A stretch of DNA of 64,000 nt from Geobacillus kaustophilus (GTDB lineage Bacteria; Bacillota; Bacilli; Bacillales; Anoxybacillaceae): contig NZ_JYBP01000003.1 in NCBI RefSeq assembly GCF_000948285.1, positions 3,348,001 to 3,412,000 on the forward strand. The letters are read 5' to 3'. Shown here in pieces: positions 1 through 64,000 of the stretch. A program made the position numbers and the translations under genes. Position 1 is the stretch's first letter. Every line of letters starts with the position of its first letter. Below the pieces are notes generated by a model. That model saw only the letters and a program-made list of their open reading frames with translations, was not told the DNA's origin and did not search any database.

Positions 1-119
1 AAACTCTTTTTTCAGTTCAATCCGTTCACTTTCAGTATACCCCATTTGGCTGAGCAAGGCAGCTGCCACCGGATTGTCTCGGCGGATGTAATTCCGCCAA
101 TGTTGCTTGCGCAGCTTCG
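1..119 (-). pseudogene. Fragment of a possible Rpn/PD-(D/E)XK-type nuclease gene, cut by the window edge
   Basis: Read on the minus strand, the edge is open in one frame and encodes residues such as DNPVAAALLSQMGYTE followed by a charged helix. As I remember it, this pattern occurs in the middle of Rpn-like recombination-promoting nuclease/transposase proteins common in Geobacillus. The frame stays open upstream to a GTG near position 252, but that stretch does not look family-like. A second minus frame (about 80-194, reading EFLIYMYGTFVPYMTE) also looks protein-like, so a frameshift is possible. The rest of the gene lies outside the window. The assignment is from memory of the family and is tentative. 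Confidence 0.4.
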
Positions 120-270
120 GACAACCGCCTCTGTTTCTGTCATATACGGCACAAACGTCCCATACATATAAATCAGAAATTCCATTTAAACCGTTTGTCC
201 GACTGTCACCATTTTCTCGTTCCACCAATAGCCTATTACTGTCGAAATTCACAACGACTGAGGTGACGAT

Positions 271-714
271 ATGGGTCAGATCGCTCCCTCCATTGTAGCC
301 CACACAGAAGAGGAAGTAAAGTTGTTGGCTCGGCTCATGCGAGCTGAAGCGGAAGGAGACGGGCGGCTTGGGATGCTCATGGTCGGCAACGTCGGCGTCA
401 ACCGCGTCATCGCCGACTGCCTTGACTTCCGCGGCATCCGCTCCATCCGGCAAATGGTGTTTCAAAGCCCAGGCGGCTTTGAGGCGGTGCAAAAGGGCTA
501 TTTTTACCAACGGGCGCGCGAAGTGGATATAGGCCTAGCCCGCCAAGTGCTCCGCGGTTGGCGCTACCACCCAGCGACGAACGCCCTTTGGTTTTTTAAG
601 CCGCCTGAAGGCCAAGATTGTCCGCCGCAATGGTTCAACCAATGGAATGTCGGCCGTTACAAATCGCACTGCTTCTTTGCGCCGACCCCATCCGACTGCC
701 CGCGCGTTTATTAA
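271..714 (+). CDS. cwlJ: Spore cortex-lytic cell wall hydrolase CwlJ
   Basis: CwlJ is a cortex-lytic enzyme of the SleB/hydrolase_2 family. It sits in the spore coat and degrades cortex peptidoglycan during germination, especially in response to Ca-dipicolinate. The 147-residue protein is the usual CwlJ length and consists almost entirely of the catalytic domain. It has the family pattern ARLMRAEAEGDG near residue 20, with the catalytic-type Glu, then GMLMVGNVGVNR, and ends in the KSHCFF/CPRVY region. There is no signal peptide, as expected for CwlJ. GAGGTG precedes the ATG by a short gap. The gene is followed after 24 bases by gerQ, the order known in Bacillus, where GerQ is needed for CwlJ localisation. 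Confidence 0.95.
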   Translation: MGQIAPSIVAHTEEEVKLLARLMRAEAEGDGRLGMLMVGNVGVNRVIADCLDFRGIRSIRQMVFQSPGGFEAVQKGYFYQRAREVDIGLARQVLRGWRYHPATNALWFFKPPEGQDCPPQWFNQWNVGRYKSHCFFAPTPSDCPRVY

Positions 715-738
715 CTTTTCATACGAGGAGGTTTTTTT

Positions 739-1305
739 ATGTCCAACTATACAGAAAACAACTTTTATCCGCTTGATGAAGAACGGCAACAGCCGTATGC
801 AGCGTATCCGTACGGCTATCCGTATCCGCAACCGTATTATCCAGCGGCGTACCCGTATTATTACTATCCGCAAGCGGCTGCCGCTCCAACTGTGACGCCG
901 GCGGCAACTGCCGCCCCGACGTTCGGTTTGCAGGCGCCGACGTTTACCGCCCCGACACCGACGCCGACCACCGCCGCCGGGCCGGCTACCACCGGCCCAT
1001 CGATTCCAGGGATGCTGCCGATTGAAGAATCGTACATTGAAAACATTTTGCGGCTCAATAAAGGAAAAGTCGCCACTATCTATGCGACGTTTGAAAACAA
1101 CCGTGAGTGGAATGCCAAGGTGTTTCGCGGGGTCATTGAAGCGGCTGGGCGTGACCATGTCATTTTAAGCGACCCGCAAACGGGAACGCGCTATTTGATC
1201 CCGATGATTTACCTCGATTACGTCACATTTGAAGGAGAAATCGCCTACGAATATCCGTTTGCCGGTGCCTCCGCCACATCGCTGGCCTCCTATTCGCCGC
1301 GCTGA
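739..1305 (+). CDS. gerQ: Spore coat protein GerQ
   Basis: GerQ is a coat protein that is cross-linked by transglutaminase during spore maturation and is required for CwlJ to assemble in the coat. The 188-residue product has a low-complexity N-terminal part (about residues 1-95) rich in Tyr, Pro, Gln and Ala, with repeated YPYGYPYP-like runs. A conserved C-terminal domain (about 95-175) contains SYIENILRLNKGKVATIYATFE and DPQTGTRYLIPMIYLDYVTFEGE. AGGAGG lies just before the ATG. The gene immediately follows cwlJ and ends at a strong terminator, so the two genes form a short sporulation operon. Confidence 0.95.
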   Translation: MSNYTENNFYPLDEERQQPYAAYPYGYPYPQPYYPAAYPYYYYPQAAAAPTVTPAATAAPTFGLQAPTFTAPTPTPTTAAGPATTGPSIPGMLPIEESYIENILRLNKGKVATIYATFENNREWNAKVFRGVIEAAGRDHVILSDPQTGTRYLIPMIYLDYVTFEGEIAYEYPFAGASATSLASYSPR

Positions 1306-1336
1306 ATGCCAGCGCAAAACCGATGTTCGATGAGCA

Positions 1337-1365
1337 GGCTGCCTTAAGGGCAGCCCCTCTTTTTT
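1337..1365 (+). terminator. Rho-independent terminator after cwlJ-gerQ
   Basis: A GC-rich stem GGCTGCC / GGCAGCC with a short TTAAG loop is followed by CCTCTTTTTTC, 32 bases after the gerQ stop codon. Confidence 0.85.
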
Positions 1366-1502
1366 CATCCGATGTGACGGCCATCACAAGTTGCTGATGC
1401 CTAGTCGTATATAATGGCGGCAAACGAAACCAAAGAGGCGCCTCCTATAATTTGGACGACGCATAACATCCTGCTCGGGGTACACCTTGCCCTGCGCTTC
1501 GT

Positions 1503-1874
1503 TTACAGCCATTTGAACGCCGCATAGCCGATCATCACCCAGGCGACCAAAAAGGCGACGCCGCCAAACGGAGTAATGGCGCCAAGCGGCTTGATTTGCG
1601 TGACACTCAACACATACAAACTGCCGGAAAACAGCACAATGCCGGAAAACATCACCCAGCCCGCCGCACTAAGCAACCCGACATTCGGCGCCTTGCCGGC
1701 GAGAAGCCCAACGGCAAGCAATCCTAACGCATGGAACATCTGGTATTGCACCGCCGTTTTCCAAATCTCCAAATAGCGATCCGGAATTTTCCCCTCAAGC
1801 CCATGCGCCCCAAACGCTCCCAACGCCACAGCCAAAAACGCGTTGAGCGCACCGAGGATGATAAACGATTTCAT
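1503..1874 (-). CDS. ywdK: DUF423 membrane protein YwdK
   Basis: This is a small integral membrane protein of the DUF423 family (YwdK in B. subtilis, YgdD in E. coli), whose function is unknown. The 123-residue product has about four hydrophobic segments. It carries the hallmark [12 protein letters not shown] near the N terminus and [21 protein letters not shown] near the C terminus. I chose the ATG at 1874 because the product then begins [13 protein letters not shown] like the relatives; a GTG one codon upstream is possible. The ATG overlaps the stop codon of a six-residue leader ORF in a TGATG arrangement. The neighbourhood (ung, ywdI, gerQ) is the conserved ywd cluster. Confidence 0.9.
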
Positions 1875-1894
1875 CACTCATCCGCCTTTCTCAT
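1874..1894 (-). CDS. Six-codon leader ORF (MRKADE) overlapping ywdK
   Basis: GGAGG at 1903-1907 is placed 8 bases before an ATG at 1894, which opens a reading frame of only six codons. Its TGA overlaps the ywdK ATG as TGATG. The ribosome binding site therefore serves the mini-ORF better than ywdK itself, which suggests translational coupling. It could instead be an accident of start-codon choice. No amino-acid pattern typical of attenuation is present. Confidence 0.35.
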
Positions 1895-1911
1895 CGAAGT
1901 TTCCTCCTCTC

Positions 1912-1940
1912 ATTATAAACGAGGGGCCCTCCGATCACAA
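1912..1940 (-). promoter_or_regulatory. SigA-type promoter of ywdK
   Basis: On the minus strand, TTGTGA (1940-1935) and TATAAT (1917-1912) are separated by 17 bases, just upstream of the leader ORF and ywdK. The spacer contains a GAGGGCCCCTC palindrome that may be an operator or chance. Confidence 0.7.
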
Positions 1941-1989
1941 ATCGATAGCGGCAAGGGAGTCAGTCAAGGATTTGTGAACAATGTTTCTT

Positions 1990-2129
1990 TCACATTTTGT
2001 TTTTGACCTCTTTTAATAACTCGATGATGACATCATTCTGATTCTTTTATCGTTCTTATTGTTCTTTCGATCGTATTAGTCGAAAAGAAAACGATGATGA
2101 GTAATGCGATCCCAACAATCCAATTCCAT
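1990..2129 (-). pseudogene. Broken gene for a single-pass small membrane protein (about 46 residues)
   Basis: A GGGGGG ribosome binding site precedes an ATG at 2129. One base out of frame, a convincing small membrane protein follows: NWIVGIALLIIVFFSTNT (transmembrane segment), then the amphipathic stretch IERTIRTIKES. After a second single-base shift near 2040, the reading continues QNDVIIELLKEVKNKM and stops at 1990-1992. The combined product would be a one-helix membrane anchor with a charged coiled tail, a common small Bacillaceae layout. As written, two frameshifts (one extra base after the ATG, one near 2040) destroy it. I do not recognise a named family. It is either a true pseudogene or two sequencing errors. 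Confidence 0.5.
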
Positions 2130-2356
2130 TAAATCCCCCCGGTCATTTTAACATGGAAAAATTCGCGAGAACGGGTTAAAAAGCGTGCCCCCCTGTTGTC
2201 ACCACCAATTTGACAGAACAAGCAAGTTGGAGCGCTACTGACCGAACCCGCAAGCCGGAGAACCGCTTCTCGTTCTCCAGCGCCAAACAGAACAAGCCGG
2301 TTAAGCTGGAAAACCTATGGAGGAAAACCGCTCTACAGATTTTCTTTGTCTCGCCT

Positions 2357-2656
2357 TCAAAAATCCAACAACGACTCCCCGTTCGCCTCATCGTCAATAT
2401 CGGGAGAGCGCCCGCCAACGGACACCCCCCCAACTGAAAGCCCGCTCCCAGCTGAAATCGGCCCGCCAACGACAAGCGGACCTGTAGGGACAGACGGAGT
2501 AGACGGTTGCGGCTGGCCAGCTGTTTCGAGCATTAAGTCGCATAAGGCACGGATAGCGGCGACGTGTTCACGCATCCGCTGCGGATCATTGACCGCCTTG
2601 GCTTTGCGCAATTCGTCTTCGATTTTGGCAACGACAGCAGCAAATGAAATAGCCAT
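2357..2656 (-). CDS. ywdI: DUF5327/YwdI-family protein
   Basis: This is a small soluble protein of unknown function located directly downstream of ung, as ywdI is in B. subtilis. The 99-residue product has an N-terminal helical part of about 55 residues (AISFAAVVAKIEDELRKA, then MREHVAAIRALCDLMLE). A Pro/Gly/Ser/Val-rich low-complexity region follows, and the C terminus is acidic, ending DDEANGESLLDF. The ATG at 2656 is preceded by AAGGGGGAAG, so I prefer it to the upstream ATG at 2677, which would overlap the ung stop. Function cannot be inferred from the sequence. Confidence 0.8.
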   Translation of the reverse strand: MAISFAAVVAKIEDELRKAKAVNDPQRMREHVAAIRALCDLMLETAGQPQPSTPSVPTGPLVVGGPISAGSGLSVGGVSVGGRSPDIDDEANGESLLDF

Positions 2657-2673
2657 GATTTCTTCCCCCTTGC

Positions 2674-3363
2674 TCATTCGGTGCGGACGTCGATGTTTTC
2701 AATTTGCCAGTCGATCGGTTCGCGTCCGTGCTCAGCTAAAAACGCATTCGTCCGCGAAAACGGTCGATGGCCGAAAAAGCCGCGCGCGGCGGAAAACGGG
2801 CTCGGGTGCGGCGCTTCGATAATGAGATGGCGCGGGTTTGTAATCCGTTCTTTTTTCTCCTGAGCGTTCCGGCCCCAAAGCAAAAAGACGACTGGATCGT
2901 CTTTTTCATTGACGAGTTCAATGACGCGGTCGGTGAAATGTTCCCACCCTTTGCCGCGGTGGGAGTTTGCCTGGCCGCGCCGGACCGTAAGCACCGTGTT
3001 TAACAATAGCACCCCTTGCTTCGCCCATTTCACGAGGTAGCCGTTATCCGGTATGTAGCAGCCAAGGTCGTCATGCAGCTCTTTGAAAATGTTCGCCAAA
3101 GACGGCGGCACCGGCACGCCCGGCTTGACGGAGAAACTAAGCCCGTGCGCCTGCCCCGGGCCGTGGTACGGGTCTTGCCCAAGCAGCACGACTTTGACGT
3201 TCGCATACGGCGTATAATGAAGGGCGTTGAAAATATCGTGCATATCGGGATAGATCGTCCGCGTTCGGTACTCTACTTTTAAAAATTCGCGCAGCTTCAA
3301 GTAGTACGGTTTTTGAAACTCCTCTTCAAGCAGCGGAGCCCAGTCGTTTTTGAGAATCGGCAT
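2674..3363 (-). CDS. ung: Uracil-DNA glycosylase
   Basis: Ung removes uracil from DNA produced by cytosine deamination or dUTP incorporation, the first step of base excision repair, which matters for a thermophile. The 229-residue protein is a family 1 UDG. It shows the water-activating motif [18 protein letters not shown] around residue 60, the uracil-binding [19 protein letters not shown], and the DNA-intercalation loop [11 protein letters not shown] near residue 185. The ATG at 3363 is preceded by AAGGAG at 9 bases; a TTG three codons upstream abuts the Shine-Dalgarno sequence and is unlikely. ywdI follows closely on the same strand. Confidence 0.97.
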
Positions 3364-3538
3364 TGTAAGCAACTCCTTTTGCCGTCGGCTTTTTTCCTTT
3401 TATCATTGTAACCAAAAAGCCCCCAGCGTCAAAGCGAAGTGAAAGTTAAGACCGTGGCAACAGTAGCGGAACCTGCTTCGCCAAAGGAACATGTGCAAAT
3501 CCCCTGCCTCAGCCATAGACAAAAAACTGAAGGGAAGA

Positions 3539-3934
3539 TCAAAATATACCAAGTCCAGCCCACGAAATCAACCAGCGGAGCAGCCAGACGCCAAGCCAGA
3601 CGTACAAAAGGATGATCAGCGCCCCAGCCACCCAGCTTGTCGGCTTGCCGCGCTTGGCGAGCTCTTCCGCCCGCGCCCGGTGTTCGGCGACGATGTCGTT
3701 GGGGAGCCATTTCAGCGCCAAGTAAATACCGAGTGGCACAAGCAACAAATCATCGATATACCCAAGAACCGGAACGAAATCGGGAATCAAATCGATCGGG
3801 CTGAACGTATATGCCACAACAACCAGCATAAAAAGCCGCAGCCAGATGAAAACACGCCGATCGCGGATCGCGGAATACAAGACGAATATGTCCCGTTTCA
3901 ACGCCCTTGCCCATTCTTTCCACTTTGTGAACAT
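3539..3934 (-). CDS. DUF1232 (YkvA-type) membrane protein
   Basis: This is a small membrane protein with the DUF1232 signature FSPIDLIPDFVPVLGYIDDLLLVP at about residues 43-66, a motif shared by bacterial YkvA proteins and some plant and animal membrane proteins. The 131 residues contain a hydrophobic segment before the motif (IWLRLFMLVVVAYTF), the amphipathic motif itself, and a C-terminal hydrophobic hairpin (ALIILLYVWLGVWLLRWLISWAG). The biochemical role of the family is unknown. It is transcribed divergently from rsbV-rsbW-sigB with 128 bases between the start codons, so its promoter shares that space with the putative SigB promoter. Confidence 0.85.
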   Translation of the reverse strand: MFTKWKEWARALKRDIFVLYSAIRDRRVFIWLRLFMLVVVAYTFSPIDLIPDFVPVLGYIDDLLLVPLGIYLALKWLPNDIVAEHRARAEELAKRGKPTSWVAGALIILLYVWLGVWLLRWLISWAGLGIF

Positions 3935-3955
3935 CGCGTTTCCCTGCCCTTTCCT

Positions 3956-3982
3956 GTTTCATATAGTATAAAATATGGGTAT
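3956..3982 (+). promoter_or_regulatory. Putative SigB-dependent promoter of rsbV-rsbW-sigB
   Basis: GTTTCA (3956-3961) and GGGTAT (3977-3982) are separated by 15 bases. The Bacillus SigB consensus is GTTTAA, 12-15 bases, GGGTAT, so five of six bases match in the -35 and all six in the -10. It lies 80 bases upstream of rsbV, where an autoregulatory SigB promoter is known in B. subtilis. Confidence 0.7.
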
Positions 3983-4062
3983 AGTAGTGTAAACATTGCA
4001 AGGTGGACAACCTTCCCGCGCCATCATCAAGCCAAATTATCGATCATTTGAGGTGAACGACC

Positions 4063-4413
4063 ATGGACAGGAAACGATTTTACGTTGTACATGAAGAACA
4101 GCCAGACCGGCATGTTGTATACATAAAAGGCGAGCTTGATTTGGCGGCGGCCGAACAGTTTCAACGCGCCGTCGAGCCGCTCGCTGGCGATGCGTCGAAG
4201 CCGCTCGTCATCCGCCTTGCAGAATTGACGTATATCGACAGCACCGGCATCGGAATGTTTGTCGCGCTATTAAAAATGCGAAAAAAGCAAGGGGCGCCAT
4301 TTATGATTGAGAACGTGCCGCCGAAAGTCCAACGCTTGTTTGATTTAACCGGCGTATCTTATTTGTTTTCGGCCATGAATGACACGACAGAAAGGATCGA
4401 GGGACAATCATGA
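4063..4413 (+). CDS. rsbV: Anti-sigma-B factor antagonist RsbV
   Basis: RsbV is a STAS-domain anti-anti-sigma factor. Unphosphorylated RsbV binds RsbW and frees SigB; RsbW kinase inactivates it by phosphorylating a conserved serine. The 116-residue protein has the STAS core, with GELDLAAAEQF and the phosphorylation motif LTYIDSTGIGMF, whose Ser is residue 60. The stop codon overlaps the rsbW start by four bases, giving tight coupling. This is the first gene of a three-gene operon behind a SigB-type promoter. Confidence 0.95.
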   Translation: MDRKRFYVVHEEQPDRHVVYIKGELDLAAAEQFQRAVEPLAGDASKPLVIRLAELTYIDSTGIGMFVALLKMRKKQGAPFMIENVPPKVQRLFDLTGVSYLFSAMNDTTERIEGQS

Positions 4414-4898
4414 AAGAGCATGAAACCGTCGTACAGCTGTCGATTCCAGCTGATGCGCAGTTTATCGATGTCGCGCGTTTGACGCTATACGGGCTGGCCG
4501 CCAAGATGGGGTTTTCCTATGAAGAGATTGAAGATATGAAAGTGGCCGTCTCAGAAGCGTGCAACAACGCTGTTTTGCATGCGTACAACGGAAGAGGTGG
4601 CGTCATTCATCTCTGTTTCGAGATGCGCGCTGATGCGCTTTCGATCACCGTCAAGGACGAAGGCAAAGGGTTTGATTACAAACGAGTGTCCAAGCAAACG
4701 GCGCCGCTGTCCGCGAAGCCGCTTGAAGACGTCAAAGCGGGAGGCCTCGGCCTGTTTTTGATGGAAGCGCTCATGGACGATGTCAGTGTCACGACAAAGG
4801 GCGGAACGGAAGTCCGCCTGACGAAATTCCGCCATCGCGGCGAAGGAGAGCATGCCCATGACTGTATATCCCCCTCCTCTGTCCAAGAGCAAGCTTGA
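4410..4898 (+). CDS. rsbW: Anti-sigma-B factor / serine kinase RsbW
   Basis: RsbW binds and sequesters SigB and phosphorylates RsbV using ATP. The 162-residue protein is a GHKL-fold kinase. It has the N-box EACNNAVLHAY near residue 50, G1 box DEGKGFD near 87, and G2 box AGGLGLFLMEAL near 112. It overlaps rsbV by 4 bases and extends 41 bases into sigB, as in Bacillus. The partner-switch module here is the minimum set; no rsbR, rsbS, rsbT, rsbU or rsbX is found in the window. Confidence 0.96.
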   Translation: MKEHETVVQLSIPADAQFIDVARLTLYGLAAKMGFSYEEIEDMKVAVSEACNNAVLHAYNGRGGVIHLCFEMRADALSITVKDEGKGFDYKRVSKQTAPLSAKPLEDVKAGGLGLFLMEALMDDVSVTTKGGTEVRLTKFRHRGEGEHAHDCISPSSVQEQA

Positions 4899-5628
4899 CG
4901 CCCTCATTTCCGCCTATCAACAAACAAAAACGGAAGAAGCGGCGACCGCCTTGCTCGTGCGCTTCGAGCCGCTCATTGCGGCCGCGGCGCGGAAAATGGC
5001 GCGCAGCCGCCCTGACTTTTACGAAGACTTGTTTCAAATCGGACGGCTGTCGTTTTTGCGCCTTCTTGACCATTACGATCCCAAGCAAGGAACAAGCTTT
5101 GAGTCATATGCGATGAAAAGCTTGATCGGCTACATGAAAAACTATTTGCGCGACAAAGCATGGTACATCCAAGTGCCGCGCAAGGTGAAGGAAAAAGGAA
5201 GCAAAGTGCAGCAAGCGATCGATGAATTGACCGTCAAGCTCGAGCGGTCGCCAACGATCGATGAAATCGCCGGCCACTTAGGCTTATCGGTCGAAGAAAC
5301 GATCGAAATTTTGGCCGGACGCGACCATTACCAAGCCGTTTCGCTCGACGCCCCGATGCAAGACGGGGAAAAAGATGCGACGACGATCGGCGAGTTCGTC
5401 GCTGATGAAGCGAACGAAATCGAGTCATTGATTGAGCGAATGGACTTGGAGCAGGCGATCGGCAAATTGAGCGAGCAAGAGCGAATCGTCATCGACGCCG
5501 TCTTCCGGCGCGGGGAAACGCAGCGCGCGCTCGCTGAGCGGCTCGGCGTCTCGCAAATGACGATCAGCCGCATTCAAAAGCGGGCGATCACGAAATTAAA
5601 ACGGCAGCTCGCCGCCTATTCGTCATAG
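4858..5628 (+). CDS. sigB: RNA polymerase sigma factor SigB (general stress)
   Basis: SigB is a group 3 sigma-70 family factor directing the general stress regulon. The 256-residue product has region 2 (RKMARSRPDFYEDLFQIGRLSFLR, then the -10 recognition segment FESYAMKSLIGYMKNYLRDK), region 3 (VPRKVKEKGSKVQQAIDEL) and region 4 with a helix-turn-helix (ALAERLGVSQMTISRIQKRA). The ATG at 4858 lies 8-9 bases after AAGGAG; an ATG two codons earlier is too close to that site. It overlaps the end of rsbW. In B. subtilis rsbX follows, but here the next gene is a convergent membrane phosphatase. Confidence 0.95.
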   Translation: MTVYPPPLSKSKLDALISAYQQTKTEEAATALLVRFEPLIAAAARKMARSRPDFYEDLFQIGRLSFLRLLDHYDPKQGTSFESYAMKSLIGYMKNYLRDKAWYIQVPRKVKEKGSKVQQAIDELTVKLERSPTIDEIAGHLGLSVEETIEILAGRDHYQAVSLDAPMQDGEKDATTIGEFVADEANEIESLIERMDLEQAIGKLSEQERIVIDAVFRRGETQRALAERLGVSQMTISRIQKRAITKLKRQLAAYSS

Positions 5629-5680
5629 CGGTCAAACCTCGAGCCGCCGGACGCATCAAGCGTCGGCCGTGTCGCTCATG

Positions 5681-7591
5681 TCAGCGGCGGCGCAGCAGCA
5701 ACAACGTCTGATCATCTTTTGGCTCGTATCGATGATACGCTTGAATATGCTCATACAGCTCGCGGACGATTTCCGGCGCCGGCTGGTCGAGGCTGACGCG
5801 GGCGACCATGGAGGCAAGAACGGAAAAGTCATCATCCGCCTCTTCACCGCGTTTTTCCGTCACCCCGTCGGTGTACAGCAGCACAAAATCACCCGGCTCG
5901 AGCACGACCGATTTCGTCTCAAACGAAAATTGCGGAAACAAGCCGAGCGCGCATCCCTTGGCGGCGAGCGGCACGCATTGCTTCGTTTTCGCGCGGTACC
6001 AAAGCGCCGGTTCGTGTCCAGCGCACGCGTACGAGAACGTATGCGTTTTTTCGTTGTAATTGCCGACAAACATCGTGACAAACATCGATGGTTCGGTGTA
6101 GTCATAAGCGAACCGGTTCAACAAGTCAAGATACACGTGCGGCTGCGTTCCATAATGGACGGTTCGGTCCAAAATAAATTTCATCAGCGTCATGAGCATC
6201 GCGGCTGGAATGCCTTTTCCCGATACATCGGCAATGCCGACGGACACCGATGTTTGGTGGACAGCAAAGTGGTAAAAATCACCGCTTAACACCCGGGCGG
6301 GGACGCTGAGGACGCCGATGTCGATGTACGAAGGCAAGTTCATTTTCGAAGATGTCTGCAAAAGCGATCGCTGCATATTCGCGGCAAGCGACAGTTCAAA
6401 GTCGAGTTGTTCGCGCTCGCGTTCAAGCCGCTCTTTCTCTTTTTTCTCCGTCATGTCGCGCAAAACAGCAACAAGCCCCGCCAGCGCACCGTTTTCCAAC
6501 ACCGGCGCCAGCGTGTACCCGACCGGCAGACAGACGCCGTCGCGGCGGCGAAACGGCTCCTCCTCGACGCGAATGACCTCGCCGCTTTTGAGCCGTTTGA
6601 CGACGCGGCGCAGCTGCTTCCAGTCCCATTTGTCGCCGCTTGGCCCCGCTAGCGAGACAAAGGAGAACAGCGGCTTTCCTTTCGCCTCTTCCAACGTGGC
6701 GCCGATCAATCGGCTCGCCTCTGGATTCATCCAAACGATCTGCCCGTCGCGATTCACCATCAGCAACCCTTCTCCAAGGGCGTTCGCCATCATCTCAAGC
6801 TGTTGTTCGCGGTGCTTCAGCTCCAGGTACGGCTTTTCCACCGTTTCCACATACATGGCGCGCACGACATACAAAAATCCGGCCATTTCATAAAGCTGCC
6901 CCCATAGCCCGTACCCGCTTCCACGCATGAGCAACCATTGGCCGAGGGCAAATAATAGAAGCGCCATAGACCAGTATAGGGAAGCGGGAGTCCTACCTTG
7001 CCGAAAACGCCGCCATGCGAACACGGCCGCCGCTGCATCAAGCAAACCGACCGCTCCTTCCCCTGCGCGCCACCAAAACGGCCAGCGGCTCGTCCCAAGG
7101 GCCGGCCAAAACGGGGACGTGATGTGGATGAACAAACTAACAACCGCCGTATACAAAAACGCGGCCAAAAACGCCTGCCACCGTTGCCCGCTTTGCCGTT
7201 CCATCACCTCATCGGGCCGCAAAAAGAGAAAGAGCAGCCCCCAGGCAAGCGTAAAGCGGGCAGCGAGCGAAAACAGCGCCGCCGAGGCATCGGCTTCTGT
7301 GAAGGATAGGACAAAATGAACAGAAAAGAGCGTCCCCGCAGAAAAAAACAACGCCCCCATCATGAGCCGCTCTGTTGACAGCGTATGCGGAAATACGGCC
7401 CATCCTTGCAAGGCGACAAGCCAACAGACGACAACAGCGGCAAGCCCTAAAGAAAGATGAACAGAATAATAGAATTCGGGCAAAAGCAGAAGCCGCCGGC
7501 CAGCGAACAGAAGCAGGCCGAACAGCCCGGCCGCCAGCGCTGCCGCTATACTGTGTCCACGCGTCGGACGATATCGTTGATCTTTGTTCAC
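5681..7591 (-). CDS. Membrane-anchored PAS/PP2C (SpoIIE-type) phosphatase, likely RsbP/RsbU-like activator of SigB
   Basis: The product has three parts. The N-terminal region (about residues 1-240) has seven to eight transmembrane segments resembling a MASE3-type membrane sensor. A PAS domain follows (about 260-380, with MMANALGEGLLMVNRDGQIVWMN). A SpoIIE/PP2C phosphatase domain (about 400-636) has the metal-binding GDFYH, GIADVSGKGIPAAMLMT, CAGHEPAL and LLYTDGVTEKR motifs. Such enzymes dephosphorylate RsbV-type proteins. It lies tail-to-tail with rsbV-rsbW-sigB, 52 bases from the sigB stop, so RsbV-P is the obvious candidate substrate; that is inference. I chose the GTG at 7591, which follows GGAGG; a GTG at 7615 is also open. 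It replaces the rsbRST/rsbU input and rsbX expected near sigB. Confidence 0.85.
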   Translation of the reverse strand: MNKDQRYRPTRGHSIAAALAAGLFGLLLFAGRRLLLLPEFYYSVHLSLGLAAVVVCWLVALQGWAVFPHTLSTERLMMGALFFSAGTLFSVHFVLSFTEADASAALFSLAARFTLAWGLLFLFLRPDEVMERQSGQRWQAFLAAFLYTAVVSLFIHITSPFWPALGTSRWPFWWRAGEGAVGLLDAAAAVFAWRRFRQGRTPASLYWSMALLLFALGQWLLMRGSGYGLWGQLYEMAGFLYVVRAMYVETVEKPYLELKHREQQLEMMANALGEGLLMVNRDGQIVWMNPEASRLIGATLEEAKGKPLFSFVSLAGPSGDKWDWKQLRRVVKRLKSGEVIRVEEEPFRRRDGVCLPVGYTLAPVLENGALAGLVAVLRDMTEKKEKERLEREREQLDFELSLAANMQRSLLQTSSKMNLPSYIDIGVLSVPARVLSGDFYHFAVHQTSVSVGIADVSGKGIPAAMLMTLMKFILDRTVHYGTQPHVYLDLLNRFAYDYTEPSMFVTMFVGNYNEKTHTFSYACAGHEPALWYRAKTKQCVPLAAKGCALGLFPQFSFETKSVVLEPGDFVLLYTDGVTEKRGEEADDDFSVLASMVARVSLDQPAPEIVRELYEHIQAYHRYEPKDDQTLLLLRRR

Positions 7592-7702
7592 AAATGGTGA
7601 ACCTCCACTCCTCACTGCTATATGGTTTATTATACCACACGTTGGACGCCAAGCGTATACGAACGTCGACGGCAGCGCTTTCCGCTTTCATCGCCGGAAC
7701 AA

Positions 7703-7735
7703 CAAAAAGGACGCTCTCTAGACAGAGAACGTCCC
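7703..7735 (-). terminator. Terminator downstream of azoR
   Basis: On the minus strand a ten-pair stem with one mismatch (GGACGTTCTC / GAGAGCGTCC) is followed by TTTTTGTTGTT, 58 bases past the azoR stop. Confidence 0.8.
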
Positions 7736-7792
7736 TAACCGCGGTTATTTCCCATGCAATTTTGAACTCGGCAACCTGCTCAAAGCGCCCTA

Positions 7793-8428
7793 TTAGAATG
7801 TGTGCGCCAACTCTTTCGCCCGGGCGATGGCGTTTGCTTTAATTTCCTCCGCCTTTTCCGGCATCGCCGCATGCCCTTCGACAAACAGCCCTTCAAACGA
7901 CGGCACCCCGAAAAATTGCATAATGACGCTTAAATACCGGTGCCCCATCTCCATTTGCGCCGCTGGGCCCTCGGAATAGAAGCCGCCGCGTGCTTGAATG
8001 TGGAGCGCTTTTTTATCGGTAAGCAATCCGACCGGCCCTTGTTCCGTATATTTAAAGGTCTTGCCGGCGACCGCCACCGCGTCAATGTACGCTTTCAACG
8101 CCGGTGGGAATGAAAAGTTCCACATTGGCGTGACAAACACGTATTTATCAGCAGAGACGAATTGGTCGCATAATTCATTCATCCGTCCAACTTTCGCTTT
8201 TTCTTCAGCGGAGAGCTGTTCAAACGACTGGCCGGAACGGAGCTTGCCCCAACCGCTGAACACATCGACGTCGATTTCCGGAATGTATTCTTTATATAAA
8301 TCGAGATGGATCACCTCATGGTCCGGATGCACTTGTTTGTACGTCTCAATGAACGCCTTTCCGACCGCCATGCTGTACGATTGCGTGTCGTCGTGAGGAT
8401 GGGCGGTGATGTACAACACTTTCGTCAT
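7793..8428 (-). CDS. azoR: FMN-dependent NADH:azoreductase
   Basis: The enzyme reduces quinones and azo compounds with NADH through bound FMN, probably protecting against quinone and thiol stress. The 211-residue flavodoxin-like fold protein has the N-terminal FMN phosphate loop region [19 protein letters not shown], the [17 protein letters not shown] motif near residue 95, and the GGFYSEG region near 150, as in AzoR/AcpD homologues. Upstream is AGGGGAGTATGCATC before the ATG. It is monocistronic, with its own terminator. The substrate is inferred from the family. Confidence 0.93.
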
Positions 8429-8617
8429 GATGCATACTCCCCTTCTTCGCTGGTGTCGCCATTTTAGTGTTTTCCGTTTACGAAAATGGCATACATTTAT
8501 TTTTAAATCAAATATCTCTAATACGAGATATAATTATATAAGGAGTCGAGACGCTTGGCAACTGATTTTGCTCAAAAAAAAATTGCCCTAGGTAAAGGCT
8601 ATTTCAGCGTGGGTCGG

Positions 8618-8767
8618 TTATTCGCTTTGTTCAACGACAAACGGATTGCCGCTAATTTGTTTTCGCACTTCATCCGTAAGTGCAAACGATTCGTTGTTGA
8701 CACCGCTTTCATCACTGCCGTCAGGCAAATGCCCGCTTCCATCGTAGTAGATCGGTTTTCCTTCCAT
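8618..8767 (-). CDS. Small hypothetical protein (49 residues)
   Basis: On the minus strand GGGGGGT lies 7 bases before an ATG that opens a 49-codon frame. The product is acidic and polar, beginning MEGKPIYYDGSGHLPDGSDE and ending GNPFVVEQSE. It has no membrane segment or signal peptide. The very strong ribosome binding site and sensible composition support translation. I do not recognise a family. It stands alone between azoR and glyS. Confidence 0.55.
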   Translation of the reverse strand: MEGKPIYYDGSGHLPDGSDESGVNNESFALTDEVRKQISGNPFVVEQSE

Positions 8768-8910
8768 GATGGCTACCCCCCTTGATCAATGCAGGAACTA
8801 GTCTACATTTCTATTTTACCATTTATTCAGAAAATATTCGATGGCATTTTGAAATTTATCCTAAAAAGCGATGTCATTTCCATACACCCTTTGTTCAGCT
8901 GCAAAAGTCT

Positions 8911-8944
8911 ACAAAAAAAACCGGGGCTTTTGCCCTGCCCCGGT
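8911..8944 (-). terminator. Terminator of glyS
   Basis: On the minus strand ACCGGGGC / GCCCCGGT encloses a nine-base loop and is followed by a run of eight T, a few bases beyond the glyS stop. Confidence 0.9.
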
Positions 8945-8954
8945 GCCCGTTTCA

Positions 8955-10337
8955 TCAAAAAGCGATTTTTTCCTCCAAAAAGGACTTGAGCTCCCCGATC
9001 GGCAGCCGCACTTGTTCCATCGTGTCGCGGTCGCGAACGGTCACTTGGCCGTCTTGTTCAGACTCGAAATCGTACGTGATGCAAAACGGCGTGCCGATTT
9101 CATCTTGGCGGCGGTACCGTTTGCCGATCGAGCCGGTTTCGTCATAGTCGACCATGAAATGTTTCGCCAGCTCTTCGTAAATGCGGCGCGCCCCGTCAGC
9201 GAGCTTTTTCGACAGCGGCAAGACGGCTGCCTTGTATGGCGCCAGCGCCGGATGCAAATGCATCACCGTTCGGGTCGTGCCGTCTTCCAGCTGTTCCTCG
9301 TCATAGGCGTCGATCATAAACGCAAGCGTGACGCGGTCGGCGCCAAGCGACGGCTCAATGCAGTACGGGATGTAGCGTTCGTTCGTTTCTTGGTCAAGGT
9401 AATGGAAATCCTCGCCCGAGTATTCCATATGCCGTTTTAAGTCGTAATCGGTGCGCGACGCGATGCCCCACAGCTCGCCCCAGCCGAACGGGAAATGGTA
9501 CTCGATGTCGGTCGTGGCGTTGCTGTAGTGGGACAGTTCTTCTTTCGTATGGTCGCGCAGACGAATGTTTTCCTCGTTCATGCCGAGCGACAACAGCCAT
9601 TCCTTGCAAAACTGCTTCCAATACTCAAACCACTTCAGCTCTTCGCCCGGCTTGCAGAAAAACTCGAGCTCCATCTGCTCAAACTCGCGCGTGCGGAACG
9701 TGAAGTTGCCCGGCGTAATTTCATTGCGAAAGCTTTTGCCGATTTGCGCGATGCCAAACGGCAGCTTTTTCCGCATCGTGCGCTGGACGTTTTTAAAGTT
9801 GACGAAAATGCCTTGCGCTGTCTCTGGGCGCAAATAAATTTCATTGGCGCTCGATTCGGTGACGCCTTGGTACGTTTTGAACATTAAGTTGAACTGGCGC
9901 ACGTTCGTGAAATCGCGGCTGCCGCATTCCGGACAGGCGATGTCGTATTCGCGGATGAGCTCATCCATTTTCGCGAGCGGCAAGCCGTCGACGATCATCT
10001 CGATCCCTTTTTCCTCGAGCGCCTGCTCAATCAACTTATCGGCGCGATGGCGCGCTTTGCACTGTTTGCAGTCGACCATCGGGTCGTTGAAATTGCCTAA
10101 ATGGCCGGACGCTTCCCACGTTCTCGGGTTCATCAAAATGGCGGCATCCAAGCCAACGTTGTACGGCGACTCTTGAACGAACTTTTTCCACCACGCCCGC
10201 TTGATGTTGTTTTTCAGCTCGACCCCTAGCGGGCCGTAATCCCACGTGTTCGCGAGCCCGCCGTAAATTTCCGACCCCGGGAAAACGAAGCCGCGATGCT
10301 TGGCGTGAGCGACGATTTCTTCCATTGTAACAGCCAT
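8955..10337 (-). CDS. glyS: Glycyl-tRNA synthetase, single-chain (alpha2) type
   Basis: The enzyme charges tRNA-Gly with glycine using ATP. The 460-residue class II enzyme is the homodimeric form, not the GlyQ/GlyS tetramer of B. subtilis. Visible landmarks are [21 protein letters not shown] at the N terminus, a zinc-type pair (DCKQCKARH and [10 protein letters not shown]), motif 2 with [21 protein letters not shown], motif 3 [14 protein letters not shown], and a C-terminal anticodon-binding domain. The ATG at 10337 follows GGAGGAGG at 9 bases; the earlier ATG is too close. A T-box leader precedes it, so expression should rise when tRNA-Gly is uncharged. Confidence 0.97.
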
Positions 10338-10372
10338 TGTTTTCATCCTCCTCCAATTTCGGTTTCCAACAA

Positions 10373-10600
10373 TCAAAAACGCCCTCGCCCCTAGGCCTAA
10401 TGCCTAGGGACGAGAGCGTAGCTCCCGCGGTTCCACCCTAGTTGATGCGCCGATAGCACATCCTCTTTTTTCCATTTCCGCTCCGGACTGCCGTTTCATT
10501 AACCGTCTTCACCGGGCTCCCACCGTCCCCGGCTCGCTTCGGAAGAGAGGGTTAACTACTATTGATCCGTCATCGCGATCCATATATGATTTGTCCACTA
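10373..10600 (-). promoter_or_regulatory. T-box riboswitch of glyS
   Basis: On the minus strand the leader contains the T-box sequence AGGGTGGAACCGCGG (10439-10425), complementary to the acceptor end of uncharged tRNA. A strong terminator follows, with a 17-pair imperfect stem ending in GAGGGCG and TTTTT (about 10418-10373). The T-box sequence overlaps the region that would form the antiterminator. Upstream is the Stem I region with GGTGGGAGCCCGG. A GGC followed by A at 10492-10490 is a plausible glycine specifier, though I did not fold the RNA. Confidence 0.92.
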
Positions 10601-10625
10601 TCATAGCAAACCAAAAAGACCGATG

Positions 10626-11519
10626 TCAATGGTCGCGGCCATTTTTTTGCGCCCAAAACCGCGACACGACCGGCTGTCCGTCCCAAATGACTTCGCTGTC
10701 CGCCCGGCGCTTCGCGACATCCGGCTCGTCAAGCAAAAGCCAAAAGTTTTTCACCGGCAACTCGCCAAGCCCGTGCTTCTCGCAAAGCCGCCGCAAATAC
10801 TGACGCCGCTTGTCGTCTAGCTGTCGCGACACGTTGTCGCCGTCCGGGCTGAACGCATATAAAACAGTCGCCGCCGCGACACGGGTGACGCGACATACCG
10901 CCGCCGCGCGCAAAAAGAAATCCCAATCCCAATAATGGTGGACAGCGCGGTCAAAGCAGCCGATCTCTTCATGGAGCGATTTTCTATACAAACTTCCAGA
11001 CGGGACGTACGTCGAAAACGTCCGCATCGCTTCCAAATCATACTCATAAGCAAACAAAAAACGGGCGGTTGGGATGCGTTGGTTATTTTCCATCCGATAC
11101 CGGACAATTTCCGCATCGGCATAGGCGAAGTCCGCATGCTCGAGCGCCGCCACCATCCGCTCGAGATGGCACGGCAACACTAGGTCATCGTCGTCGCAAA
11201 GCATAATGAGTTCGCTGCGCGCCGCCTTGACGCCCTCATTGCGAGCCGCGACATGTCCTTCATTGTCGCAGCGGTCGATGACACGGATGTCGAGCTCCGG
11301 ATACAAGGCGGCGACATCATGAACCGGCTCGCCGCCGTCGTTGACGATGATGACCTCAGACGGCTTGTACGTCTGCCGGCTTAACGACTCAAGCAGCTCG
11401 GCAAGCGGATATAGGCGATTATACGTCGGAATGACGACGGACACGGACGGACACAAAATCGATTCACCGCCTCTCGCGCTGGCTTTCCCCTTGGCGTTCA
11501 CGAACCAGTCTTGACGCAC
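10626..11519 (-). CDS. Family 2 glycosyltransferase
   Basis: The product is a GT-A fold glycosyltransferase that transfers a sugar from an NDP-sugar to an unknown acceptor, probably a surface polysaccharide. The 297 residues include SVVIPTYNRLYPLAELLESL near residue 27, the nucleotide-binding VIIVNDGG, the AARNEGVKAARSELIMLCDDDD motif (DxD-type) near 95-115, and HYWDWDFFLRAA near 195 as the acceptor or catalytic region. There is no membrane segment, so it is cytoplasmic or peripheral. The listed GTG start lacks an obvious ribosome binding site; translation may begin at a later GTG or TTG, up to just before SVVIPTYNR. It stands alone, with no polysaccharide cluster nearby. Confidence 0.85.
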   Translation of the reverse strand: MRQDWFVNAKGKASARGGESILCPSVSVVIPTYNRLYPLAELLESLSRQTYKPSEVIIVNDGGEPVHDVAALYPELDIRVIDRCDNEGHVAARNEGVKAARSELIMLCDDDDLVLPCHLERMVAALEHADFAYADAEIVRYRMENNQRIPTARFLFAYEYDLEAMRTFSTYVPSGSLYRKSLHEEIGCFDRAVHHYWDWDFFLRAAAVCRVTRVAAATVLYAFSPDGDNVSRQLDDKRRQYLRRLCEKHGLGELPVKNFWLLLDEPDVAKRRADSEVIWDGQPVVSRFWAQKNGRDH

Positions 11520-11541
11520 GCCGGTCCGTTTTTTCCAAAAT

Positions 11542-11573
11542 AAAAAAGGGGCTTACCCTTAAGGTATCGCCCC
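11542..11573 (-). terminator. Terminator downstream of niaP
   Basis: On the minus strand GGGGC and GCCCC arms plus inner TACC/GGTA pairs form a hairpin followed by a T-rich tract (CCCCTTTTTTTATTTT), about 107 bases beyond the niaP stop and just before the glycosyltransferase. Confidence 0.8.
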
Positions 11574-11679
11574 TACCGTTCGTTTGTCAACTTCGGAGCC
11601 CCCCTGGCGGATGCCGCGGTCAAAAATCAGCCCCCCTCATCAGGACGTCCGACTCGAAACTTCCGGACAACAAATTCAT

Positions 11680-12876
11680 TCAAGCAAGTTCTTGTTGTTT
11701 CGTTTCGCTTCCGAGCACGGCGACCGCCAAGACCGCAACGAGAACTGACAAGCAAAACAGTGTGAAAATGGCCGTCACGGACACGCCTTGGCCAACGAGA
11801 GAGCCGACCAACAGCGGGCCAAAAATGCCGCCGATGCGGCCAAACGCCGCCGCCATGCCCGCCCCTGTCGCGCGGATGGAGGTCGGATACTGCTCCGGCG
11901 TATAAGCGTACAACGCTCCCCAAGCGCCGAGATTGAAAAACGACAAGAAAACGCCGGACGCCATCAGCCCGACGAGCGACTCAGCCGTGCCGAAAAAGTA
12001 GGCGCTCAATGCGGTGCCAAGCAAGTACGTGACCAAGACAAATTTCCGCCCCGCCCGCTCGATCAGCCATGCAGCGCTGAAATAGCCCGGGAGCTGCGCC
12101 AGCGTCATGATGAGCACGTACTCGAAGCTTTTAATTAAGCTGAACCCTTTCATCACCATGACGCTCGGCAGCCATAAAAACATGCCGTAATACGAAAAGA
12201 CGACGCAAAACCAAAGCACCCAAAGCATGATTGTCTCTTTCCGATGCGGAGCGGACCATACTTTGACGATGTTATTCCACACCGTTTCTTCTTTTCGCGC
12301 TGCCGCAAATCGCGGCGAATCCGGCAGGCGGAGGCGCAAATAGATCGCATACAGCGCTGGAATGGCCGCCAGCCATAACGCCGTTCGCCATCCGTAAGCT
12401 GGTATGACGAAATACGAGATGAGCGCTGCCAACAGCCAACCGCCCGCCCAAAAGCTCTCAAGCAGCACGACAACCCGGCCGCGGTCCTTAGCCGGCACCG
12501 CCTCCGAAACGAGCGTTGACGCGACCGGCAGCTCGCCGCCAAGCCCCATGCCGATCAAAAAGCGGAGCGCCAAAAACGCCGCCAATGTCGTCGTCAGCGC
12601 CGACAGCCCGCTGCCAAGCGAAAACAATAACAATGTAAAAATAAAGACGTGTTTCCGGCCAATCCGGTCGGCAAGCAGTCCGAACAAAAGCGCCCCGACC
12701 GCCATGCCGATCGAGTTGACGCTGCCGATCCAGCCAACTTGCCCGGCCGTCAAATTCCAGTCTTTTTGCAAGGCCGCCATCAAAAACGACAACATGCCGA
12801 CATCCATCGCGTCAAACAGCCAACCGAGACCGGCAATGCCTAACAGCTTGCGCTGAGAAATCGTCGGTTCGTTCAT
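11680..12876 (-). CDS. niaP: Niacin transporter NiaP (MFS)
   Basis: NiaP (YceI in B. subtilis) imports nicotinic acid and nicotinamide for NAD synthesis. The 398-residue protein has about 12 transmembrane segments and MFS signatures: GLLADRIGRKHVF between helices 2 and 3, LPVASTLVSEAVPAKDRGR after helix 4, and LIERAGRKFVL in the second half. The opening ISQRKLLGIAGLGWLFDAMDVG and the segment YTPEQYPTSIRATGAG are close to what I recall of B. subtilis YceI. AGGAGG precedes the ATG. It is monocistronic. I saw no clear NiaR operator. Confidence 0.88.
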   Translation of the reverse strand: MNEPTISQRKLLGIAGLGWLFDAMDVGMLSFLMAALQKDWNLTAGQVGWIGSVNSIGMAVGALLFGLLADRIGRKHVFIFTLLLFSLGSGLSALTTTLAAFLALRFLIGMGLGGELPVASTLVSEAVPAKDRGRVVVLLESFWAGGWLLAALISYFVIPAYGWRTALWLAAIPALYAIYLRLRLPDSPRFAAARKEETVWNNIVKVWSAPHRKETIMLWVLWFCVVFSYYGMFLWLPSVMVMKGFSLIKSFEYVLIMTLAQLPGYFSAAWLIERAGRKFVLVTYLLGTALSAYFFGTAESLVGLMASGVFLSFFNLGAWGALYAYTPEQYPTSIRATGAGMAAAFGRIGGIFGPLLVGSLVGQGVSVTAIFTLFCLSVLVAVLAVAVLGSETKQQELA

Positions 12877-13291
12877 GTGTATCCTCCTGTCATTATCGAT
12901 GTAAAGACATATTTATTATAAAAGAAAATCACCCACCTGTGCACTATACGGTTGATAATTTTTGTGAAAAATCCGCTCCAAAACTTGAATAACAGGGTCA
13001 AACACCAACATCGCGATCCAGCCATCGTTCTATGGTTAACAAAAAGTTCGGCTAAAATCAGCTGCCATGCTTTTCATGATAGGCGCCAGTAGAACCTTTT
13101 GGCAAAGCATCAAATATCCGTGACGGTGCAAGGGGCGGCGGGATGGACAGTGGGGAGGGACATTGATTCACGTCGGGAAAATCGTTCTCTTTCCCACGAT
13201 CCGTATACGTTTGAATGTCAATGCCAAAGTCGTGAAACTGGATCACACTTCCTACCCCTCTCTGTTAGGGTGCGAAATGTGAGAACTTTTT
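12877..13291 (-). other. Intergenic region without a supported gene
   Basis: The interval between niaP and the IS66-type element holds niaP upstream sequence (AT-rich around 12900-12960) and then a stretch with no ribosome binding site or recognisable coding potential. A 62-codon minus-strand frame (13058-13246, with IQFHDFGIDIQTYTD) looks faintly protein-like and may be the worn end of an older gene, but I cannot assign it. Confidence 0.4.
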
Positions 13292-14911
13292 GTGAGTATC
13301 CATTCAGCCCAATATTCGTGAGATTTTCAGAATCCAGCACCCATAGGGCATTTCCCGTATCGAAAATGCCCTAGGAGGAATGGAGAATCGTTTGGAGAGA
13401 CTCTCCACTTAGAAGTCGTTGCAACGATTCCCAAACCGGCTTTCCGTGTTTTGGCAGGGTAGAAATGACGCTGCGCATGGCACAGAAAGCCTCGGCATCG
13501 TCTTCCTGACGAAACGTTCCGGAAATTTTTTGTTTTTTCACCATCCGCAAATCGCGCTCGGCTTGGTTGTGGTCAAACGGTACTTCTTTCTTTCGCAGGA
13601 AGAGAAGCGCTTCTTGCTTACGCTTTTCTAGACGCTGGATGAAATTCTGCGCGTTGCGGGCGCCTTCATGCTTGCCTTGTCGGCAACGCTCCTCGAGTTC
13701 TCGGCGACCATTCGCTAGAAGCTCGTCGTACACGGCTTCCCAATACCGGACGTCCTCTTCCGGTAGAGCTCCGCCCGCGTTCTCCACCGCCCATTTCATC
13801 TCCAACAACGCTTCGGCCATCTCTTTCGACCATGAATGGCCGTAAAGTTCAGTATATGCCCGAAGCTCCCGGAGATGATGGGCGTGGCAAAGGGCATGGT
13901 TCGCCTCTGTATACATCGGGTACACCGAATACGCATCATGTACCATCGTTCCTTTGTACCGTGGCAAGATCCCGATGTCGTCCGTCGCTTGCTTTCCACG
14001 GGAACGATGCAGTCCGTATCGGGTGACCTTGGCAGTGGAAGCCACGTGCACCCATTGGTTCTTTCCGTCCACACGCAGGCGCGTTTCATCGACGTGCAAC
14101 GTCTTGGAAGCGAGCAGCGCCGCGTCGATCTCTTTGATCGCTGCTTCTACCACAGGCTACCACCGTCTCGTCATGTTCACGACTGTGCCTGCACTCATCG
14201 AATGATCAACTAGTGCTTTGATCATCTCCGTGACACGCTCGCACGGGATCAACTGCGCATGATTCCAGTATAAAACAAGGGAAGTGATGGCTGGACCGTA
14301 CTGGACATGATTTGTGACATAAAAAGGGAACTCCGCCTGCTGGACGAGATGACATTCCGGACACCCCTTTACTTCCCGTTCGTGTTGAGTCACTTCCATG
14401 CGAACCACGGGAAGGTCGAACACTTGGCGAATGTCTACTTGAAGCGGAGCAACATGTTCTAGAGAGTGACCACATCCTTTGCATTGGGTTACGCGGTGAA
14501 GGACTCGGTGGTCATGATACTTGGCGGAGCGTCGTTCCTCGGTGCCCCGGCTGCCCTCCCGGCTGTTTCTGCGACGGTTGGCGAGAAGGAGATTTCGCCA
14601 CAAACCGGTCAGAAGACGGCGGCAAATGGCTATGGGTACTGTTTTTTTTCGTACAGGCTTCTAATTCTGCAATACGTGCTTTCCATTGTTGGGTTTCTTG
14701 TCGAAGCCGTTGGTTTTCTTGACGTAGTTGCTCGTTTTCTCGAACGAGTTTTTCAATCGTTTGTGCTTGGCGCTCGATTTTTGCGACCATGCTTTCGAGT
14801 GTAAAAACGGCTTGTTGGAAATCAAAAACAACGGTTGCCATCGTGTTCACCTCCCTTGTCTTGGATAGTGCTAGTATAGACAAGGGGAACAGAAATAAAC
14901 CCGATCTCGTA
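13292..14911 (-). mobile_element. IS66-family element (tnpC-only, ISBst12-like), transposase inactivated
   Basis: The element carries one transposase gene of the IS66 TnpC type and no tnpA or tnpB, the arrangement of the ISBst12 subgroup first found in G. stearothermophilus. The ends are set by an 8-base direct repeat AACTTTTT at 13284-13291 and 14912-14919; IS66 elements make 8-base target duplications. The element would be 1,620 bases, close to the roughly 1.6 kb expected. The terminal inverted repeats are weak (GTGAG.ATC against ACGAG-ATC), so the exact ends are tentative. The repeat is T-rich and could be chance. Confidence 0.7.
13371..14841 (-). pseudogene. IS66-family transposase (TnpC) with a frameshift and an in-frame stop
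   Basis: Three pieces read in order on the minus strand. The first, from the ATG at 14841 (after GGGAGGTG), carries a leucine-zipper-like helix (EKLVRENEQLRQENQRL) and the PPSSD..KQPGGQPGHRG motif of IS66 N termini. After a frameshift near 14510-14520, the second carries the zinc-finger domain (CKGCGHSLEHV..., CPECHL). It ends in TAG at 14159-14157; the third continues in the same frame with the catalytic core (HVDETRLRVDGKNQWVH, HDAYSVYP, CHAHHLREL, FDHNQAERDLRMVKKQKISG), including DDE-type Asp and Glu residues. Intact length would be about 490 residues. As written it cannot make full-length transposase. Confidence 0.93.
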
Positions 14912-14956
14912 AACTTTTTCTATGTAATGGCTGAACAGTTACCAAGGAGGGTGCTT

Positions 14957-15274
14957 ATGAACGAGGAAAGAATCAAGGATCTTGAAGCAAAATTAAGTCT
15001 AGCCACCGACGCAATTACGTTACTCTTAGATATGGTGAACAAGGAGCACAAAAGCTTTGCGATTTTGGCCTTAGCCACTGGCTTTACTGCCGACGAGTTG
15101 GAACGCCTGGAAAAGCTGTTTTATCACGCTGGCAAATCACAGTGGGACAAGGACACATTTGTGGCAGAGTTCGAGAAGCAGCTTCTCAAAAGAAGTGCAA
15201 TGTTGAGAAGCATTTTGGAAGGGCTAAAGTCAGATGGAAAGTTTGTATCGTTATGCGAGAAGTATTTGGATTGA
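14957..15274 (+). CDS. Hypothetical protein (105 residues)
   Basis: The product is a small soluble, mostly helical protein. It opens with a coiled-coil-like stretch (EERIKDLEAKLSLATDAITL), followed by SFAILALATGFTADELERLEK and a charged C terminus ending in LKSDGKFVSLCEKYLD. AAGGAGGGTGCTT precedes the ATG, and a strong terminator follows, so it is very likely a genuine gene. I do not recognise the family. The IS66-type element ends only 45 bases upstream of the start, so its original promoter may have been displaced and it may now depend on IS sequence. Confidence 0.75.
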   Translation: MNEERIKDLEAKLSLATDAITLLLDMVNKEHKSFAILALATGFTADELERLEKLFYHAGKSQWDKDTFVAEFEKQLLKRSAMLRSILEGLKSDGKFVSLCEKYLD

Positions 15275-15277
15275 CAG

Positions 15278-15313
15278 AAAAAACCCGCCCATGTCGAGGC
15301 GGGTTTATTTTTC
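15278..15313 (+). terminator. Terminator of the orphan gene at 14957
   Basis: AAACCCGCC and GGCGGGTTT arms form a nine-pair stem with an eight-base loop, followed by ATTTTTC, immediately after the stop codon. Confidence 0.9.
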
Positions 15314-15690
15314 TTCAAAACATCCAAATCTTCACCAAGCGATTCTGTCAATGTCAAGAGGAGTATGGAGATCGCGAAACTCAAAAACCTGTCGCTGCTG
15401 GCCAGCATGACCGGCGACGTTGGTTGGCAGCATAAGTTGTGCGCGAGGCTGGAAAAGTTGTCGAGATGAAAAATGACTACATTTTTTCCCGCCGATCCGG
15501 CTCCAGTAGCAGCATGACGAGTGCAACCAAACACAACAGCCGCACTTTGCTTGGCAGGCGCTAGTGCATCTTTTGGCCAACCTCAAATCTGTTCTTCTTT
15601 CCCTTTCTGTGATGTTGTCCATTTTGGCCTATAATGATCGCTTTGCTTAAAAGGGGCTGAAGCTTCCATTCATTCGTCATCATATTGGAA
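15314..15690. other. Degenerate intergenic stretch with no supported gene
   Basis: Several overlapping frames on both strands are open, but none has a ribosome binding site or a recognisable domain. Fragments such as VHLLANLKSVLLSLSVML (plus strand, about 15565-15620) and FHLDNFSSLAHNLC (minus strand) look protein-like and are interrupted. The stretch is probably decayed coding sequence between the orphan gene and the inverted-repeat element. Confidence 0.4.
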
Positions 15691-15935
15691 CTATATAGAT
15701 GCAATTTGAAGCTTTAACATATGTCGCTTTTGCTGAGCATTTGATCGACTGTCGGGCGAACGAACAACGCCGCTTTCAGACCCATGTATGGGTCTGTGAA
15801 GCGGATGGTTGTTCGGTCTTCCGTCACGCCAAGGCGTGACGAAGGCAAGCCACAGGCTTGCCTTCAACAGTCGAAAAATGGACAAGCCACCTTTCCGTCA
15901 AGGATATGTTAACCTTTTTCGTTGCATCTATATAG
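15691..15935. mobile_element. MITE-like element: 245 bp, perfect 14-bp terminal inverted repeats, cloverleaf-like interior
   Basis: CTATATAGATGCAA at 15691-15704 is perfectly inverted at 15922-15935. A second perfect pair, TTAACATAT (15714-15722) and ATATGTTAA (15904-15912), lies at nearly the same offset. Inside, TCGACTGT (15745-15752) pairs with ACAGTCGA (15867-15874) and encloses three hairpins. Arm 1 is 15761-15815 (CGAACAAC/GTTGTTCG, CCGCTT/AAGCGG, CAGACCCAT/ATGGGTCTG). Arm 2 is 15822-15841 (CGTCACGCC/GGCGTGACG). Arm 3 is 15842-15864 (AAGGCAAGCC/GGCTTGCCTT). There is no ORF. It fits a non-autonomous transposable element, or a structured RNA or DNA element; I do not recognise a named family. 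Confidence 0.75.
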
Positions 15936-16145
15936 AAATGCGTTGCATAGTGAAGTTAACGCTTAAAACACAAAATATTAATATAACTTAAATAAAACAA
16001 AATATTCCTTTTACACTTTTCTCATATAATCGTTTATTCTTAGGAAAAATTCCCCAAATACTTTGAATGGAAAGGAGGATCGCCTTCCATCAAACAATGA
16101 AACCCGCTTCTCATGCAAAAGGAAAAATAGAAAGGAGAGACTCTC

Positions 16146-16376
16146 GTGAAAAAAATCATTGCCGGAACTGTCATGGCGACAGCTTTGCTGGCGGCTTCCC
16201 CCTCATCATGGACGGCTCTCGATGGACATGCCTATGCCGCAGCGGAAAAGAATACAGCCGCATCTCACTATATTGTCAATGTCAACGGCAAATTGATGAC
16301 GATCCGTTCGCTCCATCGTTCGGGAACTGTTTTATTGGCGGGGAGCGATATGGCCAAGCTGTTTTCAGCTGATTAA
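16146..16376 (+). pseudogene. Truncated secreted protein with the start of a copper amine oxidase-like stalk domain
   Basis: The 76-residue product begins at a GTG after AAAGGAG. It has a signal peptide (KKIIAGTVMATALLAASPSSW, probable cleavage near AYAAA). The stretch IVNVNGKLMTIRSLHRSGTVLL then resembles the first repeat of copper amine oxidase N-terminal (stalk) domains of Bacillaceae surface proteins. The protein stops right after that, and the next codons belong to pstC, so the gene appears cut by a deletion that joined it to the pst remnant. The domain identification is from pattern memory. Confidence 0.5.
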
Positions 16377-16688
16377 ATGATTGCAAAAGTGTTGCTTCCT
16401 GCCGCCAAATCTGGGATTGCCGCTGCTGTCATCCTCGGCATGGCACGCGCCATTGGCGAAACAATGGCCGTCGTGATGGTTATCGGCAACGTGGCGCAAT
16501 GGGGATTTGATTTAGTCACGCCATCAAGTGTGTTAACCAGCCATATCATGATGCAAATTTTAAACGTCGACTTTCAATCAACGGCCAACCATGCCCTTTA
16601 TATGATGGCGCTTTTGCTGCTTTTCATCTCCATTTCTCTCATTATGATGATTCGCCGCTTGCGTCTGAAAGGAGGATCGTCATCATGA
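16377..16688 (+). pseudogene. pstC: C-terminal fragment of phosphate ABC permease PstC
   Basis: The stretch encodes the conserved permease loop KVLLPAAKSGIAAAVILGMARAIGETMAVVMVIGN followed by two hydrophobic segments typical of the PstC C terminus. About the first two-thirds of the roughly 300-residue protein is missing. The fragment starts directly after the stop of the truncated secreted protein. It overlaps the pstA start by four bases, as in an intact pst operon, so the sequence is orthologous pst DNA that lost its 5' part. No pstS or pstB is present in the window. Confidence 0.88.
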
Positions 16689-17301
16689 ACAATCAATCCC
16701 CTGGCCTCCATAAAAAAATGAGTCGGCTCCGCATCCGTCGTCTCATGAATCGACTCGTACTGGGGATGATCAGCATCATTTCCGCAACCGTCTTTTTGAT
16801 CATCTTATCCCTTCTTTATACGATCGTGCGAAAAGGGTTGCCAGACATTGATATACATTTTCTCATAGGACTGCCCGAAGAAATCGACGCTGGAGGAGGA
16901 GTTGGGCCGTTCTTATGGAACTCGATTTACATTCTCGTGCTATCATTGCTTTTGTCGTTGTCCATCGGAATTGGAGCCGGTATTTTTTAGTGGAATACGC
17001 CCCAAACAACCGAATCATGGAATGGGTGAGGGCGGCCATTGAAAGCTTGGCATCTGTCCCGTCGATTGTGTTTGGTCTATTTGGTTACGCCTTGTTTGTG
17101 GAATACTTTCAAATCGGCGTGACCATTTTAGGAGCATCCATCACATTGGCATTGCTCAATCTCCCAGTTTTAGCCTGCGTCTCCGAAGAAGCGATCACGG
17201 CGGTTCCCTCCGCTTGGAGGGAAGCCTCCTTCGCTTTAGGCGCAACCAAAGCACAGACCATTGTCAAAACGGTGCTCCCTGCCGCCCTTATTTCATTTTG
17301 A
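16685..17301 (+). pseudogene. pstA: Broken and truncated phosphate ABC permease PstA
   Basis: The first 101 codons give a PstA N terminus (a transmembrane segment, then GPFLWNSIYILVLSLLLSLSIGIGAGIF) and end at a TAG. Reading resumes one frame over as VEYAPNNRIMEWVRAAIESLASVPSIVFGLFGYALF, then EEAITAVPSAWREASFALGATKAQT, all classic PstA. The break is in a run of six T (16983-16988); seven T would restore the frame. The protein then stops at LPAALISF, where PstA normally continues through the EAA loop and another membrane helix. So there is both a homopolymer frameshift and a 3' deletion. Confidence 0.9.
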
Positions 17302-17782
17302 CATGAAATAAGACCGTCTCGCCTTTTTTGGCTGATGCCTCGGCCTCTCTCTCGAGGCTTTCGAGGGCGTCGCCGTTCGTGATGATGATCGGCGTCACCG
17401 CGCTTTTCGCTTTCTCGCGCACAAGCGGCAAGTCGACAGAAAGAAGCCGATCGCCCCGTTTCACTCGGTCGCCGGCTTTGACATAGGCGGTGAATCCTTC
17501 TCCGTTCATCGACACGGTGTCGATGCCGACATGGATGAGCAGCTCCACACCCGCTTCCGAACGCAAGCCAATAGCGTGTTTCGTCGGAAAGAGCTGGATG
17601 ATTTCACCATCGACCGGGGCGACGACATCCCCATCCGCCGGATCGATGGCGATGCCATCGCCCATCATGTTTTGCGCAAACACCGGATCCGGCACGTCTT
17701 CAAGCCGCATGATCGTCCCGTCAAGCGGCGCGGTGATCGTCTCTTCCTTCGGTGGCTGCTTGCCAAACCATTTTTTGAACAA
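17288..17782 (-). CDS. crr: PTS glucose-type enzyme IIA component
   Basis: This is a free-standing EIIA-Glc-type phosphocarrier that passes phosphate from HPr to an EIIB domain of a sugar PTS. The 164-residue protein has the family core: TAPLDGTIMRLEDVPDPVFA, MMGDGIAIDP, the first active-site histidine in PTKHAIGL, and the phosphorylated histidine in GVELLIHVGIDTVSMNG. It is full length. AAAGGATGACGCTC precedes the ATG. Its 3' end overlaps the broken end of pstA on the other strand, marking a deletion junction. No EIIBC partner is in the window. Confidence 0.94.
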   Translation of the reverse strand: MFKKWFGKQPPKEETITAPLDGTIMRLEDVPDPVFAQNMMGDGIAIDPADGDVVAPVDGEIIQLFPTKHAIGLRSEAGVELLIHVGIDTVSMNGEGFTAYVKAGDRVKRGDRLLSVDLPLVREKAKSAVTPIIITNGDALESLEREAEASAKKGETVLFHVKMK

Positions 17783-17839
17783 CGAGCGTCATCCTTTCTA
17801 TTCGGTTTGTCTGACAACAAGTATACCGAAACGGAAGAA

Positions 17840-18134
17840 GAGTGCCAACCGCGCCGCCGAGATCCGGCGTTTTGACGCCATCGGCGGTGACATCCTCGAT
17901 CGTTTGCAACAAGAAGGCGCCAATCTTTTCTTCGCCGAAATGGTCAAGCACGAGTTTCACCGCCCAAATTTGCCCGATCGGATTGGCGATGCCTTTGCCG
18001 TAAATATCCGGCGCCGAGCCGTGCACCGGCTCAAACATTGACGGGTATTTGCCGTTGACGTTGATGTTCGCCACATGAACGGCTTTCTTGCCAATTCCAT
18101 CGCTGGGAATGACGGCAATGTCCCATTTTTTCAT
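17840..18134 (-). pseudogene. Tartrate/isopropylmalate-type dehydrogenase remnant with an internal deletion
   Basis: The N terminus MKKWDIAVIPSDGIGKK matches the start of tartrate dehydrogenase/decarboxylase (YcsA type). Within about 20 residues it jumps to the C-terminal third: NINVNGKYPSMFEPVHGSAPDIYGKGIANPIGQIWA and LVLDHFGEEKIGAFLL, normally beyond residue 250. Roughly 230-240 residues are missing. The tail also changes after TPDLGG into the upstream region of the EIIA gene. SDG replaces the usual GDG. The frame is open but cannot encode a working enzyme. Confidence 0.85.
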
Positions 18135-18272
18135 TCTTGGGAGAATTCCTTCTTTCCTTCCTTGGACAGAAAGCGCAGGTATTCCTTTCTTTCACCATAC
18201 AATAACGATGGTGGATTCACATTTATGATAAAATGAAACTACAAATCATATGGACGATGCGAGGGAGTCAAT

Positions 18273-19508
18273 ATGTCTTATGATACCGACCCGTTCCGCG
18301 GCGAATTTGAAAGCCTTGAAGAGTTTGCCGACCGCGTCAGCGATGTGCTGCAATGTCCGGTGACGATCGAAGACGCGAACCATCGGCTTATCGCCTACAG
18401 CGCCCACGACGATTACACCGACCCGGCGCGGACGGCGACGATCATCAGCCGGCGCGTGCCGGAAAAAGTGATCAACAGCTTGTGGAAGCAAGGCGCCATC
18501 CCAGCGCTTCTCAAAAGCCGCGAGCCGGTGCGCATCCCGCCGATTCCAGACGTCGGCCTCGGAAGCCGCGTCGCTGTGTCGATTTGGAAAAACGATGAGG
18601 TGATCGGCTTCATTTGGGTGCTTGAGACAAACCGCACCCTCTCTCCGGAAGAGATGGAATGGCTGAAGCTGGCGGCGAAAGCGGCAAAAAACAAGGTGCT
18701 GCAGCTGTATATGCGCAAAAACAAAAAAGAAGAGCGGGTGCAAGAGCTGTTTTGGAAGCTGCTCACCGGCCATATCTCGACCGAAGACGAAATTCGCGCC
18801 CATCTTGCTGCGATGCAAATTACGGCAGCGCCGCAGTTTGCCGTCGTCGTCTTCCGTTTTGCGGCCGATTTGACCGCCGAAATGGAGCGGCAAATTTCCT
18901 ACCTGTTGCAAACAACCCAGCAACTTCCGCTCCTTCTTTATACGACCGACGGCCGCGATGTCATTTTGCTTGGGGCGCCCAAAACCGACCAGCCATTGAA
19001 AGAGCTGAACGCGTTCATCGAATCGTTCGCCTCCAAAATGAAAGAGCGGTTTCACATCCACGATGTGCAATGCGGGTTCGGCGGTGTATATGGCGTCTGT
19101 CGCCTCATTGAAAAAAGCTACCGCGAAGCGCTCGCCGTCCTGGCGCTGAAAGAAAAGCTCGGCGATGAAATCAAGTCGGTTTACGGCTATGCCCAGCTTG
19201 GCATTTACCAATTTTTCGACTTTTTGCTTGAACAAAAGCGGCAAGGGGAATGGACGAACCCAGCGTTAACGAAGCTGCAATCGTACGACCAGAAGCATCA
19301 TAGCGACTTGGTGAAAACGTTTGAAACGTTTTTTGACCATAACGAAAACGTGCAAGAAACCGCCGACGCCCTCAACGTTCACCCGAACACGCTTGCTTAT
19401 CGGCTCAAGCGGATCGCCGACATCGCCGAACTGGATCTGCATGACATGAATCAAAAAATCAAATTATACATTGATATTAAATTAGCGAAATACGAAGCGC
19501 GCGGTTGA
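18273..19508 (+). CDS. adeR: PucR-type transcriptional activator AdeR (regulator of ald)
   Basis: AdeR (YukF) of B. subtilis activates the alanine dehydrogenase gene in response to alanine. The 411-residue protein has an N-terminal sensory region (about 1-150), a central GGDEF-like PucR linker (about 155-300) and a C-terminal PucR helix-turn-helix with NVQETADALNVHPNTLAYRLKRI near residue 360. GAGGGAG precedes the ATG. It lies 116 bases upstream of ald in the same direction, the order found in Bacillus. The target assignment rests on homology and context. Confidence 0.92.
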   Translation: MSYDTDPFRGEFESLEEFADRVSDVLQCPVTIEDANHRLIAYSAHDDYTDPARTATIISRRVPEKVINSLWKQGAIPALLKSREPVRIPPIPDVGLGSRVAVSIWKNDEVIGFIWVLETNRTLSPEEMEWLKLAAKAAKNKVLQLYMRKNKKEERVQELFWKLLTGHISTEDEIRAHLAAMQITAAPQFAVVVFRFAADLTAEMERQISYLLQTTQQLPLLLYTTDGRDVILLGAPKTDQPLKELNAFIESFASKMKERFHIHDVQCGFGGVYGVCRLIEKSYREALAVLALKEKLGDEIKSVYGYAQLGIYQFFDFLLEQKRQGEWTNPALTKLQSYDQKHHSDLVKTFETFFDHNENVQETADALNVHPNTLAYRLKRIADIAELDLHDMNQKIKLYIDIKLAKYEARG

Positions 19509-19624
19509 ATTTGTGGAAATCCACAAAATCCGGGCGCTTCTTTCTCTTTTTTGAACAATGCCGGTCTCATTCTCTCTCTCTTATACTATAAGTAAGGCCA
19601 ATTTTATGAGGAGGAACGATATCC

Positions 19625-20758
19625 ATGATTATTGGAGTGCCAAAGGAAATCAAAAATAACGAAAACCGCGTCGCCATTACGCCGGCTGGCGTTTTGTCAT
19701 TCGTTCAGGCAGGACATACGGTGCTCATTGAGAAAGAGGCGGGGGTTGGAAGCGGTTTCAGCGACAGCGATTACGCCCGTGCCGGAGCACAAATCATCGA
19801 GCGGACGGAGGATGTTTGGGCGCAAGCCGATATGGTGATGAAAGTGAAAGAGCCGCTGCCAAGCGAATACGGTTACTTCCGCCCAGGTCTCATTTTGTTC
19901 ACCTATTTGCATTTGGCCGCCGACCCAGAGTTGACGCGCGCGTTAAAAGAGAGCGGCGTCATTGCCATCGCCTATGAGACAGTGCAAGTAGGCCGCACGC
20001 TGCCGTTGCTCACGCCGATGAGCGAAGTCGCCGGACGGATGGCGGCGCAAATCGGAGCGCAATTTTTAGAAAAGCCGTACGGCGGCAAAGGCATTTTGCT
20101 TGGCGGCGTCCCAGGCGTCGCCCGCGGCAAAGTGACGATCATCGGCGGCGGGGTCGTCGGCACGAATGCGGCGAAAGTCGCCGTCGGCCTTGGCGCGGAT
20201 GTCACGATCATCGACTTGAACGCCGACCGCCTGCGCGAACTCGATGATATTTTCGGCAACCAAATTACGACGCTCATGTCCAACCCGATGAACATCGCCG
20301 AAGCGGTCGCAGAGGCCGACCTTGTCATCGGCGCTGTCCTCATCCCAGGGGCGCGGGCGCCGAAGCTCGTCACGGAGGATATGGTAAAAGCGATGAAACC
20401 GGGTTCGGTCATCGTCGATGTCGCCATCGACCAAGGGGGCATTGTCGAGACGAGCGACCACGTCACGACACACGACGACCCGACGTACGTCAAACACGGC
20501 GTCGTCCATTATGCGGTCGCCAATATGCCGGGGGCTGTTCCGCGCACCTCGACGATCGCCTTGACGAACGTCACGATCCCGTACGCCTTGCAAATCGCCA
20601 ACAAAGGCGTCATCCAAGCCATCACCGACAGCCCGGCGCTTGAGCTTGGTGTCAACGTCGCCAACGGCGAAATCACATACGAAGCCGTCGCCCGCGACCT
20701 CGGCTACCGCTACGTCCCGGCCCGCGAAGCGCTCGGCAAAACGTTGGCCGCCAACTAA
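19625..20758 (+). CDS. ald: Alanine dehydrogenase
   Basis: The enzyme catalyses NAD-dependent oxidative deamination of L-alanine to pyruvate and ammonium. It is used for alanine catabolism and needed for normal sporulation in B. subtilis. The 377-residue product is full length. Visible are [20 protein letters not shown], substrate-binding Lys 75 in MKVKEPLP, catalytic His 96 in TYLHLAADP, the Rossmann motif [11 protein letters not shown] near residue 175, and IDQGG with the catalytic-type Asp near 270. GAGGAGGAACGATATCC precedes the ATG. adeR lies just upstream, and a terminator follows. Confidence 0.98.
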
Positions 20759-20828
20759 CCGTGATGGACACAGCCGGCAATACGCACTGCCGGCCGCCTG
20801 TTGATCATTGTCCATTCTCATCATAGAT

Positions 20829-20857
20829 CTCGCCCGCCTACAGCGGGCGGCTTTTTT
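20829..20857 (+). terminator. Terminator downstream of ald
   Basis: GCCCGC / GCGGGC with a CTACA loop is followed by GGC and seven T. Confidence 0.85.
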
Positions 20858-20946
20858 TGTATCCGTTTCGTTATGCAAAATCATTTTCGTTCGGCGAAGC
20901 GGGCATTGTATAATAAAAGATAGAAAGCTGGAAAGAAGGTGGTTTC

Positions 20947-21513
20947 ATGAACTTTCCGGAAAAACAAGCGGTGTCGCTTGAAGAATTTTACCGCATGCGG
21001 GAAACAACCGATCGCATTTTAGAATACATTGATGGCATCGTGTTGATGTCTCCCTACCCTTCGACCCACCATCAACGCATATCGGGGCGGCTGCACGTCA
21101 AACTATTCCATTTTTTAGAAAAAAAGCCGTGCGAAGTGTTTCATGCCCCTTTTGATATCGAACTGAAGAGTGAACGGATCGAAGGCAAGAAAATCGTCGT
21201 TCCTGATTTAACCGTGATTTGTGATCCAAGCGGATTAACAGATACAAAATTTGTCGGCGTTCCAACGTTGATCATTGAAATTTTAAGTCCTTCCAACCAA
21301 GCGTATGATCTCGTGTTCAAATTGAATTTGTATATGCAATACGGGGTCCGTGAATATTGGATCGTGAATCCGATGCACCGTGTTGTGCAAATCTACTCGC
21401 TTAATGACGACGGACAATATGAACAAGCCGGCGTCTGGAAAGAAACCGGCATGGCCTGTTCGCGCGCGCTTGACGGCTTTTCTGTTGATGTAGAACCACT
21501 ATTTCGTCCTTGA
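20947..21513 (+). CDS. Uma2-family (DUF820) putative restriction-endonuclease-fold protein
   Basis: Uma2/DUF820 proteins have a PD-(D/E)XK nuclease fold and are abundant in cyanobacteria and some Firmicutes; their cellular role is mostly unknown. The 188-residue protein shows EEFYRMRETTDRILEYIDGIVLMSPYPSTHHQ at the N terminus, with catalytic-type Glu, then VVPDLTVICD (the PD) and TLIIEILSPSN (the E.x motif), plus KLNLYMQYGVREYWIVNP. AAGAAGGTGG precedes the ATG. It is a single gene between ald and pdxK with no toxin-antitoxin partner. Confidence 0.88.
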   Translation: MNFPEKQAVSLEEFYRMRETTDRILEYIDGIVLMSPYPSTHHQRISGRLHVKLFHFLEKKPCEVFHAPFDIELKSERIEGKKIVVPDLTVICDPSGLTDTKFVGVPTLIIEILSPSNQAYDLVFKLNLYMQYGVREYWIVNPMHRVVQIYSLNDDGQYEQAGVWKETGMACSRALDGFSVDVEPLFRP

Positions 21514-21558
21514 GGGCGACTTCATGATATAATCTTGTGGAACAAAGGAGTGATGACG

Positions 21559-22374
21559 ATGACGATGCCAAAAGCATTAACGATCGCCGGGTCGGACAGC
21601 AGCGGCGGCGCCGGACTGCAGGCGGATTTGAAAACGTTCCAAGAGCTTGGCGTCTACGGAATGACAGCAATCACGACGATCGTCGCCATGGATCCGCACA
21701 ACCGGTGGGCGCACCAAGTGTTCCCCGTCGACCTCGCAACGATCGAAGCCCAGCTAGAGACGATCATCGTCGGCGTCGGGATTGATGCCTTAAAAACAGG
21801 AATGCTTCCGACAACGGACATCATTGAGCTAGCGGCGCGGACGATCGAAAAACATGGGTTGAAAAATGCGGTCGTCGATCCAGTTATGGTTTGCAAAGGG
21901 GCCGATGAGCCGCTTCATCCGGAAAATACGGTGTGCTACCGCGAAACGCTCGTGCCAAAAGCGACGGTTGTGACGCCGAACTTGTTTGAAGCGGCGCAAC
22001 TGGCCGGCCTGCCGCGCATTGAGACGATCGAAGATATGAAAGAAGCGGCTGGGCGCATCCATGAGCTTGGCGCCCAATACGTCATCGTCAAAGGCGGGCG
22101 GAAAATTCCGCACGACTATGCGGTCGACGTCCTTTACGACGGGAAAACGTTTGAGCTGCTCGAGTCGGAGTGGATTGAAACGACGTATACGCACGGAGCG
22201 GGCTGCACGTTCTCGGCCGCCATCGCCGCCGAGCTGGCCAAAGGGCGTCCGGTGAAAGACGCCATTGCGACCGCGAAGGCGTTCATCACCGCGGCGATCC
22301 GCCATTCGTTCCCATTAAACGAATATGTCGGCCCGACGCATCACGGGGCGTATCGCCTCTATGGAGAAAAATAG
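21559..22374 (+). CDS. pdxK: Pyridoxine/pyridoxal/pyridoxamine kinase
   Basis: PdxK phosphorylates B6 vitamers in the PLP salvage pathway. The 271-residue ribokinase-fold protein has ALTIAGSDSSGGAGLQADLKTF at the N terminus, KTGMLPT, DPVMVCKGAD, VTPNLFEAAQLAG and the anion-hole THGAGCTFSAAIAAELA near residue 212. It is much closer to B. subtilis PdxK (formerly called ThiD/YwdB) than to true hydroxymethylpyrimidine kinases, although both share the fold. Three in-frame ATGs follow AAAGGAG; the one at 21559 has the best spacing (8 bases). Confidence 0.9.
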   Translation: MTMPKALTIAGSDSSGGAGLQADLKTFQELGVYGMTAITTIVAMDPHNRWAHQVFPVDLATIEAQLETIIVGVGIDALKTGMLPTTDIIELAARTIEKHGLKNAVVDPVMVCKGADEPLHPENTVCYRETLVPKATVVTPNLFEAAQLAGLPRIETIEDMKEAAGRIHELGAQYVIVKGGRKIPHDYAVDVLYDGKTFELLESEWIETTYTHGAGCTFSAAIAAELAKGRPVKDAIATAKAFITAAIRHSFPLNEYVGPTHHGAYRLYGEK

Positions 22375-22398
22375 GCAAGGCCTCAGCCTTGTCTTTTT
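22375..22398 (+). terminator. Terminator of pdxK
   Basis: CAAGGC / GCCTTG with a CTCA loop is followed by TCTTTTTCC, immediately after the pdxK stop. Confidence 0.85.
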
Positions 22399-22527
22399 CC
22401 GCAGCTCCCCTCCTTGGAATTAGGAAGAGAGCGAGGCCTGCGCATACCGAAAAAGCAAATGCCTCCAAACGATTTTCATGGTGCTCAAATAGATGCCATA
22501 TAGAAATAGAAAGGAAGGTTGCCGCCA

Positions 22528-23388
22528 TTGCGCGTCTCGGCTGTCCAATATCATCTTCACACCATCCGTTCGTTCGATGAATTTGCGGCGCAAGTGACGC
22601 ATTACGTCAAAACGGCGCAAGAGTTTGACGCCGAGTTTGTGTTGTTTCCGGAGTTTTTCACAACCCAGCTGCTTTCAATTCCGCTTGACGACGAACGGCA
22701 AACGGCGATTGATGACTTGCCGAATTATACCGAAAAATACACCGAGCTGTTTGTATCGCTCGCCAAAGACACCGGCATGTATTTGATCGGCGGCACGCAT
22801 GTCATCCGCCAAAACGGCAAGCTGTACAATGCCGCCCACTTGTTTACACCAGACGGAACGATCCACCGCCAGGCGAAGCTGCATATCACCCCGACCGAGG
22901 TTAACGAGTGGAACATCGCCCCGGGCGACGGGCTTCATGTCTTCGAAACGGACAAGGCGACGATCGCCATTTTGACGTGCTATGACATCGAGTTCCCGGA
23001 AATCGTCCGCCTGGCGCGCGCCAAAGGGGCGGACGTCATCTTCTGTCCGTCGTGCACCGACGACCGACACGGGTTTTACCGCGTAAGGTATTGCTGCCAC
23101 GCGCGGGCGATCGAGAACGAAGTGTATGTCGTCGCGACCGGCACCGTCGGTTCGCTCCCGACGGTCGACTTTATGCGCGCCAACTTCGGCCAAGCGGCCG
23201 TCATCACGCCAAACGACATCCCGTTCCCGCAAGGCGGCGTGCTTGCGTCGGGCGAGATCAACAACGACATGGTCATTACCGCTGACCTCGACTTGTCGCT
23301 TCTTCGCAAAGTGCGGGAAAAAGGATCGGTCGCGACATGGCGCGACCGGCGCATCGACTTGTACCCGGACTGGGACACCATGGCGTAA
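22528..23388 (+). CDS. Nitrilase-superfamily carbon-nitrogen hydrolase
   Basis: The product belongs to the carbon-nitrogen hydrolase family (amidases, carbamoylases), resembling the hydrolase part of B. subtilis YhcX. The Glu-Lys-Cys triad is visible: Glu in LFPEFFTTQ (residue 42), Lys in RQAKLHITP (117) and Cys in LTCYDIEFPE (151). With 286 residues it is a complete single domain. I chose the TTG at 22528, 9 bases after AAGGAAGG; a TTG at 22519 directly abuts that site. The substrate is not predictable. It lies alone between pdxK and the convergent putP. Confidence 0.88.
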   Translation: MRVSAVQYHLHTIRSFDEFAAQVTHYVKTAQEFDAEFVLFPEFFTTQLLSIPLDDERQTAIDDLPNYTEKYTELFVSLAKDTGMYLIGGTHVIRQNGKLYNAAHLFTPDGTIHRQAKLHITPTEVNEWNIAPGDGLHVFETDKATIAILTCYDIEFPEIVRLARAKGADVIFCPSCTDDRHGFYRVRYCCHARAIENEVYVVATGTVGSLPTVDFMRANFGQAAVITPNDIPFPQGGVLASGEINNDMVITADLDLSLLRKVREKGSVATWRDRRIDLYPDWDTMA

Positions 23389-23640
23389 CATCGGCGGTCC
23401 TCTGCTCTAACCCCGAGCGGAGGGCCGCCGCGCCGCGGCATGTCCGCGGCCAAACCGAAACAGCGCGGCATCGCGGCGCGTGTTGGCATCCGGACCAGAG
23501 CGGGGCGCGACACCTCTTTGCCCCGGCTTAAAGTTGATAATTGCGGCACCGCAACACCTCTATCGCCCGGCCGAAGCGGCAAGGCGGCACGGTGGTCCGC
23601 AACAACGTCTATACTTGAGGACAAAATGCCGATCATGGCG

Positions 23641-23670
23641 ACAGGGTGTCCCCGCCGAGGGACACCCTGT
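23641..23670. terminator. Perfect 12-pair hairpin between convergent hydrolase and putP genes
   Basis: ACAGGGTGTCCC / GGGACACCCTGT with a six-base loop sits 9 bases from the putP stop. No long T run follows on either side, so it is a weak or bidirectional terminator or an mRNA end-stabiliser. The preceding 250 bases (23389-23640) are GC-rich, with another long hairpin at about 23394-23430 and no gene. Confidence 0.6.
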
Positions 23671-23679
23671 TCATTTCGC

Positions 23680-25137
23680 TTATGACAGCGACTTCTTAAA
23701 CTGATCAAACTGTTCCGCCACTTTTCCTTCCGGCGCTTTTGTCAACAGGCTCACGACGACAATAGCGGCGAGGCTCGCGGCGAAGCCTGGAATCATTTCA
23801 TACAGCAGCTCTTTCAAATACTCCGACTGCGTCCAAAGAATGACCGTTACCGCCCCGGCGACCATACCGGCGAGCGCCCCCCATTTCGTCATCCGCCGCC
23901 AGCATAAGCTAAGCAAAATGACTGGGCCAAACGATGCGCCGAATCCAGCCCAGGCGTACCCGACCAAGTTTAAAATCGTGTCGTTTTTCGTGTACGCCAG
24001 CGCTGTCGCGACAATGGCGACTAACAGCACCGACAGGCGCCCGACGAAGACAAGTTCTTTGTCCGAAGCAGAGCGGCGGAACACGACTTTATACAAGTCT
24101 TCGGTCAGCGAGCTCGAGGTGACGAGCAGCTGCGACGAAATCGTACTCATAATGGCCGCTAAAATCGCCGCCAGCAAAAACCCGGTAATAATCGGATGGA
24201 ATAAAATGTGCCCGAGCTTAATAAATACCGTTTCCGGGTCATCCAACTTCATGCCGCGCTGTGAAAAGTAAGCGATTCCAAAAAGCCCCGTCAACATCGC
24301 TCCGACAACGGAGAAAATCATCCAACCCATGCCGATGCGACGGGCGCTTTTCATTTCTTTGACCGACTTGATCGCCATAAAGCGGACGATAATGTGCGGC
24401 TGGCCGAAATAGCCGAGCCCCCAAGCGAATAACGAAATAATGCCAAGAACACTTGCTCCCTTCCATAAATCCAGCAAATTCGGGTCAATGTCATGAATCG
24501 TCTTGATCGTATCCACTGGCCCTCCTGTATGGAACAGCGTCACCACCGGCACCAGAATCAACGCAATGAACATAATCGTCCCTTGCACAAAGTCCGTCCA
24601 ACTGACAGCCAAAAAGCCGCCAAACAGCGTATAGGCGATCACAACGCCGCCAACGATCCACAAACCTGTATGGTAGCTGACGCCAAACGAGTTTTCAAAC
24701 AGCACGCCGCCCGAAACAAGGCCGGACGATACATAAAACGTGAAAAAGACCATAATGACAATGCCGGACACCATCCGCAACAACTTCGACGCATCGCCGA
24801 AACGGTTTTCCAAAAACTCGGGAATGGTAATCGAATCGTTCGCCACTTCCGTATAGACGCGCAAGCGCGGCGCAACGAACAGCCAGTTTGCATAAGCGCC
24901 AAGCGTCAAGCCGATGACGATCCATGCGGCGCTCACTCCATCGATATACATCGCCCCCGGCAACCCCATGAGCAGCCAGCCGCTCATGTCGGAAGCCCCG
25001 GCGCTAAGCGCGGTCACGGCCGGTCCGAGCGTCCGGCCGCCAAGCATATAATCGGACAAATTCGACGTCCGTTTATACGCCCAATAGCCAATCCAAAGCA
25101 TGCCAACTAAGTAGACAATGACAGAAAATAAAACCAT
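23680..25137 (-). CDS. putP: Sodium/proline symporter PutP
   Basis: PutP is a sodium:solute symporter (SSS family) that imports proline for use as carbon and nitrogen source or osmoprotectant. The 485-residue protein has about 13 membrane segments. Key stretches are [34 protein letters not shown] (the Na+/proline site region of helix 2), [16 protein letters not shown]-like sequence, and [25 protein letters not shown] (Na+-binding Ser/Thr in helix 9). The ATG at 25137 follows GGAAGGGGAG; upstream in-frame codons are AT-rich junk. It is monocistronic and divergent from artJ. Confidence 0.95.
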
Positions 25138-25530
25138 GTCATGCTCCCCTTCCTTTGTTGTCTTGTCACCTGACACTATTATCATAACGGAGCAAATAAT
25201 ATTTATACAATAGTATTTATTTTTTTCCAAATCCGATAAAATAAAAGAATTGAAAATAAAGATGTACAACACACCCCCTTTCTGATATAATATTTAGTAA
25301 ATTCAGAATGATCAATAACCGAAACTCCCTTTCATAAACATTATTTCATAAAAATTCAATGCCCTTTTCTTTATCAGGATCAATCCATTGATAAAATAAA
25401 CATTTTCCTATTAAGGAGTGGGTGCCAAAATGTTCAAACCATTATTTTTATAAAATCTATTGCATAACCAAAAAAATATTGATAGTATGATAATCGTTCA
25501 TCGACAATGATTTCAAAGGGGGATTTTCAC
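25138..25530. promoter_or_regulatory. AT-rich regulatory region between putP and artJ
   Basis: This 393-base divergent region contains no ORF with a ribosome binding site. It is strongly AT-rich and must hold the promoters of both genes. TTTCATAAAAATTCAATG at about 25345-25362 has one good ATTCA half of an ARG-box-like operator (TGAAT-N4-ATTCA), and AAATTCAGAATGATCAA lies at about 25299-25315. These are only suggestive of AhrC/ArgR control of artJ. Confidence 0.4.
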
Positions 25531-26358
25531 ATGCTTAAAATGAAGAAAGGTTTATTCGTGGCTGTTGTTGCTGCATTGCTGATGGCGCTCGCTGCCTGCG
25601 GCGGCAAGTCAACGGAAACAAGCTCGTCATCGAGCGGCGGCGGGGAAGCAAAGAAAAAAATCGTCGTCGGAACAGATGCGGCGTTTGCTCCGTTCGAATA
25701 TATGAATAAAGGAAAAATTGTCGGCTTCGACGTCGATCTTCTCGATGCTATTATGAAAGAAGCCGGTCTTGACTACGAATTGCGAAACATCGGCTGGGAT
25801 CCGCTGTTTGCCGCATTGCAAAGCAAAGAAATCGACATGGGCATCTCAGGCATTACGATTAATGATGAACGCAAGCAAACATACGACTTTTCCATTCCTT
25901 ATTTTGAATCCACTCATATGATCATGGTTAAAGAAGGAAGCCCGATTCAAAATGCGCTTGACCTAAAAGGGAAAACAGTGGGTGTACAAAACGGCACCAC
26001 AGGGCAAGAAGCTGTAGAGAAATTGCTTGGGAAAGAGAATAAAAATATCAAAAAGTTTGAAAACACGGTCGTCGCCATTATGGATTTGCTCAACGGCGGT
26101 GTTGATGCAGTTGTCACAGACAACGCGGTAGCCAATGAGTACGTGAAAAACAACCCAGACAAAAAGATCAAAGCGATTGCTGACCCGAAAAACTTCCAAT
26201 CTGAGTTTTATGGTCTCATGTTCCCGAAAGGAAGCGAGTTGAAACCAAAAATCGACGAGGCATTGAAAAAAGTGATCGACAGCGGTAAATACGCAGAAAT
26301 TTACAAAAAATGGTTTGGTACTGAACCGAATATCGAAAGCTTGAAACAAGCCCAATAA
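25531..26358 (+). CDS. artJ: Basic amino acid ABC transporter substrate-binding lipoprotein ArtJ
   Basis: ArtJ is the extracytoplasmic receptor of the ArtJ-(MP)2 importer, described from G. stearothermophilus as binding arginine, lysine and histidine. The 275-residue precursor has a lipoprotein signal peptide with lipobox ALAAC (Cys 23), a Ser/Gly linker, and a family 3 solute-binding domain: VVGTDAAFAPFEYMNKGKIVGFDVDL and MGISGITINDERKQTYDFSIPYF. The ATG at 25531 follows AAAGGGGGA; an in-frame ATG eight codons earlier overlaps that site. A strong hairpin terminator separates it from artM, probably giving excess binding protein over permease. Confidence 0.95.
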   Translation: MLKMKKGLFVAVVAALLMALAACGGKSTETSSSSSGGGEAKKKIVVGTDAAFAPFEYMNKGKIVGFDVDLLDAIMKEAGLDYELRNIGWDPLFAALQSKEIDMGISGITINDERKQTYDFSIPYFESTHMIMVKEGSPIQNALDLKGKTVGVQNGTTGQEAVEKLLGKENKNIKKFENTVVAIMDLLNGGVDAVVTDNAVANEYVKNNPDKKIKAIADPKNFQSEFYGLMFPKGSELKPKIDEALKKVIDSGKYAEIYKKWFGTEPNIESLKQAQ

Positions 26359-26379
26359 CAATGAAAATACACGAAATTG

Positions 26380-26414
26380 AAAAAGGCGTAACTGGCCATA
26401 AGTTACGCCTTTTT
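26380..26414 (+). terminator. Intercistronic terminator between artJ and artM
   Basis: AAAAAGGCGTAACT / AGTTACGCCTTTTT is a perfect 14-pair stem with a GGCCATA loop, placed between two genes of one transporter. It is expected to act as a partial terminator, lowering artM-artP relative to artJ. Confidence 0.9.
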
Positions 26415-26434
26415 CATAAGAAAGGTGAGAACCG

Positions 26435-27091
26435 ATGGATTTCCGTTTCGATATCATTATAGAATATGCCCCGTTTTTCCTGCGTGGATTGTTGCTGACC
26501 ATTGGTGTTTCGATCGCCGCCATTATTGCGGGTTTAATTCTCGGCTTGATCATCGGCCTTGGCAAAATGTCAACCAACCGTCTCATCCGGTTGCCGTTTG
26601 CATGGTACATTAACTTTTTCCGCGGCACGCCGCTTGTCGTGCAAATTTTACTCGTTCACTTCGGTGTCATGCCAATCTTTTTCGCCCAGCCAAGCGCAAC
26701 CGTTTCACTGATCGTATCGCTTTCGCTCAATTCGGCCGCCTATGTGGCGGAAATTTTCCGCGCCGGCATCCAGTCCATCGACAAAGGACAAATGGAAGCG
26801 GCCCGCTCGCTCGGCATGACACACGCGCAGGCGATGCGCTACATTATTTTGCCGCAGGCGCTGAAGCGGATGATTCCGCCGTTTGCAAATGAATTTATTG
26901 TCCTGATCAAGGATTCTTCGCTTGGACTGGTCATCGCTGCCCCGGAACTGATGTATTGGGGAAGAGCGGCACAGGGGCAATATTACCGCGTCTGGGAGCC
27001 GTATTTGACAGTCGCGTTTATTTATTTGTTGCTGACCCTCTCCCTCAGCAAACTCTTACACTATCTTGAAAGGAAGTATTCGACCCAATGA
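26435..27091 (+). CDS. artM: Basic amino acid ABC transporter permease ArtM
   Basis: ArtM is the membrane subunit that forms a homodimer in the ArtJ-(MP)2 arginine/lysine/histidine importer. The 218-residue protein has about five transmembrane segments and the HisM/GlnP-type motif [17 protein letters not shown] near residue 64. The EAA loop that contacts the ATPase, [23 protein letters not shown], begins near residue 128. AGAAAGGTGAGAACCG precedes the ATG. The stop overlaps the artP start by four bases. Confidence 0.96.
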
Positions 27092-27810
27092 TCGACGTAC
27101 GCCAGTTGAAAAAATCGTTTGGATCGCTTGAAGTGCTGAAAGGGATCAATGTCCATATTCGCGAAGGGGAAGTGGTCGTTGTCATCGGGCCGTCCGGCTC
27201 GGGGAAATCGACGTTTTTGCGTTGCTTAAACTTGCTTGAAGATTTCGATGAAGGTGAAATTGTCATTGACGGCATCAACTTAAAAGCGAAAGACACGAAC
27301 TTAAACAAAGTGCGTGAAGAAGTGGGCATGGTGTTCCAGCGCTTTAACTTGTTTCCGCATATGACGGTGCTGAACAATATCACGCTGGCACCGATGAAAG
27401 TGCGCAAATGGCCGCGTGAAAAAGCGGAAACGAAGGCGATGGAGCTGCTCGCCAAAGTCGGGCTGAAAGACAAAGCGCATGCCTACCCGGATTCCCTCTC
27501 CGGCGGACAGGCGCAACGCGTTGCCATCGCCCGGGCGCTCGCCATGGAACCAAAAATCATGTTGTTTGACGAGCCGACATCCGCCCTTGACCCGGAAATG
27601 GTCGGCGAAGTGCTGTCGGTGATGAAGCAGCTGGCCAATGAAGGGATGACGATGGTTGTCGTCACCCATGAAATGGGCTTTGCCCGCGAAGTCGGCGACC
27701 GCGTCCTGTTTATGGACGGCGGCTACATTATCGAAGAAGGCAAGCCGGAAGATTTGTTCGACCGCCCGCAGCACGAGCGGACGAAAGCGTTTTTGTCAAA
27801 AGTATTATAA
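27088..27810 (+). CDS. artP: Basic amino acid ABC transporter ATPase ArtP
   Basis: ArtP is the nucleotide-binding subunit that powers the importer. The 240-residue protein is very close to the crystallised ArtP of G. stearothermophilus as I recall that sequence. Motifs in order: Walker [10 protein letters not shown] (residue 35), Q-loop [11 protein letters not shown], signature [19 protein letters not shown], Walker [17 protein letters not shown]-loop [10 protein letters not shown]. It overlaps artM by four bases and ends at a strong terminator. Confidence 0.97.
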
Positions 27811-27845
27811 AAAGCGCCTTGCCTTGAACCGGCAAGGCGCTTTTT
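27809..27845 (+). terminator. Terminator of the art operon
   Basis: AAAAAGCGCCTTGCC / GGCAAGGCGCTTTTT is a perfect 15-pair stem overlapping the artP stop codon region. Confidence 0.92.
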
Positions 27846-27998
27846 CCTCCTAGGCAAAAATCCGCTGGTTACGGTTATGAGTTAAACCGGCTGCCCGAAA
27901 TGGCGCCATCTGGCCTTTCCCGTCCATCTAGTCCTAAACAGACCCGACCAAAGCTCTGCAGTCCATCCGTCCCCAAACACCGACGCTCTATCATTATG

Positions 27999-28026
27999 AA
28001 AAAAGCCGGCCTGCCATGAGGCCAGC
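27999..28026 (-). terminator. Terminator of qoxABCD
   Basis: On the minus strand GCTGGCCT / AGGCCGGC (one G-U pair) with a CATGGC loop is followed by six T, just after the qoxD stop. Confidence 0.88.
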
Positions 28027-28032
28027 TCCACG

Positions 28033-28332
28033 CTACAACACAAACTGCATCACCCAAATCGAACCAGCGACAACGACAACGGCGATAAAGAAGCTGTACG
28101 CCATGTTGAATGTTTGAATGCGGCCGCTGTCGCTTTCGTTGACATGCATGAACATAAACAGCTGCAAGCTTGCTTGCATCACCGCAAACACGACAATGAT
28201 GACAATGACCGCTTTGAGCGGCAGCCCGGATGAGAGCGCCACCCAAAGGGCAGCAAACGTCAAGACGAGCGACAACAAAAACCCGATGATATGTTCCCAC
28301 GGAAATGATTCGTGATGGCCGTTCGCCCCCAT
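28033..28332 (-). CDS. qoxD: aa3-type quinol oxidase subunit IV
   Basis: This is the small membrane subunit of the cytochrome aa3 menaquinol oxidase. The 99-residue protein begins with a polar HGHH-like N terminus (MGANGHHESFPWEHIIGF) and has three transmembrane helices. FAVMQASLQLFMFMHVNE is the conserved subunit IV segment. It is the last gene of qoxABCD, one base after qoxC, and precedes the operon terminator. Confidence 0.94.
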   Translation of the reverse strand: MGANGHHESFPWEHIIGFLLSLVLTFAALWVALSSGLPLKAVIVIIVVFAVMQASLQLFMFMHVNESDSGRIQTFNMAYSFFIAVVVVAGSIWVMQFVL

Positions 28333-28333
28333 G

Positions 28334-28948
28334 TTAAATCACCATCCCTAACAAATAGACGAGCGTGAAGATGAAAATCCAAACGACGTCTAAAAAGTGC
28401 CAATATAGGCTGACGATAAACACTTTCCGCGCTGTTTTCGGCGTAAAGCCGCCCTGTAGGAGCTGGATGATGATCAAAATCATCCAGCCAATTCCTAAAC
28501 TGACGTGGGCGCCGTGCGTGCCGACGAGCACGAAAAAGCTTGATAAAAACGCGCTCGTCTGCATCGTCGCTCCTTCATGGACGTAATGGATGAACTCGCG
28601 AATTTCAAACGTAATAAACCCGGCGCCAAGCAAAAGCGTCACAAGCAGCCAAGCGATGAGCCCGCTCATGCGGCCGCGGCGCATTTCAAAAATGGCCAGC
28701 CCGCACGTAAAACTGCTCGTTAAAAGCAACAGCGTTTCAATCAGAACGTCTTTTACCTCAAACAGCTCGCCTGCCGTCGGCCCCAAGCCGGTCCGTTGGA
28801 ACAAGACGAGATACGTTGCAAATAGCGTCGCAAACAACGCGACTTCCGCCCCGAGGAAAATCCAAAAGCCCAATATGTTCAACCGACTCTCTTGTGTCCG
28901 ATACTCCAGCGGCAGCGTTTCATCATAGCGATGTGCAGCTTCTCCCAT
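28334..28948 (-). CDS. qoxC: aa3-type quinol oxidase subunit III
   Basis: Subunit III of the haem-copper quinol oxidase has five helices and is thought to stabilise subunit I. The 204-residue product carries NILGFWIFLGAEVALFATLFATY near residue 24, the HEGATMQTSAFLSSFFVLVGTHGAHVSLGI region near 125, and SLYWHFLDVVWIFIFTLVYL at the C terminus. The gene starts three bases after the qoxB stop and lies one base before qoxD. Confidence 0.96.
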   Translation of the reverse strand: MGEAAHRYDETLPLEYRTQESRLNILGFWIFLGAEVALFATLFATYLVLFQRTGLGPTAGELFEVKDVLIETLLLLTSSFTCGLAIFEMRRGRMSGLIAWLLVTLLLGAGFITFEIREFIHYVHEGATMQTSAFLSSFFVLVGTHGAHVSLGIGWMILIIIQLLQGGFTPKTARKVFIVSLYWHFLDVVWIFIFTLVYLLGMVI

Positions 28949-28951
28949 TCG

Positions 28952-30898
28952 TTACGCCCCCTTTCGCGCCGCCTGCTCCATTCGTTTAATCTCATCAACC
29001 GGAATATAGTAGCCATCATCGTCTTCAAACGAGCGGAGAATCAACCCAAGCACAATGAACAACGCGCCGACAATGGCCAACGCAAACCATTTGAACACGA
29101 GGCCGAATCCGGCGACGAAAAACGCGACCGACATCCAAAACGGGCGTCCCGAGTTGCTTGGCATATGGATCGGCTTCAAATCTTCCTCTTTCACGTGGAA
29201 GCCGCCGTATTTTTTCTTCATCACCCAATACGCATCCACATCTTCGACGATCGGCGTCACCGGGAAGTTGTAATGCACCGGCGGCGACGCCGTCGCCCAC
29301 TCGAGCGTCCGCCCGTTCCACGGGTCGCCGGTCATGTCGCGCTCGCCGTAGCGGGCGCTGTAGTAAATGTTATAGCAAAGCACAATGAACCCGATGCCCA
29401 TCAAGGCCGCCCCAACCGTCGCAACAACGTTCAGCGGCGTCCAGCCGAGACCAGCCGAGTACGTGTACATGCGGCGCGTCATTCCCATCAGCCCGAGGAA
29501 ATACATCGGGAAGAAGCAGACGTTAAAACCGATCATAAACAGCCAAAACGTCCATTTGCCGAGCCGCTCGTTTAAAATATGACCAAACATTTTCGGATAC
29601 CAGTAATGCAAGCCGGCAAAGCAAGCGAACACCGTACCCGCGATCAAAACGTAATGGAAGTGGGCGATGAGAAAATAACTGTTATGGTATTGATAATCGG
29701 CCGCCGCCATCGCCAGCATCACGCCTGTCACGCCGCCGATGACAAAATTGGGGATGAACGCCAGCGACCAAAGCATCGCCGTTGTAAAACGAATTTTCCC
29801 TTTTCGGATCGTAAACAGCCAGTTGAAAATTTTCACCCCGGTCGGGATCGCGATCGCCATCGTCGTGATCGAGAAGGCGGAGTTCACTGCCGGCCCCGCA
29901 CCCATCGTAAAGAAGTGGTGCACCCAAACGATAAAGCTTAGGAAAGCAATACCGACGATCGAACCGACCATGGCCTTATAACCGAACAAACGTTTTTGGG
30001 CAAACGTGCTGACAACCTCCGAGAAAATGCCGAACGAAGGCAAAATGACGATATACACTTCCGGGTGACCCCAAATCCAGAACAAGTTCGCCCACAACAT
30101 CGACATGCCGCCATTGGCCATCGTGAAAAATTGCGTGCCAAATACGCGGTCGAACGTCATTAATGCCAAGGCGACGGTCAATACCGGAAACGCAAAAATA
30201 ATGAGCACGCACGTAATGAGAATCGTCCACGTAAACATCGGCATGCGCATCAATGTCATGCCCGGCGCGCGCATTTTTAAAATTGTCACAAGGAAGTTGA
30301 TCCCGGTCATCAACGTCCCGATCCCGGAAATTTGCAAGGCAACGGCATAGTAGTTGTTGCCGACGCCATGGCTGAATTCGTTGCCAGCGAGCGGGAAGTA
30401 CGCCGTCCAACCGGCATCCGGCGATCCGCCGATGACGAATGAAATGTTAAACAGCAACGCACCGAAGAAAAAGAGCCAAAAGCTTAACGCATTCAAATAT
30501 GGAAACGCGACGTCGCGCGCCCCGATTTGCAGCGGAACGACGATGTTCATCAATCCGATGATGAACGGCATCGCCATAAATAAGATCATAATCGTCCCGT
30601 GCGTCGTGAAAATTTCATTGTAATGTTGCGCGTCAAGAAACTTCATGTTCGGCGCGGTCAGCTGCGCCCGCATCAAAAGCGCGTCGACGCCGCCGCGGAA
30701 GAGCATCAAAACGGCGCAAATAATGTACATGACGCCGATCTTTTTATGATCCACCGTCGTGAGCCATTCGTTCCACAGCCATTTCCATTTTTTAAAATAT
30801 GTCAACACAAACACAATGCCGACCATTGTCAAGACGATGGCGACATCGGCCGCATAAATGAGCGGCTCGCCCGTAACAAAAAACTCACTCCATTTCAT
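28952..30898 (-). CDS. qoxB: aa3-type menaquinol oxidase subunit I
   Basis: QoxB holds the low-spin haem and the haem-CuB centre where oxygen is reduced to water. The 648-residue protein has 14-15 helices. Seen are [16 protein letters not shown] (haem ligand His), the cross-linked His-Tyr motif [15 protein letters not shown], CuB histidines [10 protein letters not shown], and the haem ligands in [29 protein letters not shown] upstream of the first haem His matches the quinone-site Arg/Asp of quinol oxidases. It is the largest gene of qoxABCD; 17 bases separate it from qoxA. Confidence 0.97.
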
Positions 30899-30915
30899 CT
30901 TTCACTCCCCCTTTC

Positions 30916-31821
30916 CTATTCGCCATGGTGATGGCTCTCTGTCATCGCTTCATCACTTTGATTCTTGTTTTTCATTGAATGGTCATTCCCATGATGGCTG
31001 TTCTGTTTTGCGTGGTCAATCCATTCTAAGTGGGTGTTCGAAAACGTCATCCGCCCAACAAGCCCCGGTTTTAAAATTTGTGTATATTTTTTCTCATCGA
31101 GCTTCGGGGCGGTTTGTTTCACTTCATTCACCCATTTGCGGAAGTCATCTCCCGTTTGCGCGACGACCTCAAACTCCATATGGGCGAACTTTTCCCCGGA
31201 AAAGTTGGCGCTTCGCCCCATGTAGGAACCCGGCTTGTCGGCTTGCAAAATCAACTCTGTCTCCATGCCGTCCATCGCATATTTTTGCCCGCCTAATTCC
31301 GGCACCCAAAACGAGTTCATCGGCCCGACCGAAGTCAGCTTAAACTTAACCGGCACACCGGCCGGAATATGGACGTAGTTGACCGTTTCAATGTTTTCTT
31401 CCGGATAGCTGAAAATCCATTTCCAGTTCGCCGCCGTCACATGAATCGTAATCGGTTCAACTTTCTCAGTCGGCGGCTTTTCCAACGCAAACGTCGCCTT
31501 CACTGTCGGAACAGCGAGCGCCGCGACGATCAAAATCGGAATGGCCGTCCAGACAACTTCAAGCAGCGTGTTCCCTTCCTCATCCGGCGGCTCATAGCCG
31601 GCATTTTCCGGCTTCTCGCGATAACGAATGAGAAAAACGGCAAATAACGTAAATACAACAACAATAATGAACAACATAAAGCCGACCGACCACATGATCA
31701 AATCATACTGCATGCGCGCCACCGGCCCTTGCGGATTGAGCACAGCGGTGCGCTCCACGCAGCCCCCAAGCAAAAACAAAAACGGCAAAACCAGCACCGC
31801 GCGCCATCTCGCCCGTTTCAT
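30916..31821 (-). CDS. qoxA: aa3-type menaquinol oxidase subunit II (lipoprotein)
   Basis: Subunit II of a quinol oxidase. The 301-residue product has a lipoprotein signal peptide (FLFLLGGC), two transmembrane helices (about 45-65 and 90-110) and an extracellular cupredoxin domain. The CuA ligands of cytochrome c oxidases are absent: the stretch SYMGRSANFSGEKFAHMEF has no cysteine pair. This identifies electron entry from menaquinol, not cytochrome c. The C-terminal tail is His/Asn-rich. The ATG at 31821 gives a proper signal peptide start (MKRARWR) after GGGGGG; ATGs upstream would spoil it. Confidence 0.96.
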   Translation of the reverse strand: MKRARWRAVLVLPFLFLLGGCVERTAVLNPQGPVARMQYDLIMWSVGFMLFIIVVVFTLFAVFLIRYREKPENAGYEPPDEEGNTLLEVVWTAIPILIVAALAVPTVKATFALEKPPTEKVEPITIHVTAANWKWIFSYPEENIETVNYVHIPAGVPVKFKLTSVGPMNSFWVPELGGQKYAMDGMETELILQADKPGSYMGRSANFSGEKFAHMEFEVVAQTGDDFRKWVNEVKQTAPKLDEKKYTQILKPGLVGRMTFSNTHLEWIDHAKQNSHHGNDHSMKNKNQSDEAMTESHHHGE

Positions 31822-32054
31822 CGCTATCGGTCCCCCCTCTTCCGCCCCAGCCATTTCGGGGCCTTCCATGCATTTTTCTTTGTTTCTACCATATCAAAAT
31901 TGAAAATGTTTGAAACGAACGAGCGAAAAAGTTCATAAATCGGCAAAACATTTGTCACAAACTGTTCAATCATTGTTCAACAAATCGCCACTTGTTTTCC
32001 TCGTTTAGGGAAATATTGATGGGAAAGGGGATTCACGCAAATATATTCCATCAA

Positions 32055-32092
32055 TGAAAAGAGCCGGATTCCTTATTGAAAGGAACCCGGCT
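32055..32092 (-). terminator. Terminator of trmH, overlapping its 3' coding end
   Basis: On the minus strand AGCCGGGTTCCTT / AAGGAATCCGGCT is followed by CTTTT. The 5' arm lies in the last codons of trmH. Confidence 0.85.
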
Positions 32093-32816
32093 GTCCTCCG
32101 TTGTTTTGTATTGTATATCCTTGTTGTTCCAATTGTTTGCGGATTCGTGGATTTAACGTTTGCCACATCCACTGTTCATACAACACCTTTTTCTCCCCGG
32201 ACGATAAATAGTAGCGCTCCCCTGCCTGGCGGCGCGCCCGCTCGGTGACATCATAGAGCGCCAACGCGGCGGCGACGGAAATGTTAAAGCTTTGCACAAA
32301 GCCGTACATCGGAATGACAAACGTTCCGTCCGCCAAGCGGAGCGCCTCTTCCGACACGCCGCTATGCTCATTGCCAAACAACAGCGCTGTCGGTTGGGAC
32401 AGATCGAGGTCGGAAACCGGAATCGTCCTCTCACCGAGATAGCTTGCATACACTTGATACCCTTGCTGTTTCAAGTCGGCAATGGCCGTTTTGATATCTG
32501 GCTTATGGTGGAGCGTCAGCCACTGATCGGCATAGCGCGTCACAAGCCGGTTCGGCGAAAACGGCGCCTTTCCCGTCACGATATGAACGTCTTGAACGCC
32601 AAACGCTTCAGCCGTCCGCAACACCGCCGCTTGGTTATGCGGGTCATCGACCGCGTCGATCAAGACGGTAATATAGCGGGTGCGCTCATTCAAAACCTCA
32701 TACATCCGCCGAAGCCGCCTTGGCAAAATCATTTCCCAAACCGGACGCGTCGATTCGGTGATCAGCCCTTCTTGCCGCAGCTGTTCCAAAAATGATGTCG
32801 CTTCCCGTTCTTCCAC
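32073..32816 (-). CDS. trmH: TrmH-family tRNA (guanosine-2'-O)-methyltransferase
   Basis: SpoU/TrmH enzymes 2'-O-methylate ribose in RNA with S-adenosylmethionine; TrmH modifies G18 in the tRNA D-loop. The 247-residue SPOUT protein shows motif 1 VLIDAVDDPHNQAAVLRTAEAFG, motif 2 LLFGNEHSGVSEEALRLAD and motif 3 IPMYGFVQSFNISVAAALALYD, the version typical of TrmH. A basic C-terminal helix follows. Start is the GTG at 32816 after AAGGGGGA. The exact tRNA target is inferred from the family. Confidence 0.92.
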   Translation of the reverse strand: MEEREATSFLEQLRQEGLITESTRPVWEMILPRRLRRMYEVLNERTRYITVLIDAVDDPHNQAAVLRTAEAFGVQDVHIVTGKAPFSPNRLVTRYADQWLTLHHKPDIKTAIADLKQQGYQVYASYLGERTIPVSDLDLSQPTALLFGNEHSGVSEEALRLADGTFVIPMYGFVQSFNISVAAALALYDVTERARRQAGERYYLSSGEKKVLYEQWMWQTLNPRIRKQLEQQGYTIQNNGGQPGSFQ

Positions 32817-32985
32817 AACGCATCCCCCTTTCCAAACCTAGCGTATTCTGTGTTTCCCATTGTACAAAATGGCAGGATGCCAAAGCAATTTGTACATTTT
32901 TAAATACTATTCAGATTATTATTTATATAATAATTTGAAAACATTGCTCATTTACAATTTCTTTATATATAAGTTAGTATTATAA

Positions 32986-32999
32986 TGTAAGCGCTTCAA
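32986..32999 (+). promoter_or_regulatory. Candidate CcpA cre site upstream of the amino acid permease
   Basis: TGTAAGCGCTTCAA matches the first ten positions of the cre consensus TGWAANCGNTNWCA and differs near the 3' end. It overlaps a TATAAT (32981-32986), where CcpA binding would block transcription. Confidence 0.4.
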
Positions 33000-33047
33000 A
33001 AATACTTTTTCAAAAAATATTATTTATTATTAAAAGGAGGAAAAACA

Positions 33048-34436
33048 ATGGAGCAAAAACAGCCGCAATTGCATCGGGGATTGGAAGAACGGCACATCTC
33101 GCTCATGTCGCTCGGCGCGGCGATCGGCGTCGGCTTATTCCTCGGTTCGGCGTCCGCGATTGAAATGGCCGGGCCCGCGATTTTGCTCGGCTATGCAGTC
33201 AGCGGCGCCATTATGTTTTTCATCATGCGCGCGCTGGGTGAAATGGCAGTCGAACACCCGGTTGCCGGTTCGTTCAGCCGCTATGCTTATCAATATTTAG
33301 GTCCGCTCGCTGGCTACTTGACCGGCTGGAATTATTGGTTTTTATGGGTGGTCACATGCATCGCTGAAATTACGGCTGTCGGCATTTACATGCAATTTTG
33401 GTTCCCGGACACGCCTCGCTGGGTGTGGGCGCTTGCCGCGCTGGTGCTCATGACGTTCATCAACTTTCTCGCGGTGAAAGCGTACGGGGAGTTTGAATTT
33501 TGGTTTGCGTTAATCAAAATCGTGACGATCGTCGCCATGATCATCATCGGCCTTGGCATGATCCTCTTTGGCATCGGCAACGGCGGCGTCGCCACCGGCA
33601 TCCACAATCTTTGGAAGCACGGCGGCTTCTTCCCGCACGGGATCAGCGGCGTTTTGATGTCGCTGCAAATGGTCATGTTCGCCTATTTGGGCATTGAGAT
33701 GATCGGCGTAACGGCCGGGGAAGTGAAAAATCCGCAAAAGTCGTTGACGAAAGCGATTAACAGCGTCTTTTGGCGCATTTTGATCTTCTACGTTGGGGCA
33801 CTGTTTGTCATCATGTCCATTTATCCTTGGAACGAAATTGGCGAAAAGGGAAGCCCGTTCGTGCTGACGTTTGAAAAAATCGGGATTCACGCCGCGGCTG
33901 GCATCATCAACTTTGTCGTCTTGACCGCCGCCTTGTCGTCGTGCAACAGCGGCATTTTCAGCACCAGCCGGATGCTGTTTAACCTTGCTGAACAGCAAGA
34001 AGCGCCGAGCGCATTCGGCCGGCTGACAAAGCGCGGCATTCCGGGCTCGGCCTTGATCGCCACTGCGCTTGTCATGCTTGTCGGCGTCTATTTGAACTAC
34101 GTATCGGAAAAAGTGTTCCAATGGGTGACAAGCATCGCCACATTCGGCGCCATTTGGACGTGGGCGGTAATTTTGCTGTCCCAGCTGAAATTCCGCAAAA
34201 AGTTGAGCGCGGAACAAGTAAAACGTCTCACGTTCAAACTTCCGCTTTATCCGTACAGCTCATACGTGTCGCTTGCCTTTTTGATCGGTGTTGCCGCCCT
34301 AATGGCGTATTTCCCAGATACGCGCATCGCCTTGATCATCGGCCCAGCTTGGCTGCTGCTTTTGACGGCAGTATACTTCGCCAAAGGAATGCATCGCCGT
34401 CAACACGGCCAAGCGGAGAAAAAACAAGCCGGATGA
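33048..34436 (+). CDS. Amino acid permease, AAT family (APC superfamily)
   Basis: This is a 12-helix amino acid/proton symporter. The 462-residue protein has the family opening RGLEERHISLMSLGAAIGVGLFLGSASAIEMAGPAILLGY, with the helix 1 GAAIGVGLF break, GEMAVEHPVAGSFSRYA, NYWFLWVVTCIAEITAVG, and EMIGVTAGEVKNPQKSLTKAI in helix 6/7. It most resembles ProY/AapA/HutM-type permeases; the substrate (proline, histidine or a D-amino acid) cannot be fixed. AAAAGGAGGAAAAACA precedes the ATG. It is monocistronic with a terminator; a possible cre site suggests carbon control. Confidence 0.88.
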   Translation: MEQKQPQLHRGLEERHISLMSLGAAIGVGLFLGSASAIEMAGPAILLGYAVSGAIMFFIMRALGEMAVEHPVAGSFSRYAYQYLGPLAGYLTGWNYWFLWVVTCIAEITAVGIYMQFWFPDTPRWVWALAALVLMTFINFLAVKAYGEFEFWFALIKIVTIVAMIIIGLGMILFGIGNGGVATGIHNLWKHGGFFPHGISGVLMSLQMVMFAYLGIEMIGVTAGEVKNPQKSLTKAINSVFWRILIFYVGALFVIMSIYPWNEIGEKGSPFVLTFEKIGIHAAAGIINFVVLTAALSSCNSGIFSTSRMLFNLAEQQEAPSAFGRLTKRGIPGSALIATALVMLVGVYLNYVSEKVFQWVTSIATFGAIWTWAVILLSQLKFRKKLSAEQVKRLTFKLPLYPYSSYVSLAFLIGVAALMAYFPDTRIALIIGPAWLLLLTAVYFAKGMHRRQHGQAEKKQAG

Positions 34437-34454
34437 CAGGCATGACAAAAAGAG

Positions 34455-34488
34455 GGAGGTGTCCCAAAACAATCGGGACACCTTTTCT
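34455..34488 (+). terminator. Terminator of the amino acid permease
   Basis: AGGTGTCCC / GGGACACCT with a nine-base loop is followed by TTTTC, shortly after the stop. Confidence 0.88.
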
Positions 34489-34594
34489 CATTACCGTATG
34501 CATAGGGAGACGGTGATTTAACGGGAAATGCCGCTCTTCAGCGACGTTTCTCAAATGGAGAAACCTCACAAAATCCGGCCCTTCATTTTCACAA

Positions 34595-34628
34595 AGAATC
34601 ACTGATTGGAGAAGAACAGTGATTTTTT
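34595..34628 (+). terminator. Second terminator-like hairpin with no obvious gene
   Basis: AATCACTG / CAGTGATT with a 12-base loop is followed by TTTTTC. Nothing convincing is encoded between the permease terminator and this hairpin, so it may be the end of a lost gene or a small RNA. The rest of 34491-34720 holds nothing I can identify. Confidence 0.45.
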
Positions 34629-34720
34629 CACCAGCCTTATAGAACAATCGCTAAGAACAATATGTTATGTTTTGTTGAAGAAAAACAGCCTTTTGGGCCA
34701 GCCCCTTTTCTCAATTCATT

Positions 34721-36100
34721 TTAATCCTCGTCCGCTATGTAGGCTTGACGCGGATGGTTCGGTTGATCCGGGTATTTTAAGCGGATTTTCCCTTCATCCA
34801 ACAACTTTCCTAAATAATTGTTGCGCAACCCATCCGGCGTCCGTTCGAGCAGCTCTGCCAGCTCTTTCAGACGCAGCGGCCGCTCGCGGCATAACCGAAC
34901 GATCAATTGTTCCATGACCGCTGGAGCCAACCGTTTTTTTCGCCGTGCTAATTCCGCCATCTTCCATAGCCGTTCGTCGATCGTTTCTCCTTTTTCGTTG
35001 CTGTCGTGCATACGGATGTCGTTGTTTACGGAGCTAAGCAAACTATTTACGAACCCCAACTCTTTATTTATAGAGTCGGGAGTTCTATTTACGGAGTCAA
35101 AGTCGTTTTTTACGGAGTTCGGTCCGCTGTTTACGGAGTTTTTCGTTATATTCACGGAGTTTTCTCCGTTATTAACGGGGTTGGTGTCTGTATTTACGGA
35201 GCTTAGTTCGTTAGTTACGAAGCTCTCGGTTTCCTGTCGGTTGTCCGAACCCATCTCTTCAAGTTCCGTCTGTTGCAGCCGTTCATCCAGTTCTGTTTCG
35301 ATTGTCTCGCTAGTGTCAGCTGGAAATCGCAATGGGCACAACACAACGATTGTACGGTCCGGATTCGTTTGTTGCGAGATATCGACCGGACAGACAAGCG
35401 CCTGTTCTTGCATATCGAGCATTCGCTTGAGGCCCGATCCCGCGCGTTTGCATACGTCAATCAGCAAAAACATTTTAAAAATATTCGGGTTGCGCAAATT
35501 GCTCGTATGCCCCGCCATTGCCGCTTCAATCGGGATGCGAAACCGTCCCGGGTTGGCAAAGCGAAATGAACGATCCTCTTTTTCGACGGTGATGCCGCCT
35601 TCCTCCCCATAATCGGCATGAACGATGGCATTAGCAAGCGCCTCGCCAAGCAGAGCGCGCCCTTCATCCGACCAAACGTGACGCTCCAGCTCAGCCAACA
35701 CGCGAAAATAAAAATCGTAAATGTTGCCCGACCATGTGCCGTCCTGCGACGTGAATCGCTTCGTCCATCCTGCCGCTTCACCATCAGCGTGCTCTCGATA
35801 TTCCAAAAAGTATTGCGGCAGCACCTCGGTGATGATCCGCTCCTCACTGAACATCAACAATCCCGCGAGCGTCAGCCCTTCTTTGCTGCTGTCGCGCAGC
35901 TTGCCCCACGCGCCGATTTTGTACAAAAATTCTTTTGTCTCAAGCCCGTTCCACGGATGACCCGGCTTCACTCGAGCGAACCGCTCGCGGTAATGGCTGA
36001 CGGTCTCAAAATTGAGCTCGCTCAAGCTGTAGTGCTCCAAAATGAGGTTGTCTGCCATCGCGTCGGCGCGTTCATGAAATGAATTTGTATATTTATTCAC
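34721..36100 (-). CDS. HATPase_c_4 / winged-helix protein (Schlafen AlbA-type regulator lacking the AlbA domain)
   Basis: The 459-residue protein has the ATPase-like domain of RecG-related 'ATP-binding' regulators: GEALANAIVHADYGEEGGITVEKEDRSFRFANPG at about 152-185 and FKMFLLIDVCKRAGSGLKRM near 208-228. A heptapeptide-repeat linker (300-362) follows, then a winged-helix region with LRLKELAELLERTPDGLRNNYLGKLLDEGKIRLKYP. Relatives normally carry an N-terminal Schlafen AlbA_2 domain of about 120 residues; here the protein begins just after where it would end, and I see no trace upstream. The GTG at 36100 follows AAGGA. The role is unknown; regulation or defence are both plausible. Confidence 0.8.
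   Translation of the reverse strand: MNKYTNSFHERADAMADNLILEHYSLSELNFETVSHYRERFARVKPGHPWNGLETKEFLYKIGAWGKLRDSSKEGLTLAGLLMFSEERIITEVLPQYFLEYREHADGEAAGWTKRFTSQDGTWSGNIYDFYFRVLAELERHVWSDEGRALLGEALANAIVHADYGEEGGITVEKEDRSFRFANPGRFRIPIEAAMAGHTSNLRNPNIFKMFLLIDVCKRAGSGLKRMLDMQEQALVCPVDISQQTNPDRTIVVLCPLRFPADTSETIETELDERLQQTELEEMGSDNRQETESFVTNELSSVNTDTNPVNNGENSVNITKNSVNSGPNSVKNDFDSVNRTPDSINKELGFVNSLLSSVNNDIRMHDSNEKGETIDERLWKMAELARRKKRLAPAVMEQLIVRLCRERPLRLKELAELLERTPDGLRNNYLGKLLDEGKIRLKYPDQPNHPRQAYIADED
35015..35203 (-). repeat. Nine tandem 21-bp repeats coding (N/D/S)SVNxxx heptapeptides
   Basis: Residues 300-362 of the ATPase-fold protein read SSVNTDT, NPVNNGE, NSVNITK, NSVNSGP, NSVKNDF, DSVNRTP, DSINKEL, GFVNSLL, SSVNNDI, with a degenerate tenth unit (SFVTNEL) before them. 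At DNA level TTTACGGAGT-like cores recur every 21 bases. Copy number could vary between strains without breaking the frame. Confidence 0.9.
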
Positions 36101-36282
36101 TCCTGATCTTCCTTTGACATTATTTTCGCAAAACAGTTTTATGCTCTTTTTTTCTATTGTATCATCTTTCGCTCTTCTTGCGGGCGGTTGTCAAAAAAGA
36201 AAACAGTTGTGGATATGTGGAATAGTTCGCCCGATAACAAGGAAAACTACAGAAGACAATTGACAGCCAAGGAGGTGTAGTG

Positions 36283-37809
36283 ATGTCGTCCCTTCCTCCC
36301 ATCGTGGAACCGTACTGGCGCGATTCTGTCCCACTTCCGTCGTTTCCGAAGCTCGATGCGGACATTTCCGTCGACGTCGCGGTCATCGGCGGCGGCATTT
36401 CCGGCATTACAACCGCTTATTTGCTGGCGACGCAAGGGGCGCGCGTCGCCCTTCTGGAAGCCGACCGGCTCCTGAACGGCACGACCGGCCATACGACAGC
36501 GAAAATCACCGCCCAGCACGATCTCGTCTATGATGAATTTCTGAACCATTTCGGTGCAGAAAAGGCGCGGCTCTATTATGACGCCTGCGTGGACGCACTC
36601 CAGTTTATCCGCCGCACGATCGAAGAACAACAAATAGACTGCGACTTTTGCGAGCAAGATGCCTATATTTATACGACGTCTTCCTCCTATTTCCAAAAAA
36701 TAGTGAAAGAATGGGAAGCGTACGAACGGCTCGGTATTGACGGCGCCTTCGTTGAGTCGATCCCGCTCCCGCTACCGGTGGCAGCAGCGGTTGTGATGAA
36801 GCGGCAGGCACAGTTCCACCCGCTCAAATATTTGGTCAAGCTCGTCGATTCGATCACACAAGCTGGCAGCGCCATTTACGAACACACGCCGGCGGCGGAC
36901 ATCGAGCAAGGAAGACGATTAGCGGTCACAACACGCGACAAAAAACGGGTTGAGTGTGACTATGTCGCCGTCTGCTCCCATTTTCCGTTTTACGACGGCG
37001 GGTTTTACTTTTCGCGCATGTACGCTGAACGGTCGTACGTATTGGGAGTGACGATCGCTGAACCGTACCCGGGCGGCATGTATTTAAGCGCTGACGAGCC
37101 GAAACGCTCAGTCCGCTTCGCAGCGGCAGGCGGCGAGACGCTCATCTTGATCGGCGGCGAAAATCATAAAACCGGCCAAGGCGTGCCGACGATGCGTCAT
37201 TACGAGGCGCTGTCCTCGTTCGCTTCGCAGCTGTTTACGGTGAACGATATCCGTTACCGTTGGTCGGCCCAAGATTTGACGACGCTGGACAAAGTGCCGT
37301 ACATCGGCCCGATGACGGCAGGGACGCCAAACATTTATGTCGCGACAGGGTACCGGAAGTGGGGGATGACGAACGGGACGGTCGCCGGGATGCTTTTGTC
37401 TGACCTCATCCTCGGCCGCGACAACCGATACCGCGACTTGTACTCGCCATCGCGCTTTTACGCCGATCCGAGCATTAAACAGTTTTTCACGACAAACCTC
37501 GATGTCGTCAAACATTTATTGTCCGGGAAAATGGAACCGGCCGTTCGGCGGCCGCAAGATTTGGCGCGCGGCGAAGGGGCGGTTGTCTCGGTCAACGGGA
37601 AACGGGCCGGCGCCTATAAGAACGAAGCCGGGATGCTCCATGTCGTCGACACGACGTGCACCCATATGGGCTGCGAGCTGGAGTGGAACAGCGGCGACCG
37701 GACATGGGACTGCCCATGTCATGGCTCGCGCTTCTCGATCAATGGCGATGTGATCGAAGGACCGGCGAAACAGCCGCTCGCGCGCATTGAACTTGATGAC
37801 GCGACGTGA
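36283..37809 (+). CDS. FAD-dependent oxidoreductase with C-terminal Rieske [2Fe-2S] domain (YhfW-like)
   Basis: This is a fusion of a DAO/glycine-oxidase-type FAD domain and a Rieske domain. Of 508 residues, the first 410 or so carry the dinucleotide-binding VDVAVIGGGISGITTAYLLA and LLEADRLLNGTTGHTTAKIT. The last 90 carry the Rieske ligands CTHMGCELEW and CPCHGSRFS, with the second Cys of each box in place. B. subtilis YhfW has the same layout; its substrate is unknown. The ATG at 36283 is 7 bases after AAGGAGG. It is a single-gene unit. Confidence 0.9.
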   Translation: MSSLPPIVEPYWRDSVPLPSFPKLDADISVDVAVIGGGISGITTAYLLATQGARVALLEADRLLNGTTGHTTAKITAQHDLVYDEFLNHFGAEKARLYYDACVDALQFIRRTIEEQQIDCDFCEQDAYIYTTSSSYFQKIVKEWEAYERLGIDGAFVESIPLPLPVAAAVVMKRQAQFHPLKYLVKLVDSITQAGSAIYEHTPAADIEQGRRLAVTTRDKKRVECDYVAVCSHFPFYDGGFYFSRMYAERSYVLGVTIAEPYPGGMYLSADEPKRSVRFAAAGGETLILIGGENHKTGQGVPTMRHYEALSSFASQLFTVNDIRYRWSAQDLTTLDKVPYIGPMTAGTPNIYVATGYRKWGMTNGTVAGMLLSDLILGRDNRYRDLYSPSRFYADPSIKQFFTTNLDVVKHLLSGKMEPAVRRPQDLARGEGAVVSVNGKRAGAYKNEAGMLHVVDTTCTHMGCELEWNSGDRTWDCPCHGSRFSINGDVIEGPAKQPLARIELDDAT

Positions 37810-38000
37810 CGCGCTGACGCAGGACGGCGGCGCGTGAAGAACACCATCGCAGTCGGCATGTCGACCTTGAGTTCCAATGGGGGTTGGGAGCGTATGTTCC
37901 TAACCCCCTTATCGTTTTCATTTGCCGATGGCGCATTTCGTGATAAGATGAAAATTAGAGTGGACTGCATGTTGTATGATGTTTTCGGGAGGGATGACGC

Positions 38001-38963
38001 ATGGACCTTGAACCGATTTTTCTCACCCCTGTCTTTCAAGAGCGCATTTGGGGCGGCACGAAGCTGGCCGAACGATTCGGCTATGACATTCCGTCTTCGC
38101 AAACAGGGGAATGCTGGGCGGTGTCCGCCCATCCGCACGGGCAGACGGTCGTCGCCCGCGGACCGTTTGCCGGAATGACGCTCGGGCAATTATGGGAGGA
38201 ACGCCGCGACTTGTTCGGCCATTTTGCATCTGACCGCTTCCCGCTGTTGACCAAAATTTTAGACGCCAACGCCGACTTGTCGGTCCAAGTCCACCCGGAC
38301 GATGAATACGCGAAAATGCATGAAGGCGGAGAATTCGGCAAAACGGAATGCTGGTACATCATCGACTGCAAGCCGGACGCTAAGCTCATTTACGGCCATT
38401 ATGCAGAAACGAAAGGAGAGCTACGCGCGATGATGGAGGCGGGGGAATGGGATCGTTTGCTGCGGAAAGTGCCGATCCGCCAAGGCGACTTCTTCTATGT
38501 CCCGAGCGGCACGATCCACGCCCTTTGCGAAGGGACGCTCGTCCTTGAGACGCAGCAAAGCTCGGATACAACCTACCGCGTCTACGATTACGACCGCGTC
38601 GACAGCCAAGGGCGGAAGCGCGAGCTTCATCTCGAGAAAGCGATTGACGTCACGACCGTTCCGCATCGCGACATCGATGTCCGCCCCCATGTCGCCGAAT
38701 TTCCCGGCGCGACGGTGACGACCTTCGTGGAAGGAGACTACTTCGGCGTCCAAAAATGGGATGTCCATGACGTGTTCGCGTCAGAACAGACGAAACCGTT
38801 TCTCATCGTCAGCATCCTAAAAGGCGAAGGTGAGCTCGTTCATGACGGGCGAACATACGCGATCCGCCAAGGCGACCACTTTATTTTGCCGCACCAATTT
38901 GGCCGGTTCACGATCCGCGGGATGCTTGAGGCGATGGCCTCATGGCCGCGGGCAGGCAAATAA
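38001..38963 (+). CDS. manA: Mannose-6-phosphate isomerase, class I
   Basis: ManA interconverts mannose-6-phosphate and fructose-6-phosphate with zinc. The 320-residue cupin protein is of Bacillus Pmi length and shows EPIFLTPVFQERIWGGTKL, the zinc ligands in LSVQVHPDDEYAK and GKTECWYIID, and the third in PSGTIHALCEGTLVLE. An ETQQSSDTTYRVYDYDR stretch near the active site is also present. GGGAGGGATGACGC precedes the ATG. It is monocistronic, not linked to a mannose PTS in the window. Confidence 0.96.
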   Translation: MDLEPIFLTPVFQERIWGGTKLAERFGYDIPSSQTGECWAVSAHPHGQTVVARGPFAGMTLGQLWEERRDLFGHFASDRFPLLTKILDANADLSVQVHPDDEYAKMHEGGEFGKTECWYIIDCKPDAKLIYGHYAETKGELRAMMEAGEWDRLLRKVPIRQGDFFYVPSGTIHALCEGTLVLETQQSSDTTYRVYDYDRVDSQGRKRELHLEKAIDVTTVPHRDIDVRPHVAEFPGATVTTFVEGDYFGVQKWDVHDVFASEQTKPFLIVSILKGEGELVHDGRTYAIRQGDHFILPHQFGRFTIRGMLEAMASWPRAGK

Positions 38964-39000
38964 ACGGCTGACTGCCTCAACCAATGGGTTGCAACATACA

Positions 39001-39037
39001 AAAAAAGTGTCCCCAAAGGCAAGAGGACACCTTTTTC
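39001..39037 (+). terminator. Terminator of manA, possibly bidirectional with the glycerate kinase gene
   Basis: AAAAAAGTGTCC and GGACACCTTTTT arms form a stem with one mismatch and are flanked by T and A runs on both sides, between convergent manA and the glycerate kinase gene. Confidence 0.8.
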
Positions 39038-39127
39038 TATTGTCCACCCGAGAAGGGGACGGCTGAACAGAACATGCCGTTCAACAATAGGATTTCACCC
39101 ATGAAGAAATCTCATCATCTTCCCCGC

Positions 39128-40282
39128 TTAGGAGGAAGATGTCCCTTTCATCTGACCGAGACGATACACAGAAGCAATATGCCGCGCCGTTTGTGTCACA
39201 TAATGTTCTGCCTGCTCCAACGCTTTTTCAAGCGGCACGACGCCGGGCACGATCGTAAACAACGCGTCGATGCCATGATCCAACACGACGGCGCTGTCGT
39301 CGCCCAACGACCCGGCGATGCCGATGACGGGGACGCCGAACTGTTTCGCCGTCTTGGCGACGCCGATCGGCGTTTTGCCGAACACCGTCTGTCCATCGAT
39401 CCGCCCTTCGCCGGTGATGACCAAGTCAGCGTCTTTGACGCGCTCCGCGAGCTGAACCGTCTCGATCACAATCTCCACGCCGCGCTTCAGCTCGGCCGGG
39501 AGAAACGCGAGCAGCCCCGCCCCCAAACCGCCGGCCGCGCCAGCGCCGGGAATGTCGCCGACTTGTTTGCCGAGCTCGCGGCGGATAATATCAGCGTAAT
39601 GCGCTAAATTCTGGTCGAGGACCGCGACCATGTCCGGCGTCGCTCCTTTTTGCGGGCCAAAAATGGCGGACGCTCCTTTCGGTCCGGTGAGCGGGTTGTC
39701 GACGTCACACGCGACGTCAATTCGGACTGACGCAAGGCGTGGATCGAGTTCAGAAAGATCAATGGTATGCAAATCGGCCAGCGCCCCGCCGCCCGGGCCG
39801 ATGTCGCGGCCGTCACGGTCCAACAGCCGCGCTCCGAGCGCTTGCACCATGCCGGCCCCGCCGTCGTTTGTCGCGCTGCCGCCAATGCCGACAATCAAAT
39901 GAGTGGCGCCGGCGTCAAGCGCTGCTCGAATCAGCTCGCCTGTCCCCCGCGTCGTCGTCACCAACGGATTGCGCCTGTCGCGCGGGACAAGGTGCAGCCC
40001 CGAAGCGGCCGCCATCTCAATCACCGCTGTTTTCCCGTCACCAAGCAAACCGAAAAACGCCCGCACTGGCTCACCGAGCGGTCCGGTCACTTCCGTTTCG
40101 ACGATGCGGCCGCCGGTCGCGTCAACGAGCGACCGCACCGTTCCTTCCCCGCCGTCAGCCATAGGCACTTTGATGTATTCTGCATCCGGAAACACCGCCC
40201 GAAATCCACGCTCGACCGCCTCGGCGACTTCGAGCGCAGAAAGGCTTTCTTTAAACGAATCAGGGGCAATGACGATTTTCAT
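39128..40282 (-). CDS. glxK: Glycerate kinase
   Basis: The enzyme phosphorylates D-glycerate with ATP, feeding glycerate or glyoxylate-derived carbon into glycolysis. The 384-residue GarK/GlxK family protein begins MKIVIAPDSFKESLSALEVAEAVERG. It contains VPMADGGEGTVRSLVDAT, IVGIGGSATNDGGAGMVQALG, GPGGGAL and DLVITGEGRIDGQTVFGKTPIGVA. The ATG at 40282 follows GAGGAGGG. No glycerate permease or tartronate pathway gene is adjacent, so its carbon source here is unclear. Confidence 0.95.
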   Translation of the reverse strand: MKIVIAPDSFKESLSALEVAEAVERGFRAVFPDAEYIKVPMADGGEGTVRSLVDATGGRIVETEVTGPLGEPVRAFFGLLGDGKTAVIEMAAASGLHLVPRDRRNPLVTTTRGTGELIRAALDAGATHLIVGIGGSATNDGGAGMVQALGARLLDRDGRDIGPGGGALADLHTIDLSELDPRLASVRIDVACDVDNPLTGPKGASAIFGPQKGATPDMVAVLDQNLAHYADIIRRELGKQVGDIPGAGAAGGLGAGLLAFLPAELKRGVEIVIETVQLAERVKDADLVITGEGRIDGQTVFGKTPIGVAKTAKQFGVPVIGIAGSLGDDSAVVLDHGIDALFTIVPGVVPLEKALEQAEHYVTQTARHIASVYRLGQMKGTSSS

Positions 40283-40931
40283 TCTTTTTCCCTCCTCTTT
40301 TGTCTCCATCCAAACACTGGCAACCAAAAGTCATCGGGAACGGCCGCCTTGGCATAAACGATGTAGCACCCTTCAACTATAATGTTGTTCGCCAACCGAA
40401 GCGCTGCTTCCTTTGTGCGCAAACAAGCCGGCCAACATGCTAATGCCACGAGCAAGCCATGGCTGCCCGTAGCCGTCATGAGCGGGAAAAGAGAAGCGCC
40501 AAACACCTCAGCCGCCGCAATCGCGCTAGCTATACTGGAAGAACCACCCATGCTTTATCTGCTTCCCTTTTCATTCAGCAAAACAAGCACGATCCAGCTG
40601 TATTGTTCACTAAAGAATCGGCATCGATTTGAGCCAGCTTTTACTCAATATGTGTCAAATTTTGTGGAAAAAAGGCGAAAAACAACGCCATTTCTCCTAT
40701 TCCCAAAATTGTGTATATAGTACTATAATAGATGTAACTATACGTTCGTTTGTTCCAATTGGGAACATATTCATTCTATGGCAGTGTCCAAATTGATCAT
40801 TCGCCATCGTCTTCCACAACTTGTATTTTTGCTGAAAGCCACTGGCATGTGAGTGGCCATCCTCTTTTTTGGCATCACTTCGCCAGCGCCGAAGTTGTCA
40901 GAGGTCAGATTTTATAGGAGAGAGAGCCGAG
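40283..40931. other. Long intergenic region between glxK and the diguanylate cyclase gene
   Basis: About 650 bases without a supported gene. A 90-codon minus frame ending at 40279 overlaps the glxK start but has no ribosome binding site and no family resemblance. TACTATAAT at about 40721-40729 could be a -10 for the plus-strand gene. GCCACT / AGTGGC (40838-40857) followed by a T-rich stretch ending near 40870 is a terminator-like hairpin in the likely 5' leader of the cyclase gene. Confidence 0.4.
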
Positions 40932-42170
40932 ATGTTACTCCGAGCACGACCGATCATTTTTGCTGTTTTTTCCGCGTCCATTGCTGTTGTTTTTGTGTCA
41001 AAACCACCTTCCTTCGATCGCACCTATGTCATTGCTTTGCTGTTTTATTGGCTGTTTTCCAGCTTGTATTCACACTTGCGCGTCATCGACAAAACGAAAA
41101 ACAATATTCCTGTTGATTACGGCATTAACTATAGCTTATCGTTCGCCTTATTTTCCGGCCCGCTCGGGCTGTTTATCTTTGAAACATTGTTTCGCTTGAC
41201 TGAACATATGGCAAAAAAATATTTGAAAACAGCGGAACCGAATGAATGGCTGCATACATTGTACAATATCGGCTCTTTTGTAACGTTCAATTCACTGGCG
41301 TTTGCTTTATACAATCTTCTTCATCCGCTATTTCAATCTGTTCCGCTCATCGGTTTTTGGCTACTTATTTTCCTGCTCGTCATCGTCGTTTCTTTTTTGG
41401 CGGACTGCTGCCTGATCATCGTTTTTTATATGACCGGCGATATTCAGACGCAGCGTGAGGCGTTGGATTTTATTAAGACGAGAAGCTGGATGGACATGGG
41501 AAAAACAGCGCTGACAAACGGCCTGTTATTTCTTTTTTTGCAAGAACAGCGGTGGGATATGCTCTTAAGCTTATTTTTGCTGAATTACTTCGTCAGCCGT
41601 TCGTTCTTTTCCAAATCGCAAAGCATTCAGCATAAACTAGAACGCGACCAGTTTGAAAAAATGGCATACACCGACTTTTTGACCGGCGTCCACAACCGCG
41701 CCTATATGGACCAAACAATCGCCAAGTTAAACGGAACAGGCGAATGGATCGGCGTGGTCGTCGCTGATATCGACAATTTCAAAACGATCAACGACACATA
41801 CAATCATGCCGTCGGCGACGAGGTAATCCGCCATTTTGCCTCAACATTGAAACAGTTTCTTAAAGAGGGTGATTTTTTGTTCCGCAGCGGCGGCGAAGAA
41901 TTTACGATGTTTTTGCGTAATCGCACGTTTGAAGAGAGCGTCCGACTTGTCGAGGAGATGCGGGAAACAGTGCGCCATAGCACCGTGTTGGTCGATTATA
42001 TGGCGGCGAAACGTCCCATTGCCTATACGTCGTCGTTCGGTCTTTACTTTTGTCAAGCAGAAGGAACAATGTCAATTGAAAAAGCGTATATTTATGCCGA
42101 CCATTTATTGCTCCGTTCGAAGGAAAGCGGCAAAAATAAAGTATCAGCCCAATGCGGGGGAGTTGCATAA
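40932..42170 (+). CDS. Membrane-bound diguanylate cyclase (GGDEF)
   Basis: The protein makes cyclic di-GMP from two GTP. Of 412 residues, the first 215 or so form a membrane sensor with six or seven helices (for example FWLLIFLLVIVVSFLADCCLIIVFYM). The last 170 are a GGDEF domain: AYTDFLTGVHNRAYMDQT, VVVADIDNFKTINDTYNHAVGDEVIRHFA, and active-site SGGEEFTMF near residue 320. The GGEEF form is catalytically competent. No EAL or PilZ partner is in the window. The ATG at 40932 follows AGGAGAGAGAG; the long leader carries a hairpin. Confidence 0.9.
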   Translation: MLLRARPIIFAVFSASIAVVFVSKPPSFDRTYVIALLFYWLFSSLYSHLRVIDKTKNNIPVDYGINYSLSFALFSGPLGLFIFETLFRLTEHMAKKYLKTAEPNEWLHTLYNIGSFVTFNSLAFALYNLLHPLFQSVPLIGFWLLIFLLVIVVSFLADCCLIIVFYMTGDIQTQREALDFIKTRSWMDMGKTALTNGLLFLFLQEQRWDMLLSLFLLNYFVSRSFFSKSQSIQHKLERDQFEKMAYTDFLTGVHNRAYMDQTIAKLNGTGEWIGVVVADIDNFKTINDTYNHAVGDEVIRHFASTLKQFLKEGDFLFRSGGEEFTMFLRNRTFEESVRLVEEMRETVRHSTVLVDYMAAKRPIAYTSSFGLYFCQAEGTMSIEKAYIYADHLLLRSKESGKNKVSAQCGGVA

Positions 42171-42332
42171 ATTAGACGGCTCCCCCTTGACTTTTCCTTA
42201 GCGCCCCCTCTTTCCCTTCCATACTTCCTAAACGTCATTTGGCATAACACCTTAATAATCAAGATTAGCTATCTGTCAAACCAATGCGGCACCCCTTGAT
42301 TTTCAACCACCTACAGAATGACAAAACGTCGT

Positions 42333-42812
42333 TTACTTATGATACGGTTCCCCCCGGTTGATCCGAAATGCGCGATAAATTTGCTCGAGCAAAATGAGGC
42401 GCATGAGCTGGTGTGGAAACGTCATTTTCGAAAACGACAGCGTCTCATTGGCGCGCGCCATCACTTGTTTGCTTAAGCCAAGCGAGCCGCCGATGACGAA
42501 CGCCACTTTGCTTTTGCCGTAGGTGGCGAGCTCATCGAGACGGGCGGCGAATTGCTCGGACGATTTCATCTTCCCTTCAATCGCGAGCGCGATGACGTGG
42601 GCGTCATGCGGAATTTTCGCCAGCAACCGTTCTCCCTCGCGCTCTTTGATTTGTTCCTCCTCAAGTTCGCTCGCTCGCTCCGGCGTTTTTTCATCAGCGA
42701 CTTCGATGATGTCGATTTTGGCGTACGCGGACAGACGCTTTGTATATTCATTAATTCCAGCGATTAAATATTTTTCCTTCAATTTACCCACAGCGACAAT
42801 GGAAATATGCAC
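42333..42812 (-). CDS. rlmH: 23S rRNA (pseudouridine1915-N3)-methyltransferase RlmH
   Basis: RlmH methylates pseudouridine 1915 in helix 69 of 23S rRNA. The 159-residue SPOUT protein is the usual length, with [22 protein letters not shown] at the start, the SAM-binding [17 protein letters not shown] and the C-terminal hallmark [29 protein letters not shown] chose the GTG at 42812 (after CAGGGG) because the product then aligns with B. subtilis RlmH (MNINIVTIGKL); the longer upstream frame is not conserved. Confidence 0.97.
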
Positions 42813-42896
42813 AAACAACCCCTGCCTTATAAACAGCTTATCAACAGGATTTATCCACATATACACAACACATATCCACATGTTGTGAAAAAACTG

Positions 42897-43046
42897 TTAT
42901 CCTCCTACGACATATACAGCTTGTTTCGAACAAAAATGGCACTGTTTTTCGCTGTTGTCCACAGGCAGAAGATCCGGGGCCTGTTCTGTTTCATCTACAT
43001 ATTGATCAATGGCAATGTCGACATGTTCTTCACATGTGAATATCAT
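42897..43046 (-). CDS. CxxH/CxxC small protein (BA_5709-type)
   Basis: The 49-residue product has a CEEH pair at residues 5-8 and a CHFC pair near 37-40 (CxxH...CxxC), a probable metal-binding knuckle. The family is recognised next to rlmH in many Bacillaceae. The ATG at 43046 is 8 bases after AAAGGAG; a preceding ATG is also possible. It sits between htrA and rlmH on the same strand and may be cotranscribed with them. Function is unknown. Confidence 0.8.
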   Translation of the reverse strand: MIFTCEEHVDIAIDQYVDETEQAPDLLPVDNSEKQCHFCSKQAVYVVGG

Positions 43047-43104
43047 CATTCTCGCTCCTTTCCCTGTGGAACAAAGAAGGAGCGTTTCCGCTCCCTCCAT
43101 TCGT

Positions 43105-44325
43105 TTAATACGACTCGCGCGCCAGCTTCATCGTGACCGTGCGTTTTTTCCCATCACGATAAAACGTGACTTCCATCCGGTCACCGATTGATTTTTTCGT
43201 ATACAAATATTTGCGCAAATCAAGCACGTTGCGGATTTTTTCGCCGTCAAGCGCCACGATGACATCAAACTGTTTTAAGCCCGCCTGTGCAGCTGGTGAC
43301 ATCGGCACGACTTGAATGACCGCCGCTCCTTCCGTTACGTTCGGCGGCAAATGAAGCGTCGCCTGCAAATGGTACGATGGGATGTCGCTCAGCGAGCGAA
43401 GTTCAACGCCCATATACGGACGGCGCACTTGTCCGTATTTTTCCAAGTCCGAAATGATCGGAATGGCCGTGTTGATCGGGATCGCGAACCCGATGCCTTC
43501 AACCGCCTCTTGGGCGATTTTCATCGAGTTGATGCCGATGACTTGCCCTTTGATATTGACAAGAGCGCCGCCGCTGTTGCCCGGGTTGATCGCTGCATCC
43601 GTCTGCAATACTTCTGCGTTCCAGTCTGGAGCGCCGTCTTGGTCCAAATCGACTTCGACCGTCCGGTTCGTTCCGGAAATAATGCCTTGTGTCACCGAGC
43701 CGGCAAACTGCAAACCGAGCGGGTTGCCGATGGCAATGACCGGCTCGCCTGGCTTCACCGCATCAGAGTTGCCGAACTGGGCGACTTTTTTCACGTGCTT
43801 CGCGTCAATTTCCAAGACGGCTAAATCCATAAGCACATCGCTGCCCAGCAGCTTCGCCGGCACTCTCGTCCCATCTTTGAGGCTCACTTCGAGCTGACTG
43901 GCGTTTTCAACAACATGATGGTTCGTGACGATAAACGCCCGGCCTCCCGCTTTCTTGTAAATGACGCCCGATCCGACGCCAGCCTCGCCTCCTTGCGACC
44001 AAAAGCTGGCTTCTTGAATGTTGACAACGCCGACAACTGCATCCGACACTTGGTCGATCGCCTTTGTCACCGCCGTCGTCACATCAACGGAAACACTCTG
44101 CCGAATCGGTGGAGTTCCATTTTCCTCTGTTTTTGGCTCTTCCTCTGCTCTTTGATTCGGCACAACATCATACGGGAGGATGTCCCAACGGGAAAGCGCC
44201 GGAATGGATATAAGGACGAGCAGCCCTCCTAACACGGCGCCGACAAGCGCGGAAACAAACGATCCGCTGCGCCGCTTCCTCCTCGTTTGTTCGTACGGCT
44301 CATAATGGTCATCGTAGTATCCCAT
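43105..44325 (-). CDS. yyxA: HtrA-type serine protease (YyxA/HtrC)
   Basis: This is a membrane-anchored extracytoplasmic protease for envelope protein quality control. The 406-residue protein has a short cytoplasmic head, one transmembrane helix (FVSALVGAVLGGLLVLISIPA), and a trypsin-like domain with His in VTNHHVVE, Asp in LMDLAVLEI and Ser in NPGNSGGALV. A PDZ domain follows (about 300-400, AQAGLKQFDVIVALDGEKI). It follows walJ, as in B. subtilis, where it is the last gene of the walRK cluster. The start at 44325 gives MGYYDDHYEPYEQ. Confidence 0.94.
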   Translation of the reverse strand: MGYYDDHYEPYEQTRRKRRSGSFVSALVGAVLGGLLVLISIPALSRWDILPYDVVPNQRAEEEPKTEENGTPPIRQSVSVDVTTAVTKAIDQVSDAVVGVVNIQEASFWSQGGEAGVGSGVIYKKAGGRAFIVTNHHVVENASQLEVSLKDGTRVPAKLLGSDVLMDLAVLEIDAKHVKKVAQFGNSDAVKPGEPVIAIGNPLGLQFAGSVTQGIISGTNRTVEVDLDQDGAPDWNAEVLQTDAAINPGNSGGALVNIKGQVIGINSMKIAQEAVEGIGFAIPINTAIPIISDLEKYGQVRRPYMGVELRSLSDIPSYHLQATLHLPPNVTEGAAVIQVVPMSPAAQAGLKQFDVIVALDGEKIRNVLDLRKYLYTKKSIGDRMEVTFYRDGKKRTVTMKLARESY

Positions 44326-44426
44326 GCTCACCATCCTTTCCACATTCATCTCCATTCCTCATTATAATCATGAACAGGAGAAAAAATCCAACAAATGCGT
44401 TTCCCACAGTTTCGGCAAAACGGGCG

Positions 44427-45221
44427 TTATACATACGCCAGCGCCGTCGCCCGACGCGGATCGGTATCATACAAATGAAAGCGGGCGCCGACCGCTAAGC
44501 CTTTCTGTTCCAACACTTGCGCCACGGTCATGCGCGCCAGCTCTTTCATATTGTTATCTTGGCTCAAATGGGCCAAATAAATTTGTTTTGTCCGGTCGCC
44601 GATCACGTCAGCAAGCGCCAAACCCGCTTCCTCATTCGAAATATGGCCGATATCGCTTAAAATGCGGCGCTTGACGCTCCATGGATATCTCCCCATCCGC
44701 AGCATGCCGACGTCGTGATTGCTTTCAAACACGAACACATCCGCGTTTTCAATCGTCTTTTTCATCCGCTCGCTCACGTAGCCGGTATCGGTGAGCAACA
44801 CAAGCTTTTTCCCTTCATAGTGGAAAACGTAAAACATCGGCTCGGCGGCGTCGTGAGAGACGCCGAACGATTCGACGTCAACATCGCCGAACGTCCTTAC
44901 CGCGCCGAGCGGAAAGACAAATTTTTGCTCGGGCGGAATGTCGCCAACCGCTTGTTCCATCGCCCGCCACGTTTTTTCATTGGCATACACCGGCAGCCGA
45001 TACTTGCGGGCAAGGACGCCGAGCCCTTTAATATGGTCGCTATGTTCATGGGTGACAAGCAGCGCATCAAGCTGTCTCGGATGGCGGCCGATCTCAGTAA
45101 ACAACTCCTCAAGCTGCTTGCCGCTCAAACCGGCGTCAACAAGCAGGCGCTGGCGGTCTGTCTCAATGTAAAAGGCGTTGCCGGTGCTGCCGCTGGCCAG
45201 CACACTAAATCGCATCGTCAT
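44427..45221 (-). CDS. walJ: WalJ (YycJ) metallo-beta-lactamase-fold exonuclease
   Basis: WalJ is an MBL-fold nuclease; in Bacillus it has 5'-3' exonuclease activity linked to mismatch repair. The 264-residue protein has [15 protein letters not shown] at the start, the zinc motif [28 protein letters not shown] and [17 protein letters not shown] lies 9 bases before the ATG. It is the fifth gene of walRKHIJ, six bases after walI. Confidence 0.95.
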
Positions 45222-45227
45222 GTTCTT

Positions 45228-46010
45228 TCACTCCAGCACATTTCCTTGATCATTGATCACTTGCCCTTCAAACGCATTGACGAAATAGTCTTCCTTCCGA
45301 TTGACAACGATATGCCAAGTTGGAGTCAACACTTGGGATGCAGTAAATTGAACAAGCCCGTAATAGCCAAGCTCCACTTTCGTGACGCGGTCGCCCGGCT
45401 GCAAATGCCCTTTTCGGTACAACGTCTCAATGGCTTTAATCGCCGGGACGATATCTTGCTTCCGCTCGTACTTTTCCAAGTCGCTGAGCATCGTCTGTTC
45501 ATACGACAGCGCTTCCCGTCTCCCGTTGACATGGATGACGAGCTTGCTGTTTTCATTGCCGTAAATCATCTTGCCGTCATACACTTGGTAGCAGGTCAAG
45601 ATTCCTTGTTTTTCATCAAACGACCAAAAGGCATATTGCCCGCCGCCGATGATGTAGCGCTGCAAAAACTCACGCAGCTGGTATGGATCGTCAATGGGCA
45701 GCGCAACCGGATCGATGAACGTCCCTTTGACTTTCGTTTCTCCTTCGATTTTCACTTTTTGCCCGGGCAGCTTTTTTACATCCGCCATGGTGAATGAGCG
45801 GCTTTTGCCGCTGACATACGCCGCTTTCGTCACTTCCTTCGGCAGATCGACGTACGTAATGCCGTTCGCCTCAAGCTGCTCTTCAATCGTCGTTTCCAAA
45901 ATGACATCGAGCTGGCTGCTGTTTCGTTTTTCCATAAACTGATAGCCTAAAAAGCAGTCGAGGATGAGGAACACGATAATAAAAATCGTCTTCGTTTTAC
46001 TCCAGTCCAT
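45228..46010 (-). CDS. walI: WalI (YycI), negative regulator of WalK
   Basis: WalI is a bitopic membrane protein that forms a complex with WalH and WalK to hold the kinase down. The 260-residue product has an N-terminal transmembrane helix (KTIFIIVFLILDCFLGYQF) and an extracellular YycH/YycI-fold domain of two repeats (for example YVDLPKEVTKAAYVSGKSRSF and GGGQYAFWSFDEKQGIL). It overlaps walH by 14 bases. GGAGGAGGGGG precedes the chosen ATG. Confidence 0.94.
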   Translation of the reverse strand: MDWSKTKTIFIIVFLILDCFLGYQFMEKRNSSQLDVILETTIEEQLEANGITYVDLPKEVTKAAYVSGKSRSFTMADVKKLPGQKVKIEGETKVKGTFIDPVALPIDDPYQLREFLQRYIIGGGQYAFWSFDEKQGILTCYQVYDGKMIYGNENSKLVIHVNGRREALSYEQTMLSDLEKYERKQDIVPAIKAIETLYRKGHLQPGDRVTKVELGYYGLVQFTASQVLTPTWHIVVNRKEDYFVNAFEGQVINDQGNVLE

Positions 46011-47325
46011 TTGTTCCCCCTCCTCCCGCCTCATCGCCCATGTTTACCTTTTTCCATGTTTGTCCGTACAAGTAGAACCATGCCGGTTCAAGGCGGATGA
46101 CTTTTTCCCGCTCCGGATCTTTGACGAGCTCATAGCCAATGGCAATATCTTTGATGAGCGATTTGCGAACGCCTTTCGTCTGTTCGAACCAGTTGACGAC
46201 CTCATGGCCGGACGGCAGCGTTTTTGGTGTGCGGGTGCGATCCGCGATTTCAAGGCGGAAGAGCGGGCGCTGGTATTTCATCAAATCGGACGCTCCCCAC
46301 GTCTCCACGATTTCTGACATGCCGTACTCATTAAAGACTGGATAGCCGTTGACGACAAGCCGGAACGTGACTTTTCGATCCTCCTCGCTCCAGCGGGCGA
46401 AATGGTACAGATCCGTCCAACCGCCATGCTCATTGACGAAATCAATGCTTTTTTGGATGATATGGGTTTCTTGCTCCGTTTGTCCCATATTCGAGACGCG
46501 CGCCGCTGGATTCACATACAGCAGCATCCGTTGAAGAAAATCGACGTCCATCAGCCGCGAACCGTCTGTATATTCTTCGCCAAACGGAATCAAATCTTTT
46601 TTGACAAAGCTCGGATCGCTAAAGAGCGCTTCTTTAAACTTGTCTGCGTCCAGCTCGTCCGTATAATATTGCAGACTGCTGAGCACCACTTCTTTTTCCG
46701 GCAAATACAACTGCTTCGTTTCACTGACCGGATAAGCGAAATAACGCGGAAAATGGCTCGCTTCTTTCGCCAGCCGGCCGATCGTCGATAAGGAGGCGTC
46801 GCTGGCAATCGCCTTGTAGATTTTGCGCTTGTCAGTCGCGATGAAGTAGATGGGGAACTCATCCTTCCCGCCGAGCGGGATGAGCAGACGGTCAAACGCC
46901 AATCCGTCGAGCCCCCTGTCATCGATCGTGAAAATCAATCGGTATATGTCGATCGGTACCTCATCGGGGTAAATGATCTCAAGCCGCTCTTTGCCATTTA
47001 AAAACGATAAAAACTTCCCTTGCGGAACAGAAGACGAAACATCTTCGAAATCGTCAAGCGTCCATTTTTTCATTTCTTTCAGCACTTCATTTTTCTCGTC
47101 GTCTTTCGTCACAGCATAGGGGACGCCGTTTTTATGAATGAGAATCTGCTTTGGCTGCACGACCATCGCTGTATCTACTTGCGTATTGCTCACGGAGACG
47201 TGTTGAATGTATTCGTCGTTTTGCAGCACGTCGTATTTCGGATGATATGTCCATAAGGCAAACGTTAAGGTAATGCTGATGAGCACAAGCAACGTCAACA
47301 CGATGGTTTTGATCGTTTCATACAT
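45997..47325 (-). CDS. walH: WalH (YycH), negative regulator of WalK
   Basis: WalH is the partner of WalI in restraining WalK signalling. The 442-residue protein has one N-terminal membrane helix (IVLTLLVLISITLTFALWTY) and a large extracellular domain of the YycH family. The chosen ATG at 47325 gives MYETIKTIVL, matching relatives; the upstream ATG at 47337 abuts the Shine-Dalgarno sequence. The start lies inside the last codons of walK and its 3' end overlaps walI, so translation is coupled along the operon. Confidence 0.93.
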   Translation of the reverse strand: MYETIKTIVLTLLVLISITLTFALWTYHPKYDVLQNDEYIQHVSVSNTQVDTAMVVQPKQILIHKNGVPYAVTKDDEKNEVLKEMKKWTLDDFEDVSSSVPQGKFLSFLNGKERLEIIYPDEVPIDIYRLIFTIDDRGLDGLAFDRLLIPLGGKDEFPIYFIATDKRKIYKAIASDASLSTIGRLAKEASHFPRYFAYPVSETKQLYLPEKEVVLSSLQYYTDELDADKFKEALFSDPSFVKKDLIPFGEEYTDGSRLMDVDFLQRMLLYVNPAARVSNMGQTEQETHIIQKSIDFVNEHGGWTDLYHFARWSEEDRKVTFRLVVNGYPVFNEYGMSEIVETWGASDLMKYQRPLFRLEIADRTRTPKTLPSGHEVVNWFEQTKGVRKSLIKDIAIGYELVKDPEREKVIRLEPAWFYLYGQTWKKVNMGDEAGGGGTNGLE

Positions 47326-49147
47326 CGCACCAGTCATCCTTTTGCTCGCGTTCTAGCGGCAGCGTAAAATAAATCGTCGTTCCTTTATGCTCCTTGCTTT
47401 CTGCCCAAATCGTCCCGCCATGGGCGACGACGACTTCTTTGGCAATGGCCAGCCCAAGCCCCGTGCCGCCCAATTTGCGCGATCGCGCCTTGTCGACCCG
47501 GTAAAACCGTTCGAAAATTTTTGCCAAGTCGGCTTTCGGAATGCCGACTCCTTCGTCGCTGACGCTGACAATAATTTCATCAGCCAGTTTGCGGACGCGA
47601 AATGTAATCGTCCCGCCTTGCGGAGAGTATTTCAAAGCGTTCGAAATAATGTTGTCTAACACTTGCGTAATTTTATCTTCATCAACTTCAATAAAAATCG
47701 CCTCGCGCGGAATTTTGCGAACGAACCGGATGTTGTCGCTTTTCGTCAACTCAAATCGGTCAATGACTTTATGGAAATAGGCTGAAAAATTGATCCACGT
47801 TTTCTTCAGCTTGTAGTCTTTGCTGTCGAGCTTGGACAGATGGAGCAAGTCGTTGACGAGCCGAATCATCCGTTCCGTTTCATTTTGCACGACTTGAATG
47901 AACCTCGGCGCGATGTCTTTATCTTGCCAAGCGCCATCAGCGAGCGCTTCTAAGTAGCTTTTCATCGTGGTGAGAGGCGTGCGCAATTCATGCGACACAT
48001 TGGCGACAAACTGCCGTCGCTCGCGGTCGATTTTTTCCTGTTCGGTAATGTCGTGCAAAACGACGATCAACCCGTTGACAAATCCGCCCTCTTTTTGAAT
48101 CACCGACAACGACGCGCGCAAAATATACAGTTCCTCATCCGTGCTGAAATCTAAAATGAGCGAATCGCGCTCCTCAAGCAGCGTTTCAAACGTATACTGG
48201 TCGGCAATGCCAAGCACGTCGACGATCGAACTCGACAGCACTGTTTCACGTGAAACATTCAAAATGTTTAACGCCGCATCGTTAATGAGAATGACGCGCC
48301 CGCGGCGGTCGGTCGCAATGACGCCATCGGTCATATGCGTCAACACCGACTCGAGCTTGCGCCGCTCTCCCTCCGTCGTCGCCTGCGCTTCCTGCAATTT
48401 TTTCGTCAAATTGTTGAACGTCATCGCCAATTGGCCGATCTCATCATAGCCGTACACTTTGACCTTGCGGGAGAAATCTCCCCTCGTCATCGCCTGCGCT
48501 TGCCGGCGCATATCGGAAATCGGCCGGGTGATCGTGCGTGACAAAAAAATGCCGAGCACGGCGGTAATGGCGAGAGCGATCCCCGTCCCGGTCGCCAAAA
48601 TCATATTGATTTGCCGCATTTGCGAAAAGACGTTTTCCATCGAGGCGATGACGTAAATGACACCTTTGATTTCGCCGTTCGTTTTGATCGGAGTCGACGA
48701 AATGTACATGCGATGGCCTGTTTTCGAATCGAGCAGCATCCGGTCGACGATTTCGCCGGTGACGAGGGAACGTTTTACATAAATCTCGGTCGTCCGCTTT
48801 CCGACGATGTTTTGCATATACGGATTGGATGTCGCAAGCACTTTCCCTTTCTCATCGATGACGCGCACTTCGGAAATGTCTTGGGAAACGAAATCATGAA
48901 GAAGCGAACGGATGTCTTCTTCCAATGTCGGGCTTTTTTCATCGCGCTCCCGATTCATCGCCTGCTCGACGTTATAGGCGAGCAAGGTCACCCGTTCGTT
49001 TAATGAGTTTTTAAAGTTCTGCACAAGCTCCGTTTCCAGCTTGCGGACGAAGTACACGCCGATGATTTGCATGGCGACGAGAATCAGTAATACATAAATG
49101 ATGACAAACTTAAAATGAATCGAACGGAATGGGCCTACTTTTTTCAT
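47318..49147 (-). CDS. walK: Sensor histidine kinase WalK (YycG)
   Basis: WalK is the essential kinase of the WalRK system controlling cell-wall hydrolases and growth. Its 609 residues run: transmembrane 1, an extracellular Cache-type domain (about 35-180), transmembrane 2 (ATGTGIALAITAVLGIFLSRT), HAMP, a PAS domain (about 260-365), HisKA with NVSHELRTPLTTMKSYLEAL, and HATPase_c with N box, SVSDEGVGIP and GGTGLGLAIAKEVV. It follows walR after six bases. Confidence 0.98.
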   Translation of the reverse strand: MKKVGPFRSIHFKFVIIYVLLILVAMQIIGVYFVRKLETELVQNFKNSLNERVTLLAYNVEQAMNRERDEKSPTLEEDIRSLLHDFVSQDISEVRVIDEKGKVLATSNPYMQNIVGKRTTEIYVKRSLVTGEIVDRMLLDSKTGHRMYISSTPIKTNGEIKGVIYVIASMENVFSQMRQINMILATGTGIALAITAVLGIFLSRTITRPISDMRRQAQAMTRGDFSRKVKVYGYDEIGQLAMTFNNLTKKLQEAQATTEGERRKLESVLTHMTDGVIATDRRGRVILINDAALNILNVSRETVLSSSIVDVLGIADQYTFETLLEERDSLILDFSTDEELYILRASLSVIQKEGGFVNGLIVVLHDITEQEKIDRERRQFVANVSHELRTPLTTMKSYLEALADGAWQDKDIAPRFIQVVQNETERMIRLVNDLLHLSKLDSKDYKLKKTWINFSAYFHKVIDRFELTKSDNIRFVRKIPREAIFIEVDEDKITQVLDNIISNALKYSPQGGTITFRVRKLADEIIVSVSDEGVGIPKADLAKIFERFYRVDKARSRKLGGTGLGLAIAKEVVVAHGGTIWAESKEHKGTTIYFTLPLEREQKDDWCDV

Positions 49148-49153
49148 GCTGGC

Positions 49154-49867
49154 TCATGACTCCTGTTCCGGATTGCGCAAGTAATAGCCGACACCCCGTC
49201 TTGTGACGATCCAATTCGGGTGGGAAGGGTTGTCCTCAATTTTTTCACGCAGACGTCTTACCGTCACGTCGACGGTGCGCACATCGCCATAGTAATCGTA
49301 GCCCCAAACGGTTTGCAGCAAATGCTCGCGCGTCATCACTTGGCCGATATGCTTCGCCAAGTAATGAAGCAGTTCAAATTCGCGGTGGGTCAGTTCAATG
49401 GTTTCCCCCCTCTTTTGCACGACATACGCGTCCGGACGGATGACGAGCGGGCCAATGACGATTTCATTTGTTTCGTTTTCTCCTTCTTCTTGGTTGGCCG
49501 TTTGCGCATGGCGGCGCAAGTTTGCCTTCACCCGCGCCAGGAGCTCGCGCGTGCTGAACGGCTTTGTCACATAATCGTCCGCACCAAGCTCCAACCCAAG
49601 CACTTTATCAATCTCGGAATCTTTCGCTGTCAGCATGATGATCGGCATATCATATTTTTTCCGCACTTCACGGCATACTTCCATGCCATCTTTTAACGGC
49701 AACATAATATCCAATAAAATCAAATCCGGCATCGTTTCTTCGACTTTTTGCAGCGCTTCTTCGCCGTCGTAGGCGCAAATGACTTCATATCCTTCTTTTT
49801 GCAAATTAAATTGCAAAATATCGGCAATCGGTTTTTCATCATCAACGACTAAAATGCGTTTTTCCAT
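49154..49867 (-). CDS. walR: Response regulator WalR (YycF)
   Basis: WalR is the essential OmpR-family regulator of cell-wall metabolism genes. The 237-residue protein has a receiver domain ([16 protein letters not shown]; phospho-acceptor Asp in [32 protein letters not shown]) and a winged-helix DNA-binding domain ([51 protein letters not shown]). It is nearly identical to B. subtilis WalR as I recall that sequence. It is the first gene of walRKHIJ. The chosen ATG gives [10 protein letters not shown]. Confidence 0.98.
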
Positions 49868-49973
49868 CTCGCTCACATCCTTCCTTTTGCGATGGAATCC
49901 TATCATTACTAATTTACCATGTTATGAACATGAAATCATCCTTTGCCGATTGCCATTTTGAGGAGCCTATCAA

Positions 49974-50005
49974 AGAAAAAAGCATAGACGCGCGCGCATC
50001 TATGC
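49974..50005 (-). terminator. Terminator of purA
   Basis: On the minus strand GCATAGA / TCTATGC with a GC-alternating ten-base loop is followed by TTTTTTC, 51 bases beyond the purA stop. Confidence 0.85.
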
Positions 50006-50055
50006 CTGTAGTTTGCATTGTTTATACGCTGCCTGCCGCCGTCCACTGTTGCCGC

Positions 50056-52924
<2,869 letters not shown>

Positions 52925-52963
52925 CGTCTCACCGCCTTTTCCCCCGTTTCATTTCCGTCGATA

Positions 52964-52991
52964 ATGCCCCCGCCATAGCGGGCGGGGGCAT
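52964..52991 (-). terminator. GC-rich hairpin between rplI and dnaB
   Basis: ATGCCCCCGCC / GGCGGGGGCAT is a perfect 11-pair stem 11 bases after the rplI stop. No proper T run follows, so it may attenuate or mark mRNA processing between rplI and dnaB, not terminate fully. Confidence 0.6.
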
Positions 52992-53002
52992 CGTCGCTAC
53001 CG

Positions 53003-55425
<2,423 letters not shown>

Positions 55426-55471
55426 TCAAGTCAGCTCCTACACTGAAGAAATGACTCACCTTATCCAATTA

Positions 55472-56398
55472 TCATATGCGGCGGCGCAAATCAAATCCTA
55501 AATCAATTATACCGAATATCGCCACGAGATAAAGTAGAAAAGGCAGGAATAAGCAAACGACCGTCCCTGCCGCCACCACTCCTTTGCCAATCCCTTTTTT
55601 GTAAGCGGCGTAGTAAAGAAACGAAAATCCTTGCACGATCATCGCCAACTGCAATACATACGATAAATTCAACACAGCGATATAGGCAAACGATCCTTCT
55701 TCGAACGGGAACAAGGAGAGAAGGAGTACGAAGACATACACCCACAATACGGTTTTCGGCCACGTCAACTCGCGAAACGGCGGCCATGAACCGACCGGCA
55801 GCTTCAGCCTCTTCATCACCGGCAGCGAGACGATGATCGTCGCGTACGCCAGCGCAAACGAGGCAACGACAAACAACGTCGGAACCATATAGCCGATCAG
55901 CTTCAGCCCTTGCTCGAACTGCCTTTGCATCTCCACAGGCGGCGCTTGTCCCATTCCCTTCATTAGGCGCATCGCTGTGTCAAACGATTCGCGTACGAGC
56001 GCAAGCGTATCTTGGATCATATCGACGTGCAAAAATTGAATCGAGATGATGTAATCGAGCACGATATTCGCCAAAAATACAAGCGCGCCGACAAGAAGAA
56101 CGACGTAACGGTTTTTCTGTTTCGCCAACATCGCGCCGACGGCCATGCCGAAAGTACCAAACATAAGCGCCATCGGCAGCGACAAAAGCGAGCCGATCAA
56201 GCCGGAGATGACAAGAGCCGCAGCCAGCAACAAAACAGCTGGAATCCATCCATGGCGCATCGTAAATACCATAAACGGGAGCGCTAAAAACAAAGCGGCG
56301 ACAACCCCGATGACCGGCGCATATAAGGCAAGCAAAAACAAAACAGCAAACAGCGCAAGCTCAATCGCCGCTTCGGCGAGGGCGTGCGTTTTTCGCAA
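55472..56398 (-). CDS. yybS: DUF2232 membrane protein (YybS-like)
   Basis: This is a polytopic membrane protein of unknown function conserved upstream of gdpP in Bacillales. The 308-residue product has about eight hydrophobic segments, with only short loops. A polar loop in the middle contains RESFDTAMRLMKGMGQAPPVEMQRQFEQGLKLIGY, typical of DUF2232. AGGGGAACGTCC precedes the ATG. It is followed by gdpP and preceded by the rpsR terminator. Confidence 0.9.
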   Translation of the reverse strand: MRKTHALAEAAIELALFAVLFLLALYAPVIGVVAALFLALPFMVFTMRHGWIPAVLLLAAALVISGLIGSLLSLPMALMFGTFGMAVGAMLAKQKNRYVVLLVGALVFLANIVLDYIISIQFLHVDMIQDTLALVRESFDTAMRLMKGMGQAPPVEMQRQFEQGLKLIGYMVPTLFVVASFALAYATIIVSLPVMKRLKLPVGSWPPFRELTWPKTVLWVYVFVLLLSLFPFEEGSFAYIAVLNLSYVLQLAMIVQGFSFLYYAAYKKGIGKGVVAAGTVVCLFLPFLLYLVAIFGIIDLGFDLRRRI

Positions 56399-56490
56399 TG
56401 GACGTTCCCCTTTCTTTGTTTTTTGGTGATTTGACCTTCTTCCCCACCTTCGCTCTGCTTGAGAGTGGGAGTCCTCTCGGTCAAAGGAGA

Positions 56491-56524
56491 TAAAAAAAGC
56501 AGTAAGGATCCCCCCTTACTGCTT
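56491..56524 (-). terminator. Terminator of rpsF-ssb-rpsR
   Basis: On the minus strand AAGCAGTAAGG / CCTTACTGCTT is a perfect 11-pair stem followed by TTTTTAT, right after the rpsR stop. Confidence 0.92.
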
Positions 56525-56533
56525 GCTTTCGGC

Positions 56534-56770
56534 TCACTCGTCCGCAACGTACGGCAGAAGCGCCATTTGGCGCGCGCGTTTGATCGCGACCGTCAATTTG
56601 CGCTGATATTTCGCGCTCGTTCCCGTTACACGGCGCGGCAAAATTTTGCCGCGTTCAGAAATGAACTTTTTCAGCAAATCGACATCTTTGTAGTCGATAT
56701 GCGTAATATTGTTCGCCGTGAAGTAACATACTTTGCGGCGTTTGCCGCGGCCGCCTTTCCGTCCTGCCAT
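56534..56770 (-). CDS. rpsR: 30S ribosomal protein S18
   Basis: S18 binds S6 and the platform of 16S rRNA. The 78-residue protein has a basic head ([20 protein letters not shown]) and the core [50 protein letters not shown]. The ATG at 56770 follows AAAGGAGGAAATAGC. It is the last gene of rpsF-ssb-rpsR. Confidence 0.98.
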
Positions 56771-56867
56771 GCTATTTCCTCCTTTCCGTTGCCATCGTTT
56801 CCTCATCGGTGGAATGGCCCGCTGCCTGCGCGTTGTTTAGAGGCATGGGCTTGAAGCCACTTGTTTA

Positions 56868-57362
56868 TTAAAACGGCAAATCATCATCAGAAATATCGAT
56901 CGGCTGGCCGTCATTGGCGAACGGATCGTCATCAATGCGGCCAAACCCTTTTTCATCCGGATATCGGTGGTTCTGATCTTGTCCGAACGGGAACGGATCC
57001 CCGTAGTAGCCGCCTGCTGTTGCCCCTCGCTGCTCGCTCGTTCCTTTCGGCTCAAGAAATTGGACGCTATCAGCCACCACTTCCGTTACGTACACGCGCC
57101 GACCTTCTTGATTTTCATAGCTGCGGGTTTGCAGTCGGCCATCGACGCCAGCCAAGCTCCCCTTTTTCAAAAAGTTGGCAACGTTTTCCGCCTGGCGGCG
57201 CCAAACGACACATTGAATAAAATCCGTTTCCCGCTCGCCCTGCTGATTTGTAAACGGACGGTTGACCGCGAGCGTAAACGTGGCAACAGCCACTCCGCTT
57301 GGAGTGTAACGCAACTCCGGATCTCTCGTTAACCTGCCGACCAAAATGACGCGGTTAATCAT
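56868..57362 (-). CDS. ssb: Single-stranded DNA-binding protein
   Basis: Ssb coats single-stranded DNA in replication, repair and recombination. The 164-residue protein has an OB-fold domain ([36 protein letters not shown], about 1-105), a Gly/Asp/Gln-rich linker and the acidic tip ISDDDLPF that recruits partner enzymes. The start at 57362 is preceded by GAGGTGG. It lies between rpsF and rpsR. Confidence 0.98.
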
Positions 57363-57393
57363 CAGAACCACCTCTTCATCCTAATCGAAAAGA

Positions 57394-57681
57394 TTATTCT
57401 TCCTCTTTGACGACGATGTGACGGATGATGTCTTCGCTGATGCGCGCCAAGCGGTCGAATTCTTGCACCGCTTTCGGCTCCGATACGACGTTGACAATCA
57501 TGTAATAGCCGTCGCGGTATTTTTGAATTTCATAGGCTAAGCGGCGCTTGCCCCAATCCGTCACGTTCGTAATCTCCGCGCCGTTTTCTTTCAACACGTT
57601 GTTGAACCGTTCGACGAGAGCTTGTCTCGCTTCATCGTCCATGTTCGGGCGGATGATGTACATGATTTCGTACTTTCTCAC
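57394..57681 (-). CDS. rpsF: 30S ribosomal protein S6
   Basis: S6 pairs with S18 on the 30S platform. The 95-residue protein has [58 protein letters not shown] and ends HIVVKEEE. Start is a GTG at 57681, 9 bases after AAAGGAGG; the product then has the standard N terminus. It is the first gene of rpsF-ssb-rpsR. Confidence 0.97.
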
Positions 57682-57708
57682 GCTCGTCACCTCCTTTTGG
57701 TCTAAGCG

Positions 57709-57728
57709 GCCCTTCCGAACGGAAGGGC
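57709..57728 (-). promoter_or_regulatory. Hairpin in the rpsF leader, candidate S6:S18 binding site
   Basis: In the rpsF 5' leader GCCCTTCC / GGAAGGGC with loop GTTC forms an eight-pair hairpin carrying CCG at the loop base, followed by another CCG. Firmicute rpsF leaders carry a hairpin with a CCG motif bound by the S6:S18 complex for feedback control. The resemblance is by eye only. Confidence 0.5.
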
Positions 57729-57759
57729 AAGGAGCAATCACCATTACTCACATTTGTTG

Positions 57760-57788
57760 ATTATACCATGATCGACAACGATAAGCAA
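57760..57788 (-). promoter_or_regulatory. SigA promoter of rpsF-ssb-rpsR
   Basis: On the minus strand TTGCTT (57788-57783) and TATAAT (57765-57760) are separated by 17 bases, about 80 bases before rpsF. Confidence 0.8.
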
Positions 57789-57871
57789 GGCAGTTTGCCG
57801 CATTCCGTCGGCGCAAACGGCCAGCTTTTTTCCTCCACACCTGCTGTATAACCCCCGAACTTGCCTAGATG

Positions 57872-58972
57872 TTATACGTTGAACCGGAAGTGCATAATAT
57901 CGCCGTCTTGTACTTCGTAGTCTTTCCCTTCAAGGCGCACTTTGCCGGCTTCACGCGCCGCCGCCATCGATCCAGCCGCGACGAGGTCAGCGTACGACAC
58001 CGTTTCTGCGCGAATAAATCCGCGCTCAAAGTCGGAATGGATGATGCCGGCGCATTGCGGCGCTTTCATCCCTTTGCGGAACGTCCACGCCCGCACCTCC
58101 TGCTCGCCGGCGGTGAAAAACGTCGCCAATCCAAGCAAGCTGTAAGCGGCGCGGATAAGCTGGTCAAGGCCGGACTGCTCGATGCCGAGCTCCTGCAAAA
58201 ATTGCCGTTTTTCCTCATCGCTGAACTCAGCGATTTCCTCTTCGATTTTGGCGCAGACAACAATGACTTCAGCGTTGTCGCGCTTCGCAAACTCGCTCAC
58301 GTCCTTGACAAACGGATTGCCGCTAGGGTCAGCGATGTCTTCCTCGCCGACATTGGCGACGTAAAGCATCGGCTTGATCGTCAACAAATGCAGCTGCTTG
58401 ACGACTTTCATCTCTTCATCAGTGAACTCGAGTGTGCGCGCCGGCTTGCCGGCTTCGAGCGTCTCCTTCAACCGCCGCAAAATATCGTATTCAAACGCCG
58501 CCTCTTTATCCTTTTGCTTGGCGATTTTGCCGACCCGCTCGATTCGTTTGTCAACCGTCTCTAAATCAGCCAATACGAGTTCCAAATTGATCGTTTCGAT
58601 ATCGGCGAGCGGGTCGACTTTGCCGGCGACGTGGGTGATGTTTTCATCGCTGAAGCAGCGGACGACTTGGCAAATCGCATCGACTTGGCGGATATGCGAC
58701 AAAAACTTGTTGCCAAGCCCCTCTCCTTTGCTTGCTCCTTTGACAATGCCGGCGATATCGGTAAATTCAAAAACAGTCGGCACTGTCCGCTTCGGGCGAA
58801 ACATTTCCGTCAATACATCGAGCCGCTCGTCAGGCACTTCGACGACACCGACGTTCGGCTCAATCGTGCAAAAAGGATAGTTGGCTGACTCAGCACCTGC
58901 TTTCGTAATGGCGTTAAACAACGTCGATTTACCGACGTTCGGCAATCCGACGATTCCTGCTGTCAATCCCAT
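57872..58972 (-). CDS. ychF: Ribosome-binding ATPase YchF
   Basis: YchF/EngD is an Obg-family NTPase that prefers ATP and binds ribosomes, linked to stress and translation quality. The 366-residue protein has the G1 motif GIVGLPNVGKSTLFNAIT, G2/G3 region VFEFTDIAGIVKGASKGEGLGNKFL, NxxE (VANVGEED) in place of NKxD, and a C-terminal TGS domain (FRKGMKAPQCAGIIHSDFERGFIRAE; YEVQDGDIMHFRFNV). The ATG at 58972 follows AGAGGAGTGG. It precedes rpsF on the same strand. Confidence 0.97.
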   Translation of the reverse strand: MGLTAGIVGLPNVGKSTLFNAITKAGAESANYPFCTIEPNVGVVEVPDERLDVLTEMFRPKRTVPTVFEFTDIAGIVKGASKGEGLGNKFLSHIRQVDAICQVVRCFSDENITHVAGKVDPLADIETINLELVLADLETVDKRIERVGKIAKQKDKEAAFEYDILRRLKETLEAGKPARTLEFTDEEMKVVKQLHLLTIKPMLYVANVGEEDIADPSGNPFVKDVSEFAKRDNAEVIVVCAKIEEEIAEFSDEEKRQFLQELGIEQSGLDQLIRAAYSLLGLATFFTAGEQEVRAWTFRKGMKAPQCAGIIHSDFERGFIRAETVSYADLVAAGSMAAAREAGKVRLEGKDYEVQDGDIMHFRFNV

Positions 58973-59221
58973 TCGTTCCACTCCTCTTTCCCGTTCACAT
59001 CTTCCCTCATTATATGGGCTGGCACAGAAAATGACAAGCGCTCCGCGGGCGGGGAATGTTTCCTCTCCCGCCCGCTTCGAAAAAGGCAAGAGTTGGCGCC
59101 CTTTTTCCAACACTCGGCCGCCCAAAGCCGACTCTGTATTTTCATTTTCGAATCAGCCGCCTTAAACCGCTTGTTGCCGTCAACAACGTCATTTTTCTAC
59201 TGCCAAAACACTTTTGACTGT

Positions 59222-61243
59222 TTACTTCGCTTCCGGCGCGACTTTTTCGATATCAACCAAACAGTCATAAAGCGTGCTGCCGCAGCCGTTATCCGACTCC
59301 AAATCGGACGTGAGGACGTTGACCGGCCCGCCGAACACTCCCCATTGTCCTTCGTCAATGTTGATCGTGCCTGGGTAGGCGCCATCAAGCACCTTGACCG
59401 TTCCCACGAGCGATCCGCGGTCGTTGTAAACACGCGCCCGGTCGCCATCGGCGAGCCCTTTTTTCACGGCGACGTCGGCCGCCACCTCAATGCGCACCAC
59501 CTGCAGCTCCGGGATGAGCGGGTAATGCTGCGAATGGTTCGAGCGGAGCGGATGGATCGTCAACAGCCGATACGGATATTTGGCGGCTAATGCCGGATTG
59601 GCTTCCTCCGATTCGGCCGGATACATGATTTGCAGCCGGCCGTCCATCCCTTTTTGTTTGGCGATGGTCGATGTAAATTCATATTTGCCGCTTGGCGTTT
59701 GAAATCGGCGGCCACGCCACGGCACAGGTTCGACAGGCAAAAGGACGCGGTGCTCCGTTTTCAGCCGCGCAAGCGTAATGCCGTGCTGTTCCAACGGCCG
59801 AAGCGCCATCGCAAGGAATTGCTCGCGCGTATAGGCAAAATCGTCCCCAAACCCGAGCCGTTTCGCCAGCTCCGTCCAAATCCACAAATCCGGTTTCGCC
59901 TCGCCCGGCGGGTCGACAAGCTTTGGCCCGTAGTTTACATATGCATGGTACATGGAGGAACAATACACATCCTCTTCTTCAAACGATGCGGCCACTGGAA
60001 GAACGTAATCGGCGACGGCGGCCGTGTCGGTCATAAACTGCTCGAATACAACGACCGTCTCAACGGAAGCGAACGCTTTTTTCATTAAGTTCGTGTTCGG
60101 CACTTGAACGAGCGGGTTGCCGCACGTGACGATCACCATGCCGATCGGCGGATCATTCGCCCGCAATATTTCTTCCGCCTGCTTCATCATCGTCCATGTG
60201 CGCGAGGCCGTTTTCCGCTCCGGAAGCGTCAACGCCGATTTATCGAAGCATTCGCTCACCTGCAAGTTGCCAAAATTCGCCCCTCCGCCGGGAATGCCGA
60301 CGTTTCCGCTTGCGGCGACAAGGGCATCGATCCATCGGATTGTATTGCCGCCGTTCGCATAACGCTGCATGCCAAGGCCGAGATACGTCGCCGTTGGCCG
60401 GTCCCCGTAAAGCCGGGCCAGCTCCGTCATTTGATCCCGACTGACGCCGGTATGCCGCTCGAGCTCAGAAAGCGAAATCATATCTAATACTTGTTTGACG
60501 TCATCAAACCCAAGCGTATACTGCTCGATAAAGGCACGGTCCTCAAGTCCGAGGCGAAGCAATTCTTTCATGACGCCCATCGCCAAAAACGCATCCATCC
60601 CCGGCTTAATGCATACGTACTGATCGGCGATGCGCGCCGTCGGGCCAAACAGCGGATCGATGACCACAATTGTCGCCCCGCGTTTTTTCGCGGCAAGCAA
60701 CCGCTCGAATAAATGCATGTTCGTGCGGGCGACGTTTCTCCCCCAAATGACGATGTGGCGGCTGTTGTCGATATCTTCTGGCGCATGGCTGTAGGCGTTG
60801 CCAAAATCCCATGTCTGCGCCTCAATGCCCGCGCCCCAGCAAAGGCTGCCGATCAGCTCTGTTGCCCCACCATAGCAATTAAAAAAACGGCGGTCCAGGT
60901 TTTTCAGCAACCCGTTGTTGGCGTAATCATGACTGTGGAGTACAGCAGTTGGCCCAAACCGTTCTTTCAATTCCCACATCTTTCTGGCGATGTCATCAAG
61001 CGCCTCTTCCCAAGAAATGCGAACGAACTTCCCGTTTACTTTTTTCAACGGATAGAGAAGGCGTTCTTTGGCGTTTACTCGCTCTTTCAACATCCGCCCA
61101 CGTCCGCAAATGTTTCCTTTCGTGATGGGATGGTGTTCGTCGCCGTCAACGCGTACGACTTTCCCCTTGTTCACCGTCACCTTCAGCCCGCATACGTCCC
61201 AGCAGTTGAGCGGGCATGATGTTACATGCATCGTTTCCGTCAT
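59222..61243 (-). CDS. yyaE: Molybdopterin oxidoreductase (YyaE/YoaE-like), DMSO-reductase family
   Basis: This is a single-subunit Mo/W-bis-MGD oxidoreductase of unknown substrate. The 673-residue protein starts with an [4Fe-4S] motif CPLNCWDVC and a fourth Cys in GNICGRG. The molybdopterin domain follows (SLCWGAGIEAQTWDFGNAY, IVIWGRNVARTN, IVVIDPLFGPTA, GLGMQRYANGG, YVLPVAASFEEED) and then the C-terminal cofactor-binding domain (LLTIHPLRSNHSQHY). There is no Tat signal, so it is cytoplasmic. B. subtilis has yyaE at this place. No partner subunit or cofactor gene is adjacent. GGGGAGGGAG precedes the ATG. Confidence 0.92.
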   Translation of the reverse strand: MTETMHVTSCPLNCWDVCGLKVTVNKGKVVRVDGDEHHPITKGNICGRGRMLKERVNAKERLLYPLKKVNGKFVRISWEEALDDIARKMWELKERFGPTAVLHSHDYANNGLLKNLDRRFFNCYGGATELIGSLCWGAGIEAQTWDFGNAYSHAPEDIDNSRHIVIWGRNVARTNMHLFERLLAAKKRGATIVVIDPLFGPTARIADQYVCIKPGMDAFLAMGVMKELLRLGLEDRAFIEQYTLGFDDVKQVLDMISLSELERHTGVSRDQMTELARLYGDRPTATYLGLGMQRYANGGNTIRWIDALVAASGNVGIPGGGANFGNLQVSECFDKSALTLPERKTASRTWTMMKQAEEILRANDPPIGMVIVTCGNPLVQVPNTNLMKKAFASVETVVVFEQFMTDTAAVADYVLPVAASFEEEDVYCSSMYHAYVNYGPKLVDPPGEAKPDLWIWTELAKRLGFGDDFAYTREQFLAMALRPLEQHGITLARLKTEHRVLLPVEPVPWRGRRFQTPSGKYEFTSTIAKQKGMDGRLQIMYPAESEEANPALAAKYPYRLLTIHPLRSNHSQHYPLIPELQVVRIEVAADVAVKKGLADGDRARVYNDRGSLVGTVKVLDGAYPGTINIDEGQWGVFGGPVNVLTSDLESDNGCGSTLYDCLVDIEKVAPEAK

Positions 61244-61299
61244 TTTCTCCCTCCCCTTCGCAACAAAAGAGCATGGCCTCGCCGCCATGCTTCATTTGC

Positions 61300-61497
61300 T
61301 TATTCTTCATGTTTGACGAGCACTTTTTTCATTTTGCGGATAAACTCTTTGCGCGGCAGCAAAACGCTATGGGCGCACCCTTCACATTTAATGCGGATGT
61401 CAGCGCCCAAGCGGATCACTTTCCAACGGTTCGTTCCACATGGATGCGGCTTTTTCATTTCGACGATATCGTATAGGCCGAACTGTTTCTCTTCCAT
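61300..61497 (-). CDS. yyzM: DUF951 small protein (YyzM)
   Basis: The 65-residue protein has the DUF951 pattern: YDIVEMKKPHPCGTNRWKVIRLGADIRIKCEGCAHSVLLPR. A Cys and a CEGC pair suggest a zinc-ribbon-like site. In Bacillus it lies near yyaF/ychF. AGGTGGATCG precedes the ATG. Function is unknown. It may be cotranscribed with the upstream mscS and downstream yyaE-like gene. Confidence 0.9.
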   Translation of the reverse strand: MEEKQFGLYDIVEMKKPHPCGTNRWKVIRLGADIRIKCEGCAHSVLLPRKEFIRKMKKVLVKHEE

Positions 61498-61509
61498 CGA
61501 TCCACCTCC

Positions 61510-62415
61510 CTATGACAACGATTGCTCCCGTTGCGGCTTTGCCTCCGGCTGTTCTTGTCCGTCGCGGCGATGCAGCACAAGCCGCGGGTATGGGATTTCG
61601 ATTCCCCGTTCGTCCAACAGCAACTTCACTTCCTTGCGGATCGCCCGAGCGACCGCCAGATGGCGCATCGGCTTCGTTTCGCACGTGATGCGCAATACGA
61701 CTTCTGAGCTGGCTAAATTTTGCACGCCAAGCAATTCCGGCGGGGCGACCATGTCTTCATACTTCGCCGGCAGCTGCGGAAAAAGCTCGCGGATGGCTTT
61801 CTCCGCCTCTTCAATGTCTTCTTCATAAGCGATGCTGACGTCAACGACAGCGAGGCTGTTGTGCAGCGAATAGTTCGTCACTTGAGTGATGCTGCCGTTT
61901 GGCAAAATGTGCACTTCCCCGGTCCAACTTTTAATTTTCGTCACCCGAAGCCCAATCGTTTCAACATACCCTTCAAAATTGCCGATGCGCACATAATCTC
62001 CGACCGCAAACTGGTCTTCAAAAATGATGAAAAATCCAGTGATGATGTCTTTCACTAAGCTTTGTGCGCCAAAACCCACGGCCAGCCCGACGACCCCGGC
62101 TCCAGCGAGCAGCGCTTTGACGGGAACGCCAAACGCATCTAAAATCATCAAGAGCGCAATAAAATATAGTACGTACGTAATGACGTTGTCGAGCAGCCGA
62201 ACAAGCGTCGCCTCCCGACGTTCAGAAATGCGGATCGGCGCCTTCTGCCGCACTTTGAACATGTTATGAACGGCAATTTTCAACACTTTCACCGCTACGG
62301 CGCATATGAGTAGAATAAGGACGATTTTCAGCATTCCTTTTCCGATCTGAAGCCACAATTGTTCATCCATCAAAAATGCGAACAATCGGCTCATCGTTTT
62401 TTCCATCGTGTTCAA
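61510..62415 (-). CDS. Small-conductance mechanosensitive channel (MscS family)
   Basis: The product is a pressure-release channel opened by membrane tension on osmotic downshift. Of about 301 residues, three transmembrane helices come first (GMLKIVLILLICAVAVKVL, VITYVLYFIALLMILDAFG). The pore helix ALLAGAGVVGLAVGFGAQSLVKDIITGFFIIFEDQF is followed by the beta domain (GDYVRIGNFEGYVETIGLRVTKIKSW) and a C-terminal alpha/beta domain. I chose the TTG at 62415, which follows GAGGTG at 9 bases; an ATG three codons later lacks a site. It lies between yyzM and divergent yyaC. Confidence 0.9.
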   Translation of the reverse strand: MNTMEKTMSRLFAFLMDEQLWLQIGKGMLKIVLILLICAVAVKVLKIAVHNMFKVRQKAPIRISERREATLVRLLDNVITYVLYFIALLMILDAFGVPVKALLAGAGVVGLAVGFGAQSLVKDIITGFFIIFEDQFAVGDYVRIGNFEGYVETIGLRVTKIKSWTGEVHILPNGSITQVTNYSLHNSLAVVDVSIAYEEDIEEAEKAIRELFPQLPAKYEDMVAPPELLGVQNLASSEVVLRITCETKPMRHLAVARAIRKEVKLLLDERGIEIPYPRLVLHRRDGQEQPEAKPQREQSLS

Positions 62416-62600
62416 CGTTGGCGACACCTCAATCTTTTTCTTGTTCTGCGCTTTTATTTTAACAAGACCGGTCGTTGATTTGTAGCCCGATATCCCGTTA
62501 TCGCGAAGAAAAGGCAAGAAAACGAACAATGAAATGTATATCATTCTTTTATTTTCCGTATACTGTTAATACTTTTGAAATGAAAGTAGGAGTGAAGCGA

Positions 62601-63224
62601 ATGAGCATACCATCGATATTTTTCTCGTCCAAGGAGGAAAGAGACCGCGTGTTTTACGATGAGCAAGGGGCGGTGTCGTCGATCGCTTGGCGGGTCGCCT
62701 CACTGCTTCCCGACCCGCTCATTCAGCCGGTCGCTATCGTTTGCATCGGCACAGATCGCTCGACCGGCGATTCGCTTGGACCGCTCGTCGGCACGATGCT
62801 CAAAGAGAAACCGTTGGCTCGCTTCCACGTGTACGGAACACTCGAAGAACCAATCCATGCCGTTAATTTGGAAGAAAAGGTAGAAGCCATTCGACTAATT
62901 CATCACGATCCGTTCATGATCGCGGTCGATGCCTGCCTCGGGCGGCTGAAAAGCGTCGGCGCCATTACGATCGCCAAAGGACCGGTCCGCCCTGGGGCTG
63001 GTGTCAACAAACAGCTCCTTCCCGTCGGCGACGCCCATATTACTGGGGTTGTCAATGTCAGCGGGTTTATGGAGTTTTTCGTCCTGCAAAATACGCGCCT
63101 CCATCTTGTCATGAATATGGCGAAAACGATCGCCAACGGCATTTATGAAGCGGAGCGGTTCATCCTCCGAAAAGAGCGGCTCGGTGCCCCTTTGCTCTCA
63201 ACAGAACGGCATTCATTATGGTAG
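62601..63224 (+). CDS. yyaC: Spore protease YyaC
   Basis: YyaC is a DUF1256 sporulation protein related in fold to germination protease GPR. The 207-residue protein shows VAIVCIGTDRSTGDSLGPLVGTMLKE near residue 48, VYGTLEEPIHAVNLEE, FMIAVDACLGRLKSVGAI and HITGVVNVSGFMEFFVLQNTRLH. AGGAG lies 8 bases before the ATG at 62601. It is the only plus-strand gene of the right end; its neighbours match the B. subtilis yya cluster near oriC. Confidence 0.93.
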   Translation: MSIPSIFFSSKEERDRVFYDEQGAVSSIAWRVASLLPDPLIQPVAIVCIGTDRSTGDSLGPLVGTMLKEKPLARFHVYGTLEEPIHAVNLEEKVEAIRLIHHDPFMIAVDACLGRLKSVGAITIAKGPVRPGAGVNKQLLPVGDAHITGVVNVSGFMEFFVLQNTRLHLVMNMAKTIANGIYEAERFILRKERLGAPLLSTERHSLW

Positions 63225-63229
63225 GCGGC

Positions 63230-63273
63230 AAATCCCCCTCTTGTTCAGCTGTCCAAGGAGGGGATTTCTTTTG
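63230..63273 (+). terminator. Terminator of yyaC, possibly shared with the convergent DUF554 gene
   Basis: AAATCCCC..CTC / GAG..GGGGATTT forms a long stem with a 17-base loop, followed by CTTTTGC, between convergent genes. Confidence 0.75.
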
Positions 63274-63364
63274 CGCGCCTTGAATCGCCATTTTCATACC
63301 GGGGGTGGAAAGCGAAACACACTCATGAATGTGTTTTGTTTGCTTTCGAGGGGCACGAGGCCGG

Positions 63365-64000
63365 CTATCGGACGAAGGAAAAAACGAAAACGGCCGCTGC
63401 TGTAACGAAAATGCTCGGCAGCAAATTGGCCGCGCGAATGTTCGTTAAACCGAGCATATTGAGTCCAATGGCCGTAATTAAAATGCCTCCGGTCGCCGTT
63501 GATTCGGCGATGAACGAATCGAGCACTTCCTTCGGCACAAACCGTTCGATTTGCGTCGCCAACAGCGCGATGCTACCCTCATAAACAACGACCGGCAAGG
63601 CGGAGAAGATGACGCCGATGCCGAGCGTCGTCGTCAAAATGACACTGGCAAAGCCGTCTAAAATCGATTTCGTATACAAGACTCTATGGTCGCCGCGCAG
63701 CCCGCTGTCAAGCGCTCCGACGATGGCCATCGCCCCGATGACAAACAACAACGTCGCGCTGACAAACCCTTTAGCGATGCTTCCTTGCCCGTTTCCGCTC
63801 ACTTTCGCCTCGAGCCATTGACCGAGCCGGTTCAGCTTTTCCTCCCAGTTCCACCACTCTCCGAGAATGCCGCCGAAAACAAGGCTGAAAATAACAACGA
63901 GAAACTGTTCGCTTTTCATTCCCATTTGTATGCCAAGCAGCGCCACCGCAAGCCCAATCCCCCCCATCACCGTTTCCTTTACTCGCTCGGGGATGCGATG
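63365..64000 (-). CDS. DUF554 membrane protein, 5' end outside the window
   Basis: This is a polytopic membrane protein of the DUF554 family (YdfK/YqgA-like), function unknown. The visible 211 codons include RIPERVKETVMGGIGLAVALLGIQMGM, a typical early DUF554 segment, and NRLGQWLEAKV, LFVIGAMAIVGALDSGLRGD and ESTATGGILITAIGLNMLGLTNIRAANLLPS. The frame is open through the last base, so the true start, about 20-25 residues further, lies beyond the edge. Confidence 0.9.
   Translation of the reverse strand, partial: HRIPERVKETVMGGIGLAVALLGIQMGMKSEQFLVVIFSLVFGGILGEWWNWEEKLNRLGQWLEAKVSGNGQGSIAKGFVSATLLFVIGAMAIVGALDSGLRGDHRVLYTKSILDGFASVILTTTLGIGVIFSALPVVVYEGSIALLATQIERFVPKEVLDSFIAESTATGGILITAIGLNMLGLTNIRAANLLPSIFVTAAAVFVFSFVR

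Follow-up and report, generated by a model that had tools for sequence, protein, structure and literature searches.

Among described small repeats, the repeat unit of pneumococcus (RUP) is the one that, by description, works most like the element reported here. RUP is described as a 107-bp repeat with IS630-like ends and a TA target, found between genes and inside insertion sequence (IS) genes, and its helper, IS630-Spn1, was inferred from end similarity; the available portion of that review reports no functional motif (PMC2229807). The Geobacillus element resembles RUP in its likely IS630 helper, its TA target and its insertion into IS genes. However, RUP measures 107 bp, whereas the Geobacillus element measures 239 bp and has a four-way-junction core common to IS4-type MITEs. 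The bcr1-bcr3 repeats of the Bacillus cereus group, described in part of PMC3446304 as MITE-like, intergenic and often located in UTRs and operons, are MITE-like repeats of a related host and are likened to the element by description only. BOX of pneumococcus, with its modular boxA-B-C organization, and SPRITE, which is terminator-like with AAAA/TTTT ends (both as given in a portion of PMC3049150), are likewise modular or structured small repeats and are set apart by description.

The IS630-family IS of Geobacillus have the end pattern of the element but differ by a transposase gene in two frames, and the core was not found inside one in 40 IS630 loci. An IS4-family MITE (CACGAGTGTTGATTATCC / CAGGCGTGTTGATTAACC, 238-250 bp) carries a homologous core in mid-element but differs in its ends and in a 9-bp rather than a 2-bp duplication. 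The open-licence literature on Geobacillus and Anoxybacillus MITEs, repeats and cloverleaf folds yielded no paper on the element, as judged from the titles and opening lines of abstracts that were listed. The IS630 and IS4 copies of G. kaustophilus HTA426 have been tabulated, and the term MITE is absent from the accessible part of that text (PMC8024623). Bacillus, Geobacillus and IS630 are absent from the corresponding part of a 2024 review (PMC10969869), as is Geobacillus from the accessible parts of PMC2267715 and PMC3733652.

A MITE with a highly structured interior

The window, a 64,000-nucleotide stretch of the Geobacillus kaustophilus genome, contains a small palindromic element for which a preliminary description had listed three sets of nested repeats. 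By sequence inspection and repeat finding, each was present where it had been placed: perfect 14-bp ends (CTATATAGATGCAA/TTGCATCTATATAG, 15691-15704 and 15922-15935), a perfect inner 9-bp pair (TTAACATAT/ATATGTTAA, 15714-15722 and 15904-15912), and an 8-bp stem (TCGACTGT/ACAGTCGA, 15745-15752 and 15867-15874) surrounding three hairpins. The inner 9-bp pair is embedded in longer arms of 32 nt with 78% complementarity. The 14-bp terminal pair is perfect as described, but its outer three bases are C plus the duplicated TA rather than part of the element, and the element proper is 239 bp (15694-15932) (Table 1).

The RNA fold of the element has an energy of -119.4 kcal/mol; 200 dinucleotide-shuffled sequences gave -64.1 +/- 4.7 kcal/mol (z -11.8), and not one of them folded equally well (0/200). 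The fold is far above the chance level, in agreement with the earlier impression of more order than chance gives. The only open reading frames (ORFs) of at least 60 aa touching the element are of 60 and 64 aa, which bears out its reported lack of coding capacity. Terminal inverted repeats, a TA duplication with empty sites at five other insertions, dispersed copies and small non-coding size are all present, as are the IS630-derived features of a TA target and a spaced end motif like that of IS630-family IS. The element is a real MITE, and thus of an ordinary kind; it has probably been mobile recently, and its interior is unusual.

Table 1. Positions of the element, its parts and a related site in the window
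Feature	Position	Strand	Basis
MITE proper, 239 bp, non-autonomous, IS630-type ends	15694..15932	+	filled/empty site difference at five other insertions; ends common with 1201-bp IS
Left copy of TA target; 15691 = C of CTAG	15692..15693	.	single TA in empty sites of other copies; C in 68/96 distinct copies
Right copy of TA target; 15935 = G of CTAG	15933..15934	.	empty sites of other copies; G in 61/96 distinct copies
Left end TATAGATGC-N11-TTAAC, presumed transposase binding site	15694..15718	+	spaced motif as at IS630 ends
Right end TATAGATGC-N11-TTAAC, presumed transposase binding site	15908..15932	-	spaced motif as at IS630 ends
Four-way-junction (cloverleaf) core, ~130 bp	15745..15874	+	fold; window copy among rows of covariance model R1; found by model R2, built from the other core type alone
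Closing stem P1, 5' arm	15745..15752	+	3' arm 15867-15874; fold and repeat finding
Long hairpin CGAACAAC ... CAGACCCAT/ATGGGTCTG ... GTTGTTCG	15754..15822	+	fold and repeat finding
Hairpin with tip CCAAGG, both tip orientations among copies	15823..15840	+	fold, repeat finding and copy comparison
Hairpin GAAGGCAAGCC-ACA-GGCTTGCCTTC, both tip orientations among copies	15841..15865	+	fold, repeat finding and copy comparison
IS66 transposase stretch = empty paralogue of the site of identical copy L002	14359..14557	-	197/204 identical across joined flanks, single TA

Dispersal, target sites and IS630-type ends

When the 245-base sequence 15691-15935 was searched by BLAST against its own genome (G000; 3.68 Mb, 3 contigs), at least 84 matching pieces were recovered, with 40 of the 60 first-look candidates scored. 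By hand count, at least 29 of the listed pieces span 225 or more query bases. Matches were present in all 14 genomes searched of the genus Geobacillus, at 3 to 84 pieces each, and a full-length copy of 90.7% identity was found on a plasmid of G. kaustophilus HTA426. The copy at C3:2050723-2050967 (L002) is identical to the window copy (245/245), has unrelated flanks and is located within an IS66 transposase gene. Two identical copies with unrelated flanks, one of them in an IS66 gene, suggest recent movement.

The flanks of 12 copies were joined at a single TA and searched across the genus. Among the matches listed, junction-spanning empty sites were aligned for five insertions (L002, L003, L006, L010 and L014), and none was present for the other seven, the window copy included. 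All five empty sites contain a single TA and read CTAG or CTAA, and the filled sites have the form CTA-[TATAGATGC...GCATCTATA]-TAN, with base changes in some of them. On this comparison, the target-site duplication is TA. It is hidden in the window copy because the 14-bp end starts with C plus the duplicated target. Insertion was mostly after C, and often at CTAG, as judged from the outer bases of 96 distinct copies derived from 111 full-length matches in the loci examined (Table 1). IS630 itself prefers CTAG.

The joined flanks of L002 are matched at 100% by at least six further places in the same genome (204/204 in the one aligned) and over 197/204 positions by an IS66 remnant in the window. 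This remnant belongs to an IS66-family transposase at 13371-14883 (-) that is present in about three open pieces, with Pfam DDE_Tnp_IS66 in 13371-14153, and is probably decayed.

A clean empty allele of the window copy was sought in three relatives and was not found. The right flank of this copy is conserved in all three, and the left junction is rearranged in two, in which alignment breaks off in the left flank at 15328 or 15470 and picks up again at 15925 or 15951; the third relative aligns to the right flank only. To judge from these alignments, the site of the window copy is unstable. The roughly 220 bases to the left of the element (15471-15690) were without a match in G013 (L101), as was 15329-15924 in G008 (L100). 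Farther to the right, similarity to the three relatives ends at 16375 in each, though the query extended to 18500. The sequence joined at 16375/16376 to the start of a secreted protein is presumably the end of a phosphate-transporter permease, and the arrangement suggests a deletion junction at this point; the short ORFs there had no match in Pfam.

A two-mismatch search with the terminal 14-mer led to a 1201-bp IS, present in the same genome in 10 copies with the exact end that are 97.4-100% identical in pairwise comparison. This IS carries two overlapping frames, which adjoin at eight consecutive A; programmed frameshifting is a feature of IS630. Both of its halves match NF033545 (IS630 family transposase), and the second also matches DDE_3. 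The ends of the MITE and of the IS have a common pattern of TATANATGC, 11 bases and TTAAC. As TATANATGC-N11-TTAAC, this pattern had 307 exact matches in the 14 genomes, compared with 0 for its reverse. IS630-family matches were found in 14/14 genomes, above the cut-off in 13, and many have such ends. When MITE and IS were compared by short-word BLAST, the matches were 13 bp at the ends (12/13) and otherwise of chance length, with E 0.2 or worse. Because plain BLAST of the ends is weak, the kinship between MITE and IS ends rests on the spaced motif.

By this motif, the 1201-bp IS630-family IS is the likely helper of the MITE, and a different IS630 may be the true one. The shared ends point to mobilization in trans by an IS630 transposase. 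The transposase of the 1201-bp IS, or of a close relative, would bind both MITE ends, excise the element and paste it into TA. Taken as a whole, the locus is very probably a MITE that an IS630-family transposase mobilizes in trans, with a four-way-junction core in its interior. The preliminary description had proposed a search for dispersed copies, empty sites and a full-length relative with a transposase, and all three were found, with empty sites at five of the 12 insertions; its report of no clear target-site duplication gives way to the TA seen at these five. A second MITE type of about 164 bp (L147-L150) was also found, with IS630 ends and an end sequence that by eye is IS-like, and is perhaps a plain deletion derivative of an IS.

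The cloverleaf core within and beyond Geobacillus

Across the 96 distinct full-length copies, base pairs of the core are mainly invariant or broken on one side. Among the inner modules, reduced to 53 non-redundant ones, pairing holds in 94.3% of cells, 8 pairs have double changes compared with 4.8 in shuffles (17/500 as high), and the covariation score is 0.060 compared with 0.052 (0/500 as high) in shuffles that ignore relatedness. Covariation within Geobacillus is weak on these counts.

A covariance model of the inner module, termed type I (R1; 129 positions), matched 30 of the 41 genomes searched in the family, and 8 of 9 genera, at E <= 0.001; some of the low-copy matches may be degenerate or due to chance. 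The counts reached 82 in G027, 28 in G023 and 33 in G040, the last of another genus. A second core type, with a TCTGCC/GGCAGA closing stem and a GGCATGC hairpin, was found in G028, G033 and G040, and on its own folds into the same four-way junction. In an alignment of this type (A5; 15 rows, G040 contributing 12), pairing holds in 96.0% of cells and 15 of 49 pairs have double changes, compared with 6.4 in shuffles (0/500 as high) and at most 5 in slid versions; further pair types, one of five measures, numbered 25 compared with 26.4 and did not exceed the shuffles. From 36 cores of the two types aligned with MAFFT (A4), RNAalifold predicted the three hairpins but no closing stem; of the 27 predicted pairs, 15 are compensated in one or more sequences. 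A4 is misregistered between the core types in the second hairpin and the closing stem, and its counts are secondary to those of A5 and of A3. A3 holds 79 cores (120 rows minus 34 further same-locus matches and 7 loci with partly deleted cores) and leans to its own model. Between the two core types the closing stem, whose arms lie more than 100 nt apart, differs on both sides. Collectively, these alignments argue strongly that the stems covary between lineages. The covariation that the preliminary description had proposed to look for is therefore evident between lineages but weak within Geobacillus. That description had also named a single copy, no covariation and no empty sites as evidence against its reading; since the findings contradict all three points, the reading as a MITE holds.

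A second model (R2) was built from the second core type without any IS630-type MITEs. R2 recovered the window copy (55 bits, E 2.1e-10), and R1 in turn recovered type II cores with E as low as 3.3e-11; both models give rough E-values. Among 397 genomes of the order, R2 had matches in at least 17 and R1 in at least 13, both of which are lower bounds because eight candidates per genome were scored. Matches outside the family were found in G150, G170, G206, G316 and G340, with a single match each in G150, G206 and G316 (E 6e-10 to 5e-8). In the G. kaustophilus genome itself, the cores at C3:759629 and C3:1491350 are clearly of the second type, and another, at C3:731215, is unclassified. In viral contigs, two core patterns had no match.

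MITEs with the second-type core have different ends, CACGAGTGTTGATTATCC and GGTTAATCAACACGCCTG / CAGGCGTGTTGATTAACC. An IS in the genome of the window (L064, about 640-1890) combines such ends with an IS4-family transposase (NF033592, E 2.5e-66). Ten IS4-framed elements in the loci examined measure 238-250 bp. Their 9-bp target-site duplication is exact in five, has one mismatch in three and is absent in two, and R2 detected the core in all ten (72.9 to 111.4 bits). The window element is without IS4-type ends or a 9-bp duplication; its ends are of IS630 type, and the core alone is common to it and the IS4-type MITEs. When the core was sought by BLAST inside IS in 40 IS630 loci, the core matches lay, by position, on separate MITE copies. 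Similarly, R2 had no match at E <= 0.01 inside an IS in five IS loci (four IS630 and one IS4).

To assess the kinship of the two core types, four cores of type I were aligned with five of type II and scored against 300 decoys that keep the structure but have their base pairs shuffled among its positions. In 18 of the 20 comparisons the real alignment beat every decoy (z from 3.6 to 12.4), and on this measure the two types are homologous. By hand count, four cores from other families beat all decoys in 11 of their 16 alignments to type I and in 13 of their 20 to type II; their kinship to types I and II is less sure. As far as these comparisons reach, the core module is carried by at least two unrelated MITE lineages, which points to exchange or capture of the core between them. 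Since a homologous core is present in IS4-family MITEs with different ends, and matches extend to other families of Bacillales, the core is a module of more than one transposon lineage.

Still other arms surround the core in G040 and G340. Cores with still other arms, some of them with very long hairpins, were likewise seen at L334 and L349 (G340), L337 (G206), L338 (G316) and L339 (G150), in other Bacillales families. Five Anoxybacillus loci (L229, L365, L374, L382 and L403) have further R2 matches of 51-59 bits beside strong ones; first- and second-type cores appear to lie together there, and the first type was confirmed by R1 at L229.

Hairpin tips, strand neutrality and the role of the core

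The hairpin tips of the core occur among the 96 Geobacillus copies as reverse-complement units. One tip reads CCAAGG/CCTTGG in 20/25 copies and CTAAGG/CCTTAG in 16/9, and the other reads CTGTG/CACAG in 43/18 and CATAG in 3 against CTATG in 6; 11 and 3 copies, respectively, are without a readable tip. Flips were also found between near-identical copies, in which they account for 2 of 4 differences (L006/L008), 3 of 5 (L153/L164) and 2 of 5 (L193/L194). In G040, tips read TTCTA/TAGAA in 15/3 and AAAAAT/ATTTTT in 11/5, and flips are rare in a set dominated by A. tepidamans (GAAG 20/0; TCACAGA/TCTGTGA 13/1). Template switching is described as both inverting spacers and homogenizing arms (part of PMC8604942). 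The flipped tips are a sign of such switching, which would account for them. Template switching can also imitate covariation, and is the chief caution against taking covariation of the stems for selection.

Strand comparisons gave no consistent bias. Minor G-U occurred at 38 pairs and minor A-C at 50; by helix, G-U was more frequent on the + strand in the outer arms and one hairpin, and on the - strand in the closing stem and the middle part. Of 79 cores, 39 folded more stably on one strand and 40 on the other. Of the 96 Geobacillus elements, 60 folded better on + and 32 on -, a skew that may be explained by relatedness. By crude ORF calls, the neighbors of 50 sites were co-directional at 36, convergent at 9 and divergent at 5, with some sites inside an ORF. 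The 36 copies amid co-directional ORFs were oriented with the genes in 16 cases and against them in 20 (hand count), and no preference in orientation relative to genes is seen. The absence of an orientation preference and the equal strand energies of the 79 cores speak against a strand-specific RNA gene.

We commit to the view that the benefit of the core would lie in a strand-neutral foldback rather than in such a gene, and that the core would be kept because it can fold on either strand. As the inverted tips suggest, the core would fold as single-stranded DNA during replication, with the polymerase switching template between the arms. The foldback could act as DNA hairpins at the fork, or it could, as a double-stranded transcript formed in either orientation, insulate or cut host messages. 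A role at the DNA level is possible, though we would not count on it, and an orientation-neutral role in transcripts is rather doubtful, as is a core that brings no benefit at all. Tentatively, the core may be an independent selected module, captured by at least two unrelated transposon lineages of Bacillales (IS630- and IS4-mobilized MITEs, and perhaps two more frames), with a common benefit through its fold on either strand. The preliminary description had envisaged a non-autonomous element whose folded strand or transcript is functional; copies, empty sites, covariation between lineages and an IS with matching ends uphold the MITE. The fold itself may be functional, but covariation within Geobacillus is weak, the strand bias is inconsistent, and template switching could imitate covariation.

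If true, the proposal of a captured module would describe a cargo without a gene, the fitness value of which lies in structure alone. What lies between the IS ends of a MITE is often regarded as meaningless filler, but here the filler is conserved while the ends differ. A core common to two transposon families makes the function of bacterial MITE folds directly testable. Near-identical copies with flipped tips form a natural record of apparent template switching, and warn that covariation in palindromic repeats alone is no proof of a functional RNA.

The same inversions enter into the reading that the core is functionless and consists of inherited palindromes, with covariation and flipped tips as products of template switching between inverted-repeat arms. 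Tips inverted as units in Geobacillus and in G040, the described homogenization of arms together with spacer inversion (PMC8604942), and the many departures within Geobacillus that merely break pairs are what this reading would lead one to expect. It accounts less readily for the hairpin order and stem motifs (CGAAC/GTTCG, CAAAT/ATTTG and GGCAAG/CTTGCC) kept across MITEs with different ends, and for a closing stem changed on both sides between core types despite its widely separated arms; we regard it as somewhat unlikely. A passenger gene in the MITE for a structured RNA or riboregulator, transcribed from a single strand, would fit the very stable fold, the excess of double changes in the second core type, the compensated pairs in the RNAalifold hairpins and the 60 to 32 skew toward + among Geobacillus elements. 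However, neither G-U versus A-C nor the energy of the 79 cores gives an overall strand preference, and copies with and against co-directional neighbors are 16 and 20. The whole window had no Rfam match at the gathering score (0 matches), and a relaxed search of 15500-16100 gave three matches of at most 18.1 bits, which is the chance level. In seven relatives, strong Rfam matches (ylbH leader, purine riboswitch and RAGATH-18) lay outside the core, and those inside cores were far below gathering scores. On these grounds the RNA gene, one of two alternatives in the preliminary description, was rejected as improbable.

The interior could also be unremarkable filler in a simple internal-deletion derivative of an IS630 element, since elements of such a kind, the ~164-bp MITEs, seem by eye to be present in the genus (L147-L150). 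This is highly improbable for the window element, which beyond its ends has only chance-length BLAST matches to the 1201-bp IS, and which has a core homologous to the one in IS4-type MITEs; in the 40 IS630 loci, no autonomous IS630 was found to carry the core beside its transposase. The other earlier alternative was a recombination site, either site-specific or an integron-like folded one. The hairpins recall attC sites, which are hairpins on a folded single strand, but the element inserts at unrelated TA sites with TA duplication, and it has terminal inverted repeats and a matching IS630 partner; a recombination site is barely credible and was rejected. The reading as an IS630-mobilized MITE with a four-way-junction core is preferred.

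Several composite arrangements were encountered among the loci. L066 (C3:2948142-2948364) is a hybrid MITE, one end of which is IS-like while the other arm and the core resemble those of the window element; its hairpin apex reads CAGACAAAT/ATTTGTCTG in place of CAGACCCAT/ATGGGTCTG. In L012/L028, two MITEs have one common CTATATAG. An IS630 is inserted into an IS4-type MITE at L346, and at L347 an IS4-type MITE is flanked by an apparent IS630-type MITE arm. In two other genomes, core-bearing MITEs lie near a purine riboswitch (L231:1790-1891) and a RAGATH-18 RNA (L239:791-854).
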